Below are positions 1 to 64,000 of a DNA stretch of 64,000 nucleotides, in pieces. This DNA comes from Bradyrhizobium sp. CCBAU 51765 (lineage in GTDB: Bacteria; Pseudomonadota; Alphaproteobacteria; Rhizobiales; Xanthobacteraceae): assembly GCF_015291725.1 (NCBI RefSeq), contig NZ_CP030038.1:4887001-4951000 (forward strand). Direction: 5' to 3'. A program made the translations under genes and the position numbers. Every line of letters starts with the position of its first letter. Position 1 is the first letter of the stretch. The notes beneath the pieces are model-generated. The model did no database searches and had not been told where the DNA came from. It saw only the letters and a program-made list of their open reading frames with translations.

Positions 1-197
1 CCGGAGCCCTCGCCCTGGTCGATGACGACGTTGAGGCCTTCCTCCTTGAAGAAGCCGTTGTCCTTGGCATAGAAGAACGCCGCGTCGCTGCCCTGGGTCT
101 TCCAGCCCAGCGTGAACTTGATCATGGTTTCCTGCGCCGTGGCGGCTCCCGCGGATAGCGCCAATCCCACCAGCGCCGCACTCAACTTCCTCAACAT
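1..197 (-). CDS. NMT1/THI5-like ABC substrate-binding protein, N-terminal part (runs off the window)
   Basis: Periplasmic solute receptor of the NitT/TauT-type importer whose permease and ATPase lie just upstream. Only about 65 residues are present. They begin with a Sec signal peptide (positive MLRKLS start, hydrophobic stretch, cleavage likely after ATAQ). The mature start KFTLGWKTQGSDAAFFYAKD and the following FFKEEGLNV are typical of NMT1/SsuA-like proteins, where the first strand leads into the ligand pocket. The start at 197 is supported by a GAGGAGGT ribosome site 6–8 bases upstream. The gene is 39 bp behind the permease, so it should be the third gene of the operon. Substrate is unknown; the neighbouring AtzC-like amidohydrolase suggests a nitrogen heterocycle (inference). 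Confidence 0.85.
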   Translation of the reverse strand, partial: MLRKLSAALVGLALSAGAATAQETMIKFTLGWKTQGSDAAFFYAKDNGFFKEEGLNVVIDQGEGS

Positions 198-236
198 CGA
201 GACCTCCTCAGCTTCGTTGCGTGACGGTTCAAGAAT

Positions 237-1013
237 TCAGGTAGCGATCACGTCGTTCTTGCGCGTCGCCCAGCCGGTGACCCGACCCTCGATCAGCGAG
301 AACACGACGTAGAGTGCGACGCCGAGCCCGGCGAGCACGAACAGGCCGGCGAACACCAGCGGCACGTTGAAATTGGAGGACGCGGTCATCATGACGTTGC
401 CGATGCCGCGGTTGGAGGCGACGGTCTCCGACAGCACCGCGCCGACGAAAGCGTATGAGATCGCGACCTTCAGCGAGGCGAAGAAGAAGGGCATGGTCCT
501 GGGCAGGCCGACGTTCCAGAGGATGTCGAGCTTGCTGGCGCCGAGCGCCTTCAGCACGTCCTCGAGCTCGGGCTCGGTGGTCGCAAGGCCGGTGGCGATA
601 TTCACGACGATCGGGAAGAAGCAGATCGACAGCGCGGTCAGCACCGCCGGCACCGTGCCGGAGCCGAACCACAGCACGAAGATCGGCACCACCGCGACCT
701 TGGGGATGGAAGAGAAGCCGATCAACAACGGATAGCAGGTGTCATAGGCCGTCTTCGACACGCCGATGATGGCGCCGAGGGCGACGCCGAGCGCGACGCC
801 GAGGACGAAGCCGAACATGGTGGTCGCCAGCGTCTGCACGATGTGCGGCCACAGCACCGGGAAGCGCTGGTACAACGTCAAGAACACCTGCGAGGGTCGC
901 GGCAGCACGAGATCCGACATGCCGGTCATCAGGCAGAACAGCTCCCAGGCGACGAAGAACAACACGATCAGCCCCGCCGACCACGCCTTCTGCCTGATAT
1001 CGATCCCGAACAT
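237..1013 (-). CDS. ABC transporter permease, SsuC/TauC type (BPD_transp_1)
   Basis: Membrane subunit of a NitT/TauT-family importer, 258 aa with about six predicted hydrophobic segments. The EAA loop region sits near residues 160–185 (EDVLKALGASKLDILWNVGLP), the contact site for the ATPase. Length and order of segments are normal for SsuC/TauC permeases. Its ATG overlaps the stop of the ATPase gene by one base (TGATG), so the two are translationally coupled; the binding-protein gene follows after 39 bp. It is regulated with the ATPase gene, probably by the adjacent GntR protein. Confidence 0.9.
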   Translation of the reverse strand: MFGIDIRQKAWSAGLIVLFFVAWELFCLMTGMSDLVLPRPSQVFLTLYQRFPVLWPHIVQTLATTMFGFVLGVALGVALGAIIGVSKTAYDTCYPLLIGFSSIPKVAVVPIFVLWFGSGTVPAVLTALSICFFPIVVNIATGLATTEPELEDVLKALGASKLDILWNVGLPRTMPFFFASLKVAISYAFVGAVLSETVASNRGIGNVMMTASSNFNVPLVFAGLFVLAGLGVALYVVFSLIEGRVTGWATRKNDVIAT

Positions 1014-1876
1014 CAGCCTGTCCCCTGCTCAGCCGCGCTGCGCGCATCCTCGATGAAGGTCCGCAGCTTCTGGTTCAGCGCGACGAATTCCGGCTCGAAG
1101 GTCATGGCGACGGTGCGCGGGCGCGCAAACTCGACGCGGCTGTCGTCGAGGATGCGGCCGGGGCGCGCGCTCATCACGCAGATGCGGCTGGCGAGAAAGC
1201 CGGCCTCGCGCAGATCGTGGGTGACCAGCAGCACCGTCGGCTTGTGCATCATCCAGAGGTTCTGCAGGATCGCCCATAGCTCTTCGCGGGTGAACTGGTC
1301 GAGCGCGCCGAACGGCTCATCCAGCAGCAACATGCGCGGTTCGTGGATCAGGGCGCGGCAGAGATTGGCGCGCTGGAGCATGCCGCCGGAGAGCTGCCAG
1401 GGATAACGGCTGCCAAAACCCTTGAGACCGACCTGCTCCAGCAGCGCGTTGGCCTTGTCGCGAAATTCGGTCTTGCGCAGCTTCCGGAAACTCGAGCGGA
1501 ACGGCTCGACGATCTTCAGCGGCAGCATGATGTTCCGCTCGATCGTCATCCACGGCAGCATGGTCGGATTCTGAAAGGCCATGCCGACCCGCATCGCGCG
1601 CGCCGCGACTTCGCGGCCACCCACGATGACGACGCCGCTTGTCGGCTGCACGAGGCCGCTGACGAGACGCAGAATGGTCGATTTGCCGCATCCTGACGGG
1701 CCGACCAGTGCGACAAACTCGCCGTCGGCGATCTTCAGCGTGGTCTTCGACAGGGCGGGCACGGCGCGGTCGCCACGCCCGAAGGTCACGGAGGCCTCGG
1801 ACAGTTCGATGGCCGTGGCGGCGGCGCCTTCGGGAACGGGCTGGCCGTCAAACTGGGCGTTGGGTTGCATGCGCAT
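1013..1876 (-). CDS. ABC transporter ATP-binding protein, SsuB/TauB type
   Basis: Nucleotide-binding subunit of the importer, about 287 aa. It shows Walker A GPSGCGKST, Q-loop MAFQNP, signature LSGGMLQRANLCRAL, Walker B MLLLDEPFGALD and an H-loop in VLLVTHD. First gene of a three-gene operon with permease and binding protein. The start is uncertain: in-frame TTG at 1885, ATG at 1876 and ATG at 1870 are possible and none has a clear Shine-Dalgarno; 1876 is used here. The TGCATGCA operator (1880–1895) lies directly on the start region, so the regulator would block promoter or ribosome access. Confidence 0.88.
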   Translation of the reverse strand: MRMQPNAQFDGQPVPEGAAATAIELSEASVTFGRGDRAVPALSKTTLKIADGEFVALVGPSGCGKSTILRLVSGLVQPTSGVVIVGGREVAARAMRVGMAFQNPTMLPWMTIERNIMLPLKIVEPFRSSFRKLRKTEFRDKANALLEQVGLKGFGSRYPWQLSGGMLQRANLCRALIHEPRMLLLDEPFGALDQFTREELWAILQNLWMMHKPTVLLVTHDLREAGFLASRICVMSARPGRILDDSRVEFARPRTVAMTFEPEFVALNQKLRTFIEDARSAAEQGTG

Positions 1877-1879
1877 CAC

Positions 1880-1895
1880 AGCCAAAGTGCATGCA
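1880..1895. promoter_or_regulatory. Putative GntR operator, copy 1 (AGCCAAAGTGCATGCA)
   Basis: A 16-base sequence identical to 3278–3293, with the palindromic core TGCATGCA at 1888–1895. It lies immediately upstream of the ABC-transporter operon and 170 bp from the GntR gene. Core palindrome and repetition are seen; binding by the neighbouring GntR/FCD protein is inferred. Confidence 0.6.
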
Positions 1896-1991
1896 AGCTA
1901 GGTGCCAGCATGCCGTCCCCGCAAAATCAATGATTTGCCAGATGCCCTCGGCGAACGGCCGGAGTCGATTTAGGCAATCTGGACATCAAAC

Positions 1992-1999
1992 TGCATGCA
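1992..1999. promoter_or_regulatory. Putative GntR operator, copy 2 (CTGCATGCAATTGGAG context)
   Basis: A second TGCATGCA palindrome, in the gap between the divergent transporter operon and the GntR gene, 68 bp upstream of the GntR start. The position suggests autoregulation. Confidence 0.55.
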
Positions 2000-2066
2000 A
2001 TTGGAGCGCCGGATCGCTGCAAGGCCGTGCTAAAGAGAGGCTTCGACCCATCCCAAGGATTCGCCG

Positions 2067-2825
2067 ATGGCGGCGCGCGCGAGCAGCAAGACTTCTGAAT
2101 CGTCGGACAAGGTCAGCGTGATCTGCCGCGCGCTCCGGCGCGCGATCATCGAACAGGCGCTGGAGCCCGGCGCAAAGCTGCCGGAGGATGCGCTCGGTGA
2201 GCGTTTCGGCGTCAGCCGCACCATTGCCCGCCATGCACTGGGCCAACTCGCCGCGGAAGGTCTCGTCGAGCTGCGCCGCAACCGGATCGCGGTGGTGGCG
2301 ACGCCGAGCTGGCAGGAGGCGCGCGATGCCTTCGACATCCGCATCGAGCTTGAACGGCTCGTCGTGCGCCAGCTCGCGGGCAAGCTGACCAAGGTGCAGA
2401 TCGCCGAGCTGAACGGCCATGTCGACGCCGAGGATCGCGCGCGCGGCGGCACCGATGCGGTGTCGATCCGGCTCGCCACCGAATTCCACATCCTGCTCGC
2501 GCACATGACGAACAGTCCGATCCTGGTGCGCTATGTCAGCGAGGTCGCCTATCGCTGCTGCCTGACGCTGTCGCTCTACAGCCGGCCGCATTCCAGCGAA
2601 TGTGCCATCAACGAGCACCGCGCCATCATCGCCGCGCTCGCCAAGGGCGACGAGGCCAAGGTGATGGAGCTGATGCACCATCACCTGGATTCCGTGGCCA
2701 ATCGCGCGCTGGTGGCCCCCGCTCCGCAGCGCGGCCGCGATCTGCTCGATATCCTCGCGCCCTATGCCGACGAGGTGACGAGCGATCGCGTCGTCAAGCT
2801 GCCGAAAATCGCGCGGAGGGGCTAA
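2067..2825 (+). CDS. GntR-family transcriptional regulator, FCD (FadR/VanR) subfamily
   Basis: 252-residue DNA-binding regulator. The N-terminal winged helix covers about residues 15–80 (PGAKLPEDALGERFGVSRTIARHALGQL, then wing LVELRRNRIAVV). The C-terminal FCD ligand domain covers about 88–220 and includes the helical metal/ligand His and Asp positions (FHILLAHMTNSP, INEHRAIIAAL, MELMHHHLDS). It sits between the ABC importer operon (divergent) and the SnoaL-like gene (convergent, stops overlap by four bases at 2822–2825). Four TGCATGCA-like sites flank it, at its own promoter, the transporter operon and the amidohydrolase promoter, so it is probably the local catabolic repressor. The effector is unknown. 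Confidence 0.9.
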   Translation: MAARASSKTSESSDKVSVICRALRRAIIEQALEPGAKLPEDALGERFGVSRTIARHALGQLAAEGLVELRRNRIAVVATPSWQEARDAFDIRIELERLVVRQLAGKLTKVQIAELNGHVDAEDRARGGTDAVSIRLATEFHILLAHMTNSPILVRYVSEVAYRCCLTLSLYSRPHSSECAINEHRAIIAALAKGDEAKVMELMHHHLDSVANRALVAPAPQRGRDLLDILAPYADEVTSDRVVKLPKIARRG

Positions 2826-3238
2826 GCCTCGATGCCGCGCTGAACCAGGATCCGCTCGGCGCTGTCGTTCCACACGTCCATCTTCACGATCTGCCCGCCC
2901 TTCACCACGAAGCGATCGACATAGCGATTGCCCTCGAATGGCGTGCCGTCCATCCATTCGCCGTAGAGCGTGCCGACGCTGTAGACGACGGTCTCGTCCG
3001 CACCGGGGCAGACATCAAAGCGGTCCATCTTCTTCTTCACCCAGCGATAGCGCCTGGCGTTGAAGCCGGTCGGCCCGCGCGGATGGTCGAACGCGCGCCC
3101 CCCGGTGAACGTGATCACCGTGCCCGGCTTCATATAGGCCGCCGCGGCATCGGGATCGGGGATCATCGACGCCGTGAGATAGGCTTCGACGATCTCGGCG
3201 TCGGTCATCGAACGTTCGGCTGGTGCGGGGGCGGACAT
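2822..3238 (-). CDS. SnoaL-like / nuclear transport factor 2 fold protein
   Basis: 138 aa, the usual length of a single NTF2-like domain. It starts with a helix rich in D/E (MTDAEIVEAYL), continues with strands around GTVITFTGG and VVYSVGTLYGEWMDGTPFEGNRYVDRF, and ends KMDVWNDSAERIL. This alpha+beta cone usually binds small hydrophobic or cyclic ligands as hydrolase, isomerase or cyclase, but the family does not fix the reaction. The promoter region is shared with the amidohydrolase and holds two operator-like sites, so it probably serves the same catabolic route. Function not assigned. Confidence 0.75.
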   Translation of the reverse strand: MSAPAPAERSMTDAEIVEAYLTASMIPDPDAAAAYMKPGTVITFTGGRAFDHPRGPTGFNARRYRWVKKKMDRFDVCPGADETVVYSVGTLYGEWMDGTPFEGNRYVDRFVVKGGQIVKMDVWNDSAERILVQRGIEA

Positions 3239-3277
3239 GGCGGGGTTCTCCAGGCGGCAGATATCTTACGATCTGCT

Positions 3278-3293
3278 AGCCAAAGTGCATGCA
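3278..3293. promoter_or_regulatory. Putative GntR operator, copy 3 (AGCCAAAGTGCATGCA)
   Basis: Exact 16-base match to 1880–1895, placed in the 149-bp gap between the SnoaL-like gene (minus) and the amidohydrolase gene (plus). It is followed by an A/T-rich stretch (ATTTTTTGAA). Identity over 16 bases well outside the 8-base palindrome argues against chance. Confidence 0.6.
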
Positions 3294-3321
3294 CATTTTT
3301 TGAACAGTGTCGCGGCATAAG

Positions 3322-3329
3322 TGCACACA
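3322..3329. promoter_or_regulatory. Possible degenerate GntR operator, copy 4 (AAGTGCACACAATCTGGAG context)
   Basis: TGCACACA differs from TGCATGCA at two bases, but its flank (AAGTGCACACAATCTGGAG) aligns with copy 2 (CTGCATGCAATTGGAG). It lies 59 bp upstream of the amidohydrolase start. Confidence 0.4.
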
Positions 3330-3387
3330 ATCTGGAGCTGCCTGTTCCTCCAGCTTCGGCTAGGTTGCCAAGGCTGAATCCGACGCC

Positions 3388-4629
3388 ATGGCCATCGAGA
3401 CCGCCTTCGACCTGATCTTCCGCAACGCGCTGTTGCGCTCATCCGCCGCACCCGTCGATATCGGCGTGAACGGCGGCCGCATCGCCGCGATCGAGCCGAA
3501 GCTGACCTGCGAGGCCGCCGAGGTCGACGTCGACGGCCGCCTCGCCCTGCCCGGCTTCGTCGATACCCACATCCATCTCGACAAGGCCTGCCTGCTCGGC
3601 CGCTGCGGGCACGATCACGGCAGCGTCTCGGAAGCGATCCGCGCCGTCGCCGGGATGAAGAAGGATTTCACCGTCGAGGACGTTTACGCGCGCGGCGCAA
3701 GAGTGCTCGAACGCGCCATCGTGCACGGCACCACGCGCATGCGCACGCATGTCGAGATTGACCCGCGCATCGGCTTGCGCGGATTCGAGGCGATCAAGTC
3801 GCTCAAGCGCGACTACGCCTGGGCGGTCGACCTCGAGCTCTGTGTCTTCCCGCAGGAGGGCCTGACCAACGATCCCGGAGCCGAGGAACTGCTGATCGAG
3901 GCGCTGCGCAACGGCGGCGAGGCCATCGGCGGCTGTCCCTACATGGACACCGACCCGAACGCGCATCTCTCGCGCATCTTCGATCTCGCTGAGGAATTCG
4001 ACGTCGACGTCGACCTTCATCTCGACTTCGATCTCGACCCCTCCTGGTGGCACCTCGACGAGGTCTGCCGCCAGACCGAGCGGCGCAACTACGGAGGACG
4101 CGTGGCGATCGGCCACGCTACGAAGCTGTCGGCTTTGCCGCCGGAGCCGCTCAAAGCCGCCACCGCGCAGCTGGCAAGAGCCGGCGTTGCCGTCACCGTG
4201 CTGCCCGCGACCGATCTCTATCTGATGGGGCGCGAGGCCACCCACAACGCGCCGCGCGGGCTGACACTCGCCCACAAGCTTGCGGGCGACGGCATCGTGT
4301 GCTCGGTCGCGACCAACAACGTGCTCAATCCCTTCACGCCGTTCGGCGACGCCTCGCTGCTGCGGATGGCAAATTTCTACGCCAATGTCGCGCACGCCTC
4401 GGTGAGCGATTTCGACACCTGCCTCGATCTGGTGACCGAGCTGCCGGCCCGGCTGATGAACCTTGACGATTACGGCATCAAGGTCGGCAATCCCGCCGAC
4501 CTCATCGTGCTCGATACGCAAGACAGCCGCTTCGCTATCGCCGAGTTGCCCGATGTCCTGATGGGCTTCAAAGGTGGCCGGCAGACCTTTGCGCGGCAGC
4601 GGCCCACCCTGTTCACTCCCGGGAGCTGA
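3388..4629 (+). CDS. Amidohydrolase of the cytosine deaminase / AtzC group
   Basis: 413-aa metal-dependent hydrolase of the TIM-barrel amidohydrolase superfamily. Metal-binding HxH in DTHIHLDKA (about residues 59–67) matches the THxHLDK form found in cytosine deaminase and N-isopropylammelide hydrolase. Further ligand regions are HLDFDLD (about 211), GHATKLS (about 238) and the late Asp region NNVLNPFTPFGD (about 310). Such enzymes deaminate or dealkylate cyclic amidines, pyrimidines and triazines; the true substrate cannot be read from sequence. Its upstream gap carries two operator-like sites shared with the divergent ABC importer and GntR gene, which makes it the likely catabolic enzyme of that regulon. 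Confidence 0.82.
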   Translation: MAIETAFDLIFRNALLRSSAAPVDIGVNGGRIAAIEPKLTCEAAEVDVDGRLALPGFVDTHIHLDKACLLGRCGHDHGSVSEAIRAVAGMKKDFTVEDVYARGARVLERAIVHGTTRMRTHVEIDPRIGLRGFEAIKSLKRDYAWAVDLELCVFPQEGLTNDPGAEELLIEALRNGGEAIGGCPYMDTDPNAHLSRIFDLAEEFDVDVDLHLDFDLDPSWWHLDEVCRQTERRNYGGRVAIGHATKLSALPPEPLKAATAQLARAGVAVTVLPATDLYLMGREATHNAPRGLTLAHKLAGDGIVCSVATNNVLNPFTPFGDASLLRMANFYANVAHASVSDFDTCLDLVTELPARLMNLDDYGIKVGNPADLIVLDTQDSRFAIAELPDVLMGFKGGRQTFARQRPTLFTPGS

Positions 4630-4863
4630 GAGCGGTTCCGCTCATATCCCGAACATCGCGCGATGCCTGCACGCGGGCGTTCCGAGTCGGTCATCACGAC
4701 GTCGGGACACTTGCCTGACCATGGAGTTTTATTTTACCGCCGGGTGAGCCCACCCGAGTTCGGTAGAATCCCGGACCGTAGCCAAAACGCATTGCGGGAC
4801 CGGCGAGGCCGAGAATAACTACGATCCGCACTGACGACCTGCATTCAGTGGGAAAGTATCAGT

Positions 4864-5169
4864 ATGTTCAGCGCATTCAGCAGCATCGATTGTGAACCGC
4901 CCACCGATACGGCGGTGAAGCGGCTCGACGGCATCGGCCACGTTCTCTCGGCTCTCGATATCTCGGCGATCCAGACGCAGGACGACATGAACCGCACGAT
5001 CTGGACGCTCGATGCCGCCAGCAAGTGCGTTCGCGCCGTGCTGGCGGAGTTCCGCACGCAGCCGGTGACGGAGCAGTTCGTCCGCAAGTCCAGAAATCTG
5101 ATCGACCTGATCGAACGCACCCGTGATCAGGTCGAGAGTTTTCAGACCGGCGGCGCAGCCATGAGCTGA
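4864..5169 (+). CDS. Hypothetical protein (101 aa)
   Basis: No family recognised. The product is mainly alpha-helical by composition, soluble, with no signal peptide and no membrane segment. ATG at 4864 is preceded by a purine-rich GTGGGAAAG about 10 bases upstream. The gene ends exactly where the convergent dehydrogenase gene ends (stops abut at 5169/5170), which leaves no room for a terminator. The opposite strand has a reading frame in the same place, but its translation is arginine-rich and looks like a shadow. Confidence 0.55.
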   Translation: MFSAFSSIDCEPPTDTAVKRLDGIGHVLSALDISAIQTQDDMNRTIWTLDAASKCVRAVLAEFRTQPVTEQFVRKSRNLIDLIERTRDQVESFQTGGAAMS

Positions 5170-6093
5170 CTACTTGGTGCGCTTGATCTTCGCGAGGATC
5201 CGGTCGGCCTCGATCCGCCAATCCGCGCTGCGGGCGAAGTCTTTCGTACCCCTGGAGCCGAACAGCCCTTCGTCGGCGAGATCAGCCACCCAGGCCTGCC
5301 TTTCGGCAGTGCCTTGCGCGGACCATGGCGTCAAACCCGCCTCGCGCACGGTTTCAGCGACCTCACGCACCTCCTCGGCGCGGCGACGGCCGTGCTCGAT
5401 CACGCGCTGGAAGAAATAGGCGCCCTGTTTCTCCCAATTGATGCCTGGAAACGTCTCCGCGAGCGAGGCCAGCACCGCGTCCTCGACGCCATAGGCGCGC
5501 GCGGTGGTGAAGCTTTCGATGACCATGGCTTCCAAGCCCTTGATCATGATGCTGCGGCACATCTTCACCGCAGAGGATACGCCAAGGCTGTCGCTCGCAA
5601 CTTTCGCGGCAAAACCGATCGCGTTCAACAGCGGCTCCAGCTCCCTCGCACCGGGCCCGCCGAGCAGCAGCGGCACCTTGATGCGATAGGGCGGCACCGA
5701 GGTCATCACCGCGCCCTCGACATAGCGCCCGGCTGCGCCGTCGATCAGGGCGGCGGCGCGCTGCTTGGCGCCCGGCGATGCCGAATTGAAATCGAGAAAC
5801 CAGGTGCCCTGATTGATCGCCGCCGCGCAGGCCTTTGCGACCGGAACGGCCTGGCTGGCGGTGACCGCGGAGACAATGAAATCGCATTTCGCGGTCAGCT
5901 CGGCGTGCGAATCCGCGAGCGCCACACCGAACTTCGCCGCATGCTCCTTCAGCAAGGCGCCCTGCTCGCTTCCGAGCTTGATATCATAGGCTGACACCTT
6001 GATATCCTGCTGGCGCAAATCCTCGGCCAGGATCCGCCCGACCTCGCCATACCCGACCAGCCCGATCTGCCAGCGCCTGGGATCACCTGCCAT
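5170..6093 (-). CDS. NAD(P)-dependent dehydrogenase with DUF1932 domain (6-phosphogluconate dehydrogenase-like)
   Basis: 307 aa. The N-terminal Rossmann domain starts GLVGYGEVGRILAEDL (glycine-rich dinucleotide loop, residues about 13–28), as in beta-hydroxyacid dehydrogenases. The C-terminal helical DUF1932 domain includes SSAVKMCRSIMIKGLEA (about 190), where the lysine occupies the usual catalytic-lysine region. It is the last gene of the TetR–LigI–GalB–LigK–Pht5 operon and overlaps the preceding gene by one base. It may reduce or oxidise an intermediate of that pathway; no canonical LigC-type dehydrogenase is present nearby, so it is a candidate substitute (speculative). Confidence 0.8.
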   Translation of the reverse strand: MAGDPRRWQIGLVGYGEVGRILAEDLRQQDIKVSAYDIKLGSEQGALLKEHAAKFGVALADSHAELTAKCDFIVSAVTASQAVPVAKACAAAINQGTWFLDFNSASPGAKQRAAALIDGAAGRYVEGAVMTSVPPYRIKVPLLLGGPGARELEPLLNAIGFAAKVASDSLGVSSAVKMCRSIMIKGLEAMVIESFTTARAYGVEDAVLASLAETFPGINWEKQGAYFFQRVIEHGRRRAEEVREVAETVREAGLTPWSAQGTAERQAWVADLADEGLFGSRGTKDFARSADWRIEADRILAKIKRTK

Positions 6094-6962
6094 CAGTTCA
6101 GTCCCCGTGTCGTCTCGTCGAAGAGATCCTCGACCGCATAGCGGCGCGGAATCAGCGCCTGTTGGAATGCGTAGTCGATGATCAGCTCCAGCGGCTTTCT
6201 GTTTGCCTCGATCCCGAACGGAATGAGGTCGGGCGTCGTCGCAGGCCCTGCCCGCTCCTTGCTCCGCTTGAGCAGATCATAGACGCCCGCGACCACGTCG
6301 GGCCGCGATTTCGCGAGCTTCTCAGTCACGACCACGAGATGGTTGACCGGCACGACGCCACGACGGGCGTACCATTTGGCGGCCTCGGCGGCGGGATCAG
6401 GGAATAGCGGCTTCAGCTTGGGATTATCGGAGGTCTCGCCGAGCACGGCATCGAGCTCGCCGTCGAGCAGCATCTGGAGGACCTTCTTGTCCTTCGGCGC
6501 ACGCTCGGTGGTGTCGACATATTCGGCCACGTGCGGATCCTCGAAGGTCACCCAGCGGATCCTGTCGAGATCGACGCCGTAGTCGTTGGCGAGGATGCCC
6601 CTGATCCAGGCGCCCGTCGTGGTCGTGAAGGAGCGGATACCGACACGCTTGCCTTCGAGATCGGTCGGCCCGAGCGTCCCCCTTTCAGGATTGTAGAGCG
6701 CGTAAGAATGCTGGAAGCGCCCGAGCATTGTCGCTGGCAGCAATACCAGCGGCTTGCCGTGCGCCTTCGCCATCAGGTAGGTGACGATCGCCATCTCGCA
6801 GACGTCGAAGGCCTGCTCGCGCACCATCGGCTTGAACGCCGTGTTGGTCGGCGTGTACGTGATGAAGTCCAGATCGAACAGATCAGAGCGGAGCTCGCCG
6901 CTCTTCACCGCCTGGACATGAGGGTGGCTGCCGAGAACGGCTTTCAGCTTGAGACGATCCAT
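6093..6962 (-). CDS. 4,5-dihydroxyphthalate decarboxylase-like protein (Pht5 / PBP-like fold)
   Basis: 289 aa without signal peptide, built like a type 2 periplasmic-binding-protein fold but cytoplasmic, as in the Pht5 group. Recognisable stretches: a start like LKAVLGSHPHVQAVKSGE, VCEMAIVTYLMA (about 60), LEGKRVGIRSFTTTTGAW (about 115), and the tail PFGIEANRKPLELIIDYAFQQ. The family includes 4,5-dihydroxyphthalate decarboxylase, which yields protocatechuate. With LigI-, GalB- and LigK-type genes in one operon, an aromatic-carboxylate decarboxylase role fits, though many homologues are merely annotated as binding proteins. Confidence 0.7.
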   Translation of the reverse strand: MDRLKLKAVLGSHPHVQAVKSGELRSDLFDLDFITYTPTNTAFKPMVREQAFDVCEMAIVTYLMAKAHGKPLVLLPATMLGRFQHSYALYNPERGTLGPTDLEGKRVGIRSFTTTTGAWIRGILANDYGVDLDRIRWVTFEDPHVAEYVDTTERAPKDKKVLQMLLDGELDAVLGETSDNPKLKPLFPDPAAEAAKWYARRGVVPVNHLVVVTEKLAKSRPDVVAGVYDLLKRSKERAGPATTPDLIPFGIEANRKPLELIIDYAFQQALIPRRYAVEDLFDETTRGLN

Positions 6963-6986
6963 CCGCCCGCTCCGCTTTCCGTCGCT

Positions 6987-7670
6987 TCAGACGTCCTCGG
7001 GATTGTCGACATACACCAGTCCGGCCTTCGTCAGCGCCTCGCGCATCCCGTACATGTCGAGACCGAGTTCGCCCGAGGCGAGCCGCTTGCGCTTGCCGCC
7101 CTCGTCCGCGTTGCGCTTCTTCGCCTTCTCGGCCACCTCGGCCGCATAACGCTTCGGTACCACCACCACGCCGTCGTCATCGGCCACGATGATATCGCCG
7201 GGATCGACATTGACGCCGGCGCAGACCACGGGAACGTTGACCGAGCCGAGCGTGGCCTTAACCGTGCCCTTGGCCGATACCGCGCGTGACCACACCGGAA
7301 AGCGCATCTCGTGCAGCGCTTTGACGTCGCGACAGCCGGCGTCGATGATCAACCCCTGGACGCCGCGCGCCTGCAGGGACGTCGCAAGCAGCTCGCCGAA
7401 CATGCCATCGGTGTTGTCAGTGGTGCAGCCGACGACGAGGATGTCGCCCTTTCTGCATTGCTCGACCGCGACATGGATCATCCAGTTGTCGCCGGGCTGC
7501 GCCAGCACCGTCACCGCCGGTCCGGCGATCGAGGCGCCCGCCCAGACCGGACGCAAGTAGGGCTTCATCAGGCCGATGCGGCCATAGGCCTCGTGCACGG
7601 TTGAGACACCGTATTCTGCCATCCCGGCGGGATCGGCGCGCTTGATGTTGCAAACGACGACCGGCTTCAT
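6987..7670 (-). CDS. ligK: 4-carboxy-4-hydroxy-2-oxoadipate aldolase / oxaloacetate decarboxylase (LigK/GalC type)
   Basis: 227-aa RraA-fold aldolase that would split 4-carboxy-4-hydroxy-2-oxoadipate into pyruvate and oxaloacetate, the last step of the protocatechuate 4,5-cleavage and gallate routes. Key features are the start [10 protein letters not shown], the substrate/metal loop [12 protein letters not shown] (about 95–106), [12 protein letters not shown] (about 124, the DxxxRD metal/pyruvate site) and [18 protein letters not shown] at 7670 is chosen because it overlaps the stop of the preceding hydratase gene (ATGA), and everything further upstream in this frame is arginine-rich shadow. 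A generic RraA-like protein is the main alternative, but the context favours LigK. Confidence 0.82.
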
Positions 7671-8380
7671 GCCAATTCCTCGGCGACGGTCGGAAACAAG
7701 CGCTGATAGGCCTCGCCATAGGTCATGGGCACGCCGGTGTTGCGGCTGCCCTGGATGCCGCGGTTGAGCGCGACGCGCTCGTAATAGCCCCAGAGATGCT
7801 TCTGCGCGGCGAGGATCTGGAACGCCTCGTACTTCTCCCTCCAGACCTCGTCGATCTTGAGGAGGAGGTCCGGCTTGTAGTTGCACTGCTCCGGCTGGTG
7901 CGGCTCGAACAGGAACACCGGCGGCGCGGAATATTTGTACTGCGCGCCGGGCTTGTGGCCCATCGCCTGCGCGACCACGCGCGTCTCCTGCGCGAAATGC
8001 GCCGCATTCGGATGGTCGAAATTATAGGGATCTTCCAGCGCGTGCGTCAGCACGAAGCTCGGATTGAGCTCGCGGTAGATGTCGACCATGCGGTCGAAAT
8101 GCGCCTCGGTGAGCTTGAGCGGATAATCACCGCAGTCGAAGAACTCGATCTCGGCACCCAGCAGCTTTGCGGCCCGCTCCGCCTCGTCCTTGCGGCCGGC
8201 CTTGACCGATTCAAGCGTCGCGCCTTTCTCCTTCCAGGCGAACTGGCTCTCGCCGCGCTCGCCGAACGACAGGCAGACGATCTTCATGCGATAGCCCTTC
8301 TTCGCATGCAGCGCGATGGCGCCGCCGGCGCGCCAGACGAAATCGCCGGGATGGGCGGTGATCACGAGACCTGTTTTCAT
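7667..8380 (-). CDS. galB: PIG-L family zinc hydrolase, probable 4-oxalomesaconate hydratase (GalB type)
   Basis: 237 aa. The zinc-binding N-terminal motif of PIG-L proteins appears as [13 protein letters not shown] (residues 8–20; family form AHPDD, with the second Asp replaced by Gly here). The later histidine pair lies in [15 protein letters not shown] (about 116–130). Pseudomonas putida GalB belongs to this family and hydrates 4-oxalomesaconate. Position between LigI-type and LigK-type genes is the strongest argument for that role. It starts 51 bp after the ligI stop and ends overlapping ligK by four bases. Confidence 0.78.
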
Positions 8381-8431
8381 GGGACGAACTCCCTTCTTTC
8401 GTTTGTAGGCATTATATTGATCGGAGCCCCT

Positions 8432-9316
8432 TCATTGGTCGAAGCCAAACAGGCGCGCGGGATTGTCGACCAGAACCTTCTGCTGGAACTCCGGCTCCGG
8501 CGCGAACAGCGGGATCAGATCGACGAGGTCGCCGTCATTCGGCATCACCTTGACGTTGGGATGCGGCCAGTCCGTGCCCCAGATAACGCGATCCGGCGCG
8601 GTCTCGACGATCTTTCGCGCGAACGGCACCGCATCCGTGAACGGCGGACCGGCCGAGGACACCCGCTCCGAGCCGCAGATCTTGACCCAGCACTTCTCGT
8701 CGCGCTGCATCAGCTCGATCAGGATCCTGAACGGCAATTGATCGAGCCCGTCGGCAGCCTTCACCCGCCCCATATGGTCGATGGTGTAGCTCAGCGGCAG
8801 CCTTGTCAGCATGTCGGCATATTCCGGCAGGTCGATCGCATCGAAGTGCAGATCGACGTGCCAGCCGAGCGGCGTGACCATCGCGACGATGCGGTCGAAC
8901 ACGCGCTTGTCGGGAACACCGCCGAGATGGCGCACGAAGTTGAAGCGGCAGCCCCGGAAGCCGCCGTCGTGCAGCACGCGGAGCCCGCGTTCGGTGATGG
9001 TATCGTCGATATTGGCGACGGCACGGTAGGCGCCGCTGCTCTGCGCGATGGCATCCAGCGCGACCGTATTGTCGGTGCCGTGCACGCTGGCATTGACGAT
9101 GACGGCGCGCTCGACGCCGAGCTTGGCGTGCAGCGCGCGAAAATCCTCCAGCGGCGCGTCAGGCGGCGTGTAGGAGCGATCCGGCGCGTAAGGATATTTC
9201 GCGCCGGGCCCGAAGATGTGGCAATGCGCGTCGCAGGACAGCTTCGGCAGCTTGAACTTCGGCGTGCGCGTGTTTGGATCGGGCGGCGGAATGGTCGGCG
9301 TGTACATCATCGTCAT
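8432..9316 (-). CDS. ligI: 2-pyrone-4,6-dicarboxylate lactonase (LigI type)
   Basis: About 294-aa amidohydrolase-superfamily enzyme that opens 2-pyrone-4,6-dicarboxylate to 4-oxalomesaconate. The HxH site is in SCDAHCHIFGP (about residues 26–36), followed by the long substrate loop AKYPYAPDRSYTPPDAPLED, HVDLHFDA (about 165), TIDHMGR (about 187) and catalytic Asp region VIWGTDWPHPNV (about 255), all expected for LigI. Three closely spaced ATGs exist (9316, 9310, 9307); the first is used. It lies 32 bp downstream of the TetR gene and heads the enzyme order lactonase–hydratase–aldolase, which follows the reaction order. Confidence 0.87.
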   Translation of the reverse strand: MTMMYTPTIPPPDPNTRTPKFKLPKLSCDAHCHIFGPGAKYPYAPDRSYTPPDAPLEDFRALHAKLGVERAVIVNASVHGTDNTVALDAIAQSSGAYRAVANIDDTITERGLRVLHDGGFRGCRFNFVRHLGGVPDKRVFDRIVAMVTPLGWHVDLHFDAIDLPEYADMLTRLPLSYTIDHMGRVKAADGLDQLPFRILIELMQRDEKCWVKICGSERVSSAGPPFTDAVPFARKIVETAPDRVIWGTDWPHPNVKVMPNDGDLVDLIPLFAPEPEFQQKVLVDNPARLFGFDQ

Positions 9317-9348
9317 CAGGTGAGCCCGCCGCAGCGAGACCGCTTGCT

Positions 9349-10059
9349 TCAAGTCTTGCTGCTGACGACCGGCCGCCGCCGCGCCGGCGCAGCTTGATCG
9401 AGCGCGGGTGCCTGGAATGCGGCGACCGTGGCCTGCACCAATTGCTCGATGGCCCCTGCGGCATCGCTGCCGTCCGCCTCGCCGCGCGACAGGCGCGAAA
9501 CGCGCTCCGGCGTCACCAGCGAATAATAGAGCGCACCGAGCAGAAAGTGGCTGCGCCAGACGATGTCCGTACGCGGAATGTGCGGCAGGCTCTCGTGGAT
9601 CGCATCGATGAAGGCGTGGCTGGTGTCGTCGAAGGTCTGCGCGATGATCTTTCGCGCGACCTCGTTGCCCTCCGCCGACATCACCGCGCGCAGCCGCGTG
9701 AAGCGCGCGCCGCCGCCCGCGAGATCGCTGCCCGAGGTGAAGGCCGGCACCACATAGGCGCGCACGATCGCCTCCAGCCGGTCCTGGAGATCGCGCACGC
9801 GCCTGGCGGCGGCAAGCAGCTCGGAACGGCGCAGGTTCATCGGCCCGCAATGGCGGCGGTAGATCTCCAGCAGCAACCCGTCCTTGGTCCTGAAATGATA
9901 TGTCACGCTGCCCGGATTGGCCCCGGCGGCATGCGCGATATCTCGCACCGAGACGGCATTGAAGCCGTTGGTGGCGAACAGCTCCTCGGCCGCGGCGAGG
10001 ATCGCCTCGCGCATGTTCGGCTTGCGGGCTGTTTCCCTGCTGGTGGGCTTGCGTATCAT
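9349..10059 (-). CDS. TetR-family transcriptional regulator
   Basis: 236 aa if started at ATG 10059. The N-terminal helix-turn-helix is typical (REAILAAAEELFATNGFNAVSVRDIAHAAG, then VTYHFRTKDGLLLEIY, about residues 16–60), and the rest is the helical ligand domain. It is the first gene of the operon with ligI, galB, ligK, pht5-like and the DUF1932 dehydrogenase. A perfect TTTGTAC–N4–GTACAAA palindrome ends 5 bp from the start codon, so autorepression is likely; the same element occurs 24 kb away. A start at 10101 would place the operator inside the gene and is less likely. Confidence 0.88.
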   Translation of the reverse strand: MIRKPTSRETARKPNMREAILAAAEELFATNGFNAVSVRDIAHAAGANPGSVTYHFRTKDGLLLEIYRRHCGPMNLRRSELLAAARRVRDLQDRLEAIVRAYVVPAFTSGSDLAGGGARFTRLRAVMSAEGNEVARKIIAQTFDDTSHAFIDAIHESLPHIPRTDIVWRSHFLLGALYYSLVTPERVSRLSRGEADGSDAAGAIEQLVQATVAAFQAPALDQAAPARRRPVVSSKT

Positions 10060-10063
10060 GTGA

Positions 10064-10098
10064 TTTGTACTATCGTACAAAAGATCAGGTCTCGTCAA
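10064..10098 (-). promoter_or_regulatory. TetR operator-promoter, copy A
   Basis: TTTGTAC-TATC-GTACAAA (10064–10081) is a perfect 7-bp inverted repeat with a 4-bp centre. On the minus strand TTGACG (10098–10093) sits 12 bp before it as a good -35, and the -10 would fall inside the palindrome (TACGAT or GATAGT). The arrangement, spacing and flank match copy B at 34225–34259. The leader to ATG 10059 would be nearly absent. Confidence 0.65.
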
Positions 10099-10176
10099 CA
10101 AAAACGATGGCAGGGTACAGTCGGCCTGGAAAGAGCGCCGCTGGAACGCGAACGCCGCCTATGGAGTGCTGGGAAT

Positions 10177-11154
10177 ATGTTGGATTTAAACAAGAAGATC
10201 GGCCGCCTGCTGCTGGGCGCCACATTGCTGCTGGCAGCGGGTGCAGCTCAAGCCGACAGCTATCCGAGCAAGCCGGTCCACATCCTGGTGCCCTATGCAG
10301 CGGGCGGAGCAGTCGACGTGCTCGCGCGCACGCTGGGCCAGGCGCTGGCGAAGACCTGGGGGCAGCAGCCCGTGATCGACAATCGTCCCGGCGCAGGCGG
10401 CATCGTCGCCTCGCAAACGCTGACCAAGTCCGCGCCTGACGGTTACACGTTGATCCTGGTCGCGAGCGGCCATCCGCTCAACCAGTTCATCTATCCAAGC
10501 GTCCCCTACGACACATTCAAGGATTTCACCGCGATCACCGAAGTCGCTTCGTCTCCGCTCGCGATCGTGGTGGCCAAGGACAGCCCTTACAAGACGCTCG
10601 GCGATCTCCTCGCCGCCGCCAAGAAGGAGCCGGACAAGCTCTCCTACGGCATGTCCGGCAACGGCACCTCGGCGCATCTTGCAGGCGAGCTGCTGAAATA
10701 CATGTCCGGCACCAAGATCGTCGCGATCCCCTACAAGGGCGGCGCACCGGCGCTGACAGCCGTGATCGCCGGCGAGATCCCGCTCAGCATCAATCCGCTT
10801 GCCGAAGCGATCGGCCAGCTCGAGGGCGGCCCGGTGCGCGCGCTGGCGGTGACCTCCGCCGAACGCGCGAAGGCGCTGCCGGATGTTCCGACCATCGCCG
10901 AGGCCGGCGTGCCCGGCTACGACGTCTCGGTCTGGTGGGGCGTGCTTGGCCCGGCAAACATGCCGCCGGAGATCGTGTCCAAGCTCGAAGCCGATCTGAA
11001 GGCCGCGCTGCAGGATCCCGGCGTGCTATCGACGCTCAGCAAGATCGGGGCAGCGCCGGTCGGCTCCTCCGCCAAGGAGTTCGACGCCTACATGCACGCC
11101 GAGGCGACCAAATGGGAGCCGGTGCTGAAGGCCGCCAACATCCGCGCGCAGTGA
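10177..11154 (+). CDS. Bug-family tripartite tricarboxylate transporter substrate-binding protein
   Basis: 325 aa, Sec signal peptide (positive start, hydrophobic LLLGATLLLAAGAAQA, cleavage before DSYPSKPV), then the TctC/Bug fold with the characteristic PVHILVPYAAGGAVDVLART and PGAGGIVA loops that hold the carboxylate ligand. Start at 10177 is chosen because upstream codons are shadow-like. It is divergent from the TetR operon and shares its operator region, so it may deliver an aromatic or dicarboxylate substrate to that pathway. No TctA/TctB membrane genes are adjacent, as is usual for orphan Bug proteins. Confidence 0.88.
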   Translation: MLDLNKKIGRLLLGATLLLAAGAAQADSYPSKPVHILVPYAAGGAVDVLARTLGQALAKTWGQQPVIDNRPGAGGIVASQTLTKSAPDGYTLILVASGHPLNQFIYPSVPYDTFKDFTAITEVASSPLAIVVAKDSPYKTLGDLLAAAKKEPDKLSYGMSGNGTSAHLAGELLKYMSGTKIVAIPYKGGAPALTAVIAGEIPLSINPLAEAIGQLEGGPVRALAVTSAERAKALPDVPTIAEAGVPGYDVSVWWGVLGPANMPPEIVSKLEADLKAALQDPGVLSTLSKIGAAPVGSSAKEFDAYMHAEATKWEPVLKAANIRAQ

Positions 11155-11173
11155 GGCGATTCCCATGAGGACC

Positions 11174-11341
11174 TGACGGCAATTGGGGCTGGAGCACATG
11201 GCGATCGCGATTCCTCGCGGGCGCGAGGACGCGCTTCCCCTGCTCACCCGCTTCGTGATGGAAGAGCAGTCATCCGGCGCGCTGGACACGATCCAGCAGC
11301 GAGCGGGCCTGCGCGGCGTGAGCAAGGCGACGCGCGAGTAG
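11174..11341 (+). pseudogene. C-terminal remnant of an extracellular solute-binding protein
   Basis: About 47–55 codons, best from ATG 11198, read MAIAIPRGREDAL, then FVMEEQSSGALDTIQQRAGLRGV and stop at 11339–11341. This matches the terminal helix of family-3 amino-acid binding proteins (AIAVPKGR…FVEEAKASG…AIERAGLRGV type). The frame has a TGA at 11174 and no upstream body, so only the 3' end of a gene survives. Confidence 0.6.
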
Positions 11342-11344
11342 GCC

Positions 11345-11540
11345 CTATTTCGTGGCCGGCTCCGCGGACCGCCAGACGATTTCCGGTGGATCGCGGAAGG
11401 CGAAACGGACGAGATGCCGCTCGACGATCCCCCTCGACCTGCACGAGGAGATCCGCGTTCTCGGCCTCGACCTTCAGCGTGAGCCTGTCGCCTACGGCTT
11501 GCAGCCGGCACGTCCCCACCGAAAACGGGATGGTGCCCTG
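11345..11540 (-). pseudogene. Frameshifted DUF2218 gene fragment
   Basis: Read on the minus strand, one frame gives VGTCRLQAVGDRLTLKVEAENADLLVQVE and the next frame continues IVERHLVRFAFRDPPEIVW and ends at the stop at 11345–11347. Together they match the DUF2218 layout (GTCRLEA…DRLTL…EAED…VVARHLERFAFRE…W). The break lies in a run of five C (11429–11433); one base fewer restores the frame. The N-terminus is lost at about 11540, where the MarR fragment begins. Confidence 0.6.
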
Positions 11541-11545
11541 CTCTG

Positions 11546-11830
11546 GCGTGGACTTACCCGGCCATCCTGATCTCGTCGGGCGGACTGACCAAGGTGCTCA
11601 ATTCCCTGCAGAAGCGCGGCTTCATCACGCGGGCGGAAGGCACGGCCGACAAGCGCAGCAAGCCGGTGCGGCTGACGGCCAAGGGCCGCACGCTCGCCGA
11701 GCGGGTCATGGCCGACGTTCTCAAGCACGGCGACAAAATGATCCTCGGCGGCCTCTCCGATTCCGACATCGAACGCGCAACGCGGCTGCTGCACAAATTG
11801 CTGGCGGCGCTCGAACCTGCGAACGGTTAG
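11546..11830 (+). pseudogene. C-terminal remnant of a MarR-family regulator
   Basis: About 94 codons beginning AILISSGGLTKVLNSLQKRGFITR and continuing with the wing (DKRSKPVRLTAKGR) and the dimer helix (ERATRLLHKLLAAL) to the stop at 11830. The first half of a normal 140–160 aa MarR protein is missing: just upstream the sequence becomes the oppositely oriented DUF2218 fragment. A GTG at 11594 could start a 78-aa piece, but it lacks the recognition-helix start. Confidence 0.65.
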
Positions 11831-11951
11831 CATTCGCTTGCGATACTGCGCTGAATCCGTTTGCTGCAAATCAACGCAACAACATGGACAAAGCGTCATT
11901 TGTCTTCGGCGCCGCGTTGGGCGACCAAAGCGGCGTCGCCGGAGACAGAAC

Positions 11952-12869
11952 ATGAGCAAGCCCCTGCTGCTGACACTGCATCGCTGGATCACGCTGGTCT
12001 TTGCCCTGCCCTTGCTCGCGATCATCGCCACCGGACTGATCCTCTCGTTCGAACCTCTCATGCAAGTCAGTGGCACCAGCGGTCCTGCTATTGATGCAGC
12101 GCGCGTCGTCGAGCTGGTGAAGCGATATGATCAGGAAGGTAAGGCGCGCGGGCTTTCGATCAATGCCGCGAGCCAGCTCATGACGTTGCAAGGCACCGGT
12201 ACCCCGGCGATTGATCTCGCAACCGGCGAGCCTGCCGCCGCAGGCTCCAGCCTCCCCGGTCTCATGCTGTGGGCCCGCATCAACCATGAACGGTTGCTCG
12301 GCCAGGGATGGCTGGTGACGAGCTCGACCATTGCCATGGTCACGCTGATGGTGCTCGGCATCATCATGGGACTGCCGCGGCTGCGCAATACGCTCTCCGG
12401 ATGGCACAAGGGCACCGCGTGGTTCACGCTGCCGTTGATCCTGCTCAGCCCGCTGACCGGCCTGTGCCTGGCGTTCGGCCTGACGTTTCAGAACGGAGCC
12501 ACTCCCGCCGGCGGCGGACGTCCAATTGCCCTTCCCGAGGCTGTTCGCATGGTCGCGGACCAGCACGATCTCACCCACGTGATCTCAATCGGCACGCGCG
12601 GCGGCCGCGTGATGGCGCGGATCTACGAGGGTGGCGAGCTGCGCGCCTACACCATCAATGCGAGCGGTGTTACGGCACTGCCGCGGAACTGGCCGCGCCT
12701 GATCCACGAGGGAAACTGGTCGGCCCTGATCGCCTCGCCGCTCAATGTCGTCACCTCGGTCGCGCTTCTGACGCTGCTATCGACGGGGCTCTTGATCTGG
12801 GCCCGGCGGAAGCTGCGCAAGCCGCGCCCACGCGCCGGCGGACAAGCCGCCGTGGCGGGCGCTGCCTAG
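11952..12869 (+). CDS. PepSY-associated membrane protein
   Basis: 305 aa, started at ATG 11952 with GGAG eight bases upstream. The N-terminal segment (LTLHRWITLVFALPLLAIIATGLIL) carries the HRW motif of PepSY_TM proteins. Further membrane segments lie at about 115–135, 150–175 and near the C-terminus (LNVVTSVALLTLLSTGLLIW), with periplasmic regions between them. Members of this group often act in iron/siderophore reduction or thiol/metal handling, but the role here is not defined. The gene follows the cluster of broken genes. Confidence 0.8.
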   Translation: MSKPLLLTLHRWITLVFALPLLAIIATGLILSFEPLMQVSGTSGPAIDAARVVELVKRYDQEGKARGLSINAASQLMTLQGTGTPAIDLATGEPAAAGSSLPGLMLWARINHERLLGQGWLVTSSTIAMVTLMVLGIIMGLPRLRNTLSGWHKGTAWFTLPLILLSPLTGLCLAFGLTFQNGATPAGGGRPIALPEAVRMVADQHDLTHVISIGTRGGRVMARIYEGGELRAYTINASGVTALPRNWPRLIHEGNWSALIASPLNVVTSVALLTLLSTGLLIWARRKLRKPRPRAGGQAAVAGAA

Positions 12870-12890
12870 CGTCGTCCCGCCACCGCTCAA

Positions 12891-14030
12891 CTAATTCCGT
12901 GCACTCGCGCGCCTCGGCTCCGGCGGAGTGGAACGCAGGAAGTCAGCATCATCGTCGCCAGACGGGATCAGGATCGCGCGTTCGCGCGGCAGCGCCGCCG
13001 GCATCTCGTCCCGGATGAAAGCCACGAGCTTCTCCCTGATCTCGCAGCGGAGGTCCCAGGACTGCGGTGCATTCCTGGCGCTGACCAGCGCCCGAAGCTC
13101 GATGGTGCGCGCGTCGGCATCGATCACCTGGAGATTGACCACTTCGCCGTCCCACAGCTTTGACTGCTTCACCGCCTGCTCCAGCCAGCTCCTGATGCGT
13201 TGGACGTCGGCACGATAGTCGACATGGAGCGCGATCACGCCGATGAGGGAAGCGGTATCGCGCGTCCAGTTCTGGAACGGCTTTTCGATGAAGTAGGACA
13301 ACGGCACCACCATGCGGCGCCAGTCCCACAGCCGGATCACGACATAGGTCGAGGCGATGTCCTCGACCCAGCCCCATTCGTTCTCGATGATCACGGCGTC
13401 CTCGATGCGGATCGGCTGGGTGATCGCGATCTGCAGGCCCGCGATCAGATTGCTCAGCAGCGGGCGGGCGGCGAGACCGACGATGATACCGGCCGCGCCC
13501 GCGGAGGCGAACAGGCTGACGCCGTATTGCCGGACCGAATCGAACGTCATCAGCGCGGCAGAGATCGTGATGACGACGATGATGGTGTCGGTGACGCGCT
13601 TGAACACGCGCACTTGCGTGACGTGCTTGCGTGCGACGAAATTCTCGGTGACGTCGCGAAAGTTCTGGAGATAGCGCGCAGCACTCATGTCGACGATCCG
13701 GATCGAGATCCAGCCGATCAGCGCGATGAAGGCCACGACGAACAGCCGCATCAGCGGCGTGCGGATCGCGTCGTCCAGCGGTGCGAGCGGCAGCACCAGT
13801 GCGACGGCAGCGAGACAGAGCGCGAGTTGGGCGGGGCCCGCAGTCCGATCGATGAACACGCTCAGAAGGGGAAAGCGGGTGCCGAACGCGCGGCCAAGCA
13901 GCCATATGGCGACCCGATAGACCAACAAGGCGAGCAGGATCGCGCCGGCAACGAGGCTGAGGCCAATGAACCATTGGGGTATCCAGCCGAACATCCTGTC
14001 GATGTCGGCCATGAGAGCCTGCCAATTCAT
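12891..14030 (-). CDS. Mechanosensitive ion channel protein, MscS family
   Basis: 379 aa from ATG 14030, preceded by GGGGAC. Four hydrophobic segments in the first half are followed by the pore-lining TM3-like stretch SLFASAGAAGIIVGLAARPLLSNLIAG (about residues 190–215), the glycine/alanine-packed helix typical of MscS. The beta domain with QPIRIEDAVIIENEWGWVEDI follows, then an alpha/beta C-terminal domain. The product would gate on membrane tension during osmotic downshock, or act as a small-conductance YnaI/MscM-like channel. An upstream in-frame ATG at 14045 is possible. Confidence 0.88.
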   Translation of the reverse strand: MNWQALMADIDRMFGWIPQWFIGLSLVAGAILLALLVYRVAIWLLGRAFGTRFPLLSVFIDRTAGPAQLALCLAAVALVLPLAPLDDAIRTPLMRLFVVAFIALIGWISIRIVDMSAARYLQNFRDVTENFVARKHVTQVRVFKRVTDTIIVVITISAALMTFDSVRQYGVSLFASAGAAGIIVGLAARPLLSNLIAGLQIAITQPIRIEDAVIIENEWGWVEDIASTYVVIRLWDWRRMVVPLSYFIEKPFQNWTRDTASLIGVIALHVDYRADVQRIRSWLEQAVKQSKLWDGEVVNLQVIDADARTIELRALVSARNAPQSWDLRCEIREKLVAFIRDEMPAALPRERAILIPSGDDDADFLRSTPPEPRRASARN

Positions 14031-14157
14031 TGCCGTCCCCGTCATTGCATGCGCACCAGCGCGCTCAACGCCTTCCCGGCCGGCTTGGCTCCCCCGTTCA
14101 GTGCAACGCAGCATCCCGCTGATGCAACCGTCGCCGAATTGCACTAGATTGAACCGC

Positions 14158-15408
14158 ATGACTCGACGAACCGGCAGCGCCGATCTCCCTCTTCACACCG
14201 GACGGGTTCCGCCGTGGCTGGCAAGTCGCATGTCGTCGCTGGGAGCGATCGTCACCCAGGCGATCGTGCATCATTACGGCCGCGATGCGTTCCTCCAACG
14301 GCTGTCGCATCCGTTCTGGTTCCAGTCGTTCGGCGCCGTGATGGGGATGGACTGGCACTCTTCCGGCATCACCACCTCCGTGATCGGCGCGCTGAAGCGC
14401 GGGCTCGGACCGCTGCAGGACGAGCTTGGGATTTACGTCTGTGGCGGCAGGGGCCAGCATTCGCGCAGGACGCCGGACGAGCTGTTGCAGCTCGGCGACC
14501 GCGTCGGATTCGACGGCGCCAGACTGACCCGTGCCAGCCGCCTGGTGGCCAAGGTCGACAGCGCCGCGGTCCAGGACGGCTTCGACCTTTACCTGCACGG
14601 CTTCTTCGTGACGGCCGACGGCAAATGGACGGTGGTGCAGCAGGGCATGAACGGCGACAAGCGGCAGGCGCGACGCTATCACTGGCATTCCGAGGCGCTG
14701 AAGAGCTTTGTCGATGCGCCGCACAGCGCCATCGACGGGCCGCAGCAGGGGGAGATCGTCAATCTCACCGATCATCGCGCCGACATTTCCCGGACGGCGC
14801 AGCTCGAACTACTCTGCGATCTCGGTCCCGATCGCATCGTCTCCGAATTCGAACGGCTCATCGGGACCGAGTCCACGCCGGCGCAAGGCACGCTGCCGCA
14901 TCTGATCATGCCCGCCCATCACGACGTCAGGCCCAAGGACGTGTTCGCGCGCCGCCTGCACGGTACGCTGGCTGCCGCAGCCGAGCGGGGCCCGGTCGAT
15001 TTCCCGGAGCTGCTGCTGACGCCGGGCGTCGGCGCGCGCACCGTGCGCTCGCTCGCGATGGTCGCGGAGGTCGTGCACGGCGCACCCTATCGCTTCAGGG
15101 ATCCCGCGCGTTTCTCGCTCGCCCATGGCGGCAAGGACCGACATCCCTACCCCGTTCCGATCAAGGTCTATGACGAGACCATCCGGGTGCTGAAGGGCGC
15201 GATCCAGAACGCGAAGCTCGGACGCGAGGAAGAGATGCATGCGATCAAGCGTCTGGACGACCAGGCGCGGCGGCTGGAGCGGACCGTGCGCGGCCCTTCG
15301 GTCGAGACCTTCATCGCCACTGAGCGTGCGGCCTCCCCGGATCTCGATGGACGTTCGGTGTTCGGCTGGGAACGCGATCTTGCGCCCACAGGAAAGCGGA
15401 CCGGCTGA
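14158..15408 (+). CDS. DUF763 domain-containing protein
   Basis: 416 aa. I recognise the DUF763 pattern from the start (G-x-LPLHTGRVPPWLASRM, MSSLGAIV, HPFWFQSFGAVMGMDWHSSGITTSV) and the central FDLYLHGFFVTADGKWTVVQQGMN and YHWHSE. LLTPGVGARTVRSLAMVAEVVHG (about 285–307) resembles a helix-hairpin-helix element, which hints at nucleic acid binding. The family is shared by archaea and bacteria and has no established function that I know of. It is divergent from the MscS gene. Confidence 0.75.
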   Translation: MTRRTGSADLPLHTGRVPPWLASRMSSLGAIVTQAIVHHYGRDAFLQRLSHPFWFQSFGAVMGMDWHSSGITTSVIGALKRGLGPLQDELGIYVCGGRGQHSRRTPDELLQLGDRVGFDGARLTRASRLVAKVDSAAVQDGFDLYLHGFFVTADGKWTVVQQGMNGDKRQARRYHWHSEALKSFVDAPHSAIDGPQQGEIVNLTDHRADISRTAQLELLCDLGPDRIVSEFERLIGTESTPAQGTLPHLIMPAHHDVRPKDVFARRLHGTLAAAAERGPVDFPELLLTPGVGARTVRSLAMVAEVVHGAPYRFRDPARFSLAHGGKDRHPYPVPIKVYDETIRVLKGAIQNAKLGREEEMHAIKRLDDQARRLERTVRGPSVETFIATERAASPDLDGRSVFGWERDLAPTGKRTG

Positions 15409-15441
15409 ACACCGGTCCGCAAGTTGGCGGGAGGAACGATC

Positions 15442-15684
15442 TCAGGCCTCGTCAGCGTCCGGCGTCCCGTCGAGCCGGTTCGCGGCGTGGTCCTGATATT
15501 GTTCAGTCTGAATGGACTTGCCGTCCATGCCACGAATGTCCGAATGCTGTTTCTTGTCGCGGTTGGACAGCACCATGTTGTCGCCGATCATATCCTTGGG
15601 TATGTCGGTCAGTCCGCCGGTGCCGTCGCCCTTGCCATGCATGCCCGATCTGAAATGCGTCTTGCTGCCATGCCCACTTGGCAT
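15442..15684 (-). CDS. Small hydrophilic hypothetical protein (80 aa)
   Basis: ATG at 15684 is preceded by a strong GAGAGGAGAG ribosome site. The product is rich in Gly, Asp, Lys and His (MPSGHGSKTHFRSGMHGKGDGTGG…DMIGDNMVLSNRDKKQHSD), with no hydrophobic segment, and looks intrinsically disordered or stress-related. Family not recognised. Confidence 0.6.
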   Translation of the reverse strand: MPSGHGSKTHFRSGMHGKGDGTGGLTDIPKDMIGDNMVLSNRDKKQHSDIRGMDGKSIQTEQYQDHAANRLDGTPDADEA

Positions 15685-15726
15685 TTGTCTCTCCTCTCGC
15701 AGTGACCTTCCCAAGACGTCGTGCTT

Positions 15727-15893
15727 CTAGCGCGCCGGCGTCGGTTTCGGCTTGTGCCCGCTCTGACCGGGATCGTTGCTTGTTGTGATCGCTCCCCGGC
15801 GGCTTCTTAACCTCCAATCGCCCTGGCGTTCTCATGCGGCGCCTCGGGTCCGCCCTGACGGATGCTGTTCGGGGTCGTGGTGGATGTCGACAT
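15727..15893 (-). other. Possible broken or very small ORF
   Basis: On the minus strand a strong GGAGGAC precedes ATG 15893, which opens a 28-codon frame (MSTSTTTPNSIRQGGPEAPHEN…, stop at 15807–15809). A later frame in the same stretch ends SNDPGQSGHKPKPTPAR with stop at 15727–15729, in the style of the neighbouring disordered small proteins. The two parts may be one small gene split by a frameshift, or a real 28-residue peptide. Confidence 0.3.
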
Positions 15894-15908
15894 GGGATGT
15901 CGTCCTCC

Positions 15909-16094
15909 TCAACGATCTTGCTGGTAGCCTTGATTGGTAGTGTTCTGCTTGATGTTGCCCTGCTGTCCCTGCTGGTCGGGATTTTGAGCACGCTGCTGGC
16001 CGTGTGGCGCCTGATCGGCGGACGTTTGCTTGCTGTCGCCAGTTCCCTTGCGGCTCTGATTGTCCGGCGGAACAGGTGGCATCCTGCTGGTCAT
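15909..16094 (-). CDS. Small Gln/Asn/Pro-rich hypothetical protein (61 aa)
   Basis: ATG at 16094 is preceded by AACGGGAGAC. The peptide MTSRMPPVPPDNQSRKG…QQRAQNPDQQGQQGNIKQNTTNQGYQQ is strongly hydrophilic, Gln-rich and probably disordered. It lies next to two other small ORFs of similar composition, which may form a set. No function can be assigned. Confidence 0.5.
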   Translation of the reverse strand: MTSRMPPVPPDNQSRKGTGDSKQTSADQAPHGQQRAQNPDQQGQQGNIKQNTTNQGYQQDR

Positions 16095-16237
16095 GATCTT
16101 GTCTCCCGTTAAGACGTCGATCTGCGACATGCACGGCCAAGGAATTCGTAGCCGCGCGTCCAGGAGACAACAGGTCCAGCGGCACACCGTTCCTGACTGA
16201 TCGCGCGCGGCAAAGATTTTCCGAAGGGACGCTGATC

Positions 16238-17503
16238 TCAGCTCGCCGCGGTGAGGGAACGCTCGAGGCTCGCCCCCGCCCGCCCCGGTGTTCCACGGCT
16301 CTCCGTGGTGACGGGAAGTTTCGCGATCGCGCGCAAGCCCGGCCGCCTGCGCCAATGGACCTCGGCAGGATCGACGGCAAGACCGAGTTTCGGCCATCGC
16401 ACGAACAGCGCTTCCAGCGCGCAGGCCGCCTCGATGCGCGCAAGCTGATGGCCGAGGCAGAAATGGATTCCAGTGCCGAATGAAATATGGCGGTTCGGCT
16501 TGCGCTCGAGATCGAGGCGCTCGGGACGATCGTGCACCGCCGGATCCATGTTCGCAGCGGCAAGCATCACCATGACGCGGTCGCCCTTCTTCAAGCGCAC
16601 GCCTTCGACCTCGACGTCGCGGCGCACATAGCGAGGCTTGGAGAATTGCACCGGCGACACGAAGCGCAGGAACTCCTCCACCGCAAGCCCGACGCGGCTC
16701 CAGTCCTGTTCCAGCCAGTCACGCAAGCCGGGATTCCTGAGGAGCTCATGCACCGAACCGCTAATGAGATGAGTGGTCGTCTCGGATCCCGCCGCGAGCA
16801 GCAGAAACACCATCGAGACCATCTCGCCCGGCGTGATCTGACCGCCTTCGCGCTCGACCTGGACCAGTTCGGCAATCAGGCCCTCGCCGCCTTGCACGCG
16901 TGCAACCTGCAACTGCCGTTCGAGGTAGGCTCGCATCTTGCGGAACGCGAACAGCAAGCGGAAGAAGCTGACGACATTCGTCAGCGAGGACATCTCGTTG
17001 GCCCAGGCGATGAACTTCGGGCGATCGGCCGGCGGCAGGCCCAGGAGTTCCGAGACCACCGCGAGCGGCAGGATGCGCGCGTAGCGCTGGACGAGATCGG
17101 CCGGGCTTCCCGCTGCGAACAGTTCGTCCGCAAGCGTGTCGGCGATGGCACGGATGCGCGGCTCCATCGCAACGATCGCGCGGCGGCGAAACGCCTCGTC
17201 CACGATGCTGCGCAGCCGCGTGTGATCCGGCTCGTCCATCGTCAGCATGTTGTTGGCGATGGTCCTGACGTATCTCGGCATCCACCAGCGCAGACCCGCG
17301 ACGTCGCCGTCCTCCTTGCGCAGCGTGAAGGTCGCGCCGTCCTTCAGCACCTGCGCTGTCGCATCATGGGTCGTGGTGATCCAGACATCGCCGACGATTG
17401 GGAATCGCGTCGCAACCACCGGGCCGGACATGCGCAACGTCGCGATGGCCCTGGGCGGATCGCGGAAAAAAACCTCGCTGGTAAAATCGAGGCGCACAGT
17501 CAT
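16238..17503 (-). CDS. Cytochrome P450
   Basis: 421 aa, soluble bacterial-type P450 with no membrane anchor. Oxygen-binding I-helix AAGSETTTH (about 240–250), K-helix ExxR in EEFLR (about 285), and haem-binding FGTGIHFCLGHQLAR with the thiolate ligand Cys349. MDEPDHTRLRSIV (about 90) is the usual C-helix region. Substrate unknown. No ferredoxin gene is adjacent; a ferredoxin–NADP reductase lies about 500 bp downstream on the same strand, but it appears to belong to the nicotinate regulon. Confidence 0.93.
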   Translation of the reverse strand: MTVRLDFTSEVFFRDPPRAIATLRMSGPVVATRFPIVGDVWITTTHDATAQVLKDGATFTLRKEDGDVAGLRWWMPRYVRTIANNMLTMDEPDHTRLRSIVDEAFRRRAIVAMEPRIRAIADTLADELFAAGSPADLVQRYARILPLAVVSELLGLPPADRPKFIAWANEMSSLTNVVSFFRLLFAFRKMRAYLERQLQVARVQGGEGLIAELVQVEREGGQITPGEMVSMVFLLLAAGSETTTHLISGSVHELLRNPGLRDWLEQDWSRVGLAVEEFLRFVSPVQFSKPRYVRRDVEVEGVRLKKGDRVMVMLAAANMDPAVHDRPERLDLERKPNRHISFGTGIHFCLGHQLARIEAACALEALFVRWPKLGLAVDPAEVHWRRRPGLRAIAKLPVTTESRGTPGRAGASLERSLTAAS

Positions 17504-17595
17504 GGAATCACCGGACCGATTGCTGGCGTTTCACCCAGATGGTGCGCGGCGCGGCCCGTGCAAGGGTCGCCTCGTCGATCGTCGACGAGAGGCGT

Positions 17596-17916
17596 CTATC
17601 CGCGCCCGGGCGAACGCTGGCCGGTCTTGCGCTGCTGGGTGTAGGCGTCCCAATGGCTCCAGCTGGCATTGCTGAGGCTCTGCAGGTCGGTTGCGAGCGG
17701 ACGGCGCGTGCGCTTATCGTGATCGGCGATCACGCGCTCCGACTGTGCGATCTTCCGCTTGAGTTCCGCGATCGACTTTGGGGGCTGCCCATCCCGCTTC
17801 GACGAGGCGATCTCGCCCATCGTGAAGCGCGCGGTCTCCAGCGCCCTCAACTCGGCGCGGTTCTTCTTCAACTGAACCCGGTGCCAGGCGATGTTGCTGT
17901 CGCTGTCCGCAACCAT
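17596..17916 (-). CDS. Hypothetical helical protein (106 aa)
   Basis: Start at ATG 17916 with GGAG eight bases upstream. Residues 10–75 are heptad-like and charged (VQLKKNRAELRALETARF, IAELKRKIAQSERVIADHD), so coiled coil is likely; the tail is basic. No membrane segment and no recognised family. Confidence 0.5.
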   Translation of the reverse strand: MVADSDSNIAWHRVQLKKNRAELRALETARFTMGEIASSKRDGQPPKSIAELKRKIAQSERVIADHDKRTRRPLATDLQSLSNASWSHWDAYTQQRKTGQRSPGRG

Positions 17917-18022
17917 GTGGGAACTCCGTTGATTCGCTCCCACAGTGTATCAAGCGCCGAATCGGCGCCGCAACGGGCCCCACGCGGCGAAAATACGGTC
18001 TTATCGCGCGGGAATTGCGAGA

Positions 18023-18796
18023 TTACCGCTCGGCGAAGGCCTTTTCGACCACGAATTGGGCCGGCTCGCCGTGATTGCCCTCGGCGAAGCCGCGTTCACC
18101 CAGGAGCACGCGGGTGTCCGCGACCAGCGCCGGGCTGCCGCAGATCATGACGCGGTCATGCGCGGCTTCCAGCACCGGCAGGCCGATGTCGGTGAACAGC
18201 TTGCCCGACGTGATGAGGTCCGTGATGCGGCCTCGGTTGCGGAAGGGATCGCGGGTCACGGTCGGGTAGTAGATCAGCTGATTGCGAATGTACTCGCCGA
18301 GCAGCTCGTCCTTCGGCAGATGCTCGGTGATCATCTCGCCATAGGCGAGCTCCTTGACGTGGCGGCAGCCGTGCAGCAGCACAACCTTCTCGAACCGCTC
18401 ATAGGTCTCGGGGTCCTTGATCACGCTCAGGAACGGCGCGAGGCCGGTGCCGGTGCCGATCAAATAGAGGTTGCGCCCGTCTTCCAGGTTGTCGATGACC
18501 AGTGTGCCCGTGGCCTTGCGGCTGACGATGATCTCGTCGCCTTCCTTCAAATGCTGGAGACGCGAGGTCAGCGGGCCGTCCGGGACCTTGATCGAGAAGA
18601 ACTCCAGCGTGTCCTCGTAATTGGCGCTGGCGACGCTGTAGGCCCGCAGCAGCGGCTTCTCGCCGACCTTGAGGCCAATCATGGTGAATTCGCCGTTGCG
18701 GAAGCGGAAGGTCGGGCTGCGGGTGGTCTTGAACGAGAACAGCGTGTCGGTCCAGTGGTGGACGCTCAAAACGCTTTCCTGATTGAAATTGCTCAT
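18023..18796 (-). CDS. fpr: Ferredoxin–NADP(+) reductase
   Basis: 257-aa bacterial-type FNR. The FAD-binding motif is LLRAYSVAS (about residues 49–57). The NADP domain starts LYLIGTGTGLAPFLSVIKD (about 111–129), with VMICGSP (about 217) and a C-terminal VEKAFAER typical of subclass I/II bacterial Fpr. It exchanges electrons between NADPH and ferredoxin or flavodoxin. The gene diverges from the enamidase gene, and the gap holds an operator-like motif shared with the hnr–nicA gap. The likely task is to feed low-potential electrons through ferredoxin to 6-hydroxynicotinate reductase (inference). No ferredoxin gene was found in the window. Confidence 0.9.
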   Translation of the reverse strand: MSNFNQESVLSVHHWTDTLFSFKTTRSPTFRFRNGEFTMIGLKVGEKPLLRAYSVASANYEDTLEFFSIKVPDGPLTSRLQHLKEGDEIIVSRKATGTLVIDNLEDGRNLYLIGTGTGLAPFLSVIKDPETYERFEKVVLLHGCRHVKELAYGEMITEHLPKDELLGEYIRNQLIYYPTVTRDPFRNRGRITDLITSGKLFTDIGLPVLEAAHDRVMICGSPALVADTRVLLGERGFAEGNHGEPAQFVVEKAFAER

Positions 18797-18846
18797 CTCA
18801 CCTTCCCTGTCGCGTCAATGCGGTTCCGAGGCCGGCAGCTATGCGT

Positions 18847-18876
18847 CGTTTGTACACGATCATTCGTATACTAATG
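18847..18876. promoter_or_regulatory. Putative nicotinate-regulon operator between fpr and ena
   Basis: CGTTTGTACACGATCA (18847–18862) matches 28718–28733 at 14 of 16 positions. It runs into a near-palindrome CATTCGTATACTAATG (18861–18876, two mismatches). Located in the 156-bp gap between two divergent genes of the same pathway. Binding by the MarR protein at 20425–20892 is the natural hypothesis. Confidence 0.55.
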
Positions 18877-18952
18877 AATAATCCTGCTTGATCCCGCGGT
18901 CAAGGCTGCCCAAGATCGAAAGCGTTGCAGTTAGGAATAAGGAGCCCTTTCC

Positions 18953-20149
18953 ATGGCGCATGACGCACCCCAGGCCACCGGACCCTCGAAGCTCGTGATC
19001 CGGAACATCGGCCTGATCCTGTCCGGCGCTTTGGAAAAGCCGATCCTGGACGGCGACACCATCGTCGCCGAGAACGGCAAGATCACCGCGATCGGCCGCT
19101 TCAAGGACTGCAACGTCGAAGGCGCAACCACCATCGTCGATGCCCAGGGCACCACGGTGGCGCCGGGCCTGATCGACAGTCACGTCCACCCCGTCGCGGG
19201 CGACTGGACGCCGCGCCAGAACCAGATCAACTGGATCGACAGCTACCTCCATGGCGGCGTCACCACCATGATCTCCGCCGGCGAAGTTCACATGCCCGGC
19301 CGCCCCCGCGACGTCGTCGGCCTCAAGGCGATGGCCGTGTTCGCCCAGCGCGCGTTCTGGACCTTGCGTCCCGGCGGCGTGAAGGTTCACGCCGGCGCGC
19401 CGGTGATCGAATGCGAGATGGTCGAGGAAGACTTCAAGGAGATGGCGGCCAACGGCGTCAAGCTGCTCGGCGAGGTCGGCCTCGGCGGCGTCAAGGACGG
19501 CCCGACAGCGCGGAAGATGGTCGGCTGGGCGCGCAAATACGGCATCCAGAGCACGATCCACACCGGTGGCCCCTCGATCCCAGGCTCCGGCCTGATCGAC
19601 AAGGACGTGGTGCTGGAAGCCGACACCGACGTGGTCGGCCACATCAACGGCGGCCACACCGCACTGCCCGATGACCAGATCCGCTGCATCTGCGAGGGCT
19701 GCAAGCGCGGCCTCGAGCTCGTGCACAACGGCAATGAGCGCTCGGCCTTGTTCACGCTGCGCACCGCGCGCGAGATGGGCGACCTGCATCGCGTCATCCT
19801 CGGCACCGATGCGCCCGCCGGCTCGGGTGTGCAGCCACTCGGCATTCTGCGCATGGTCTCGATGCTGTCCTCGCTCGGCGATCTGCCGGCCGAGATTGCG
19901 TTCTGTCTTGCCACCGGCAACACTGCGCGGATGCGGCAGCTCGATTGCGGCCTGATCGAAGTCGGCCGTTCCGCCGATTTCGTCATCATGGACAAGGCTC
20001 AGCACTCGCCCGGCAAGAACATCCTGGAGAGCGTGCAGCTCGGCGACCTCCCCGGCATCGGCATGACCATCATCGACGGCATCGTGCGAACGCAACGCAG
20101 CCGCAACACCCCGCCGGCGGGAAAGGTGCCGGAGGTGGTGGCGAAGTAG
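18953..20149 (+). CDS. ena: Enamidase (6-oxo-1,4,5,6-tetrahydronicotinate hydrolase)
   Basis: 398-aa amidohydrolase that would open 1,4,5,6-tetrahydro-6-oxonicotinate to ammonia and 2-formylglutarate. Shared with Eubacterium barkeri enamidase as I remember it: HGGVTTMISAG, MPGRP, GVKVHAGAPVI, GEVGLG, HTGG-SIPGS, HINGG, TDAPAGSGVQPLGILR, ATGN, GDLPGI and SRNTPPA near the end. Metal ligands expected at His77/His79 (DSHVHP), Glu174, His203, His230 and Asp286. ATG 18953 is preceded by AAGGAG. It is divergent from fpr and convergent to the marR–liv operon; together with hnr and nicAB it makes a reductive nicotinate route. Confidence 0.88.
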   Translation: MAHDAPQATGPSKLVIRNIGLILSGALEKPILDGDTIVAENGKITAIGRFKDCNVEGATTIVDAQGTTVAPGLIDSHVHPVAGDWTPRQNQINWIDSYLHGGVTTMISAGEVHMPGRPRDVVGLKAMAVFAQRAFWTLRPGGVKVHAGAPVIECEMVEEDFKEMAANGVKLLGEVGLGGVKDGPTARKMVGWARKYGIQSTIHTGGPSIPGSGLIDKDVVLEADTDVVGHINGGHTALPDDQIRCICEGCKRGLELVHNGNERSALFTLRTAREMGDLHRVILGTDAPAGSGVQPLGILRMVSMLSSLGDLPAEIAFCLATGNTARMRQLDCGLIEVGRSADFVIMDKAQHSPGKNILESVQLGDLPGIGMTIIDGIVRTQRSRNTPPAGKVPEVVAK

Positions 20150-20168
20150 GCTTGGACGAAAGCCAGAC

Positions 20169-20300
20169 CCGTCATCCTGAGGTGCGAGCACGCGGCGCGA
20201 TGGCACCGTGTGCGAGCCTCGAAGGATGAACGGCCAAGATGCAGCCGGGCCGTCGCCCTTCGAGGGCCGCTGAAGAAGCGGCCACCTCAGGGGTGACGGT
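20169..20300. repeat. Intergenic palindromic repeat (CGTCATCCTGAGG family)
   Basis: Starts CCGTCATCCTGAGGTGCGAGC and ends CCACCTCAGGGGTGACGG, so the outer arms are complementary. Inner blocks (GAGCCTCGAAGGATGA, CCCTTCGAGGGCC) are also paired. A related repeat occurs at 32984–33110. Confidence 0.7.
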
Positions 20301-20324
20301 GAGAGAGCAGAGCTCACCGCTCCT

Positions 20325-20414
20325 GTAGGGTGGGCAAAGCGAAGCGTGCCCACCATTCTTTCTCCAGCCGCAGAAATAGTGGGCACGGCGCTCGCGCGCC
20401 TTTGCCCGCCTTAC
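20325..20414. repeat. Intergenic palindromic repeat (GTAGGGTGGGCAAAG family)
   Basis: Outer arms GTAGGGTGGGCAAAG and CTTTGCCCGCCTTAC are inverted; inside are GCGTGCCCACC and GTGGGCACG. It lies just past the marR stop, between convergent genes, where it can act as a bidirectional transcription barrier. Confidence 0.7.
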
Positions 20415-20424
20415 GAGACCGACA

Positions 20425-20892
20425 TCACCGCAGCTTGTTCAACAGCGCCATCAGCGTCTCGCGCTCCCTCGCGTCGAGCGGCGCCAGCGTCTCGCGCGTG
20501 ATCGCCAGCGCATTGGGGGCCAGCTTCTCCGCAAGCTGCTGACCCGCGCGCGTCAGGCTGACCAGGAGCCGCCGCCCGTCGTCGGGATCCTGGCTGGTCT
20601 CGGTCAGGCCGCGCGCGGTGAGGCGATCGATCACGCCCTTGATGGTGGCGACGTCCATCGCCGTCAGCCGCCCGAGCTGGTTCTGCGAGCATGGCCCGGT
20701 CTCGGCCAGTTTCGACAATGCCGCCCATTGCGTCGGCGTCAGATTGGTGCCGATGTCGCGGGCGAAGATCGAGCTGTGACGCTGCCAGACCTGGCGCAGG
20801 ATGAAACCGACCTGCTCGTCGAGCACGTAAGGCGGCCTGTTAAACGCTTTGGCCGGTTTGACGTTCTTCTTCGCCGTCACGCTTCTCGCCAT
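20425..20892 (-). CDS. MarR-family regulator (candidate nicotinate repressor)
   Basis: 155 aa, normal MarR length with a basic N-terminal extension. The winged helix is visible: LTPTQWAALSKLAE, QNQLGRLTAMDVATIKGVIDRLTARGL (recognition helix about 75–95), wing DPDDGRRLLVSLT. It is the last gene of the hnr–UPF0280–DUF1185–liv operon, 13 bp behind livF. NicR, the repressor of nicotinate catabolism in Pseudomonas putida, is also a MarR protein, so a ligand such as 6-hydroxynicotinate is plausible. Likely targets are the shared motifs at 18847 and 28718. Confidence 0.85.
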   Translation of the reverse strand: MARSVTAKKNVKPAKAFNRPPYVLDEQVGFILRQVWQRHSSIFARDIGTNLTPTQWAALSKLAETGPCSQNQLGRLTAMDVATIKGVIDRLTARGLTETSQDPDDGRRLLVSLTRAGQQLAEKLAPNALAITRETLAPLDARERETLMALLNKLR

Positions 20893-20905
20893 CCGTTCCC
20901 CGCTC

Positions 20906-21610
20906 TCACAACGACAGATGCGCGTCGCGGATATCCGGACGCGCGTCGAGCTCGGCCATGGTGCCGCCGAAGCAGATCCGGCCGCGCTCGATGATGTAGG
21001 CGCGGTCAGAGATCAATCGCGCGAAATGCAGGTTCTGCTCGGAAACGACGATGCTGACGCCCTCCTTCTTCATGGTCAGGATGGCATCGACCATCTGCTC
21101 CACGATCTTCGGCGACAGGCCTTCCGAGGGCTCGTCGAGCAGCACCAGCGAGGGATTGCCCATCAGCGTGCGCGCGATGGTGAGCATCTGCTGCTCGCCG
21201 CCGCTCATGCGGCCGCCGGGACGGTTCTTCATCTCGCCCAGATTTGGAAACAGCGCGAACAGTTTCTCGCGCGTCCAGTGCGGCGCGTTCGGGCGCTTCG
21301 GCTGGCGGCCGACCTCGAGGTTTTCCTCGACTGTCAGGTCAGTGAAGATGCGCCGCTCCTCCGGAACGTAGCCGAGCCCCTCGCGCACGATCTCGTGTGT
21401 CGGCTTCGCCGAGACATCCTTGCCCTCGAACATGATGCGGCCGGAGCGCTGGGCGACGAGGCCGACGATCGAGCGGAACGTCGTCGACTTGCCGGCGCCG
21501 TTGCGTCCCAGCAATGCCACGACCTCACCCTCACCGACCTCGAAGCCGATGTCGAACAGGATATGCGCAGGGCCATAATGGCTGTTGAGGTCTTGCACCG
21601 TGAGCTTCAT
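20906..21610 (-). CDS. livF: ABC transporter ATP-binding protein, LivF type
   Basis: 234 aa. Walker A GRNGAGKST, signature MSGGEQQMLTIARTL, Walker B LVLLDEPSEGL, and the short LivF ending. The start overlaps the livG stop (ATGA). Second ATPase of a branched-chain-amino-acid-type importer; substrate probably nicotinate or a pathway intermediate because the operon also carries hnr and marR (inference). Confidence 0.88.
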   Translation of the reverse strand: MKLTVQDLNSHYGPAHILFDIGFEVGEGEVVALLGRNGAGKSTTFRSIVGLVAQRSGRIMFEGKDVSAKPTHEIVREGLGYVPEERRIFTDLTVEENLEVGRQPKRPNAPHWTREKLFALFPNLGEMKNRPGGRMSGGEQQMLTIARTLMGNPSLVLLDEPSEGLSPKIVEQMVDAILTMKKEGVSIVVSEQNLHFARLISDRAYIIERGRICFGGTMAELDARPDIRDAHLSL

Positions 21611-22398
21611 GCCGATGTTCCCTCGCGGTGGCGGGCATCGTAGACGAGGCCCTCGCCGAGATAGACCGCCTGCACCTGCGGATTGCCACGCACCTCCGCC
21701 GGCGAACCTTCGGCGATCAACGTCCCGCGATTGAGCACGATGATGCGGTCGGCATGCTCGAACACCACGTCCATGTCGTGCTCGGTGAAGAGCACGCCGA
21801 TCGACTTCTCCCGCGCGATGCTCGCGGTCAGCCGCATCAGATCGACGCGCTCGCGCGGGGCCATGCCGGCGGTCGGCTCGTCCATCAACAGCAGCTTCGG
21901 CTGGTTGGCGAGCGCGACCGCAAGCTCGAGCCGCTTGAGGTCGCCATAGGCGAGCTCGCCGCAGGGACGGTCCGCGTAGCCACCCATGCCGACCAGTTCG
22001 AGCAGGCGGCCGGCCTCGCCGCGGTCGAACTTCGGCGCCGAGCCCCAGAGGTTGTAGAGCTGCTTCTCATGCGAAATCAGCGCGACCTGGACGTTCTCAC
22101 GCACGGTCATGGTGGCGAAGGTCGCGGTGATCTGGAACGTGCGCCCGACGCCGAGCCGCCAGACCTCACGCGGCTTCCTGCCCGTGATCTCTTCGCCGAG
22201 CAGGCGGACATGGCCGCTGTCAGGCTTGTTCTGGCCGTTGAGCATGTCGAAGCAGGTGCTTTTTCCCGCGCCGTTCGGACCGATCAGCGCCAGGATCTCG
22301 CCGGCACGCAGCGAGAACGAGACGCCGCGCACCGCATGGATGCCGCCATAAGACTTGGTCAGGCCTTCGACCGCGAGAAGTGGGGGTGTGGCACTCAT
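21607..22398 (-). CDS. livG: ABC transporter ATP-binding protein, LivG type
   Basis: 263 aa from ATG 22398, which overlaps the permease stop by four bases (ATGA). Walker A GPNGAGKST, the LivG insertion region with RTFQITATFATMTVRENV, signature-like ELAYGDLKRLELAVAL, Walker B LLLMDEPTAGM. The longer open frame extending upstream to 23787 is an arginine-rich shadow of the permease gene. First ATPase of the importer. Confidence 0.88.
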   Translation of the reverse strand: MSATPPLLAVEGLTKSYGGIHAVRGVSFSLRAGEILALIGPNGAGKSTCFDMLNGQNKPDSGHVRLLGEEITGRKPREVWRLGVGRTFQITATFATMTVRENVQVALISHEKQLYNLWGSAPKFDRGEAGRLLELVGMGGYADRPCGELAYGDLKRLELAVALANQPKLLLMDEPTAGMAPRERVDLMRLTASIAREKSIGVLFTEHDMDVVFEHADRIIVLNRGTLIAEGSPAEVRGNPQVQAVYLGEGLVYDARHREGTSA

Positions 22399-24284
22399 TC
22401 GGCAGACTCGATCGGCTTGGCAAGCAAGGGAGAGCCCGGCGGCGAAGACTTTCGCCGGCGCTGCGCCAGCATCTCGAGCATGCCGACGATGCCCTTCGGG
22501 AAAACGACGACGATCAGCATGATGAAGCCGCCGAGCACGAGCTTCGACAGATCGGTCTGGCTCACCAGCCAGATGTTCAAGGCCTTGTAGACGATGGCCC
22601 CGATCACCGCACCGGACACCGTCTCGACGCCGCCGAGCAGCACCATGACCAGCGCGTCGACCGACAGCGAGATGCCGAGATTGTCGGGGAAGACGCTGCC
22701 CTTGAGGTAGGCGAACAGCGCCCCGCCGATGCCGGCGGTCGTGCCGGCGATCACGAAAGCGGTCCACTGGATCCGCTTGGCATTGATGCCGACCGCTTCG
22801 CTGCGAAGAAGCGAGTCGCGCGTTGCACGGAGCGCGTAACCGAACGGCGAGAACACCATGGCCCGCAACGCGACGGTCACCAGCGCCGCGACGCCGAGCG
22901 CAAGCCAGTAGAAATGCGACGGGCTCGCCGCCCAGCTCGACGGCCAGAGACCCAGAATGCCATTGTCGCCGCCGGTCACGCTCACCCATTGGAACGCGAT
23001 CGACCACACGATCTGCGCGAAGGCGAGCGTCAGCATCGCGAAATAGACGCCGGAGAGCTGCACCGCGAAGAAGCCGAACACGGCGGCGCCCATGCAGCCG
23101 AGCAGCGGGCCAAGCAACAGACACACGATCATCGGCAGCCCCGCCATTTTGGCGAGGAAGGCGATGCCGTAGGCGCCGAGCCCGAAATAGGCGGCATGGC
23201 CGAAGGACGCGAGGCCGCCGACCGACATCAGGAAGTGCAGGCTGACCGCGAAGATCACGAAGATTGCGATCTCCGAGCCCACGGTGAGCAGATAATTGCC
23301 CGCGAACAGCGGCAGCATCGCTGCGACGACGAGCGCAGCAACCGCCGCCAGCCGTTCGTTCGACGTCAGCGGCCGCCAGGGATTGACGGTGAGGCCAGGC
23401 GTCTTTCGCGCAGCCGCCTCCGGCTTGCCGAACAGGCCCCAGGGTCGCACGATCAGCACCACCGCCATCACCAGGAAGACCAGAATGATGGAGATCTTCG
23501 GGAAGATCAGGATGCCGAAGGCATTCAGCTCCGAGACCAGCACGGCCGCGACGAAGGCACCGACGATGCTGCCGAGGCCGCCGATCACGACCACGACGAA
23601 CACCTCGACGATGATGCGCAGATCCATGGCGTGATGCACGGCATCGCGCGGGATCTGAAGCGCGCCGCCGAGGGCTGCGAGGAAGACGCCGACCGCGAAC
23701 ACCGACGTGAACAGCCATTTCTGATTGACGCCGAGCGCCGCGACCATGTCGCGGTCCTGCGTCGCCGCGCGCACAAGCACGCCCCATCGCGTGCGCTGGA
23801 ACAGCAACCAGAGAATGCCGAGCACGACCGGGCCAAGCACGATCAGGAACAGATCATAGCTCGGAATGTTCTGGCCGAAGAAATCGATGGCACCCCTGAA
23901 GCCCGGCGCGCGGCGGCCGACGAGATCGTCGGGCCCCCAGATCAGGACCACGAGGTCCTCGACCATCAAGGTCAGGCCGAAGGTCGCGAGCAGCTGGAAC
24001 AGTTCGGGCGCGTGATAGATGCGGCGGAGCAGCACCATCTCGACGATCACGCCGATCATCGCCACGGCCAGCGCGGCCAGCACGATGCTGCCCCAGAACC
24101 CAAACGCACCCGAAAGCCGCTCGGTGAGCGTGAAGGCGATGTAGGCGCCGATCATGTAGAAGGCGCCATGCGCGAAATTCACGATCCGGGTCACGCCGAA
24201 GATGATCGACAGGCCCGAGGCCACCAGAAACAGCGACGCTGCGCTGGCGAGACCGGTCAGAAACTGTACGACATAAAAAGCCAT
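22395..24284 (-). CDS. Fused LivH–LivM permease of a branched-chain-type ABC importer
   Basis: 629 aa, about twice the length of either permease alone. Residues 1–290 have the LivH pattern (ASGLSIIFGVTRIVNFAHGAFYMIGAY…, VVIGGLGSIVGAFVAA). Residues 330–610 have the LivM pattern (SVGGLASFGHAAYFGLGAYGIAF…, LRATRDSLLRSEAVGIN, VLLGGVETVSGAVIGA), joined by a soluble linker near 290–315. Both EAA-type loops are present, so one chain may form the whole transmembrane pair. Next to livG (overlap) and, across a palindromic repeat, the binding-protein gene. Confidence 0.92.
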   Translation of the reverse strand: MAFYVVQFLTGLASAASLFLVASGLSIIFGVTRIVNFAHGAFYMIGAYIAFTLTERLSGAFGFWGSIVLAALAVAMIGVIVEMVLLRRIYHAPELFQLLATFGLTLMVEDLVVLIWGPDDLVGRRAPGFRGAIDFFGQNIPSYDLFLIVLGPVVLGILWLLFQRTRWGVLVRAATQDRDMVAALGVNQKWLFTSVFAVGVFLAALGGALQIPRDAVHHAMDLRIIVEVFVVVVIGGLGSIVGAFVAAVLVSELNAFGILIFPKISIILVFLVMAVVLIVRPWGLFGKPEAAARKTPGLTVNPWRPLTSNERLAAVAALVVAAMLPLFAGNYLLTVGSEIAIFVIFAVSLHFLMSVGGLASFGHAAYFGLGAYGIAFLAKMAGLPMIVCLLLGPLLGCMGAAVFGFFAVQLSGVYFAMLTLAFAQIVWSIAFQWVSVTGGDNGILGLWPSSWAASPSHFYWLALGVAALVTVALRAMVFSPFGYALRATRDSLLRSEAVGINAKRIQWTAFVIAGTTAGIGGALFAYLKGSVFPDNLGISLSVDALVMVLLGGVETVSGAVIGAIVYKALNIWLVSQTDLSKLVLGGFIMLIVVVFPKGIVGMLEMLAQRRRKSSPPGSPLLAKPIESAE

Positions 24285-24308
24285 CGGCGGTCCGGGTTAA
24301 GTGAAATC

Positions 24309-24434
24309 GTAGGATGGGTTAGCCCTGCAGATGCGCAGAGCGCATCTGCTCGGCGTAACCCACCACCTCTTCTCGTATGGCTCCGAAAGTGGTGGGTTAC
24401 GCCAAGCGATCTGCGCTCGGCTAACCCACCCTAC
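24309..24434. repeat. Nested inverted-repeat element inside the liv operon
   Basis: Outer arms GTAGGATGGGTTAG (24309–24322) and CTAACCCACCCTAC (24421–24434). Middle arms GGCGTAACCCACCAC (24352–24366) and GTGGTGGGTTACGCC (24389–24403) pair perfectly over 15 bp. A small hairpin CAGATGCGC-AGA-GCGCATCTG lies at 24328–24348. The element sits between binding protein and permease on one transcript. Confidence 0.85.
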
Positions 24435-24445
24435 GGCAGCGGAGA

Positions 24446-25648
24446 TCAATCCTTCGGCCGCAGCTTCGCGACTTCGGCATCGCTGGGCAGATAGTCCGCG
24501 CCTTTCTTATAGGACGAATCCACCATCACGCCCTTGCCGTCCTTCAGCGCGGTCTTGCCGACATAGGCACCGAGCGTCGATTGGTGGTCGATCTTGCGGA
24601 AGGTGATCTCGCCGAACGGTGACGGCATGGACAGCCCTTCCGCCGCGGCGATCAGCTTCTCCGGATCGGTCGAGCCCGCTTTCGCGAGAATGGCGGCCGC
24701 CGACTTGATGGTCTGGTAGCCGACGATCGAGCCGAGACGCGGATAGTCGTTATACTTGGCTTGGTAGGCCTTCAGGAACGCGTCATGCTCGGGCGTCTTG
24801 ATCGAGTACCAGGGATAGCCGGTGACGATCCAGCCCTCCGGCGTCTCGTCCTTGAGCGGGTCGAGATACTCGGGCTCGCCCGTGAGGAACGAGACGACCT
24901 CGCGTCCCTTGAACAGACCGCGGGTGTTGCCTTCGCGCACGAGCTTCACAAGGTCGGCGCCGAAGGTGACGTTGAGGATCGCTTCGGGATTGGCGGCAGC
25001 CACCGCCTGCACCACGGGACCTGCGTCGATCTTGCCCTGCGGCGGCCACTGTTCGTCGACCCACTGGATGTCGGGACGCTTCTCCGACATCAGCTTCTTG
25101 AACACGGCGACCGCCGACTGGCCGTATTCGTAGTTCGGCGCGATCGTGGCCCAGCGCTTGGCCGGCAGCTTCGCCGCCGCCTCGACCAGCATCGCCGCCT
25201 GCATGTAGTTGGAAGGACGCAGGCGGAAGGTGTACTTGTTGCCCTTGGACCAGGTGATGGCGTCCGTCAGCGGCTCGGCCGCGAGGAAGAACACCTTCTT
25301 CTGGTTGGCGAAGTCGCTGACCGCAAGGCCGATGTTGGACAGGAAGGTGCCTGCGAGCATCGCAACGCCCTCGCTCGAGACGAGCTCGTTGGCCGCGGTC
25401 TGCGCGTCGGCCGGCTTGCCGCCATCATCCTTGGAAATGACGACGAGCTTCTTGCCGTTGATGCCGCCGGCCGCATTGATCTCCTCGACCGCAAGCTGCC
25501 AGCCCTTGCGATAGGGCTCGGTGAAGGCCGGCAGCAGCGAATAGCTGTTGATCTCGCCGATCTTGATGTCCTGCGCCAGGGCCGAATGAGCCATGCCGCC
25601 CGCCAAAAGCGCGAAGGCCGCGCCCACAAAATAGTTTCTCGCTCGCAT
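24446..25648 (-). CDS. ABC transporter substrate-binding protein, LivK/AmiC type
   Basis: 400 aa with a Sec signal peptide (MRARNYFVGAAFALLAGG…, cleavage after ALAQ). Type 1 periplasmic binding fold: DIKIGEINSYSLLPAFTEPYRKGWQLAVEEINAAGG at the start of the mature protein, DGGKPADAQTAANELV (about 75), ATIAPNYEYGQS (about 165). It lies 80 bp after the DUF1185 gene on the same strand, suggesting one long transcript from hnr. The ligand is unproven; nicotinate or 6-hydroxynicotinate is the contextual guess. Confidence 0.88.
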   Translation of the reverse strand: MRARNYFVGAAFALLAGGMAHSALAQDIKIGEINSYSLLPAFTEPYRKGWQLAVEEINAAGGINGKKLVVISKDDGGKPADAQTAANELVSSEGVAMLAGTFLSNIGLAVSDFANQKKVFFLAAEPLTDAITWSKGNKYTFRLRPSNYMQAAMLVEAAAKLPAKRWATIAPNYEYGQSAVAVFKKLMSEKRPDIQWVDEQWPPQGKIDAGPVVQAVAAANPEAILNVTFGADLVKLVREGNTRGLFKGREVVSFLTGEPEYLDPLKDETPEGWIVTGYPWYSIKTPEHDAFLKAYQAKYNDYPRLGSIVGYQTIKSAAAILAKAGSTDPEKLIAAAEGLSMPSPFGEITFRKIDHQSTLGAYVGKTALKDGKGVMVDSSYKKGADYLPSDAEVAKLRPKD

Positions 25649-25728
25649 CCCAACCTCCAGTTTTGAACTCTCTACGTCTTCAGCGTAATCGTGTCGGGGA
25701 AGCTGTGCCCGCCTCCCCGGTTCAAACC

Positions 25729-26313
25729 CTATCTCAGACCGTCTTCGCCCTTGATCTCCGCAACCGTGAGCCCACCGACGCGCGGCAGCGGACGGCCGCT
25801 GTCGGTGACGGCGACCGCGACCATGATCTCGTTGGCGCGCGGCGCATCGTTGATCTGCACTTCCATGCCGTCGAAGTGACTGCGCACGAAGGCAGCATCC
25901 TTGTGCCCGAGCGGAATGTCCAGCGTCGTGCCCGGGCCGCTACGCTTCTTCGAGGACGGGATCAGAGCTGCGCCCTTGCCCAGCACCTTGCGCACCGGCG
26001 CGCCCATCTTGGGGTGGAGGATTGCGGCGGCATGCTCCAGCTCGCCGTTCTCGCCGACGGCGGCGGCTTTGCCATAGCTCTGCGCCTTGGCGCCATCGAT
26101 GCCGAGCGCAGCCACCGCGCGCTTCGACAAGAGCTCACCCAGCTCCTCGCCGATCGCGATCAGCGGCGACAGATCCTCGACATATTTTCCGGCGAACGGA
26201 TTCTCGATGACGGCAATCGCAGCCGCACGCCGGGTCGGCGGCGACACCTGCCGGCCCATCTCCATCTGCGTCTCTTCGACGACGGTGACGATCTTGCGAA
26301 TGATCGCGCTCAT
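25729..26313 (-). CDS. DUF1185 'amino acid synthesis' family protein
   Basis: 194 aa. Matches the DUF1185 pattern as I know it (IRKIVTVVEETQMEMGR, AIAVIENPFAGKYVEDLSPLI, GKAAAVGENGELEHAAAILHPKMGAPVR, NEIMVAVAVTDSGRPLPRVGGL). Soluble, no signal peptide. No activity is established for the family; the conserved acidic/His segment around ELEHAAAILH could be catalytic. It lies 26 bp after UPF0280 in the hnr operon, so a role in nicotinate breakdown, perhaps a tautomerase- or hydrolase-like step, is possible but speculative. Confidence 0.75.
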   Translation of the reverse strand: MSAIIRKIVTVVEETQMEMGRQVSPPTRRAAAIAVIENPFAGKYVEDLSPLIAIGEELGELLSKRAVAALGIDGAKAQSYGKAAAVGENGELEHAAAILHPKMGAPVRKVLGKGAALIPSSKKRSGPGTTLDIPLGHKDAAFVRSHFDGMEVQINDAPRANEIMVAVAVTDSGRPLPRVGGLTVAEIKGEDGLR

Positions 26314-26339
26314 GATTGTGTCCTCAGGTTCTTCCCTGT

Positions 26340-27236
26340 TCAGGCATGAACCGCGTTCTCCAGCGTAACCGGGCGCGATCGCTGCCGCTCAATATCTTTC
26401 GGTCCGATGACAAGCATATCACCACAAAGCTGCAACACGGCACCCTCGATCAGTCCGCGATCGAACAATTGCCGTGCACGTTCTGCGCCAGATTCGAGTG
26501 CGGCAGCGATCTCATCGAGAGACAGCTCGCCGACATCGCGGGTGACGAGGCGCGCGCCCAGATCGCTGTCGGGCTGAAGCTCGGTCGCAGGCCTCCGGAT
26601 GATGGCGGGATGCCCGGGCAGGTCGACGGCATTCGCGATCACCGTCGCCGCCGCATCGGCCTGCGCTGCGGTCGCCGCCAGCACCGTCACGGCATCGGCG
26701 ATGCCGAGCGAAAAGCTGCGGCCGTGGCGTCCGCTGGTCGCGACGCCACGCGACGGATCATTCGCATCGATCCTCATCGTCCGCATCACACCGTCGCGGT
26801 CGGGCCGATCCATCAGTCCGACCGAAAAATGCGTGCCTTCAGCGAGATGAAGCGCGATGTCGCCACCATTGTTGACGTAAGCCCGATCGAGCGTCGCAAC
26901 GCGCAGCATCGCCCCCAGAATCTCCTCGGCCACGCTGCCTGCAACAGCCGCCATCGGCGTGATGAAGCAATCGGCGGCATAGGGCGCGACAGCGGCGTGC
27001 ATACGACGCGCGACGGCGCCGGTCAGCGAAGTCCGCGTCGCAGCATCCGCACGCAACTCAGTCAGTTCCGCGCATAGCTCGTCGAGAAGCCCGGTGAACC
27101 GGCGCGCCGCAGCCTCATAGGCCGCGCGCACCTCGTCCGCACGTCCCCTCGCCTCCACGATCAGATCAATCGGTCCATCCTGCAAATGCAGCCGCCGGCC
27201 ATCAGACAGCAATGCGATTTGCGGGCGCCTCGTCAT
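26340..27236 (-). CDS. UPF0280 family protein (ApbE superfamily)
   Basis: 298 aa from ATG 27236, which overlaps the hnr stop (ATGA). Typical UPF0280 blocks: ADCFITPMAAVAGSVAEEIL (about 96–115), RAYVNNGGDIALHL (about 125–138, the NxGGD motif shared with ApbE), SFSLGIADAVTVLAATAAQADAAATVIANAVDLP (about 180–213). COG2122 is classed with the ApbE superfamily, whose main members attach FMN covalently to proteins. Since E. barkeri 6-hydroxynicotinate reductase carries a covalent flavin, this protein is a candidate flavin transferase for the gene it is coupled to (inference). The longer frame upstream is a shadow. Confidence 0.82.
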   Translation of the reverse strand: MTRRPQIALLSDGRRLHLQDGPIDLIVEARGRADEVRAAYEAAARRFTGLLDELCAELTELRADAATRTSLTGAVARRMHAAVAPYAADCFITPMAAVAGSVAEEILGAMLRVATLDRAYVNNGGDIALHLAEGTHFSVGLMDRPDRDGVMRTMRIDANDPSRGVATSGRHGRSFSLGIADAVTVLAATAAQADAAATVIANAVDLPGHPAIIRRPATELQPDSDLGARLVTRDVGELSLDEIAAALESGAERARQLFDRGLIEGAVLQLCGDMLVIGPKDIERQRSRPVTLENAVHA

Positions 27237-28690
27237 GTCCGGCGCCCCGGAATCGGGTGATGCCATGGCAACTGGCGGACATCGTCGCCGTTCTGAACCT
27301 CGGAGAGCGGCTTCACGTAGTCCATGTGGCCGCCGAGCGCGGCATAGTCGGACAGCGTCATCGTGAACTCGATCGGCGCGACCAGCGCCGGCGTCGGCAC
27401 ATAGCCGAACGCGCCTGACGGCATCTGCGTCACGTCGACCATGTAGGTGATGCCGCCGCCGGGCCAGACATAGACCGGCGCGCCGCCGCTGGTGACGCGC
27501 GTCAGCGCATCCTTCACCGAACGCGTCAGTCGCACCGGATTGTCGGTGACACCGGCACGCAGTGAGCCGCCGGCGCCAGCCATGAACAGCACCGTGCACA
27601 GCGCCGGCTCGCAGTTTTCCTGGATCCGCTCGACCGAGAATCTCAACTCGGCCGGCATCTCGGTCTCGATCGGCTTCAAGGCTTCGTCGAGCACGTAATA
27701 CGACGAATGCTCGCCCGTGGTGGAGACCATCAGCATGGTCAGACCGGGCTTCGCTTCCTTGGCATCGAACGGCCCGAGGATCGACAAGGGATCGGAAATG
27801 TTGGTGCCGCCCCAGCCCGTGCCGGGATCGGCGACCTGGAAATAGCGGCCGGGCGTGGAGCGCCGTCCCTTCATCTTGATGCCGGTGTCGGCGATGTCGA
27901 GAAGCTTGCCGGCCTGATGCTCCGAGAGCACCCCGGTGATGTGGTCGTCGACCACGACCACCTCGTCGACCTTGCCGTGCCATTGCTTGGCGAACATGCC
28001 GATCGTCGCCGAGCCGCAGCCGACGCGCATGCGCTCTTCTTTCATGCCGTTGACGATCGGCGGCTGCCCGGCCTGCACCACCACGGTGGCGCCACCGTCA
28101 ATGGTGAGCTCGACCGCCTTGCAGTTAGCAAGGTCCATCAGCGTGTCGCAGGTGACGCGGCCTTCCTTCTTGGAGCCCCCGGTGAGATGATGCACGCCGC
28201 CGAGCGACAGCATCTGCGAGCCATATTCGCTGGTCGTGACGTGGCCAACCGCCTCGCCCTGCGCGCGAACGGTCGCGGTCTCCGGACCAAGATAACGATC
28301 GGTGTCGATCTTCACCTTGATCCCGCAATAGGAGAAGATGCCCTCGGTGACCACGGTCACCATGTCGACCCCGTCGACCTCAGCGGCGACGATGAACGGC
28401 GCCGGCTTGTAGTCGGGATAGGTCGTGCCCGCACCGATCGCGGTCACGAAGGTCGAGGGTTCGTGGACGATCTTGCCGTCCCAGTCTTCGGTGCGACTGA
28501 AGGGAACGAGCTTGCCGCCATGCGAGACCGTACGCTCCAGGATCACGTGCGGATCGACACGGACGAGCTTGCCGTCGTGATTGGCGTAGCGGTCGCAGGC
28601 ACCCGCTGCGCCCGGCTTGATGTAGCACATCACCGGACAAGCATCGCAGCGGATCTTGTCGATGACGGCGCTCGTCGTTTCAATCACCAT
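27233..28690 (-). CDS. hnr: 6-hydroxynicotinate reductase
   Basis: About 485–491 aa. Expected to reduce 6-hydroxynicotinate to 1,4,5,6-tetrahydro-6-oxonicotinate with low-potential electrons. The N-terminus carries a cysteine cluster CDACPVMC…AGAC (C-x2-C-x3-C-x9-C) suited to a [4Fe-4S] centre; more cysteines occur at VGCGSATIG and NCEPALC. The length agrees with the roughly 54-kDa subunit of the E. barkeri enzyme, which has covalent flavin and Fe–S clusters. First gene of the operon with UPF0280, DUF1185, the liv importer and marR. Start uncertain: GTG 28708 or ATG 28690, neither with a clear ribosome site. Identification rests on remembered similarity plus the enamidase and nicAB context. 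Confidence 0.8.
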   Translation of the reverse strand: MVIETTSAVIDKIRCDACPVMCYIKPGAAGACDRYANHDGKLVRVDPHVILERTVSHGGKLVPFSRTEDWDGKIVHEPSTFVTAIGAGTTYPDYKPAPFIVAAEVDGVDMVTVVTEGIFSYCGIKVKIDTDRYLGPETATVRAQGEAVGHVTTSEYGSQMLSLGGVHHLTGGSKKEGRVTCDTLMDLANCKAVELTIDGGATVVVQAGQPPIVNGMKEERMRVGCGSATIGMFAKQWHGKVDEVVVVDDHITGVLSEHQAGKLLDIADTGIKMKGRRSTPGRYFQVADPGTGWGGTNISDPLSILGPFDAKEAKPGLTMLMVSTTGEHSSYYVLDEALKPIETEMPAELRFSVERIQENCEPALCTVLFMAGAGGSLRAGVTDNPVRLTRSVKDALTRVTSGGAPVYVWPGGGITYMVDVTQMPSGAFGYVPTPALVAPIEFTMTLSDYAALGGHMDYVKPLSEVQNGDDVRQLPWHHPIPGRRT

Positions 28691-28717
28691 GTCGGAGCCG
28701 GTGGCCACTGCGGTTAT

Positions 28718-28733
28718 CGTTCGTACACGAACA
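28718..28733. promoter_or_regulatory. Putative nicotinate-regulon operator upstream of hnr
   Basis: CGTTCGTACACGAACA contains the inverted repeat GTTCGT-AC-ACGAAC and matches 18847–18862 at 14 of 16 positions. It is 10–28 bp from the possible hnr start codons, an ideal place to block that promoter. Confidence 0.6.
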
Positions 28734-28871
28734 ATGTTGCGCGCGGTCCCCTGGCGCTGTCAAGCGGCGGTGCAACGCAAAAGATGCGGCTGCCGCATAA
28801 AACCTCATTTGCCTATCGGCTCTGTCCACAAAGAAGGCAACCACGCTGCAGTGCGGGATGCACCGCTTGCA

Positions 28872-28887
28872 CGTTTGTGTACAAACG
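28872..28887. promoter_or_regulatory. Putative nicotinate-regulon operator upstream of nicA
   Basis: CGTTTGT-GT-ACAAACG is a perfect 7-bp inverted repeat, 43 bp upstream of the nicA start and followed by a second GTATCGTTCG block. It is a close relative of the motif at 28718 and 18847. Confidence 0.6.
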
Positions 28888-28930
28888 GTATCGTTCGCCG
28901 CCGTAGAGTTACGCGCGCTTGGGAACGAGG

Positions 28931-29413
28931 ATGACGAAGACACCGATCCGCCTCACCGTGAACGGCAGGATCCACGAAATCACGGCGGAGCGCCAGACGC
29001 CGCTGCTCTATGTGTTGCGCAACGAGCTCGCGCTCAATGGCCCAAAATATGGTTGCGGCCTCGGCGAATGTGGCACCTGTACTGTCCTGATCGACGGCGC
29101 GGCGGCACGCTCCTGTGTGATTCCGGTGAGCGGCTGCGCCGGCCGCGACATCGTGACGCTCGAAGGCCTCGGCACCCGCGACAAGCCCGATGTGGTGCAA
29201 CAGGCCTTCATCGACGAGCAGGCCGCACAATGCGGCTATTGCCTCAACGGCATGATCATGACCACCAAGGCGCTGCTCGCGATCAACCCGCGGCCGAGCG
29301 AGCAACAGGCGCTGGCGGCGCTGCGCTACAATCTCTGCCGCTGCGGCACCCATGTCGAGATCCTGCGCGCGGTGATGCGGGCATCCGGCCAGCTCGTCGA
29401 GGCCGCGGACTGA
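28931..29413 (+). CDS. nicA: Nicotinate hydroxylase small subunit, 2×[2Fe-2S] (NicA)
   Basis: 160 aa, the size of Pseudomonas putida NicA. The plant-type [2Fe-2S] site is Cys42, Cys47, Cys50 (GCGLGECGTC) and Cys62; the second cluster uses Cys101, Cys104 (QCGYC) and Cys136, Cys138 (LCRCG), as in xanthine-oxidase-family small subunits. It passes electrons from the molybdenum site of NicB to its haems. ATG 28931 follows GGGAACGAGG. The stop shares a base with the nicB start (TGATG). Transcribed away from hnr from a gap with two operator-like palindromes. Confidence 0.9.
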   Translation: MTKTPIRLTVNGRIHEITAERQTPLLYVLRNELALNGPKYGCGLGECGTCTVLIDGAAARSCVIPVSGCAGRDIVTLEGLGTRDKPDVVQQAFIDEQAAQCGYCLNGMIMTTKALLAINPRPSEQQALAALRYNLCRCGTHVEILRAVMRASGQLVEAAD

Positions 29414-32400
29414 TGGCCTCCCCTGTTTCGAACGGAGCTGAGCGGCCATCGGGTTCGCTCGTCGTCGCCCGCACCGTGGACGAGGTCACATCCGAGACCT
29501 TCGTCCGCATCACCGCGGACGGAGCGGTCACGGCCTATAACGGCCATGTCGATCTCGGCACCGGCATCCGCACCGCCCTTGGCCAGATCGTCGCCGAGGA
29601 GCTCGACGTTTCCTTTGCGCGCGTCGTGGTCGTGCTCGGCGACACGTCGGTGGTGCCGAACCAGGGCGCGACGATCGCCAGCGAGACCATCCAGATCACC
29701 GCGGTGCCCCTGCGCAAGGCCGCGGCGCAGGCGAGGCACTTCCTGATCGCGCGCGCGTCCGAGCGGCTGGAGCTGCCGGCCTCCGAGTTACGGATCGAGG
29801 ATGGCCTCGTGCGCGGGAACGACAACCGCAGCGTCAGTTATGGCGAGCTGATCGGCGGCGAAGAGATCCGGCTCGAGCTTGCCGACGACGTCGCGGTCAA
29901 ACCTGTCGGCGACTACGCGATCGTCGGCCAGTCGACGCCGCGCGTGGATCTGCCCGCCAAGGCCACGGGCGAGCTGACCTTCGTCCACGACATCCGCGTG
30001 CCGGGCATGCTGCACGGCCGCGTGGTGCGGCCGCCCTATGCCGGCGTCGATGCCGGACCGTTCGTCGGCACCAGCCTGCTCGCGGTCGATGAATCCTCGG
30101 TACGCGACATTCCCGGCCTGATCGCGGTGGTGCACATCGGCGATTTCGTCGGCGTTGTCGCCGAGCGCGAGGAGAATGCGATCCGTGCGGCAGAGCATCT
30201 CGAAGTGAGCTGGAAGCCGACGCCCGCCCTCACCGACCTTGCCGATGTCGAGACCGCGCTGCGCGCCAATCCGTCGACGCCGCGCACGCTGATCGACAAG
30301 GGCGAGGTCGACAAGGCGATATCGGGCGCGGCCAAGCCGATGCAGCGCACTTATGTCTGGCCGTATCAAATGCACGCTTCGATCGGCCCATCCTGTGCCG
30401 TCGCCGACTACAGGGACGGCAATATCCGCGTCTGGTCGGGCACTCAGAACCCGCACGTGCTGCGCAGCGATCTTGCGCTGCTGATCGAACGTCCCGAGAG
30501 CGAGATCGAGGTGATCCGGCTCGAAGCCGCCGGCTGCTACGGCCGCAACTGCGCCGACGACGTCACCGCCGATGCGCTGCTGCTGTCGCGCGCCGTTGGC
30601 CGGCCCGTTCGCGTGCAATTGACACGCGAGCAGGAGCACGCCTGGGAGCCCAAAGGCACCGCGCAGCTCATCGACGTCAACGGCGGGCTCGATGCCGACG
30701 GCGGCATTGCCGGTTACGATCTCACAACGCGCTATCCCTCGAACACCGCGCCGACTCTGGCGCTGCTGCTGACCGGCCGCATCTCGCCCGATCCGGCCGT
30801 GCTTCAGATGGGCGACCGCACCGCGATCCCGCCCTACGATTACGACCACATGCGCGTCGTCGCCCACGACATGCCCCCGATCGTGCGCGCCTCATGGTTC
30901 CGCGGCGTCTCGGCACTGCCGAACACCTTCGCGCATGAATCCTATATCGACGAGGCCGCGACCGAGGCCGGCGTCGACCCGATCGAATACCGCCTGCGCT
31001 ATTTGAAAGACCAGCGCGCCGTCGATCTCGTCAATGCAGTCGCCGAACGCGCGGGCTGGACGCCGCGGCCGGTCCGTGAGGAGAAAGACGGCGAGGTCGT
31101 GCACGGGCGCGGCTTTGCCTACGCGCTTTATGTCCACAGCAAGTTTCCCGGCTATGGCGCGGCGTGGTCGGCCTGGGTCGCCGACGTCGCGGTGAACAAG
31201 ACGACGGGCGATGTCAGCGTCACGCGCGTCGTCGCGGGACAGGACTCCGGCCTGATGATCAATCCGGACGGCGTGCGCCACCAGATCCATGGCAACGTCA
31301 TCCAGTCCACCAGCCGCGCGCTGATGGAGGAAGTGTCGTTCGAGCGCGGCGCGGTGGCGGCACGCGAATGGGGCGCCTATCCCATCATTCCCTTCCCCGA
31401 CGTGCCCAAGATCGACGTCCTGATGCTGCCGCGTCAGGATCAGCCACCGCTCGGCGTCGGCGAATCCGCCTCGGTGCCGAGCGCGGCGGCGATCGCCAAC
31501 GCGATCTTCGATGCCACCGGCGTGCGCTTTCGCGAGCCGCCGTTCACGCCTGAACGCATCCTGAAAGGGCTGCACGGTGATGCACCGGCGACACCACAGG
31601 CCCTGCCCCCTCCCGCGGCGTCGCAGCCGGCCCGCATCTGGCAAAACCCGTTCGCAAAGCGTGCCGGCCTCTTCGCGACCATTGCGGCTTTCTGCACCGC
31701 CGCAATCGGCGTCGGCGCGGCGCTGCTGCCGGGCCGCGCGATTGCACCCATCGCGCGCCCCGACGCGTCGGTCTATTCCGCGGCGACGATCGCGCGCGGA
31801 GAGGTGCTCGCGGCGCTCGGCAATTGCGCGGAGTGCCACACCTCGACCGGCGGCGCGCTCAACGCCGGCGGCCGCGCGCTTGAAACGCCGTTCGGCACGA
31901 TCTACGCGACCAACATCACGCCCGACGTCGAGACCGGCATCGGCGCCTGGTCCTATCCAGCCTTCGAGCGCGCCATGCGTGACGGGCTGCACCGTGATGG
32001 GCGGCAGCTCTATCCGGCCTTTCCCTACACGCATTTTGCGAAGACCAGCGACGCGGACATGCAGGCACTCTATGCCTACCTGATGGCCCGGCCCGCGGTG
32101 CGCGCGACGACGCCGGCGAATGCGCTCGCCTTCCCGTTCAATCTCCGCCCGCTGCTCGCGGGCTGGAACGCGCTGTTCCACCAGACGCGCGAGTTCAAGC
32201 CCGATCCCGCCAAGTCCGAGCTCTGGAATCGCGGCGCCTATCTGGTCGAGAGCCTCGGCCATTGCAGCGCCTGTCATTCGCCGCGCAACGCGATCGGCGC
32301 CGAGCAGCGCGAAGCCTATCTCGCCGGCGGCTTTGCCGAGGGCTGGGAGGCACCGGCGCTGACCTCAGTCTCGCAGGCACCGATCCCGTGGAGCGAGGAT

Positions 32401-32943
32401 GAGCTTTTCGCTTATTTGCGCACCGGCCATTCGCGCTATCACGGCGTGGCGGCCGGCCCGATGGCGCCGATCGTCCGGGACCTCAAGGCCCTGCCCGACC
32501 AGGACATCCGTGCGATGGCGGTCTATCTCAACTCGTTCAACGACGCCGCGACCGACCGGCAGGCGCAGGATGCGCTCGCGGCAAAGCTCGAGAGCGCAAC
32601 CCAGGTCACCGTTGCCTCTTCCACCGGCGCGCGGTTGTACCTGGGCGCCTGCGCCGTCTGCCACGAGGTCGGCGGCCTACCGCTGTTCGGCACTCGCCCC
32701 TCGCTCGCGCTGAACAGCAACCTGCACAGCGGAACGGCGGACAATCTGGTCCAGGTGATCCTGCATGGGATCGCCGAACCGGTCACAAGCGATCTCGGCT
32801 ACATGCCCGCCTTCAAGGGCAGCATGAGCGACGCGCAGGTCGAGGAGCTCGTGACGTTTTTGCGCAAGCAGTTCGCACCCGACAAGCCGGCCTGGACCGG
32901 CGTGCGCGAGACGATCGCGCGGCTGCGCACATCGGCGCACTGA
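29413..32943 (+). CDS. nicB: Nicotinate hydroxylase large subunit: molybdopterin domain fused to a tri-haem cytochrome c (NicB)
   Basis: 1176 aa, matching NicB of P. putida. Residues 1–about 720 are the molybdopterin aldehyde-oxidoreductase fold (GHVDLGTGIRTALGQIVAEEL, PNQGATIASETIQ, YGRNCADDV, GVGESASVPSAAAIANA). A membrane-anchor-like segment AGLFATIAAFCTAAIGVGAALL follows at about 755–780. The C-terminal part has three haem c sites: CAECH (Cys805), CSACH (Cys951) and CAVCH (Cys1080). It hydroxylates nicotinate to 6-hydroxynicotinate with water and sends electrons to the respiratory chain rather than NAD. No dedicated XdhC-like maturation gene is nearby. Confidence 0.9.
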   Translation: MASPVSNGAERPSGSLVVARTVDEVTSETFVRITADGAVTAYNGHVDLGTGIRTALGQIVAEELDVSFARVVVVLGDTSVVPNQGATIASETIQITAVPLRKAAAQARHFLIARASERLELPASELRIEDGLVRGNDNRSVSYGELIGGEEIRLELADDVAVKPVGDYAIVGQSTPRVDLPAKATGELTFVHDIRVPGMLHGRVVRPPYAGVDAGPFVGTSLLAVDESSVRDIPGLIAVVHIGDFVGVVAEREENAIRAAEHLEVSWKPTPALTDLADVETALRANPSTPRTLIDKGEVDKAISGAAKPMQRTYVWPYQMHASIGPSCAVADYRDGNIRVWSGTQNPHVLRSDLALLIERPESEIEVIRLEAAGCYGRNCADDVTADALLLSRAVGRPVRVQLTREQEHAWEPKGTAQLIDVNGGLDADGGIAGYDLTTRYPSNTAPTLALLLTGRISPDPAVLQMGDRTAIPPYDYDHMRVVAHDMPPIVRASWFRGVSALPNTFAHESYIDEAATEAGVDPIEYRLRYLKDQRAVDLVNAVAERAGWTPRPVREEKDGEVVHGRGFAYALYVHSKFPGYGAAWSAWVADVAVNKTTGDVSVTRVVAGQDSGLMINPDGVRHQIHGNVIQSTSRALMEEVSFERGAVAAREWGAYPIIPFPDVPKIDVLMLPRQDQPPLGVGESASVPSAAAIANAIFDATGVRFREPPFTPERILKGLHGDAPATPQALPPPAASQPARIWQNPFAKRAGLFATIAAFCTAAIGVGAALLPGRAIAPIARPDASVYSAATIARGEVLAALGNCAECHTSTGGALNAGGRALETPFGTIYATNITPDVETGIGAWSYPAFERAMRDGLHRDGRQLYPAFPYTHFAKTSDADMQALYAYLMARPAVRATTPANALAFPFNLRPLLAGWNALFHQTREFKPDPAKSELWNRGAYLVESLGHCSACHSPRNAIGAEQREAYLAGGFAEGWEAPALTSVSQAPIPWSEDELFAYLRTGHSRYHGVAAGPMAPIVRDLKALPDQDIRAMAVYLNSFNDAATDRQAQDALAAKLESATQVTVASSTGARLYLGACAVCHEVGGLPLFGTRPSLALNSNLHSGTADNLVQVILHGIAEPVTSDLGYMPAFKGSMSDAQVEELVTFLRKQFAPDKPAWTGVRETIARLRTSAH

Positions 32944-32983
32944 GATAAAGATCAAGGGCGTGGCTGGAAGCTCGCCTGCTGCT

Positions 32984-33110
32984 ATCCTTCGAGACGCCCG
33001 CCTGCGGCGGGCCCTCAGGATGAGGACGGAGTGCGTGGCAGCCATTCAATGAAGCAAAGGTCGCTGCTTAGCCTCATCCTGAGGAGATCGCGAAGCGGTC
33101 GTCTCGAAGA
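32984..33110. repeat. Intergenic palindromic repeat (ATCCTTCGAGACG / CCTCATCCTGAGG family)
   Basis: ATCCTTCGAGACGCCCG and GCCCTCAGGATGAGG on one side mirror CCTCATCCTGAGG and GTCGTCTCGAAGA on the other. It lies between the convergent nicB and extradiol dioxygenase genes and is related to the repeat at 20169–20300. Confidence 0.7.
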
Positions 33111-33153
33111 ACGAGGCGTTTGCTCAGCCCCCGCCCAGCTCGCATGCTTTAAC

Positions 33154-34119
33154 TCACCCGTGCTTCACCTCGACCGGCGGCGTGCCGTGGGTGTGGAACG
33201 ACTCGATCGTCTTCAATCCCCAGGCCTGGCCCTTCTTGCGCTCCTCCTCGGTCCACACGATCGGCTTCCAATCGGGCGCGAGGATGAGGCGCGCGCCGGC
33301 ATTGGCGACCTCGACGCGGTTGCCGCCGGGCTCGTAGACGTAGAGGAAGAAAGTCTGCTGGATCGCGTGCTTGTGCGGGCCGGTCTCGATGTGCACGCCG
33401 TTCTCCAGGAAGATGTCGGCGGCGCGCAGAATCTCCTCGCGGCTGTCGAGTGCGTAGGTGACGTGGTGGAAGCGGCCGGGCACGCCGGAATGGTCGAGCG
33501 AATAGGCGAAGTCGTAGCTCTTGTTCGACATCGTCAGCCACATCGCCGCTTCCCGGCCGTCATTGAGCACGATCTGCTCGGTGAGACGGCAGCCGAGATA
33601 GGTCTCGAAGAACTCGCGGTTGGCCTTGATGTCGACGGCGAGGCAGTTGAGATGGTCGAGGCGGCGGACATTGACGCCGCGGGCCGGAAAGCGCTGCGCC
33701 TGGTTCTTCAGCGCTGGCTTGAGCTCCGGCGGCGCCTGATACCATTCGGTCTCGTAATAGAGCTCGACGATATGGCCGTCGGGATCGCGGCAGCGGAAGG
33801 TCGGCCCCTGCCCCATGTCGCCGTCGATCCAGCCGATGTCGAAGCCGGATCCTTTCAGCGCGGCAACGCGGCGCTCCAGCGCCTGCTGGCTGCGCGCGCG
33901 CAGCGCCATGTGGCCCATCCCTGACGTCTTCGAGGCCGTGAGCTTGAGCGAATAGCGCTCGTAGTCGTCCCAGCCACGCAAGTAGACCGACTCGCCTTGT
34001 CGTCCGCTGACGGTCATGCCCATGACATCGACGAAGAATTTCAGGCTTTCGTCAGGCTTCGGCGTCAGCAGCTCCATGTGGCCGAGATGGGCGAGATCGA
34101 GGATTGGTTCGGGCTGCAT
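33154..34119 (-). CDS. Extradiol ring-cleavage dioxygenase, catechol 2,3-dioxygenase type (VOC family)
   Basis: 321 aa with two VOC modules. The N-terminal half begins LAHLGHMELLTPKPDESLKFF; the C-terminal catalytic half carries the iron ligands His in RRLDHLNC (about 154), His in GRFHHVTYAL (about 216) and Glu in NRVEVANAG (about 267). It should cleave a catechol-type ring next to the two hydroxyls, with Fe(II) and O2. Its promoter carries nearly the same TetR operator and flank as the ligI operon 24 kb away, so its substrate may feed that route. It is not a LigAB-type protocatechuate 4,5-dioxygenase by family. Confidence 0.85.
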   Translation of the reverse strand: MQPEPILDLAHLGHMELLTPKPDESLKFFVDVMGMTVSGRQGESVYLRGWDDYERYSLKLTASKTSGMGHMALRARSQQALERRVAALKGSGFDIGWIDGDMGQGPTFRCRDPDGHIVELYYETEWYQAPPELKPALKNQAQRFPARGVNVRRLDHLNCLAVDIKANREFFETYLGCRLTEQIVLNDGREAAMWLTMSNKSYDFAYSLDHSGVPGRFHHVTYALDSREEILRAADIFLENGVHIETGPHKHAIQQTFFLYVYEPGGNRVEVANAGARLILAPDWKPIVWTEEERKKGQAWGLKTIESFHTHGTPPVEVKHG

Positions 34120-34224
34120 GATTTCCTCCCAGGGACGTCGCTACGATCCGCCGGACCGGACGGCGCCATTGAACGCGGGGCACAACGACGCGCGCCCCGC
34201 ACGGCACCGGTGGCAGCGATTTCA

Positions 34225-34259
34225 TTTGTACTAATGTACAAATGATTAGGTCCCGTCAA
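34225..34259 (-). promoter_or_regulatory. TetR operator-promoter, copy B
   Basis: TTTGTAC-TAAT-GTACAAA (34225–34242), perfect 7-bp arms and 4-bp centre. On the minus strand TTGACG (34259–34254) is the -35, 12 bp from the palindrome, exactly as in copy A; the -10 (TACATT or CATTAG) lies within it. Flank TGATTAGGTCCCGTCAACAA aligns with AGATCAGGTCTCGTCAACAA of copy A. Confidence 0.65.
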
Positions 34260-34555
34260 CAAATCAAGCCGCCATGCCCCCCGCAAATGACGGCCCGGCA
34301 GGGCCGGCTGGGTCTTCCAAACGGGCGGTCGCCCGCCTGAATGGTAAAGTCTTCCTTAAGGCCGGCTCGACGCACCGGCCTGGAAAAGCAGCAGTTTCCC
34401 GGCGATTCCGCCCATGAGTATGCATCAGGACCAAACCTGTTGGCCGAACTGCCGCGGATTTAACGGAGCGGGCGCGCCCGGCGCTTAACCCTTTGTCCAG
34501 CGACGGCCGCGCATAGTCCGGTGCAAATCCCTCGCTCTGGCCAGGTTCATTCATC
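34260..34555. other. Gap upstream of the HerA-like gene without recognised gene
   Basis: About 295 bases, GC-rich. Short frames on both strands have no ribosome site or recognisable product. I see no repeat and no clear promoter; GGCGCTTAACCCTTTGTCCAG at about 34480–34502 is the least GC-rich part and may hold the promoter. Confidence 0.4.
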
Positions 34556-36295
34556 GTGACATCCTTTGGACGCGTGATTTCGGTTCGCGGATCGCTCGCC
34601 CGGGTCGGGTTGTTGGCGGCAAGCCAAATGCCGATCTCGGAGGTTCGGGCGACCGTCGGCCGTTTCGTCAGCATTCGCTGCGCCAGCTCCGTCATCGTTG
34701 CGATGATCACCGAGGTCTCCTGCGAGAACCTGTCGAGCTCCGACGGCTACATCGCCATCGCCTCGGTCGACCTGCTCGGCGAGATCCTCAACGCTGCGGA
34801 CAAGGCCAAATTCCAGCGCGGCGTCACCAACTATCCGACCATCGGCGATGCCGTCGACCTGATCACCAGCCAGGAGCTGCGCACGATCTACGCGCCGACC
34901 GGGTCGGATCAGATCAACGTGGGTTTCCTCCAGCAGGATCGCTCCGTCGTCGCCTATGTCGACGTCGAGGAAATGCTGTCCAAGCATTTTGCGGTGCTGG
35001 GGTCGACCGGCGTCGGCAAATCGACCGGCGTCTCGCTCCTGCTCAACGAGATCCTGAAGGCGCGACCGAACCTGCGCATCTTCCTGCTCGACGTGCACAA
35101 CGAATATGGCCGCTGCTTCGGCGACCGCGCGCTGGTGCTCAACCCGCGGAACCTGAAGCTGCCGTTCTGGCTGTTCAACTTCGAGGAAATCGTCGACGTG
35201 CTGTTCGGCGGCCGCGCCGGCGTGCCCGAGGAGCTCGACATCCTCGCCGAGGTGATCCCGCTGGCCAAGGGCGTCTACACCCAGTACCAGAACGCCGACC
35301 GCATCGGCCTCAAGCGCATCGATCCCAAGCAGATCGGCTACACGATCGACACGCCGGTGCCCTATCGCCTGGTCGACCTGCTGTCGCTGATCGATGAGCG
35401 CATGGGCAAGCTCGAAAACCGCTCCTCGCGCATCATCTATCACAAGCTGATCTCGCGCATCGAGGCGGTGCGCAACGACCCGCGCTACGCCTTCATGTTC
35501 GACAACGCCAATGTCGGCGGCGACACCATGGCCGAGGTGATCAGCCATCTGTTCCGCCTGCCCGCCAACGGCAAGCCGATGACAGTGATGCAGCTCGCCG
35601 GCTTCCCGGCCGAAGTCATCGATTCCGTCGTCTCGGTGCTGTGCCGCATGGCCTTCGACTTCGGCCTGTGGAGCGACGGCGTCTCGCCCTTGCTGTTCGT
35701 CTGCGAGGAAGCGCATCGCTATGCGTCCGCCGACCGCAACGTCGGTTTCGGGCCGACCCGCAAGGCGGTGTCGCGCATCGCCAAGGAGGGTCGCAAATAC
35801 GGCGTCTATCTCGGCCTCATCACCCAGCGCCCGGCCGAGCTCGACGCCACCATCATCTCCCAGTGCAACACGCTGTTCACGATGCGCCTTGCCAACGACC
35901 GCGACCAGGCCTTGCTGCGCGCCGCAGTGTCGGACGCAGCCGCGAACCTGCTCTCCTTCGTGCCGTCCCTCGGCACGCGTGAAGTGCTAGCCTTCGGCGA
36001 AGGCGTCGCCCTGCCGACGCGCCTGCGCTTCAAGGAGGTGCCTCCGCACCAATTGCCGCGCGGCGAGGCCACCATCAGCAGCGTGCCGTCCGTCACCTCC
36101 GGCCACGACATGCATTTCGTCAGCGCCGTGCTCGAGCGCTGGCGCGGCGCCACCTCGCAGCGCGACGTGCCGAACGACCCCGTGTTCTCGGCGCCGCCGG
36201 CGAAGACGATGTCCAGCGTCGAAGCCCCGATGCTGCAACCGTCGATGGGCCTCGATCCGGACCGCTTCTCGCTGTTGAAGAAGCCGCTGCGGTAG
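34556..36295 (+). CDS. HerA-like ATPase (DUF87)
   Basis: 579 aa from GTG 34556. An N-terminal beta-barrel region is followed by the RecA-like core: Walker A GSTGVGKST (about 159–167), Walker B FLLDVHNEYGR-type region (about 180) and LLFVCEEAHRYAS (about 380), and arginine/sensor segment LGLITQRPAELDATIISQCNTLFTMRL (about 420–446), all characteristic of HerA/FtsK-type hexameric translocases. No NurA nuclease gene is adjacent, so its partner is unknown. A palindromic repeat follows the stop. Confidence 0.85.
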   Translation: MTSFGRVISVRGSLARVGLLAASQMPISEVRATVGRFVSIRCASSVIVAMITEVSCENLSSSDGYIAIASVDLLGEILNAADKAKFQRGVTNYPTIGDAVDLITSQELRTIYAPTGSDQINVGFLQQDRSVVAYVDVEEMLSKHFAVLGSTGVGKSTGVSLLLNEILKARPNLRIFLLDVHNEYGRCFGDRALVLNPRNLKLPFWLFNFEEIVDVLFGGRAGVPEELDILAEVIPLAKGVYTQYQNADRIGLKRIDPKQIGYTIDTPVPYRLVDLLSLIDERMGKLENRSSRIIYHKLISRIEAVRNDPRYAFMFDNANVGGDTMAEVISHLFRLPANGKPMTVMQLAGFPAEVIDSVVSVLCRMAFDFGLWSDGVSPLLFVCEEAHRYASADRNVGFGPTRKAVSRIAKEGRKYGVYLGLITQRPAELDATIISQCNTLFTMRLANDRDQALLRAAVSDAAANLLSFVPSLGTREVLAFGEGVALPTRLRFKEVPPHQLPRGEATISSVPSVTSGHDMHFVSAVLERWRGATSQRDVPNDPVFSAPPAKTMSSVEAPMLQPSMGLDPDRFSLLKKPLR

Positions 36296-36301
36296 CACAT
36301 C

Positions 36302-36362
36302 TCTCGTGTCCCGGACGCGCCCGCAGCGTGCAACGCCGCTGCGCCGCGTCCGGGGCACGAGA
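36302..36362. repeat. Inverted repeat, terminator-like
   Basis: TCTCGTGTCCCGGACGCG (36302–36319) and CGCGTCCGGGGCACGAGA (36345–36362) are nearly perfect inverted arms, seven bases after the HerA stop. No T-run follows, so it is a repeat that may stabilise or end the mRNA rather than a classic terminator. Confidence 0.75.
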
Positions 36363-36432
36363 CCTTGCGACGCCTCTGGAGCGTCTCGCCCGCATCGACT
36401 ATGGTTCCCGCCTCAAGCCGGAATCCACGCCC

Positions 36433-37014
36433 ATGACAAAGACCGCCGCGCAACGCTTCCCCGCACCCGCCCTCGATACGCTGCCCGAGGACATCCGCAC
36501 GCGACTTCTCGCCGTGCAGGAGAAGAGCGGTTTCGTGCCGAACGTGTTCCTGACGCTGGCCTATCGTCCCGACGAGTTCCGCGCCTTCTTCGCCTATCAC
36601 GACGCACTGATGGAGAAGGACGGCGGCCTCACCAAGGCCGAGCGCGAGATGATCGTGGTGGCGACTTCGGCGGCGAACCAGTGCCAATATTGCGTGATCG
36701 CCCACGGCGCGATCCTGCGCATCCGCGCCAAGAACCCGCTGATTGCCGATCAGGTCGCGGTGAACTACCGCAAGGCCGACATCAGCCCGCGGCAGAAGGC
36801 GATGCTCGACTTCGCGATGAAGGTCTCGACTGACGCGCAGCGGATTTCCGAGGACGATTTCGCCATGCTCCAACCGCACGGCTTCAGCGACGACGACATC
36901 TGGGACATCGCCGCGATCGCCGCCTTCTTCGCATTGTCGAACCGGCTGGCGAACTTCACCGGCATGCGCCCGAACGAGGAGTTCTACCTGATGGGACGAC
37001 TGCCGAAGACATGA
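36433..37014 (+). CDS. AhpD-like peroxidase-related protein (carboxymuconolactone decarboxylase fold)
   Basis: 193 aa. The core has the CxxC-x3-H motif NQCQYCVIAHG (about 79–89) of AhpD-type thiol peroxidases/adaptors; GFVPNVFLTLAYRPDEFRAFFAYHDALM and the C-terminal AAIAAFFALSNRLANFTGMRPN are typical of the 'peroxidase-related enzyme' subgroup. It probably takes part in peroxide or thiol redox balance. ATG 36433 is chosen since homologues start MTKT-like; upstream lies the palindromic repeat. Confidence 0.85.
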   Translation: MTKTAAQRFPAPALDTLPEDIRTRLLAVQEKSGFVPNVFLTLAYRPDEFRAFFAYHDALMEKDGGLTKAEREMIVVATSAANQCQYCVIAHGAILRIRAKNPLIADQVAVNYRKADISPRQKAMLDFAMKVSTDAQRISEDDFAMLQPHGFSDDDIWDIAAIAAFFALSNRLANFTGMRPNEEFYLMGRLPKT

Positions 37015-37024
37015 CGGGCAAGAC

Positions 37025-37528
37025 ATGACCGAGCTGGACTGGCCCGAAATCCTGCTGCGCCTCGGCGCGGCGACGCTCGCCGGCGGCGCGATCGGCCTCA
37101 ACCGCGACCTGCACGGCAAGCCGATCGGGCTGAAGACGCTCGGCATCGTCGGGCTCTCCACGGCAACGGTCGTGCTGCTCGCAGTCCAGTTCGCCGAGCC
37201 CGGCAGGATGACCGATGCGACGAGCCGCGTGATCCAGGGCATCCTGACCGGCATCGGCTTTCTCGGTGCCGGAGTCATCGTCCACGAGAGCGACCGCTTT
37301 CGCGTGCGGGGCCTGACCAGCGCGGCCTGCACCTTTCTCGCCGCCTGTCTCGGCATTGCCTGCGGCGCCGGACAATGGAAGATCGTCCTGCTCGCGCTGG
37401 CTGTCGCCTTCGTGCTGCTCACGATCGGCCGCCGCATCGAGCGCTGGCTGCATCGCGCGCTCGGCGGCAAAGAGGATCCGCACCGGCCGGAGACCACGCC
37501 GCCTGCGGGTCCCCGCACTAGCGGCTAG
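37025..37528 (+). CDS. MgtC/SapB family membrane protein
   Basis: 167 aa with four hydrophobic segments. The MgtC/SapB signature is present: RLGAATLAGGAIGLNRDLHGKPIGLKTLGIVGLSTATVV (about 11–50) and IQGILTGIGFLGAGVIVHES (about 82–101). It lacks the C-terminal ACT-like domain of full MgtC (about 230 aa), as in the SapB short form. The gene starts 10 bp after the AhpD-like stop, so they are probably co-transcribed. Confidence 0.88.
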   Translation: MTELDWPEILLRLGAATLAGGAIGLNRDLHGKPIGLKTLGIVGLSTATVVLLAVQFAEPGRMTDATSRVIQGILTGIGFLGAGVIVHESDRFRVRGLTSAACTFLAACLGIACGAGQWKIVLLALAVAFVLLTIGRRIERWLHRALGGKEDPHRPETTPPAGPRTSG

Positions 37529-37637
37529 TGATCATACGCCGCGCAATCGCCTCGGAGGCGAGCGCGTGCAAGGCTCCATCGAATCGAAGGGTTCTGGCGA
37601 GCACTGCATCTGCCGCAACCCGATCGCCTGCTGCCGC

Positions 37638-37811
37638 TCACGTCTTCCGCCGCAGGCTCCAGAGACTTCCAGCGCCCAGAATGGCGGTCACGAGCAGAAT
37701 CGCAACGAAGGTCTGGATGATCGTGAAGTTCAGGGCATCGCGCGCAACGAACAGCGCGGTGACCGCGCCGGCGATGACGAAGAGGATGCGAAAGATGATG
37801 CTCATGGCCAT
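37638..37811 (-). CDS. Small two-helix membrane protein (57 aa)
   Basis: MAMSIIFRILFVIAGAVTALFVARDALNF followed by TFVAILLVTAILGAGSLWSLRRK gives two membrane segments with a basic tail. ATG 37811 or 37805. No recognised family, but composition, membrane topology and its place as an isolated gene support a real product. Confidence 0.55.
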   Translation of the reverse strand: MAMSIIFRILFVIAGAVTALFVARDALNFTIIQTFVAILLVTAILGAGSLWSLRRKT

Positions 37812-37954
37812 GTCTCCAGTCGGCATGACCTGGAGCCCACCTCGCCCTCGACATCGGGACGCAATGCTGCTTCGGCAATCATGCAGGCGGACCATAGCCG
37901 CCGGCCGCCGCCGCAAATTTGCGGAAGATCAAGCGTGTCCGGGCCGCCAAGCCG

Positions 37955-38098
37955 CTAGCGTTTTGTCATCAACTCGAGCGCCGGGGCAAAACGATCGGCA
38001 AATGACAATGTCTTGGCGTGGTGAACTGCGGCAAACGATGCCGAAATCCCTGCTGAGGCGACGGCGAGCAAGGCAATGGCAAGAACAAGACGGCGCAT
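37955..38098 (-). CDS. Small secreted or membrane peptide (47 aa)
   Basis: ATG 38098 has an excellent ribosome site (AGGAGG, five bases away). The peptide MRRLVLAIALLAVASAGISAS, then FAAVHHAKTLSFADRFAPALELMTKR, is a signal peptide or anchor followed by a short basic tail. Stop at 37955–37957. Too short for common gene callers; function unknown. Confidence 0.6.
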   Translation of the reverse strand: MRRLVLAIALLAVASAGISASFAAVHHAKTLSFADRFAPALELMTKR

Positions 38099-38236
38099 TC
38101 CGGCCTCCTGTGTAAGCTCGATACCCCAAAGAGATGGGGTGGCCCTGTTTCAGGACCGCTTCATGGAGACGGGAAAGTGATTTCGCTCAAGCGACCGTGA
38201 TGTGGCGCGGCGGGTGGTGCCGCTGGCGCCACGGCC

Positions 38237-38860
38237 CTAATCATCGTCCGCCGGACCGCACCAGCCGGGCAGATAGACGGCATTCTTGCTTCTGGCCGCG
38301 GCCATCGCCTTCTCGATCGCCCTGTCGAAATCGGACTCCACCACCTTGCGCGAGACCTGTCGGCGGAGGAAATCGGCCCACAGAAATTCGGAGAACGGCG
38401 TGGTGTCTTTGGCGAAGCCGCCCATGCGGCGCAATTCGCCGGCAAGGCTGCGAAACGGATCGTCCTTGAGGTCGGCGACCGATTTCGGCAGGTCGCGAAA
38501 CGATCGCCGCTCGCCCTTGGCGTCGTAGGGATAGGCCCAGCGCTTGTTGTCCATGACGCCCCAGAAGGCCTTGCGCTCGACCATCCTGAGGTCGCCGACG
38601 ATGGTCACCAACACCTCCTTGACGCCTTCATCGTGCAGCGCGCGGCCGAGATGATGGTGATCGATCACGTAGTAGCGCGAATCGGGGCCATAGACGACGG
38701 GGATCATGTGCTTGCCGAGCAGATCAGCCTGCTTCTTCTCGTCGTGCTCGCGCCAGCGCTTGCGCTTCTCCCTGACCTCGCGCATGCCGACCGTCATCTG
38801 CGTCGGCCGGAGCGACAGGATCGGGACAGGATGCACTCGCGGCTCGCGCGTATTGGTCAT
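38237..38860 (-). CDS. ParB-like nuclease-domain protein (ParBc_2 type)
   Basis: 207 aa. VPILSLRPTQMTVGMREV at the start and the loop VVYGPDSRYYVIDHHHLGRAL (about 55–76) with its DHHH segment resemble the ParB/sulfiredoxin-like fold of the ParBc_2 group. This is not a chromosome-segregation ParB, since no parA lies nearby and no helix-turn-helix domain is visible. The C-terminal half (FSEFLWADFLRRQV…) is helical. Function unknown. Confidence 0.7.
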   Translation of the reverse strand: MTNTREPRVHPVPILSLRPTQMTVGMREVREKRKRWREHDEKKQADLLGKHMIPVVYGPDSRYYVIDHHHLGRALHDEGVKEVLVTIVGDLRMVERKAFWGVMDNKRWAYPYDAKGERRSFRDLPKSVADLKDDPFRSLAGELRRMGGFAKDTTPFSEFLWADFLRRQVSRKVVESDFDRAIEKAMAAARSKNAVYLPGWCGPADDD

Positions 38861-39178
38861 GATCGATAGGTCCTCGGATGGTCCGGCTTCCCGCGACTAT
38901 GCCATGGGCCCCGCGGCGACAAAATGCGTTCGGAAAGGACGCCGAGATCACAAGTCGGTACTGGCGGGACGGAGGGACGAACTCCGTGGCCGTTGCGATC
39001 CCTGTCGTTGCGGCGCAACCCGCGCCACCACCACGACGGCCGGTTCCCGGAGAGCTCCACACCGGCCCATGCACAAATAGTGCAAATGAACAAATGCACG
39101 CGAGCATTGAGAAGATTTTCTGCAACGCGCGCGTCACGTATGCTATCTAAATCGCTGCTTCGGAGTGATCCCCGCCCC
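38861..39178. other. Intergenic stretch without recognised gene
   Basis: About 318 bases between the ParB-like gene and the small membrane protein gene. The last 90 bases turn A/T-richer (CACAAATAGTGCAAATGAACAAATGC) and probably hold the promoter of the downstream gene; TTTTCT-N17-TATGCT ending near 39144 is a weak candidate. No repeat or RNA seen. Confidence 0.4.
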
Positions 39179-39520
39179 ATGAACAACCAGCGGCCCATAA
39201 GCTCGGATGACGAGCACCGGGTGCTCCAGTTCAGGCCGCGCACCTCGCCTCCCACGGCGGCCCAGCGCGGCAACGGCACCGTACAACCGTTGCGCGTCGC
39301 TCCCGATCGGCTGGACCTGTCGCGCTACGAGCGGCCCCGCGCCGAACCCGACAATTTCCGCCAGCGCATGCTTGCCAACATCGCGGCGCTGGCCTTCACC
39401 ATCGCGCTGACCGCGATCGGGATCTGGCTCGCGGTTAGCATCGCCGACCTGCGCCGGACCCAGGATTGCGTGCTGATGGGTCGCCGCGACTGCGTCAAGA
39501 TCACGACGCCGCATATTTAG
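39179..39520 (+). CDS. Hypothetical single-pass membrane protein (113 aa)
   Basis: ATG 39179 with GGAG about 12 bases upstream. Residues 1–65 are hydrophilic and Arg/Pro-rich, then one membrane helix NIAALAFTIALTAIGIWLAVSIADL (about 70–94), then a short tail with two cysteines (RTQDCVLMGRRDCVKIT). N-in, C-out topology would put the cysteine pair in the periplasm, where they could form a disulfide. Family not recognised. Confidence 0.6.
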   Translation: MNNQRPISSDDEHRVLQFRPRTSPPTAAQRGNGTVQPLRVAPDRLDLSRYERPRAEPDNFRQRMLANIAALAFTIALTAIGIWLAVSIADLRRTQDCVLMGRRDCVKITTPHI

Positions 39521-39711
39521 GGGCCGGCCCGCCGCTGGCCGTCCGGCGGAAGGGTCCCGGTGGCATCCCCAAGCCTGTCCCTTTGCGATCCCCTTGGCCT
39601 GCCCGGCTCCATTGAACTCGGGGCGGCGCTCCGATATACGGGCTTTCGACCCGGCCAGAGGGGGGGTTGAGGGCGTCATTCGGGGCGCGATGCCCACCCA
39701 CCGTGCCACTC

Positions 39712-39740
39712 TGGACAATCTGACAAATACCCGCAATATA
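39712..39740 (+). promoter_or_regulatory. Probable sigma-70-type promoter of the acpXL cluster
   Basis: TGGACA (39712–39717), 17-base spacer, AATATA (39735–39740), ending 14 bp before the acpXL start codon in an otherwise GC-rich gap. Spacing and composition fit; the very short leader is a caveat. Confidence 0.45.
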
Positions 39741-39754
39741 TCAAAGGCTTAGTG

Positions 39755-40042
39755 ATGTCTTCCACATTCGATCAGGTCGCCACGATCATCGCTGAAACCT
39801 GCGACATCCCGCGCGACACGATCACGCCGGATAGCCACGCCATCGATGACCTCGGCATCGACAGCCTCGATTTTCTGGACATCGCGTTCGCGATCGACAA
39901 GCAGTTCGGCATCAAGCTGCCGCTGGAGAAGTGGACTCAGGAGGTCAACGACGGCAAGGCGACCACCGAGCAGTATTTCGTGCTGAAGAACCTGTGCGCC
40001 CGCATCGACGAACTGGTTGCGGCCAAGGGCGCGAGCGCCTAA
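39755..40042 (+). CDS. acpXL: Acyl carrier protein AcpXL for very-long-chain fatty acids
   Basis: 95 aa, longer than housekeeping AcpP (about 78). The phosphopantetheine serine is Ser37 in [15 protein letters not shown]. The C-terminal part [33 protein letters not shown] is the AcpXL-type extension. It carries the growing C26–C28 chain destined for lipid A. The following genes are in the standard rhizobial order. ATG 39755 is preferred over GTG 39752. Confidence 0.92.
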
Positions 40043-40052
40043 GGGCGCAGTC

Positions 40053-40523
40053 ATGCAACTCGAATACTTCCACATGATCGACCGCATCGTCGACCTCAAG
40101 GTCGATGAGAAGACGATCGTCGTCGAAGCGCAGGTCCCGAAGGAAAGCACCATCTTCGAGGGGCACTTCCCGGGTTATCCCTTGATGCCCGGCGTGCTCC
40201 TGATCGAATCGATGGCGCAGGCCTCGGGCTGGCTTCAGCTCGGCGTATTCAGGTTCGAGCGTATGCCGATCCTGGCCGCCGTGAAGGAGGCCAAGGTCCG
40301 CGGCTCGGTCTTCCCCGGCGATCTCATGAGCATCGAAGCGCGCCTCACCCATGAAGGCTCCGGCTATGCGATGACCGAAGCCAAGATCAGAGTCGGCGGC
40401 AAGCTGCGCGCCAATTCGGCGCTCACCTTCACGCTGATCCCCTTCCCCAATGCGGATATGCGCTCGCACATGGACGCGATCGCCAAGCGCGTCGGATTTC
40501 CGCAACAGGCCGTATCGACATGA
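40053..40523 (+). CDS. fabZ: FabZ-like 3-hydroxyacyl-ACP dehydratase of the VLCFA cluster
   Basis: 156 aa hot-dog-fold dehydratase. The active site histidine is in FEGHFPGYPLMPGVLLIESMAQ (about 31–52), the standard FabZ/FabA signature, with the partner acidic residue in that helix. It removes water from 3-hydroxyacyl-AcpXL during chain elongation. The start lies 10 bp after acpXL and the stop overlaps fabF2 by four bases (ATGA). Confidence 0.88.
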   Translation: MQLEYFHMIDRIVDLKVDEKTIVVEAQVPKESTIFEGHFPGYPLMPGVLLIESMAQASGWLQLGVFRFERMPILAAVKEAKVRGSVFPGDLMSIEARLTHEGSGYAMTEAKIRVGGKLRANSALTFTLIPFPNADMRSHMDAIAKRVGFPQQAVST

Positions 40524-41725
40524 TTGACACTCCCGCTTCGAAGCCTGGCCAGACCGAGGTCTGGATCACCGGCATTGGCCTTGCGACCTCGCTCGGCGAG
40601 GGTCTGGACGCCAACTGGGCCGCGCTTCAGGAGAAGCGAATCAATGTCGACGAGAAGGGCTTTGCGCCCTACATCGTGCATCCGCTGATGCCCGTTGTCC
40701 TCGACAGCCAGATCCCGAAGAAGGGCGACCAGCGCCAGATGGAAGCCTGGCAGCGCATCGGCACCTACGCCGCAGGTCTTGCGCTCGATTCCGCCGGTAT
40801 CAAGGGCAACAAGGACATCCTGTCGAAGATCGACATGGTCGTCGCCGCCGGCGGCGGAGAGCGCGATCTCAACGTCGACAGCGGCGTGCTGACGGCCGAG
40901 GCCAAGGGCGCCAACGCGCCCGGCTTCCTCAACGAGCGCTTGATGAGCGATCTCAGGCCGACGCTGTTTTTGGCCCAGCTCTCCAACCTGCTCGCCGGAA
41001 ACATCGCCATCGTGCACGGCCTGGGAGGCACTTCGCGCACCTTCATGGGCGAAGAGGTCGCCGGCGCCGATGCCGCCCGCATTGCGCTTGCGCGCATCGC
41101 CTCGGGCGAAAGTGACATCGCGCTGGTCGGCGGCTCGCACAATGGCGAGCGCAAGGACCTGTTGGTCCTCTACGAATTCGGCGACTTCAACCTCAAGAAC
41201 AGGTTCGCTCCCGTATGGGCGCGCAAGGACCACGCCGGCTTCGCGCTCGGCTCCGCCGGCGCCTTCCTGGTGCTGGAATCGAAGACGCATGCGCAAGCGC
41301 GCGGCGCAAAGCCGTTCGCCAAATTGTCCAGCGTCGTCGCGGACCTCGCCAAACGCAAGCGGCCCGGCGACATGGCCGCGACGCTGGAGAAGCTGTGGGC
41401 CAAGCTGCCGAAGCGCGAGGGCAAGGGCGCCATCATCACCGGAGCGACCGGTGCGGAGCCCGCGACCTCGGAAGAGCGCGGCTTCCTGAAGAGCCATGCC
41501 GACTTTCCGGTGCGCTCGACCGGCACGGCGTTCGGCCACGCCATGGAGACGCAATTCCCGCTCGGAATTGCGCTCGCTGCGCTGTCGATCTCGCGTGGTG
41601 CACTGTTCCCGCCGAACGATTCGACCGGCACCGAGATTGAAATGCAGGGTGCGCCCACCCAGATTGTGGTGGTGGGAGCTGGACACTGGCGCGGCGAAGG
41701 CATGGCGCTGGTCGAGGCAGTTTAG
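40520..41725 (+). CDS. Ketosynthase-like protein lacking the catalytic cysteine (FabF2XL type)
   Basis: 401 aa with a KAS-II fold, start VWITGIGLATSLGEGLDANW. Where active KAS enzymes have STACASG, this protein has GLGGTSRTF (about 168–175). No cysteine occurs anywhere in the protein. The first active-site His region (NAHGTST) is replaced by TGATGAEPAT; one His remains in GTAFGHAMETQFPLG. It is therefore unlikely to condense by itself and resembles a chain-length-factor partner for the next gene product. It overlaps the dehydratase gene and lies 21 bp before fabF1XL. Confidence 0.85.
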   Translation: MIDTPASKPGQTEVWITGIGLATSLGEGLDANWAALQEKRINVDEKGFAPYIVHPLMPVVLDSQIPKKGDQRQMEAWQRIGTYAAGLALDSAGIKGNKDILSKIDMVVAAGGGERDLNVDSGVLTAEAKGANAPGFLNERLMSDLRPTLFLAQLSNLLAGNIAIVHGLGGTSRTFMGEEVAGADAARIALARIASGESDIALVGGSHNGERKDLLVLYEFGDFNLKNRFAPVWARKDHAGFALGSAGAFLVLESKTHAQARGAKPFAKLSSVVADLAKRKRPGDMAATLEKLWAKLPKREGKGAIITGATGAEPATSEERGFLKSHADFPVRSTGTAFGHAMETQFPLGIALAALSISRGALFPPNDSTGTEIEMQGAPTQIVVVGAGHWRGEGMALVEAV

Positions 41726-41746
41726 TTAGCTCAAGCGGGGATCGAC

Positions 41747-43024
41747 ATGACTGCAGCACGCGACAAATTCGGGCGCCCCGTCGTCGTCGTCACCGGCATG
41801 GGCATCTTGACGTCGCTCGGTGCCGGCAAGACCGACAATTGGGCGAAGCTCGTCGCCGGCGAATCCGGTATCCGCACCATCACGCGTTTTCCGATCGACG
41901 GCCTGAAGACCACGATGGCGGGCACGGTCGATTTCGTCAGCGTCGATCCGTTCTCCTCCACCGCCCTGTCCGAACGGATGGCCGAGATCGCGACGCAGGA
42001 AGCGCTGGAGCAGGCCGGCATCGGCGCCAAGGCCGATTTCCCCGGTCCCCTTTTTCTTGCCGTTGCGCCGGTCGAGGTGGAATGGCCGCAGCGTCGCGAA
42101 CTGGGTCGCGCCGTCGGCCAGCTCGACATCAATTATGACGATCTGCTGCGCATTTCCGGCGGCGGCAAGTACAGCGCCTACCATCACCGCTTCATGTTCG
42201 GCTCGGTCGCCGCATCTCTCGCCGAGACGTTCGGCACCAAGGGGTCGCCGATCTCGCTGTCCACGGCCTGCGCCTCGGGTGCGACCTCGATCCAGCTCGG
42301 CGTCGAGGCGATCCGCCGCGGCGAGACCGATGCCGCGCTGTGCGTCGCGACCGACGGCACCGTGAACCCGGAAGCGCTGGTGCGCTTCTCGCTGCTGTCG
42401 GCGCTGTCGACCCAGAACGATCCGCCGCAGGCGGCCTCCCGCCCCTTCTCCAAGAACCGCGATGGTTTTGTGATGGCCGAAGGCGCCGGCGCACTGGTGC
42501 TCGAAAGCTACGAGGCGGCGACTGCGCGCGGCGCGAAGATCCTCGGCGTGATTGCCGGATGCGGCGAGCTCACCGATTCCTTCCATCGCACCCGCTCCTC
42601 GCCCGACGGCAAGCCGATCATCGGCTGCATGAACAAGACGCTGGCCGATGCCGGGATGACGCCGGACCAGATCGACCACATCAACGCGCACGGTACCTCG
42701 ACACCCGAAAACGACAAGATGGAGTTCAACACGACATCAGCCGTATTCGGCGAGCTCGCGCAGAAGATTCCGGTCACCTCCAACAAGTCGATGGTCGGCC
42801 ACACCATCTCGGCCGCCGGTGGGGTGGAGGCGATCTTCTCGCTGCTGACGCTCGAGCATCAGCGCATTCCGCCGACGATCAACTACGACAATCCTGATCC
42901 CGCGATCCTGTTCAACGTCGTCGGCAACAAGGCGCGCGACGCCCGCGTGACCGCGGTGATGTCGAATTCGTTCGGCTTCGGCGGTCAGAACGCCTCGCTG
43001 ATCCTGACCCGCGAACCGGTCTGA
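41747..43024 (+). CDS. 3-oxoacyl-ACP synthase II, FabF1XL type
   Basis: 425 aa active ketosynthase. Catalytic Cys175 in STACASGATS, His in HINAHGTSTPENDKMEF (about 308) and Lys/His in NKSMVGHTISAAGG (about 345), then the glycine-rich SNSFGFGGQNASLIL near the end. It elongates acyl chains on AcpXL, probably as a partner of the cysteine-free paralogue upstream. No alcohol-dehydrogenase-like gene separates it from lpxXL, unlike the Rhizobium cluster as I know it. Confidence 0.92.
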   Translation: MTAARDKFGRPVVVVTGMGILTSLGAGKTDNWAKLVAGESGIRTITRFPIDGLKTTMAGTVDFVSVDPFSSTALSERMAEIATQEALEQAGIGAKADFPGPLFLAVAPVEVEWPQRRELGRAVGQLDINYDDLLRISGGGKYSAYHHRFMFGSVAASLAETFGTKGSPISLSTACASGATSIQLGVEAIRRGETDAALCVATDGTVNPEALVRFSLLSALSTQNDPPQAASRPFSKNRDGFVMAEGAGALVLESYEAATARGAKILGVIAGCGELTDSFHRTRSSPDGKPIIGCMNKTLADAGMTPDQIDHINAHGTSTPENDKMEFNTTSAVFGELAQKIPVTSNKSMVGHTISAAGGVEAIFSLLTLEHQRIPPTINYDNPDPAILFNVVGNKARDARVTAVMSNSFGFGGQNASLILTREPV

Positions 43025-43032
43025 CCGGACGC

Positions 43033-43965
43033 ATGTCGCTGCGTCCTGCGAGCATGAAGGCCCGCGCGCGGGAAGCCGCCAAGTCGCTCGGCGGAAGCCT
43101 GATCGGCGCGGCGACGGTCGCGATGCTGCGCACCACGCGCTATTTCGATCCGGTCAAGACCTCGGACTTCTTCGCGCGCACCGTGAAGCTGATCGGCCCG
43201 CGCCTGCGCGAGCACCGCATCGGCCGCGCCAATCTCACCGCCGCCTTTCCGGAGAAATCGCCGGAGGAGATCGACCGGATCCTGATGGGCGTCTGGGACA
43301 ATCTCGGCCGCGTCGGCGCCGAGTTCGCCCATATCGACCACGTCTGGGATTACGATCGCGATGGCCCGGAGAAGAGTCGAATGGAGATCTCCCCGCGCAG
43401 CATCGAGCTGTTCGACCAGATCCGCGACGACGGCAAGCCGGCGCTGATCTTCGCCGCGCACCTTGCGAACTGGGAATTGCCCGCGCTCGCCGCCGTCGCG
43501 CATGGACTGGAAACGGCGATTCTCTATCGCCGCCCGAACATCGCCTCGGCCGACCGCATCATCCAGGAGATGCGCCAGGTCAACATGGGCACGCTGATCC
43601 CGGCCGGCCGCGACGCGCCGCTGCGGCTCGCGCAGGCGCTCAAGGACGGCAAGCATGTCGCCATGCTGATCGACCAGTATCTCACCGCCGGCGTCGAGGT
43701 CACCTTCTTCGGCCGCAAGACCCGCGCCAACCCGATGCTGGCGCGCCTCTTGCGCCAGGTCGAATGCCCGATCCACGGCGTCCGCATCATCCGCCTGCCC
43801 GACGGCCGCTTCCGCGGCGAGCTGACCGAAGAGATCCAGCCGGTGCGCGATGCTGATGGCAAGATCGACATCCAGGGCACCACGCAGGCGATCACGAGCG
43901 TCGTGGAAGGCTGGGTGCGCGAGCATCCCGAGCAGTGGCTGTGGCTGCATCGCAGGTGGCGGTAG
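43033..43965 (+). CDS. lpxXL: Lipid A very-long-chain acyltransferase (LpxXL / LpxL-HtrB family)
   Basis: 310 aa. N-terminal hydrophobic/amphipathic anchor (GGSLIGAATVAMLRTTRYF), then the catalytic H-x4-E motif AAHLANWELP (about 142) and LIPAGRDAPLRLAQALKDGKHVAMLIDQY (about 190–218), as in LpxL/LpxM acyltransferases. It transfers the long chain from AcpXL to lipid A at the inner membrane. It starts 8 bp after fabF1XL and closes the operon. Confidence 0.9.
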   Translation: MSLRPASMKARAREAAKSLGGSLIGAATVAMLRTTRYFDPVKTSDFFARTVKLIGPRLREHRIGRANLTAAFPEKSPEEIDRILMGVWDNLGRVGAEFAHIDHVWDYDRDGPEKSRMEISPRSIELFDQIRDDGKPALIFAAHLANWELPALAAVAHGLETAILYRRPNIASADRIIQEMRQVNMGTLIPAGRDAPLRLAQALKDGKHVAMLIDQYLTAGVEVTFFGRKTRANPMLARLLRQVECPIHGVRIIRLPDGRFRGELTEEIQPVRDADGKIDIQGTTQAITSVVEGWVREHPEQWLWLHRRWR

Positions 43966-43989
43966 CTCGCCGTCTGACGGGTGCCTTCT

Positions 43990-45102
43990 CTACCGCCCCG
44001 TCTTCACCTTGGTCCACAGCCGATTGATCACCCGCTGGGTCGCCGGCTCGCGCGCCGTGATGACGAACAGTTTTGCGAGCGTCGCCTCGTCCGGATAGAT
44101 GTTCTTGTCGCCTAGGATCTTCGGGTCGACCACCTTCTGGCTGGCGAGATTGCCGCTCGCGTAGGACAGGAAGTCCGAGTTCTTTGCGGCAACCTCGGGG
44201 CGGTAGAGGTAGTTGATCAGCTCGTAGGCTTCCTTGACGTTCTTGGCATCCGCGGGGATCGCGAGATTGTCGAAGAACATCTGCGCCCCCTCCTTCGGAA
44301 TGGCATAGCCGATCTCGATGCCACTCTTGGCTTCGGCCGCGCGGGCGCGGGCCTGCATGATGTCGCCGGACCAGCCGACCACGAAGCAGATCTCGCCGGT
44401 GGCAAGTGCGCTCAAATATTCGGACGAGTGGAACTTGCGCACGAAGGGACGGACTTTCGCGACGGCCTCGGCGGCCTTCTCGAGGTCCGCCTGCTTGGTC
44501 GAGTTCGGATCGAGCCCGAGCCAGCTCAGCGCCGCCGGAAAGATGTCGTCGGCGGAGTCGAGCATGTGCACGCCGCAATCTTTGAATTTGGCCAGGTTCT
44601 CCGGCTTGAAGACGATGTCCCAGCTGTCGATCTTCGCGTCCGGGCCGAGGATCTGCTTCACCTTGGCGACGTTGTAGCCGACGCCCGTCGTGCCCCACAT
44701 GTAGTTGGCGGCGTAGACGTTGCCGGGATCGTAGATGCCGAGACGCTGCGTCACCACCGGCCAGGCATTGCTGAGGTTCGGCAGCTTCGACTTGTCGAGC
44801 TTCTGGAAGATGTTGGCCTTGATCTGACGCTGGAGGAAATACGCCGTGGGCACCACGACGTCGTAGCCGGACTTGCCGGCCATCAGGCGCGTCTCCAGGG
44901 TCTCGTTGGCATCGAAGGTGTCGTAGACCACCTTGATGCCGGTCTCCCTGGTGAAGGCCTCCAGGACACCCGGCGCCATGTAGTTGGACCAGTTGTAGAA
45001 GTTGACGACCCGCTCCTCGGCGCCGGCGGGCGCGGAGAGCAACGTCAGCGCTGCGGCGAATGCAAAACCAAGGCAAAGCTTGGCGCGGCCGACGTTCGTC
45101 AT
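43990..45102 (-). CDS. Polyamine-type ABC transporter substrate-binding protein (PotF-like)
   Basis: 370 aa, Sec signal peptide (MTNVGRAKLCLGFAFAAALTLLSAPAGA, cleavage before EERVVNF). Mature start VVNFYNWSNYMAPGVLEAF is the PotD/PotF hallmark; YDVVVPTAYFLQRQIKANIFQKLDKSKLPN and WGTTGVGYN follow in the expected order. It would bind putrescine or related amines. No permease or ATPase gene is adjacent. It follows the aminotransferase gene by two bases, so the two are co-transcribed and may handle one amine. Confidence 0.88.
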   Translation of the reverse strand: MTNVGRAKLCLGFAFAAALTLLSAPAGAEERVVNFYNWSNYMAPGVLEAFTRETGIKVVYDTFDANETLETRLMAGKSGYDVVVPTAYFLQRQIKANIFQKLDKSKLPNLSNAWPVVTQRLGIYDPGNVYAANYMWGTTGVGYNVAKVKQILGPDAKIDSWDIVFKPENLAKFKDCGVHMLDSADDIFPAALSWLGLDPNSTKQADLEKAAEAVAKVRPFVRKFHSSEYLSALATGEICFVVGWSGDIMQARARAAEAKSGIEIGYAIPKEGAQMFFDNLAIPADAKNVKEAYELINYLYRPEVAAKNSDFLSYASGNLASQKVVDPKILGDKNIYPDEATLAKLFVITAREPATQRVINRLWTKVKTGR

Positions 45103-45104
45103 CC

Positions 45105-46283
45105 CTACCTCTTGCGCCCGCGCACCGCGTCCGACAGCCGTTCCAGCGCGGTGTCGAGCGTCTGGTCCTTCTTGGCAAAGCAGAACCGCACCACCGAAGT
45201 GACCGGATCCTGCTCGTAGAAGGCCGAGACCGGGATCGCCGCAACCTTGTAGTCTTTCACGATGCGCCAGCAGAATTCCGTGTCGCTCTCGTTGAGCCCG
45301 AGCGGTGACAGATCCACGGTGAGGAAGTAGGTGCCTTGCGACTTCAGTACGGGGAACCCGAGGCTCTCCAGCCCCCTGGTCAGGCGGTCCCTGCTCCGCG
45401 TCAGATCCTTGCGCATCGACAGGAAGTAGTCGTCGGACTTGCCGAGGCCGTAGGCGACGGCGGCCTGCAGGTTCGGCGCGGTGGTGAAGGTCAGGAACTG
45501 GTGCACCTTGGCGGCGACGCGCAGCAAGGGCGGTGCGGCGCAGACGAAGCCGATCTTCCAGCCGGTCAGCGAGAAGATCTTGCCGGCCGAGCCGACCTTG
45601 ATTGTGCGCTCGCGCATGCCGGGAATGGTGATGAGCGGGACGTGCTTGTGCTCGTCGAAGGTGACGTGCTCCCAGACCTCGTCGCAGATCGCGATGACGT
45701 CGAACTCCTGGCAATAGCGCGCCAGCAGCTCGAGGTCTTCGCGCGGATAGACCACCGCGGACGGATTCAAGGGATTGTTGAACAGCACCGCCTTGGTCTT
45801 TGAATTGAAGACGCTTTTCAGCATGTCCTCATTCAGCCGCCAGTGCGGCGGCTCGAGACGGACCAGGCGCGGAATGCCGCCCGCCTGGCGGATGATGGGC
45901 AAATAGGAATCATAGACCGGCTGGAAGCAGACCACCTCGTCGCCGGGCTGGACCACCGCGAGGATCGCCGAGGTCAGCGCCTCGGTGCCGCCCGAGGTGA
46001 CCATCACTTCGCTCATCGGATCGAGCGCAAGGCCGTGCCAGTGGCCATAATGGGTCGCGATTGCCTGGCGCAACTCCGGCAGGCCCATCATCGACGGGTA
46101 CTGGTTGTAGCCGTTCAGCGAGGCCTCGGCCGCGGCGCGGCGGATGTCCTCCGGGCCGGGATCGTCGGGAAAGCCCTGGCCGAGATTGATGGCGTTGTTG
46201 TCGCGCGCGGCCTGCGACATCGCCTCGAAGATGGTGACGGGAAGGTCGGCAAAGACCTTGTTCAGGGACGAGCTTTTGGACAT
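45105..46283 (-). CDS. PLP-dependent class I aminotransferase
   Basis: 392 aa, fold-type I. INLGQGFPDDPGPEDIRRA at the start, then VTSGGTEALTSAILAVVQPGDEV (about 94), NNPLNPSAVVYPREDL (about 169, missing the usual NPTG but with NPS), CDEVWEHVTFD (about 203) and the Schiff-base lysine in VGSAGKIFSLTGWKIGF (about 233). The set resembles kynurenine/methionine aminotransferases (YbdL, KAT). The exact donor cannot be read from sequence. Confidence 0.88.
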   Translation of the reverse strand: MSKSSSLNKVFADLPVTIFEAMSQAARDNNAINLGQGFPDDPGPEDIRRAAAEASLNGYNQYPSMMGLPELRQAIATHYGHWHGLALDPMSEVMVTSGGTEALTSAILAVVQPGDEVVCFQPVYDSYLPIIRQAGGIPRLVRLEPPHWRLNEDMLKSVFNSKTKAVLFNNPLNPSAVVYPREDLELLARYCQEFDVIAICDEVWEHVTFDEHKHVPLITIPGMRERTIKVGSAGKIFSLTGWKIGFVCAAPPLLRVAAKVHQFLTFTTAPNLQAAVAYGLGKSDDYFLSMRKDLTRSRDRLTRGLESLGFPVLKSQGTYFLTVDLSPLGLNESDTEFCWRIVKDYKVAAIPVSAFYEQDPVTSVVRFCFAKKDQTLDTALERLSDAVRGRKR

Positions 46284-46291
46284 CGGGCCGA

Positions 46292-46618
46292 TCAGCCGCC
46301 GACCTTGCTGGGGAGCCCCGCCGCCTTCCAGCCCAGCATGCCGCCGGCCAGATGCTTGTTGTAAGGAAGGCCCGCCGCCTGCGCCGCCAGCGAGGCCGTC
46401 ACGGAGCGTTTTCCCGAGCGGCAGGCGAACACGACCTCCTTGCCGGCGGGATCGGGAATCGCCTTGGGATCGAAGGTCGAGAGCGGCACCACGACGCCGT
46501 AGGGATAGGCCTCGGCTTGAACCTCGTTCGGTTCGCGAACGTCGACGAGCAGATAGCGCCCTTCCGCGATACCCTTGGAAACCTCGTCCGGGGTCAGATC
46601 CTGTACTTGATTCGCCAC
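46292..46618 (-). CDS. Rhodanese-like sulfurtransferase
   Basis: 108 aa single rhodanese domain from GTG 46618, which has GGAGGATGAT directly upstream; the longer open frame is shadow of kup. DLTPDEVSKGIAEGRYLLVDVREPNEVQAEAYP, then active-site loop ACRSGKRS with Cys at about residue 73, and HLAGGMLGWKAAGLP at the end. Probably a persulfide carrier or thiosulfate sulfurtransferase. It lies 8 bp upstream of the aminotransferase gene. Confidence 0.85.
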   Translation of the reverse strand: MANQVQDLTPDEVSKGIAEGRYLLVDVREPNEVQAEAYPYGVVVPLSTFDPKAIPDPAGKEVVFACRSGKRSVTASLAAQAAGLPYNKHLAGGMLGWKAAGLPSKVGG

Positions 46619-46773
46619 ATCATCCTCCAACGTCGCAGGCGCATGCCGGGCGACCCGGCCGGCGGCAACCTCGCCTCTCGGGAGGCGAAAATCAAGCGCT
46701 ACAAAGGCTTGAGCCGCGCGGCGCAAGTTAAAGCTAAATCGCAGCGGCTTGAAGTCTGCTGCGAATCCCCGCC

Positions 46774-48702
46774 CTAGATGGTCACCTGCGTGCCGACCTC
46801 GACAACGCGGCCGGACGGGATCTGGAAATAGTCGGTGGCGTCGTTGGCGGAGCGGCTGAGCGAGATGAACAGCCGGTCCTGCCACCGCGGCATGCCGGAA
46901 TGGACGGCGGGCTTCAGCGCCCGGCGCGACAGGAAGAACGAGGTCGACATGATGTCGAACTGCCAGCCCAGCTTGCGGGCGATCGCCAGCGCCTTCGGCA
47001 CGTTGGGCGATTCCATGAAGCCGAACTTCAGCGTCACCTTGGAGAAGGTCGGTGAGATCTGCTCCAGCCTGACGCGCTCGGACGGATCGATGCGCGGGGT
47101 CTGCGCGGTCTCGATGGTGAGAATGACGTTCTTCTCGTGCAGCACCTTGTAGTGCTTCAGGCTGTGCATCAGCGCGGTCGGCGCGCTGATTGGGTCCGAG
47201 GTGAGGAATACCGCGGTTCCCGGCACGCGCTGGGGCGGCCGCTTCTCCAGCATGGCGACGAGGTCGGCGAGCGGGAACTCGAGCTTGCGCGACTTCTCGA
47301 ACAAGAGCCGGCTGCCGCGCCGCCACGTGTACATCAGGATGATCATGAGCGCGCCAAGCGCCAGCGGCACCCAGCCGCCCTCGAACACCTTGAGCAGGTT
47401 GGCGGAGAGGAAGGTCAGGTCGAGGAACAGGAATGGCGCAATGAGAGCGGCGGCGGCGAATGGCGACCACCGCCAGACCTTCCAGATCACGACAAAGCCC
47501 ATCATGGCCGTGACCACCATGGTGCCGGTGACCGAGATGCCGTAGGCCGAGGCCAGGGCGCTGGAGGAGCGGAACATGAGCACCAGCAGCACCACCGCAA
47601 CCAAAAGCAATTGGTTGATGCGCGGGATGAAGATCTGGCCGGAATGGGCTTCCGACGTATGGCGAATTTCAAAGCGCGGCAGCAGGCCGAGCTGGATCGC
47701 CTGCCGCGTCAGCGAATAGGCGCCGGTGATGACCGCCTGGCTTGCGATCACGGTCGCCATGGTCGCCAGCACGACCATGCAGCCGCGGACAAAACCTTGC
47801 GGAAAGAGCTGGAAGAACGGGCTGACGATCGCGCCGGGATCGGCGAGCACCAGCGCCCCCTGCCCCAGATAGTTCAGCGCCAGCGACGGCAGCACGATGA
47901 ACAGCCAGGCGGTCTGGATCGGCCGCTTGCCGAAATGGCCGAGGTCGGCATAGAGCGCCTCGGCGCCGGTCACGGCCAGGAACACCGCGCCCAGCGTCAC
48001 GAAGCCGATCAGGCCGTGATGGAGCATGAAGGACACGGCATAGAGCGGGTTCAGCGCGTACAGCACCTGCGGCTGCTCGATGATCGGATGGATCGCCGCC
48101 AGCGCGAGCACCGCGAACCAGACACACATGATCGGGCCGAAAAAGGCGGCAACGCGCGCCGTGCCGCGGGACTGCACCGCGAACAGAGCGACCAGGATCA
48201 CCACGGTCAGCGGAACGATGTAAGGCTCGAACTTCAGAGTGACGTCCTTCATGCCTTCGATCGCCGACAGCACCGAGAGGGCCGGCGTAATCACGGCATC
48301 GCCGTAAAACAACGCTCCGGAAATGATGCCGAGCAGCGCGATGGTCGTGCTGCCGGCGCCCACCGCGCGCTGGGCCAGCGCCATCAGCGCCAGCGTGCCG
48401 CCCTCGCCGTTGTTGTCGGCGCGGAGCAGGATCACGACATATTTGAGCGTCACCACGATGATGAGCGCCCACAGGATCAGGGAGAGCACACCGAGCACGG
48501 CCGCAGCCGTCGGCAGGCCGTCGTGCCCGGAAGCCGCCGTCACCGCCTCGCGGAACGCGTAGAGCGGACTGGTGCCGATATCGCCATAGACGACGCCGAT
48601 GCTGCCGAGCGTCAGCGCACCGAAACCGGCGGTGGTGTGGGCCTCACCATGCCCATTGACCGCCGCCGTTTCCGGGGCGGTAATCGCTGCGTCGTTTGTC
48701 AT
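46774..48702 (-). CDS. kup: Low-affinity potassium transporter Kup (first copy)
   Basis: 642 aa, KUP/HAK/KT family. After a hydrophilic N-terminus the first membrane segment holds [18 protein letters not shown] (about 32–49), the family signature. About 12 membrane segments are followed by a cytoplasmic C-terminal domain of about 190 residues ending [14 protein letters not shown]. It imports K+ (or Rb+/Cs+) with protons. It is closely similar to the next copy at 48843–50744, most strongly in the C-terminal 100 residues. Confidence 0.93.
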
Positions 48703-48842
48703 GGGAGAGCCCAGTGGCCTCTAAAAATGCTTCACTGCACAACGGCGGAGGAGCGCGCGGCTTATAGTCCTGCGCTGTCAGCATAGCCTAGCCCGTTTTC
48801 GGGCCCTGGTCATGCAAATCTGCATGACTCGCATAGTTGCGG

Positions 48843-50744
48843 TTAGATGGTGACTTGGGTTCCGACTTCAACCACCCGCCCGGTGGGAATCTGGAAATAG
48901 TCGGTGGCGTCATTGGCGGACCGGCTGAGCGCGATGAATAAATGGTCCTGCCACAGCGGCATGCCCGATTGCGCCGAGGCCTTCAGCGATCTCCGCGACA
49001 CGAAGAACGACGTCGACATGATGTCGAACTGCCAGCCCTGTTTGCGCGCGATGGCGAGCGCCTTCGGCACGTTCGGCTGCTCCATATAACCGAAGCGCAG
49101 ACGGACCTTGGAGAACTTGTCGCTGATCTTCTCCATCCTGAACCGCTCCGACAGATCGACCCGCGGCGTATGCGCGGTCTCGATGGTCAGGATGACGTTG
49201 TGCTCGTGCAGCACCTTGTTGTGCTTGAGATTGTGCAGCAGCGCGGTCGGCACGAAGGCGGGATCGCTGGTGAGGAACACCGCCGTGCCCTTGACGATAT
49301 GCGGCGGCCGCTTCTCCAGGCTGCGGATCAGATCGTCCAGCGGCACCTCGATCCGTCGCGTCTTCTGGATCAGAATTGCGGAGCCCTTGCGCCAGGTCCA
49401 GATCGTCCCTGCCATGACGACGCCGAACAGCAGCGGCACCCAGGCGCCTTCGAGCAGCTTGAGCAGGTTGGCGCTGAAGAAGCTCAAATCGACGATGACG
49501 AAGGGGACGATCACGGCCGCGGCCGTCGCCGCACGCCAGTTCCACAACTTCCAGATCACGACGAAGCCCATGATGCCGTCGGCGACCATGGTGGTGGAGA
49601 CCGCAATGCCGTAGGCAGAGGCCAGATTGCTGGGGGTGTGGAACAGCAGCACCAGCAGCATCACGCCGATCAGCAGCAGGCGGTTCACGCGCGGCAGATA
49701 GATCTGGCCCGCGTGGGATTCGGAGGTGTAACGCACCTCGAAACGCGGCAGCAGCCCGAGCTGTACAGCCTGGTAGACCAGCGAATAGGCGCCGGTGATC
49801 ACCGCCTGGCTCGCGATCACGGTTGCGGCAGTCGCAAGTCCGACCAGCGGCAGCACCAGGCTCTCGGGCACCATGCGATAAAAGGAGTGTTCGATCGCGC
49901 TGGGATCGGACAGCACCAGTGCGCCCTGCCCGAAATAGTTGATCAGAAGCGCGGGCAGCACGAAGAACATCCAGGCCGACTGGATCGGCTTGCGGCCGAA
50001 ATGGCCGAGATCGGCATAAAGCGCCTCGCCGCCCGTCACCGCCAGGAACACGGCGCCGAGTGTCACGAGGCCGATCACGCCGTGCGACAGCACGAACTGC
50101 ACCGCATAATAGGGATTGATCGCCGCCAGCACGGAAGGGTCGTCGGCGATGTGGACGGCCCCCATCACGGCGATGACGGTGAACCAGACCACCATCACCG
50201 GCCCGAAGGCCGAGGCGACCAATGCGGTTCCCTTGCTCTGGACAGCGAACAGCAGCACCAGGATGAGGACGGTGAGCGGCACGACATAGTGCTCGAGCGC
50301 GGGGGTCGCGAGTTTGAGGCCCTGAACCGCCGAGAGGACCGAGATCGCCGGCGTGATCATGGAATCGCCGATGAACATGGAGGCGCCGACCACACCGAGC
50401 GCGAGCAGGACCCAGCTCCGCCGCCCGAGCGCGCGCTGGCCGAGGGCCATCAGCGAGAGCGTGCCGCCCTCCCCGTTGTTGTCGGCGCGCAGCAGCAGCA
50501 GGACGTATTTGGCGGTGACGACGATCAGCAGCGCCCACAGGATCAGCGAGAGCACGCCCAGCACGATGACCCGCGAGACCGGCTCGCCGTGGGCCGCGCC
50601 CTTGACGGCCTCGTGAAATGCGTAAAGCGGCGAGGTGCCGATATCCCCGAAGACGACGCCGATGCTCCCGAGCGTAAGGGCCCAAAAGCCTGATGTGACC
50701 GGCTGCCCGTCCTGGGTCTCGGTCGATGTGATGCTCGCCGTCAT
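48843..50744 (-). CDS. kup: Low-affinity potassium transporter Kup (second copy)
   Basis: 633 aa from ATG 50744. [22 protein letters not shown] near residue 27, twelve membrane segments, and a C-terminal domain ending [14 protein letters not shown], almost identical to the ending of the first copy. The in-frame extension upstream lacks family similarity. The 140-bp gap to the first copy is enough for separate promoters, so the pair may be differently regulated. Confidence 0.92.
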
Positions 50745-50916
50745 GGGGGTGAGAAACGCTTCGTCCCTGAATTTGATCCGGCGCCTATTGACGCTTCCGT
50801 CGCGCCTGTCAATCGGTCCAGCACCATAGCAGGCGCCGCGGCAGAAGCTGTGACGCCGTGGCAACGTTCATCGCCAGAGCGACGACATGCCTCAGGTAGA
50901 ATGGTAGCGCAAGGGG

Positions 50917-51747
50917 TTACGGCTTCAGATTCGGCGGCAGCGGCGGATCTTCACGCATCAGGGTGATGGTCACCCGACGGTTGGCCGCGAGCGAGGGATC
51001 GTCCGGAAACAGGGGCTGGGTATCCGCCTTGCCCGAGACGGCGAAAATATGCGACGGCGGCAGACCTTCGCGTTCAAGGATCTGGCGCACGGCGTTGGCG
51101 CGGTCGGCCGACAGATCGAAGGCGCCGTAGTCGCTGCGGGTCGGTACAAATCCTGCCGCGGTGTGGCCGGCGATGGATACGCGCAGCGGCGTGGCCTTGA
51201 GCGGAATCGCAAGCTTCTCGATCAGACGCCGGGTACGGTCATAGGGCACCTTGGAGCCGTCGGCGAACATCGAGCGGCCGTCCTGGTCGACGATCTCCAG
51301 GTTGAGGCCCTGCTTGGTCTCCTCGAACATGATGTGCTTGGACATCTCGGTCAGTTCCGGCATGTCCTGCAACGCCTGGCGCAGCGAGGCCGCGGCCAGC
51401 GCGAAATTGCGGTCGACCTTGATCTTCGCGCCGGACGTCTTGTCGCGGTCTTCCTGGTCCGGCGTCGGCGTGTTGGAGGCATCCTCGGGCTGGATGTGGT
51501 CGACATTCTTCAGCCGCGGACGGGTCGGCAGGCCGTCGGACTCGACGATGCCGGAGTAGCGCGCTTCGCTCTGAACACCGAACGCCTCGCGCATCGAGCC
51601 CGCGACGATCTTCAGCTTGTTGGCGTCCTGCGTGGAGAACGCAACCAGCATCACGAAAAACGCCAGCAGCAGCGCCATCAGGTCGGCGAAGGTCACGAAC
51701 CAGCCGTGACCGCCGCCGTGAGCATCGCCGCGCTTCTTCTTGGCCAT
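50917..51747 (-). CDS. motB: Flagellar motor stator protein MotB
   Basis: 276 aa. Single N-terminal membrane helix with the proton-carrying Asp in WFVTFADLMALLLAFFVMLVAFS (about 16–38), plug/linker region, then the OmpA/MotB peptidoglycan-binding domain (IAGHTAAGFVPTRSDYGAFDLSADRANAVRQIL, about 190–222, and GKADTQPLF). With MotA it forms the H+-driven stator. It starts 23 bp after motA; no other flagellar genes are in the window. Confidence 0.9.
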   Translation of the reverse strand: MAKKKRGDAHGGGHGWFVTFADLMALLLAFFVMLVAFSTQDANKLKIVAGSMREAFGVQSEARYSGIVESDGLPTRPRLKNVDHIQPEDASNTPTPDQEDRDKTSGAKIKVDRNFALAAASLRQALQDMPELTEMSKHIMFEETKQGLNLEIVDQDGRSMFADGSKVPYDRTRRLIEKLAIPLKATPLRVSIAGHTAAGFVPTRSDYGAFDLSADRANAVRQILEREGLPPSHIFAVSGKADTQPLFPDDPSLAANRRVTITLMREDPPLPPNLKP

Positions 51748-51770
51748 CTCTCAAATCCCGGCGCGCGGCC

Positions 51771-52544
51771 TTACGCCGGCACCGGCTCTCCCTCGGTGTG
51801 ACGATGCTTCTCAGGCAGATAGGCCAGCAGCATTTCGCGCACGAGCGTCGGGCTCTTGGAATCGCGGATCATCAGGATGCCGTCGATGATCAAGGTGCGG
51901 TTCGTTTCTTCGTCGAGCAGCTTGCCATGCAGCTTGTCGGCGATCGGCAAACAGATCAGGTTGGCGACAACCGCGCCATACAGCGTCGCCAGCAGGGCGG
52001 TGGCCATGAACGGGCCGAGCTTGGAAGGGTCCGACATGTTGGAGAACATCTGCACCATGCCGAGCAGCGTGCCGATCATGCCGAACGCCGGAGCGCAGTC
52101 GCCGACGGCGCGATAGATCTTGCTGCCTTCGTCGAGATGCATCAGGAAATTGTCGCGGTCGCGCTCCAGATTGTCGCGAATGAAATCGAGGTCGTAGCCG
52201 TCGGCGACGTAGCGGATACCCTTGGCGAGGAACGGCTCGTCGGTCTCGACCTTTTCCAGTCCGACCGGGCCCTGCTTGCGAGCGATTTCCGCGATGCGGG
52301 CGAGTTCGTCGACGAGATCGTGAGCCGAAAGGCGGCTTAGGGTGAAGGCAAACTTTGCGCCGAGCGGCACGCCGTGGATCATCGCGGACAATGGAAAGCG
52401 GATCATCGTTGCGGCGAACGAACCGCCGAAGATGACGATCACGGCGTGGATGTCGTAAAACATCCCGAAGCTGCCGCCCATCAAGATCAGCGTCGACACA
52501 ACAGTGGCGCCCGCGGCCAGGCCGACAAGTGTTGCGATATCCAT
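51771..52544 (-). CDS. motA: Flagellar motor stator protein MotA
   Basis: 257 aa from ATG 52544 with GGAG upstream (TTG 52556 would add four residues). Four membrane segments: two near the N-terminus (LVGLAAGATVVSTLILMGG, IHAVIVIFGGSFAATM) and two at about 145–200 with the conserved APAFGMIGTLLGMVQMFSNM and LLATLYGAVVANLICLPIADKL. A cytoplasmic loop between them holds the charged residues that touch FliG. Forms the stator with MotB. Confidence 0.9.
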   Translation of the reverse strand: MDIATLVGLAAGATVVSTLILMGGSFGMFYDIHAVIVIFGGSFAATMIRFPLSAMIHGVPLGAKFAFTLSRLSAHDLVDELARIAEIARKQGPVGLEKVETDEPFLAKGIRYVADGYDLDFIRDNLERDRDNFLMHLDEGSKIYRAVGDCAPAFGMIGTLLGMVQMFSNMSDPSKLGPFMATALLATLYGAVVANLICLPIADKLHGKLLDEETNRTLIIDGILMIRDSKSPTLVREMLLAYLPEKHRHTEGEPVPA

Positions 52545-52847
52545 TATCGACTCCAACGCGTACGCGACAACGGCCGTCCTGGCCGCTGGTGCGGCCCGAC
52601 CCCGAACCGCACCGGAAACCCTAGAGCGCCGCCCTTAAAGCCGCGTAAAGGTTAAGTCCGGACAGTGTGCTGCATGCCACAGCGCCCGCTGCGATTGACG
52701 TCCGGCGACAGGAACTTCAACACTTCGCTAACCATTGGCGGGGCGCGCCACGCCGCCACATCGGCTGCGGCCCTCCGCCACATCGTGACCAGGGATCGAT
52801 TGGTGTCTGATACTGGCGCGGCATGCTCGATTGCGGGAGCCATCGCC

Positions 52848-53138
52848 ATGTTGACGCTGTTCGGTCTTCTCACCGCGCTGCCCGCGGTGCTGGCGCTCCA
52901 CCTGCTGGAGCCGGAACTCGTCCTGCCGGCTTTCAGCCTCGTGCTCTTTGCCGAGGCCGCCTTCGCGGTGATGGCAGCGCGCTTGATTCACCTCCCGGAC
53001 AATGCGGAGGGTATCACGCTATGGGACCTTGCCGGCGGCTTCACCCTGATCGGATGCGCCGCCGCAGTGTTCGGCGAGCCGGATCAGGCGGTCCTGTTTC
53101 TGACGGAACAAGGCGACCCACGGCCATCACGGCCGTAG
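52848..53138 (+). CDS. Small membrane protein (96 aa)
   Basis: From ATG 52848 (GGGAG about 10 bases upstream; an earlier GTG near 52804 is possible). The sequence is largely hydrophobic: LFGLLTALPAVLALHLL, VLPAFSLVLFAEAAFAVMAARLI, LAGGFTLIGCAAAVFG, giving two or three membrane segments. The C-terminal tail is short and polar. Not recognised; divergent from motA. Confidence 0.55.
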   Translation: MLTLFGLLTALPAVLALHLLEPELVLPAFSLVLFAEAAFAVMAARLIHLPDNAEGITLWDLAGGFTLIGCAAAVFGEPDQAVLFLTEQGDPRPSRP

Positions 53139-53154
53139 GTCATTCGATTGCCGT

Positions 53155-53874
53155 CTAGTGAATCTCCGCCGAGCGCTTCAGCGCGGCCTTCAGCTTCTCC
53201 AGCGAGAAGTCGGGGCTGCGGGCGATCTCCAGGATCGGCGTCTCGCGGCGGCCGCACAGTTCCGCGGCTTCCGGCAGCTTTGCCGCGACGTCGAGCGGGA
53301 TCACGATGGCACCGTGCCGGTCGGCGTGGATGAGATCATCGGACTTCACGGTCATGCCGGCGACGCGCACTTCGCCGCCAAAGCTTTCCGCATGCACCCA
53401 GGCATGCGACGGGCCGATCGAGCCGGCCAGCGCCTGGAAGCCCGGGGCCCATTGCGGGATGTCGCGGATCGAGCCGTCGGTGATGACGCCGAGGCAGCCG
53501 AGCGCCTTGTGCACGTTGCTCTGCACCTCGCCCCAGAATGCGCCGTAGCCGACATCGGGGCCGTCGATGTCCTGGATCACCGAGATCCGCGGGCCATGGC
53601 CGGTGCCGACATATTCGTAATAGTCGATGCGGCGCTTCGACTGTTCCTCGGCCGGGAGCGACGATTTCAGCACCGAGCGGATCGCAACCGTGCGGGCGTA
53701 GCCGACGATCGGCGGCAGGTCGGGGAACGGACAGACCAGCGGTTTCGTGGTGTAGCCGATCAGGCGCCGCTCGGGCGCCACGATCTCCATGGCATTGCAG
53801 ATCGTCGGCGTGTCATAACGGCCCAGCGCCTCGATGACGGAAGCGGGCAGCGGCCCGGTCGCGGAATTGGTCAC
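53155..53874 (-). CDS. RraA-family protein (aldolase / 'dimethylmenaquinone methyltransferase' group)
   Basis: 239 aa from GTG 53874, with GGGAGAG seven bases upstream; the longer frame upstream lacks similarity. RraA-fold blocks: YDTPTICNAMEIVAPE (about 21), GPDVGYGAFWGEVQSNVHKALGCLGVITDGSIRDIPQW (about 110–147, with the D-G-x2-RD site) and DLIHADRHGAIVIP (about 185). The family includes LigK-type aldolases and oxaloacetate decarboxylases; this paralogue's substrate is unknown and it stands alone. Confidence 0.78.
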   Translation of the reverse strand: MTNSATGPLPASVIEALGRYDTPTICNAMEIVAPERRLIGYTTKPLVCPFPDLPPIVGYARTVAIRSVLKSSLPAEEQSKRRIDYYEYVGTGHGPRISVIQDIDGPDVGYGAFWGEVQSNVHKALGCLGVITDGSIRDIPQWAPGFQALAGSIGPSHAWVHAESFGGEVRVAGMTVKSDDLIHADRHGAIVIPLDVAAKLPEAAELCGRRETPILEIARSPDFSLEKLKAALKRSAEIH

Positions 53875-53997
53875 GGCGTTCTCTCCCAGATTGGCGGCGG
53901 CTGATTGCGCGATGCCGCCGGCACAGGGGCGATATAGCCGAGATCGGGCCTCCACCCAACTCAGGCAGGCCTCATGGCAGATATCCGCGAGGAGCGC

Positions 53998-54879
53998 TCA
54001 GTGCAGACGTCCGGGCCGGTCGTCCTCGTGCGCCGGCTCCGACAGATTCGACAGCGTCGGCGCCGAAGTCGGTGACGGGACCTCGCCACCCGCCGGCGCG
54101 GCAGCTTCCATCGCGCGCGCCTGATCGCGATAGGATTTGTAGCCGAGCGGCAGGCAGAGCAGATAGAGCACCGTGCCGATCGACAGCACGTGCCAGGGAT
54201 AGGCGATCAAGAGCGCGATGAAGACGATCACGGCGACGAACGCCGGCAGCACCAGCTCCGGCGGCACGCGCATGCGCTTGGTCTTGCCCGAGAACACCGG
54301 CAGGCGCGACACCATCAGAAACGCGATCAGAAGCGTATAGGCCGCCGTCACCGCCGCAGGGATCCGGCCAAGCTCGAGGAACGCGATGTAGATCGGCAGC
54401 AGCACCGTGATGGCGCCGGCGGGCGCCGGCACGCCGGTGAAGAAATTGGCCGCGAAGGCCGGCTTGTTCGGATCATCCATGGTGGCGTTGAAGCGCGCCA
54501 GCCGCAGGCCGCCGGAGATCGCGAACACCATCGCGGCGATCCAGCCGGCATTGCCGAGCTCGTGCAGCTGCCAGAAGTACAGCATCAGGCCGGGCGCCAC
54601 CCCGAAATTGACGAAATCGGCGAGGCTGTCGAGTTCGGCGCCGAACTTGGACTGGCCCTTGATCATGCGCGCGATGCGGCCGTCGATGCCGTCGAGCGCG
54701 GCCGCGAACACGATGGCGTAGACGGCGAGCGTCATCCGCCCCTCGATCGACAGCCGGATCGAGGTCAGGCCGGCGCAGATCGCCAGCAGCGTGATGACGT
54801 TGGGCACCAGCATCCGCACCGGGATCGGTCGAAACCGCCGGCGGCGCACATCGGGATCTTTGAAGTCATAGGGCGTCAT
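53998..54879 (-). CDS. pssA: CDP-diacylglycerol–serine O-phosphatidyltransferase
   Basis: 293 aa integral membrane enzyme. The CDP-alcohol phosphotransferase motif is complete: DGIDGRIARMIKGQSKFGAELDSLADFVNFG (about 63–93; D-G-x2-A-R-x8-G-x3-D-x3-D). About eight hydrophobic segments, hydrophilic tail. It makes phosphatidylserine, the precursor of phosphatidylethanolamine formed by the neighbouring psd. The psd start is about 80 bp upstream on the same strand. Confidence 0.93.
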   Translation of the reverse strand: MTPYDFKDPDVRRRRFRPIPVRMLVPNVITLLAICAGLTSIRLSIEGRMTLAVYAIVFAAALDGIDGRIARMIKGQSKFGAELDSLADFVNFGVAPGLMLYFWQLHELGNAGWIAAMVFAISGGLRLARFNATMDDPNKPAFAANFFTGVPAPAGAITVLLPIYIAFLELGRIPAAVTAAYTLLIAFLMVSRLPVFSGKTKRMRVPPELVLPAFVAVIVFIALLIAYPWHVLSIGTVLYLLCLPLGYKSYRDQARAMEAAAPAGGEVPSPTSAPTLSNLSEPAHEDDRPGRLH

Positions 54880-54958
54880 TGCTCACCTCGAGGCGAGATA
54901 TAGCAAGCCGCGCCCCCCTCCGCCATTGCGGCGGAAGGCCCACAAGCACGACTATTGG

Positions 54959-55657
54959 TCAATTGGCGCGGTAGGCGCGGCTTGGGTCTTCGCTGGCAAG
55001 GTCGGCCAGGATCGTCTCTCCGGCGATCGCGGTCTGCCCTTCGGAGACCAGCGCCCTGGTGCCCACGGGCAAATAGACGTCGAGGCGGGAGCCGAAGCGG
55101 ATCAGGCCGAAGCGCTCGCCGGCACCGATCGCCTGCCCTTCCTTGACGAAGCAGACGATGCGCTTGGCGACGAGGCCGGCGATCTGAACCACGCCGATCC
55201 GCGCCGTCGGCGTCGTGATGACCAGCGAGTTGCGCTCATTGTCCTCGCTCGCCTTGTCGAGCTCGGCGTTGATGAAGAGGCCGGGCCGATAGGCGATGCG
55301 ATCCACCCTGCCCGCCACGGGCGCGCGGTTCACGTGGCAGTTGAACACGCTCATGAACACCGAAATGCGCGGCAGCGGCCGGTCGCCGAGCCCGAGCTCG
55401 GCCGGGGGCAGCGCCATGGTGATCATCGAAACGCGGCCGTCGGCGGGCGACACCACCAGCCCGTCACGCACGGGCGTCACGCGGACGGGGTCGCGGAAGA
55501 ACAGCGCGCACCACACGGTCAGGATCGTGCCGATCCACCCCAGCGGCGACCACAGCCAGAACAGGACCAGGCTTGCGAGCGCGAAGCCACCGATGAAGGG
55601 ATAGCCCTCCTTGTGGATCGGCGGGATCTGGCGCTGGATCGAATCGAGAATGGACAT
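54959..55657 (-). CDS. psd: Phosphatidylserine decarboxylase proenzyme
   Basis: 232 aa, the short bacterial form (about 25 kDa). N-terminal membrane anchor ([23 protein letters not shown]), middle [18 protein letters not shown] (about 115–132) with the catalytic His, and the self-cleavage site at Gly-Ser in [15 protein letters not shown] (about 186–200), where Ser becomes the pyruvoyl group. Forms phosphatidylethanolamine. Gene order psd–pssA is usual in alphaproteobacteria. Confidence 0.93.
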
Positions 55658-55735
55658 CGCTATCTGCCGCTCGGGGTTAATGGCACGGGTCGTCGCGCGC
55701 GCTTGTTTAGGCCAGAGTTGGGACCGGAGACAAGG

Positions 55736-57694
55736 TCAGTCGACCGCCGCAGGCGTCGTCAGGATGTCATCGACCGGCGGCGGCTCCCGGTTGGGCGCCG
55801 CGCTGGTGTCGGCCATCTTGGCCAGTTTCTCGCGTGCCGCCTCGGCCTCGCGCTGCCTGTTCCACATGCTGGCATAGAGGCCGCCCTGCGCGAGCAGTTT
55901 GGCGTGGGTGCCACGCTCGGCGATGCGGCCCTGGTCGAGCACGATGATCTCGTCGGCGCCGACGATGGTCGAAAGCCGGTGCGCGATCACCAGCGAGGTG
56001 CGGTTCTTCGCCACGCGCTCGAGCGCACCCTGGATCTCGTGCTCGGTGTGGGTGTCGAGCGCCGAGGTCGCTTCGTCCAGCACCAGGATCGGCGGCGCCT
56101 TGAGCACCGTGCGCGCGATCGCGACGCGCTGCTTCTCGCCGCCCGACAGCTTCAGGCCGCGCTCGCCGACCTGGGTCTCGTAACCCTTCGGCGCCATGCG
56201 GATGAAATGGTCGATCTGCGCAAGGCGCGCCGCCTCCTCGACCTCGGTATCGGTCGCATCCCAGCGGCCGTAGCGGATGTTGTAGCGGATGGTGTCGTTG
56301 AACAGCACGGTGTCTTGCGGCACCATGCCGATCGATGCCCGCAAGCTCGCCTGCGTGACGTCGCGGATGTCCTGGCCGTCGATCAGGATCTTGCCGCCGG
56401 AGACGTCATACAGGCGGAACAGCAGCCGCGAGATGGTCGACTTGCCTGCGCCCGACGGGCCGACGATGGCGACGGTCTTCCCGGCCGGCACCTCGAAGCT
56501 GATGCCTTTCAGGATCGGGCGCGCCGGCTCGTAGGCAAAGCGCACGTCCTCGAAGCGCACGATGCCCGCGGAGATGACCAGCGGCTTCGCGCCAGGCGCA
56601 TCCTTGATCTCGGCCTCGCGGCCCAGCACATTGAACATCTTCTCGATGTCGATGATCGCCTGCTTGATCTCGCGATAGACCATGCCCATGAAGTTCAGGG
56701 GCTGGTAGAGCTGGATCATCATGGCGTTGACCAGCACGAAATCGCCGACGGTGTTGGTGCCGTTGCGCACGCCGATCGCGCACATCAGCATGGTCGCGGT
56801 CAGGCCCAGCGTGAAGATCACTGCCTGGCCGGTGTTGAGCACCGCGAGCGACGTATAGGTGCGGACGCTCGCCTCCTCGTAGCGCTCCACCGATTTGTCG
56901 TAGCGCTGCGCCTCACGCGCCTCGGCGCTGAAATATTTGACGGTCTCGTAGTTGAGCAGCGAGTCGATCGCCTTGGTGTTCGCCTCGGTGTCGGAATCGT
57001 TCATCTTGCGGCGGATGCCGATCCGCCACTCGGTCGCGATGTAGGTGTAGTACATGTAGAGCGCGACCGTGATCAGGGTCACGACCACGTAACGCCAGTC
57101 GAACTGCCAGAGCAGCACCGCCAGCAGCAGCGTGACCTCGACGATGGTCGGGATCAGCTGCAGGATCACCATGCGCACGATGACCTCGATGCCCTCGCGG
57201 CCGCGCTCGAGCACGCGCGTCAGGCCGCCGGTCTTGCGCTCGAGGTGAAAGCGCAGCGACAGCTCGTGCATGTGAATGAAGGTGATGGTGGCGAGCTTGC
57301 GCACCGCATGCATGGCGACGCGGGCGAAGATGCCGTCGCGCCATTGCGTCAGCACCGCCATCAGGATGCGCATCACGCCATAGCTTGCAGTCAGCAGCAA
57401 TGGCGAGGCGATCACCCAGAGATGCCAGTTATCGGGCTGCACCGGCGCGGTGTTGGCGCCGGTCAGCGCATCCGTCGCCCATTTGAAGCTGAACGGCACG
57501 GCCAGCGTGATCAGCTTGGCGGCGAGCAGCAGCACCAGCGACCAGACCACCCGCATCTTCAAATCGGAGCGATCGCCCGGCCAGATATAGGGCCACAGAT
57601 GCGCCAGCGTGCCCATCAGCGTGGCCCCGGCCTGCGGTCCTCCGGCGGGAGGATCAGGAACGTCGGCGCCGTCGAGCGATTGAGGTTGGACCAT
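55736..57694 (-). CDS. ABC exporter of the Atm1/HMT1 (ABCB7) family
   Basis: 652 aa, fused membrane and ATPase half-transporter. Six membrane segments in residues 40–360 with SFKWATDAL and MHELSLRFHLERKTGGLTRVLERG, a strong mark of Atm1-type exporters. ATPase domain: Walker A GPSGAGKST (about 420), signature LSGGEKQRVAIARTVL (about 522), Walker B ILVLDEATSALD (about 545). Bacterial Atm1 homologues export glutathione-linked sulfur or metal conjugates. Start at ATG 57694. Confidence 0.9.
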   Translation of the reverse strand: MVQPQSLDGADVPDPPAGGPQAGATLMGTLAHLWPYIWPGDRSDLKMRVVWSLVLLLAAKLITLAVPFSFKWATDALTGANTAPVQPDNWHLWVIASPLLLTASYGVMRILMAVLTQWRDGIFARVAMHAVRKLATITFIHMHELSLRFHLERKTGGLTRVLERGREGIEVIVRMVILQLIPTIVEVTLLLAVLLWQFDWRYVVVTLITVALYMYYTYIATEWRIGIRRKMNDSDTEANTKAIDSLLNYETVKYFSAEAREAQRYDKSVERYEEASVRTYTSLAVLNTGQAVIFTLGLTATMLMCAIGVRNGTNTVGDFVLVNAMMIQLYQPLNFMGMVYREIKQAIIDIEKMFNVLGREAEIKDAPGAKPLVISAGIVRFEDVRFAYEPARPILKGISFEVPAGKTVAIVGPSGAGKSTISRLLFRLYDVSGGKILIDGQDIRDVTQASLRASIGMVPQDTVLFNDTIRYNIRYGRWDATDTEVEEAARLAQIDHFIRMAPKGYETQVGERGLKLSGGEKQRVAIARTVLKAPPILVLDEATSALDTHTEHEIQGALERVAKNRTSLVIAHRLSTIVGADEIIVLDQGRIAERGTHAKLLAQGGLYASMWNRQREAEAAREKLAKMADTSAAPNREPPPVDDILTTPAAVD

Positions 57695-57896
57695 CAAGAA
57701 ACCTGAAAAGCCCGCCGGATGCGGGCGAAACTGCGATTAACGATTTTCGTCCGTCATATAGAGCCTTCCCGATGCCCGCGCACCCCGCCAGATGGCGAAT
57801 CTTTGATTGTTTATCGTCATTTACCGGTAGATTCCCGGGAGTATCAAATCACCGATTGGGCTTGACGCCTGTTCGTTGCAATGCATCATGGCACCA

Positions 57897-58502
57897 ATGA
57901 GCACGATCAAAACCGTCTGCGTCTATTGCGGCTCCGGCCCAGGAACCAATCCCCGCTTCGCCGAAGGCGCCAAGGCGTTCGGCAAGGCGCTCGCCGAAAA
58001 CAACATCCGATTGGTCTATGGCGGCGGCTCGCTCGGTCTGATGGGTGCGGTCGCGACCTCCGTGCTCGACCACGGCGGCACCGTCACCGGCATCATTCCC
58101 GACTTCCTGCGGATGCGCGAGAACGCGCTGACGCGGGTGCAGGAGATGATCGTCACTCCCGACATGCACGAGCGCAAGCGCCTGATGTTCGAACGCTCCG
58201 ACGCCTTCGTGGCGCTGCCGGGCGGCGTCGGCACGCTGGAGGAGCTGGTCGAGCAGATGACCTGGAAGCAGCTCGGCCGTCACGCCAAGCCGGTGCTGCT
58301 CGCCAACATCGACAATTTCTGGGAGCCGCTGTTCTCGCTGCTGTCGCACATGCGTCAGACCGAGTTCATCCGCGCGGGCCTTTCGATCGACGTCCTCAAG
58401 GCCGATCGCGTCGAGGACATTCTGCCGAAGCTGAAGGCGGCAGTTGCCCAGCTGGCCGAAGCGGAAAAGCAGCTCGCCCCGGAAATGGCGCGCAAGCTGT
58501 AA
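57897..58502 (+). CDS. LOG-family Rossmann-fold protein (TIGR00730; cytokinin riboside 5'-monophosphate phosphoribohydrolase type)
   Basis: 201 aa from ATG 57897 (ATG 57888 adds three residues). TVCVYCGSGPGTNPRFAEGA (about 5–24), LVYGGGSLGLMGAVA (about 40–54), MHERKRLMFERSDAFVALPGGVGTLEELVEQMTWKQLG (about 87–124) holding the PGGxGTxxE nucleotide-binding motif. The family cleaves the ribose-phosphate from cytokinin nucleotides or AMP. In a rhizobium a cytokinin role is attractive but the family is general. Confidence 0.88.
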   Translation: MSTIKTVCVYCGSGPGTNPRFAEGAKAFGKALAENNIRLVYGGGSLGLMGAVATSVLDHGGTVTGIIPDFLRMRENALTRVQEMIVTPDMHERKRLMFERSDAFVALPGGVGTLEELVEQMTWKQLGRHAKPVLLANIDNFWEPLFSLLSHMRQTEFIRAGLSIDVLKADRVEDILPKLKAAVAQLAEAEKQLAPEMARKL

Positions 58503-58506
58503 GGCT

Positions 58507-58884
58507 CTACTCCGCCGGAAACGTCACCGCCTCGATCCGGTTGCCGTCGGGATCGGTGATGAAGGCTGCGTAATAGCGCACGCGGTCGTGCGGGCGGATG
58601 CCGGGCGCGCCGTCGGAGCCACCGCCGGCCGACAGCGCTGCGGCGTGAAACGCATCCACTTCGCTCGTCGTCTTCGCCCGCAGGCAGATGTGCACGCCGC
58701 TCTCCGGCGGCACACGCCGCATGCCTTCGCGCAAGTTGATCCAGAACTCCGGATAGGCCTTGCCAAAACCGACCGTGCGCGGCCGCGTGACGAGACGCGT
58801 GAGGCCGAGCGATGCGAGCGTCGTCTCGTAGAACTTTGCGGCGCGTTCGAGATCGCTGACCCCGACGGAGATGTGGTCGATCAT
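58507..58884 (-). CDS. VOC-family (glyoxalase/bleomycin-resistance-like) protein
   Basis: 125 aa single VOC domain from ATG 58884. MIDHISVGVSDLERAAKFYETTLASLGL (first beta-alpha-beta), GVHICLRAKTTSEVDAFHAAAL (second), and YYAAFITDPDGNRIEAVTF ending with the metal-ligand Glu. The set H5/H-in-HICL/E suits a divalent metal site. Substrate unknown. It converges on the LOG-family gene with only four bases between stops. Confidence 0.8.
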   Translation of the reverse strand: MIDHISVGVSDLERAAKFYETTLASLGLTRLVTRPRTVGFGKAYPEFWINLREGMRRVPPESGVHICLRAKTTSEVDAFHAAALSAGGGSDGAPGIRPHDRVRYYAAFITDPDGNRIEAVTFPAE

Positions 58885-58907
58885 TGGTTCGCTCCCCCTC
58901 TCTTCCC

Positions 58908-58992
58908 CGTCATTGCGAGGCGCGAGGCGACGAAGCAATCCAGACTGTTTCCGCGGACGACTCCGGATTGCTTCGCTTCGCTCGCAATGACG
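58908..58992. repeat. Intergenic palindromic repeat (CGTCATTGCGAG family)
   Basis: CGTCATTGCGAGGCGCGAG and GAAGCAATCCAG (58908–58943) mirror CCGGATTGCTTCGCTTCG and CTCGCAATGACG (58963–58992), giving a long imperfect hairpin. Lies between two same-strand genes. Confidence 0.8.
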
Positions 58993-59014
58993 ACTGGTTA
59001 CGCACCGCCGTCCC

Positions 59015-60622
59015 TTACGCCGGCGCTCCCGACTTCACGAGCTTGTAGATCACCGAATCCATCAACGCCTGGAAGGAGGCGTCGATGATGTTCGGGGAGA
59101 CGCCGACCGTGGTCCAGCGGTCGCCGTTCTCGTCCTCGCTCTCGATCAGAACGCGCGTGACCGCGCCGGTGCCGCCGTTGAGGATACGGACGCGATAGTC
59201 GATCAGCTTCAACCCCTCGATGTATTTCTGGTACTTGCCGAGGTCCTTGCGCAGGGCAACGTCGAGCGCATTGACGGGGCCGTTGCCTTCGGCCGCCGAG
59301 ATCAGATGCTCGCCGGCGACGTCGACCTTGACCACCGCGAGCGCCACCGTGACGCGTTCCCCCAGCGCGTTGTAGCGTTGCTCGACATTGACGTCGAACT
59401 GCTCGACCTCGAAATAATGCGGCACCTTGCCGAGCGTGCGGCGCGCCAGGAGCTCGAACGAGGCATTGGCAGATTCATAGGCGTAGCCCGCTGCCTCGCG
59501 CGCCTTCAACTCCTCGACGAGGCGCGTCAGCTTCGGATCGCTCTTCTCGTAAGGGATGCCGGCGCGATCGAGCTCGGCGATGACATTGGAGCGGCCGGCC
59601 TGGTCGGACACCAACACCTTGCGGTGGTTGCCGACCAGCTCCGGCAACACGTGCTCGTAGGTCTGCGGATCCTTCAGCACGGCGGAGGCATGGATGCCGG
59701 TCTTGGTGACGAAGGCGCTCTCGCCGACGTAAGGAGCATGCCGGTTCGGCACGCGGTTGAGCATGTCGTCGAGCGTGCGCGAGACCTTGACGAGCGTCGC
59801 CAGCTTCTCCGCGGTGACGCCGATCTCGAAGGCGTCGGCAAACCCCGTCTTCAATTTCAGCGTTGGGATCAGCGAGCAGAGATTGGCATTGCCGCAGCGC
59901 TCGCCGAGACCGTTCAGCGTGCCCTGGATCTGCCGCGCGCCGGCGCGCACCGCGGCCAGCGAATTGGCCACCGCCTGCTCGGTGTCGTTGTGGGCGTGGA
60001 TGCCGACATGATCACCGGGAATGTGCTTCGTCACCTCGGCGACAATGGCCTCGATCTCGTTCGGCATGGTGCCGCCGTTGGTGTCGCACAGCACCACCCA
60101 GCGCGCGCCGGCCTCATAAGCCGCCTTGGCGCAGGCCAGCGCGAAGCTCGGGTCCTCCTTGTAGCCGTCGAAGAAATGTTCGCAGTCGAGCATCACCTCG
60201 CGGCCGGCGGCCTTCGCGGCGGCGACGCTGTCGCGGATCGAGGCGAGGTTCTCCTCCTTCGTCGTCTCCAGCGCGACGCGCACCTGATAGGCCGAGGATT
60301 TTGCCACGAAGCAGATCGCGTCCGCCTTCGCCTCCAGCAGCCCGGCGACGCCGGGGTCGTTGGAGACCGAGCGCCCTGACCGGCGCGTCATGCCGAACGC
60401 AGTAAAGCGCGCATGATTGAGCTTCGGCTTGGCCGCGAAGAATTCGCTGTCGAGCGGATTGGCGCCGGGATAGCCGCCCTCGACATAGTCGATGCCGAGA
60501 TCGTCGAGCATCGCCGCGATGACCTGCTTGTCTTCAAGCGTGAAATCGACGCCGTTGGTCTGCGCCCCGTCGCGCAGCGTGGTGTCGAACAGATAGAGGC
60601 GCTCCTTCTTTGCCGAGTTCAT
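59015..60622 (-). CDS. cimA: (R)-citramalate synthase
   Basis: 535 aa, DRE-TIM metallolyase. YLFDTTLRDGAQTNGVDFTLEDK (about 10–32; the DTTLRDG substrate/metal motif), CDTNGGTMPNE (about 180), GIHAHNDTEQAVANSLAAVRAGARQIQGTLNGLGERCGNANL (about 206–247), and a C-terminal LeuA regulatory domain (about 390–520). It condenses pyruvate and acetyl-CoA to citramalate for isoleucine synthesis; CimA rather than IPMS by length and motif form. Confidence 0.92.
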   Translation of the reverse strand: MNSAKKERLYLFDTTLRDGAQTNGVDFTLEDKQVIAAMLDDLGIDYVEGGYPGANPLDSEFFAAKPKLNHARFTAFGMTRRSGRSVSNDPGVAGLLEAKADAICFVAKSSAYQVRVALETTKEENLASIRDSVAAAKAAGREVMLDCEHFFDGYKEDPSFALACAKAAYEAGARWVVLCDTNGGTMPNEIEAIVAEVTKHIPGDHVGIHAHNDTEQAVANSLAAVRAGARQIQGTLNGLGERCGNANLCSLIPTLKLKTGFADAFEIGVTAEKLATLVKVSRTLDDMLNRVPNRHAPYVGESAFVTKTGIHASAVLKDPQTYEHVLPELVGNHRKVLVSDQAGRSNVIAELDRAGIPYEKSDPKLTRLVEELKAREAAGYAYESANASFELLARRTLGKVPHYFEVEQFDVNVEQRYNALGERVTVALAVVKVDVAGEHLISAAEGNGPVNALDVALRKDLGKYQKYIEGLKLIDYRVRILNGGTGAVTRVLIESEDENGDRWTTVGVSPNIIDASFQALMDSVIYKLVKSGAPA

Positions 60623-60643
60623 CGCGAGCGTCCGTTCTTGTTG

Positions 60644-60761
60644 CCTCCCCCCTTGTGGGGGAGGTCGGCGTCACGCAGTGACGCCGGGAGGGGGGTGCCA
60701 CACGGGCGGTCTGAGCGCGAGGCCACCCCCCTCCCCAACCCTGCCCCACAAGGGGGAAGAG
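60644..60761. repeat. Intergenic palindromic repeat (CTCCCCCCTTGTGGGG family)
   Basis: Outer blocks CTCCCCCCTTGTGGGG and CCCCACAAGGGGGAAGAG pair, inner GGGAGGGGGGTGCCAC and GGCCACCCCCCTCCC pair, and GGCGTCACGCAGTGACGCC (60667–60685) forms its own 8-bp hairpin. It fills the gap between cimA and the GNAT gene. Confidence 0.8.
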
Positions 60762-60800
60762 AGCGGAGAGAGGCTCGCGCTTGGTGAACAAGCTGCTTGC

Positions 60801-61292
60801 TCATTGCACCGCTCCGAGCGTCTTCTTCATCGTGGTGTTGGCGAGCCACTCGTCGTTGATGGTGACGCTGTTGCGCTGCTGGGCTGTGTAGCCGCGCTTG
60901 GCGAAGAAGCCCTGCGCGTTGTCGCTGGCATCGACCGAGAGACTCGTCGCGCCGCGGCTGCCTGCGAGCTTCTCCAGCGCGTCCACCAGCATGGTCGCGA
61001 TGCCCTGCCCGGCCACTGCCGGATGGACATAGAGCATGCGGATGTGATCGTTGCCGCGCAACGAGGCAAAGCCGACCGGCGAGCCCTCGAGCGTCGCGAT
61101 CAGCGTCAGGTCGGCCGCAAGCCGCTTGCCGAACTCTTCGTCTTCGGCCGCCTCCATCCAGGCTTCCTGCTGCGCCTCGCTATAGTCATCGCCGGTCAGC
61201 TCCTCGATGCTGGCGGTGAAGATCGCGGCGAGCACCGGCAAGTCGTCAGGCAGGAAGGGCCTCAGGGCGGGCTTCGGCAAACTCTGTCCCAT
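60801..61292 (-). CDS. GNAT-family N-acetyltransferase
   Basis: 163 aa. LRPFLPDDLPVLAAIFTASI (first helix pair), then HIRMLYVHPAVAGQGIATMLVDALEKLAG (about 88–116), the acetyl-CoA motif A with the QGIA (Q/RxxGxG/A) loop, and ASDNAQGFFAKRGYTAQQ (about 125–142), the motif B ending. Acceptor unknown. ATG 61292 lies six bases after the stop of the small ORF coupled to cysS, so all three form one operon. Confidence 0.85.
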   Translation of the reverse strand: MGQSLPKPALRPFLPDDLPVLAAIFTASIEELTGDDYSEAQQEAWMEAAEDEEFGKRLAADLTLIATLEGSPVGFASLRGNDHIRMLYVHPAVAGQGIATMLVDALEKLAGSRGATSLSVDASDNAQGFFAKRGYTAQQRNSVTINDEWLANTTMKKTLGAVQ

Positions 61293-61297
61293 CGTCT

Positions 61298-61411
61298 TCA
61301 CCACATCCCATAGAGCTTGAGCACCAGCGCCAGGGCGCCGGCAAGCAGCGCGATCTTCAGCGCGATGTAATAGAGCCAGTGCCGCGGGAAAGGCGTGTCG
61401 GGCCGCTTCAT
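61298..61411 (-). CDS. Tiny single-pass membrane protein coupled to cysS (37 aa)
   Basis: ATG 61411 overlaps the cysS stop (ATGA), and the stop at 61298–61300 lies six bases before the GNAT start. The peptide [21 protein letters not shown] and [16 protein letters not shown] has a basic head and one membrane helix. Placement with start–stop overlap on one side and six-base spacing on the other is strong evidence of translation despite the length. Function unknown. Confidence 0.65.
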
Positions 61412-62787
61412 CGCGCGATCTCCCAGGTCGTGCCTTCCTTGGAGTCCTTGATCGCAACGCCCATCGCGGCGAGCAGATCGCGGATACGGTCGGATTCCCT
61501 GAAGTCCTTGCGGCTACGGGCGGCCGTCCGCTCCGCGATCAGGCGCTCGATTTCCGTGGCATCGACGCCGCTCGCCTGCTGCTTGCGCCCCTCCCACTGC
61601 GCCGCGCTCTCGGCCAGGAATCCGAGCAGCCGCAACGAGCCCGACAATGCAGCGGCATCGCCACGCAGGCCGTGCAGGGCCGTGATCGCCTGCGGCGTGT
61701 TGAGGTCATCGAGCAGCGGCTCGATCACGGATGCGGCCGGCGCTGTGGGCGCGACATCGGCGGCGACGCGATACCAGTCATCGAGCGTCTTGGCGCTCTC
61801 CTCCAGCGACTTCATGGTCCAGTCGATCGGCGAACGATACTGCGTCTTCAGCATGTTCAGCCGAAGCACCTCGCCCGGCCAGTCCGCCAGCAGCTCATGG
61901 ATGGTGATGAAGTTGCCGAGACTCTTCGACATCTTCTCGCCCTCCACCTGGAGGAAGCCATTGTGCATCCAAATGTTCGCCATGCGCTCGCTGTGGAAGG
62001 CGCAGCAGGTCTGCGCCACCTCGTTCTCGTGATGCGGAAACACGAGATCGATGCCGCCGCCGTGAATGTCGAAATGCTCGCCGAGATGCTTCCAGGCCAT
62101 GGCCGAGCACTCGATATGCCAGCCGGGGCGCCCCTGCGCGGCGATACCGGCCGGCGAAGGCCATGAGGGCTCGCCGGGCTTGGACGGCTTCCACAACACG
62201 AAGTCGGTGCTATCCTTCTTGTAGGGCGCGACATCGACGCGGGCGCCGGCGATCATCTCGTCCAGCGAGCGATTGGACAGCGCGCCGTAGCGCGGCAGCA
62301 CCGAATTGGCGGCGTTCATCGCCTGCGGCGAGAACAGCACATGGTCCTCGGCGACGTAGGCAAAGCCACCGGCGACCAGCCTCTCGATGATCTCGCGCAT
62401 CTCGCCGATATGCTCGGTCGCACGCGGCTCGACGGTCGGCCGCAAGCAGCCAAGCGCATCGACGTCGGCATGAAACTGCTCTCCGGTCTGTTCGGTGACC
62501 TTGCGAATGGCCTCGTTCAGCGGCAGGCCGGGGAAATCCCGCGCGGCGCGGTCGTTGATCTTGTCGTCGACGTCGGTGATGTTGCGGACATATTTGACAT
62601 GCGCTTCGCCGTAGAGGTGGCGCAGCAGCCGAAACAGCACGTCGAACACGATCACCGGCCGCGCATTGCCGATATGGGCGAAGTCATAGACGGTCGGTCC
62701 GCAGACATACATGCGGACGTTGTTCGCATCGAGCGGCACAAAGGTCCGCTTTTCCCGGCTCAGCGTATCGTAAAGACGCAATTCCAT
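61408..62787 (-). CDS. cysS: Cysteine–tRNA ligase
   Basis: 459 aa class I synthetase. The HIGH-like motif lies in [18 protein letters not shown] (about 27–44), with the zinc ligand Cys29; other zinc ligands are the Cys and His of [15 protein letters not shown] (about 222–236) and HHENE (about 250–254). KMSKS loop [10 protein letters not shown] (about 282–291), C-terminal helical anticodon part to the end. ATG 62787 gives the family length. Confidence 0.94.
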
Positions 62788-63037
62788 GGCAACCCATCCC
62801 TCTCGGCCGGGCGTCCAAGGCTCTCAATGCATTTGAGAAAAGACGGCTCCAGCCAGCGAATCGCTAGCTCGTAATCTCGCGGCAAATGGCGCAGATGGCG
62901 AGGAGACCGTTCATGGGCGACATATGGGCTATGAGGCGGCCCCACGTCAAGAGAGCCGCGAAAACGCCGTTTTATCTCCGCAAAGGGCGCGGCTCGCCCT
63001 GATGGTTCACGATCCCCTAACCATTTGAGGCCATTCT

Positions 63038-63062
63038 GGAACCGGCGGTTCCTTCTTTTTTT
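63038..63062 (+). terminator. Rho-independent terminator-like hairpin just upstream of the 63077 gene
   Basis: GGAACC-GGC-GGTTCC (63038–63052) followed by TTCTTTTTTT (63053–63062), in plus orientation and ending 14 bp before a plus-strand start codon. No plus-strand gene precedes it, since cysS runs the other way. It could close an unannotated small RNA from the 62788–63037 gap, or act as a leader attenuator. Confidence 0.55.
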
Positions 63063-63076
63063 GCCCCGGTATTTTC

Positions 63077-63382
63077 ATGCGATCTGCACGCGCGCTCATT
63101 TTCAGCGCCTCCATCCTTGCGGCATCCAGCGCGTTCGCCGAGACCCGCGTCTTCATCATCGCCAACCAGGCGGATGGCCATGGCAGCGGCCAGTGCCTGG
63201 CCAGGGGCGAGCCATGCGGCGCCTCCGTCGCGCGCACCTATTGCCAGTCACGAGATTTTGCAAAGGCATCGAGCTATCGCCGGGTCGATCCCGACGAAAT
63301 TACCGGCTCTGTCCCCAAAACTGGCGCAAACTGCTCTCAAGGCCGTTGCGACGAATATGTCGCAATCACCTGCCAGCGCTGA
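63077..63382 (+). CDS. Secreted cysteine-rich hypothetical protein (101 aa)
   Basis: Signal peptide MRSARALIFSASILAASSAFA, cleavage before ETRVFII. The mature part of about 80 residues holds six cysteines (GQC, EPC, TYC, NC, RC, TC), enough for three disulfides, so a small periplasmic or exported disulfide-stabilised protein is likely. The start is a few bases after the hairpin plus T-run, which leaves a very short leader. Family not recognised. Confidence 0.65.
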   Translation: MRSARALIFSASILAASSAFAETRVFIIANQADGHGSGQCLARGEPCGASVARTYCQSRDFAKASSYRRVDPDEITGSVPKTGANCSQGRCDEYVAITCQR

Positions 63383-63524
63383 ATTCGCTCGGAGCTGGCG
63401 GACCTTAGGCCCAATCATTGGCCCTTGAAACGACGTGACGATGCCGCGGGAAGCGGCTATTGGAGGGCGCGCTTCGGCCCCCAAAGTCACTTGGAACGTC
63501 ACATTGGGCCGTGACCTCGCTAGA

Positions 63525-64000
63525 ATGGCGGATATGCCTGAATTGTTGTCCCTGCCCCGTGCCCGCTTCTCCCTTGCCTGCACCGTGCTCCTGAGCGCGG
63601 TCGTGCTCGCCACCGGCGCTTTCGCGCAGCAGGCCGGACCGCCCGGGCAGCCGCCTCAGCCCGGCCAGAACGGGCTGGGACCGAACCCGATGTGCGTGCG
63701 GCTGGAAGGCCAGCTCGTCGCGCTCGATCGTGGCGGCGGCGGTGACCCCGCGCGCGAGGAGCAGATCCGCCGCTATCAGGATTCCCAGGCCAAGCAGCAG
63801 GCCGAGCTCGACCGCGTCACCATGCAGGCCAAGCGCATGGGCTGCGATTCCTCCGGCTTCTTCTCGCTGTTCAACGGCCAGTCGGCGCAATGCGGCCCGG
63901 TCAACACCCAGATCCAGCAGATGCGCGCCAATCTGGACCAGATCACCGTCAATCTCGAGCGGCTGCGCGGCGGCGGTCCCGGCGGCTCCAGCCCGGAGCG
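63525..64000 (+). CDS. DUF2865-type exported protein, N-terminal part (runs off the window)
   Basis: At least 158 residues, ATG 63525 or 63534. N-terminal hydrophobic signal segment (FSLACTVLLSAVVLATGAFAQQ), then proline-rich linker, CVRLEGQLVALDRGGGG, a coiled-coil-like RRYQDSQAKQQAELDRVTMQAKRMGC, and QCGPVNTQIQQMRANLDQITVNLERL, the usual DUF2865 layout. The GGGPGGSSPE tail region continues beyond the window. Envelope protein of unknown role. Confidence 0.7.
   Translation, partial: MADMPELLSLPRARFSLACTVLLSAVVLATGAFAQQAGPPGQPPQPGQNGLGPNPMCVRLEGQLVALDRGGGGDPAREEQIRRYQDSQAKQQAELDRVTMQAKRMGCDSSGFFSLFNGQSAQCGPVNTQIQQMRANLDQITVNLERLRGGGPGGSSPE

Follow-up and report, generated by a model that had tools for sequence, protein, structure and literature searches.

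UPF0280, encoded with 6-hydroxynicotinate reductase, has a predicted ApbE fold and is a candidate flavin transferase for this enzyme

The window analysed here is a 64,000-nt stretch of Bradyrhizobium sp. CCBAU 51765 (NZ_CP030038.1, 4,887,001 to 4,951,000), and all coordinates are positions within it. It contains a nicotinate-type cluster in which hnr, the gene of 6-hydroxynicotinate reductase (Hnr), is followed on the same strand by a UPF0280 gene (Table 1). Relatives of Hnr at 66-73% in the plasmid collection are annotated hnr, and a Bradyrhizobiaceae homologue is given at 42% to the Hnr of E. barkeri in the available text of PMC3511419. Three features described in the initial annotation were found in the sequence: the overlap of the UPF0280 start codon with the hnr stop codon, the NGGD block of UPF0280, and the SGAF segment of Hnr, located 57 residues before the C-terminus. 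By eye, no signal peptide was seen in Hnr or UPF0280 and no lipobox in UPF0280.

The other genes of the cluster include a molybdenum-hydroxylase pair, whose large subunit (29410-32943, + strand) carries cytochrome c domains in three fused stretches and is placed divergently from hnr. Among the loci of the best 80 of 593 Hnr relatives, an AA_synth gene lies near hnr at 71 of 80, or at 54 of 58 when the count is restricted to long-flank loci. AA_synth is a second candidate companion of Hnr.

Table 1. Genes and sequence features of the hnr-UPF0280 region (positions in the window).
Feature	Position	Strand	Remarks
Amidohydrolase, candidate enamidase of the nicotinate pathway	18953-20149	+	Farther off
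Branched-chain-type ABC transporter	20906-25648	-	Binding protein and one ATPase by profile; permease read from sequence
AA_synth (PF06684) gene	25729-26313	-	Directly after UPF0280
UPF0280 (COG2122, PRK04334.1-2), 298 aa, predicted ApbE fold	26340..27236	-	Including stop
UPF0280 D194-x-x-x-T198, aligned with Asp/Thr metal ligands of ApbE	26643..26657	-	Profile alignment, conservation
UPF0280 loop S168-G...G172-R-S-x-S-x-G-x-A-D181	26694..26735	-	Profile alignment, conservation
NGGD block of UPF0280, residues 123-126	26859..26870	-	GGD unchanged in all 143 rows (133 Hnr-type, 10 DUF39-type)
ATGA overlap, UPF0280 ATG over hnr TGA	27233..27236	-	Same 4-base overlap at 77/108 distinct loci
hnr, 6-hydroxynicotinate reductase, 485 aa	27233..28690	-	Plasmid relatives annotated hnr
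SGAF of Hnr, residues 425-428, rejected acceptor	27407..27418	-	In 12/135 distinct rows
DDHITGVLSEH of Hnr, residues 248-258, weak candidate acceptor	27917..27949	-	135-row alignment
Molybdenum-hydroxylase pair	28919-32943	+

The initial annotation had proposed looking for UPF0280 next to hnr-like genes in other genomes, and the association proved to be tight. Hnr and UPF0280 were each detected in 38 of 240 alphaproteobacterial genomes and the two lists are identical, an identity that carries no phylogenetically corrected probability, the genome samples being evenly drawn yet related. At least part of UPF0280 adjoins hnr on one contig in 37 of these 38 genomes; the remaining one has partial or contig-end matches of both proteins on separate contigs. 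Among 398 Pseudomonadota genomes, Hnr was detected in 32, every one of which also gave a UPF0280 match by profile search, and the only further profile match (33 in total) is a weak one, covering 64 positions with an E of 1.6e-4, in a genome without Hnr. The plasmid collection gave a similar picture, with Hnr in 26 records and UPF0280 in 27, all 26 hnr records sharing both. Relatives of Hnr or UPF0280 were not found in viral contigs.

The arrangement of the two genes is also conserved. Out of 108 distinct loci with Hnr, 105 carry UPF0280 downstream on the same strand, 77 of these sharing exactly 4 bases and 25 more having a spacing of at most 60 bases, and the three remaining genomes encode their single UPF0280 away from hnr; the scan of genome contigs for hnr loci covered the best 80 of 593 relatives. 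Distances between Hnr sequences and between UPF0280 sequences correlate with r 0.66 over 80 pairs, the best of 999 permutations reaching 0.22, a correlation in which shared descent remains. The pairing is beyond chance, and UPF0280 is very probably a dedicated partner of Hnr.

The additional UPF0280 plasmid is a 24.8-kb plasmid of Hydrogenophaga sp. BPS33, on which UPF0280 occurs at four places. In the copy examined, the frame directly upstream of UPF0280 still carries a short remnant of the hnr tail, near IS1071 copies. The repeat units of this plasmid hold UPF0280, the hnr remnant, ring-oxygenase-type genes and IS1071 transposases.

The placement of UPF0280 in the ApbE superfamily was confirmed by profile and fold comparisons. 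The protein scores over the gathering cut-off of the Pfam ApbE family (PF02424, 28.4 against 25.6 bits, E 1.4e-6) and over the cut-off of NCBIfam PRK04334.1-2 (NF003322, 425.1 against 290 bits), with only 35 of 82 Hnr-type UPF0280 proteins reaching PF02424 at E 0.01. Its predicted model (pLDDT 92.9) has DVU1097 as best solved match (2o34, Z 19.7) and aligns over 210-218 residues with ApbE at Z 15.6 (1vrm, 6nxi; V. cholerae, T. maritima). The ApbE-type matches (Z 14-15.6) span residues 11-290 of the model, and the next unrelated fold is urate oxidase at Z 7.8. The prediction thus suggests that UPF0280 adopts the complete double T-fold of ApbE.

To compare active-site residues, we used a profile alignment of UPF0280 with 20 ApbE-family rows from Hnr-bearing genomes, two of which are short fragments, and a conservation alignment of 143 UPF0280 rows (133 Hnr-type and 10 DUF39-type). 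The GGD, the Ser of ATSG and the AD-x-x-x-T ligands of ApbE correspond to residues 124-126, 168 and 194-198 of UPF0280, and GGD, S168, D194 and T198 are invariant in all 143 rows. Ser168 aligns with the active-site Ser of ApbE (Ser241 of V. cholerae ApbE), and the roles of the Asp and Thr as metal ligands in ApbE-type enzymes are described in the available portion of PMC8906456. The initial annotation had made its proposal depend on UPF0280 having the metal/FAD-binding residues of ApbE; the metal ligands are kept, but the HxxDPxTG loop bearing the general-base His (His257) falls in a gap of UPF0280 on the profile alignment. This His is present in 18/18 full-length canonical ApbE rows, and in UPF0280 the S168-D181 loop stands in place of the segment that bears it.

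The FmnB active site comprises the corresponding Asp, Ser and His, and there the change of His to Ala abolishes activity while that of Ser to Ala only lowers it, according to the part of PMC8906456 at hand; in V. cholerae ApbE, activity is lowered when the His is changed to Gly, according to the accessible text of PMC12052999. Because the loss of this His is abolishing in one enzyme and lowering in the other, we consider its absence from UPF0280 a serious but not a fatal objection. A Lys is also essential in FmnB. By our reading of the alignment its position is occupied by Ala99 in UPF0280 and by Gln in 13 of the 18 full-length canonical relatives, and the loss of the Lys is therefore not decisive. 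Taken as predicted, the fold and metal site of UPF0280 point to phosphoryl-transfer chemistry on a nucleotide such as FAD.

We also looked for other flavin transferases in Hnr-bearing genomes. At E 0.001, PF02424 matches nothing in the Bradyrhizobium genome; since this genome search misses UPF0280 itself, it tests canonical ApbE only. A canonical ApbE match is lacking in 24 of 44 Hnr genomes, some of which are incomplete, and present in the other 20.

On the side of the substrate, 6-hydroxynicotinate reductase of E. barkeri reportedly carries covalent flavin (Alhapel et al. 2006). Hnr has an N-terminal CxxCxxxC...C (C15, C18, C22, C32), and its four Cys are present in every ungapped row (133-134 of the 135 distinct Hnr rows). 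The SGAF segment, suggested earlier as an ApbE-type target, did not hold up: it occurs in only 12 of the 135 rows and its Ser is usually replaced by Ala, Glu, Asp or Gln, so that SGAF cannot be a general acceptor site. The published acceptor motif D-x-x-[ST]-G-A-[ST], as given in the available part of PMC12052999, is found in 0/135 rows. A relaxed form, D-x-x-T-G-V-x-[S/T], occurs in 134/135 rows at D249-H-I-T-G-V-x-[S/T]256, where Asp, Thr and Val are invariant, Gly is kept in 134/135 rows and residue 256 is always Ser (115) or Thr (20). The background of this motif in the other long open frames of the 80 loci is 10 matches per 244,587 residues, or 0.02 per 485 residues, for a motif chosen after inspecting the Hnr alignment, in which many other Ser and Thr are also invariant. 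A hydroxyl kept across a Ser/Thr exchange is the pattern that would be expected for an acceptor, but the motif exceeds the published one by a residue and was picked out by inspection, so that we treat it as no more than a lead.

By sequence, Hnr had no solved relative up to E 10, and Foldseek returned no match at E 0.001. The best fold match, with Z 4.5 over 72 residues, is to the glycine-cleavage T-protein, in its C-terminal barrel. Residues 122-158 of Hnr also give a weak Pfam match to this barrel, seen across the family (84 of the 85 members) with a best E of 3.9e-5.

A second branch of the UPF0280 family is associated with another protein. UPF0280 was found in 11 of 297 Acidobacteriota genomes, one being Hnr-bearing (the search centre) and 10 having a shorter divergent form. 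Match coordinates place DUF39 (HcyBio, PF01837) within about 1 kb of UPF0280 in all 10 genomes of the latter kind, and no match to Hnr was obtained in the stretches around UPF0280 that were searched in them. DUF39 was detected in 0/20 tested of the 286 UPF0280-free Acidobacteriota genomes and in 0/44 Hnr genomes, including that of Bradyrhizobium, with a search control that was positive in three named genomes. Thus, in our sample the partner of UPF0280 is either Hnr or DUF39. The two types of UPF0280 are related (profile probability 99.6%) and differ at a few positions: residue 173 is Arg in 132/133 Hnr-type rows and His in 9/10 DUF39-type rows, residue 122 is Asn in 133/133 Hnr-type rows and Asp, Glu or Ser in the DUF39-type, and residue 166 is Ala in 133/133 Hnr-type rows and Cys in 9/10 DUF39-type rows. 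We rejected homology between Hnr and DUF39 themselves (profile probability 0.4%), their best local match, V-T-T-x-x-[Y/F]-G, being not significant. Seven of the 10 Acidobacteriota DUF39 proteins have a fused C-terminal two-cluster ferredoxin-like stretch by alignment, checked by Pfam in two of them. The family is not wholly without an assigned role, and any reading has to account for it: by genetics, Desulfovibrio needs COG2122 to make homocysteine (PMC5764234, available sections), and the COG2122/DUF39 branch is genetically tied to sulfide use (PMC12068725, likewise in part). This known homocysteine role cannot apply in the Hnr genomes, as DUF39 is absent from 44/44 of them.

A rival reading takes up the proposal made for MA1715 and has UPF0280 as a factor for sulfur trafficking or persulfide, which here would serve the assembly of the iron-sulfur clusters of Hnr. 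The link of COG2122 and DUF39 to sulfide use and homocysteine synthesis in the two partly available studies above (PMC5764234, PMC12068725), the N-terminal Cys motif of Hnr and the 10/10 adjacency of the divergent UPF0280 to DUF39 are consistent with such a factor, which we nevertheless consider unlikely here: the Hnr-type alignment has no Cys among its invariant residues, the one Cys typical of the other branch (Cys166) being Ala throughout, the invariant residues are those of an ApbE-type metal and phosphate site, and DUF39 is not present in any of the 44 Hnr hosts. The setting of UPF0280 in a nicotinate-type cluster, and a fold class that includes uricase and GTP cyclohydrolase IB (Z 7-8), would also suit a role within nicotinate catabolism itself, as a pathway enzyme or as a protein that binds an intermediate, with UPF0280 trailing hnr only through the operon. 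We judge this distinctly improbable, since the other branch of UPF0280 pairs with homocysteine synthesis and not with pyridine catabolism, and since UPF0280 accompanies hnr more tightly than other genes of the cluster (54/57 distinct long-flank loci), although at the loci of the best 80 of 593 relatives AA_synth is equally close (54/58) and the molybdenum-hydroxylase small subunit nearly so (53/58). The loss of the His loop, together with the stoichiometric and translationally coupled genes, could instead be explained if UPF0280 had no catalysis of its own and were a chaperone or subunit of Hnr, limited to holding free flavin or stabilising the apo-protein; this too has a small probability in our view, since all 143 rows from two branches retain the GGD block, the Ser and both metal ligands (Asp, Thr), as would be expected of an active site.

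We therefore favour the reading that UPF0280 is an enzyme dedicated to the maturation of Hnr, and probably a cytosolic flavin transferase of divergent type, with a probability of about 0.5. Genomic coupling, predicted ApbE fold, metal ligands, Ser, the lack of a visible signal peptide and the lack of a canonical ApbE in this genome and in 24 of 44 Hnr genomes speak for the flavin transferase put forward in the initial annotation, while the missing His loop, the lack of the canonical acceptor motif (0/135), the canonical ApbE of the other 20 Hnr genomes and the low share of Hnr-type UPF0280 reaching PF02424 (35 of 82) speak against it. That UPF0280 attaches flavin to Hnr is given even odds because the fold and metal site, the covalent flavin said to be present in the E. 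barkeri enzyme and the lack of a DUF39 role are set against the missing His and motif. In this maturation, UPF0280 and Hnr would be made from one message and UPF0280 would act on Hnr in the cytosol, with FAD and Mg2+ bound between the two T-fold domains of UPF0280 and FMN passed on to a Ser or Thr of Hnr, for which Ser/Thr256 is the first candidate. The G-[R/H]-S-x-S-x-G-x-A-D loop may replace the work of the missing His loop, and the flavin would let Hnr convert one-electron iron-sulfur chemistry to two-electron ring reduction. A broader and rather doubtful extension is that the family flavinylates both Hnr and the DUF39 homocysteine synthase, iron-sulfur reductases unrelated to each other, by His-less ApbE chemistry on a new acceptor motif, with residue 173 (Arg/His) marking the partner; on this view DUF39 would be a flavoprotein that has escaped notice, and the sulfur-trafficking role of MA1715 would be secondary.

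For UPF0280/COG2122, a structure has been solved (2o34) and two genetic phenotypes have been published; a biochemical activity was not found in the literature. In the non-subscription literature searched, no paper contains both ApbE and hydroxynicotinate, and five papers name DUF375, UPF0280, DVU1097 or COG2122, none of which, in the texts as available, pairs the family with Hnr; the accessible part of a flavinylation survey (PMC8238504) does not mention COG2122, UPF0280, DUF375 or nicotinate. The one-to-one pairing with Hnr in aerobic, easily grown bacteria without the homocysteine pathway sets UPF0280 apart from sulfur metabolism and opens its activity to a direct test by co-expression. If the proposed function is true, the missing attachment enzyme of a covalent flavoprotein gets a name, and homocysteine formation in methanogens and sulfate reducers becomes a place to seek flavin.

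Compared with known systems, UPF0280 shares with ApbE/Ftp/FmnB (PF02424) the predicted fold, the ATSG Ser, the GGD region and the AD-x-x-x-T ligands, but it differs by a divergent N-terminal half, by the absence of the HxxDPxTG loop and, by eye, of a signal peptide or lipobox, and by a partner without D-x-x-[ST]-G-A-[ST]. The COG2122/UPF0280 proteins of the DUF39 branch (DVU1097, PDB 2o34; MA1715; DvMF_0044) belong to the same family, with Z 19.7 to 2o34 and the same AVAG, GGD, S...G-[R/H]-S-x-S-x-G-x-[A/C]-D and AD-x-x-A-T blocks, whereas their partner is DUF39 and not Hnr. Finally, the cytosolic ApbE of Klebsiella, acting on a soluble fumarate reductase (PMC12052999, available part), resembles the proposed system in being an intracellular flavin transferase for a soluble reductase, although it is a canonical ApbE with a standard acceptor motif in its target, neither of which applies to UPF0280.
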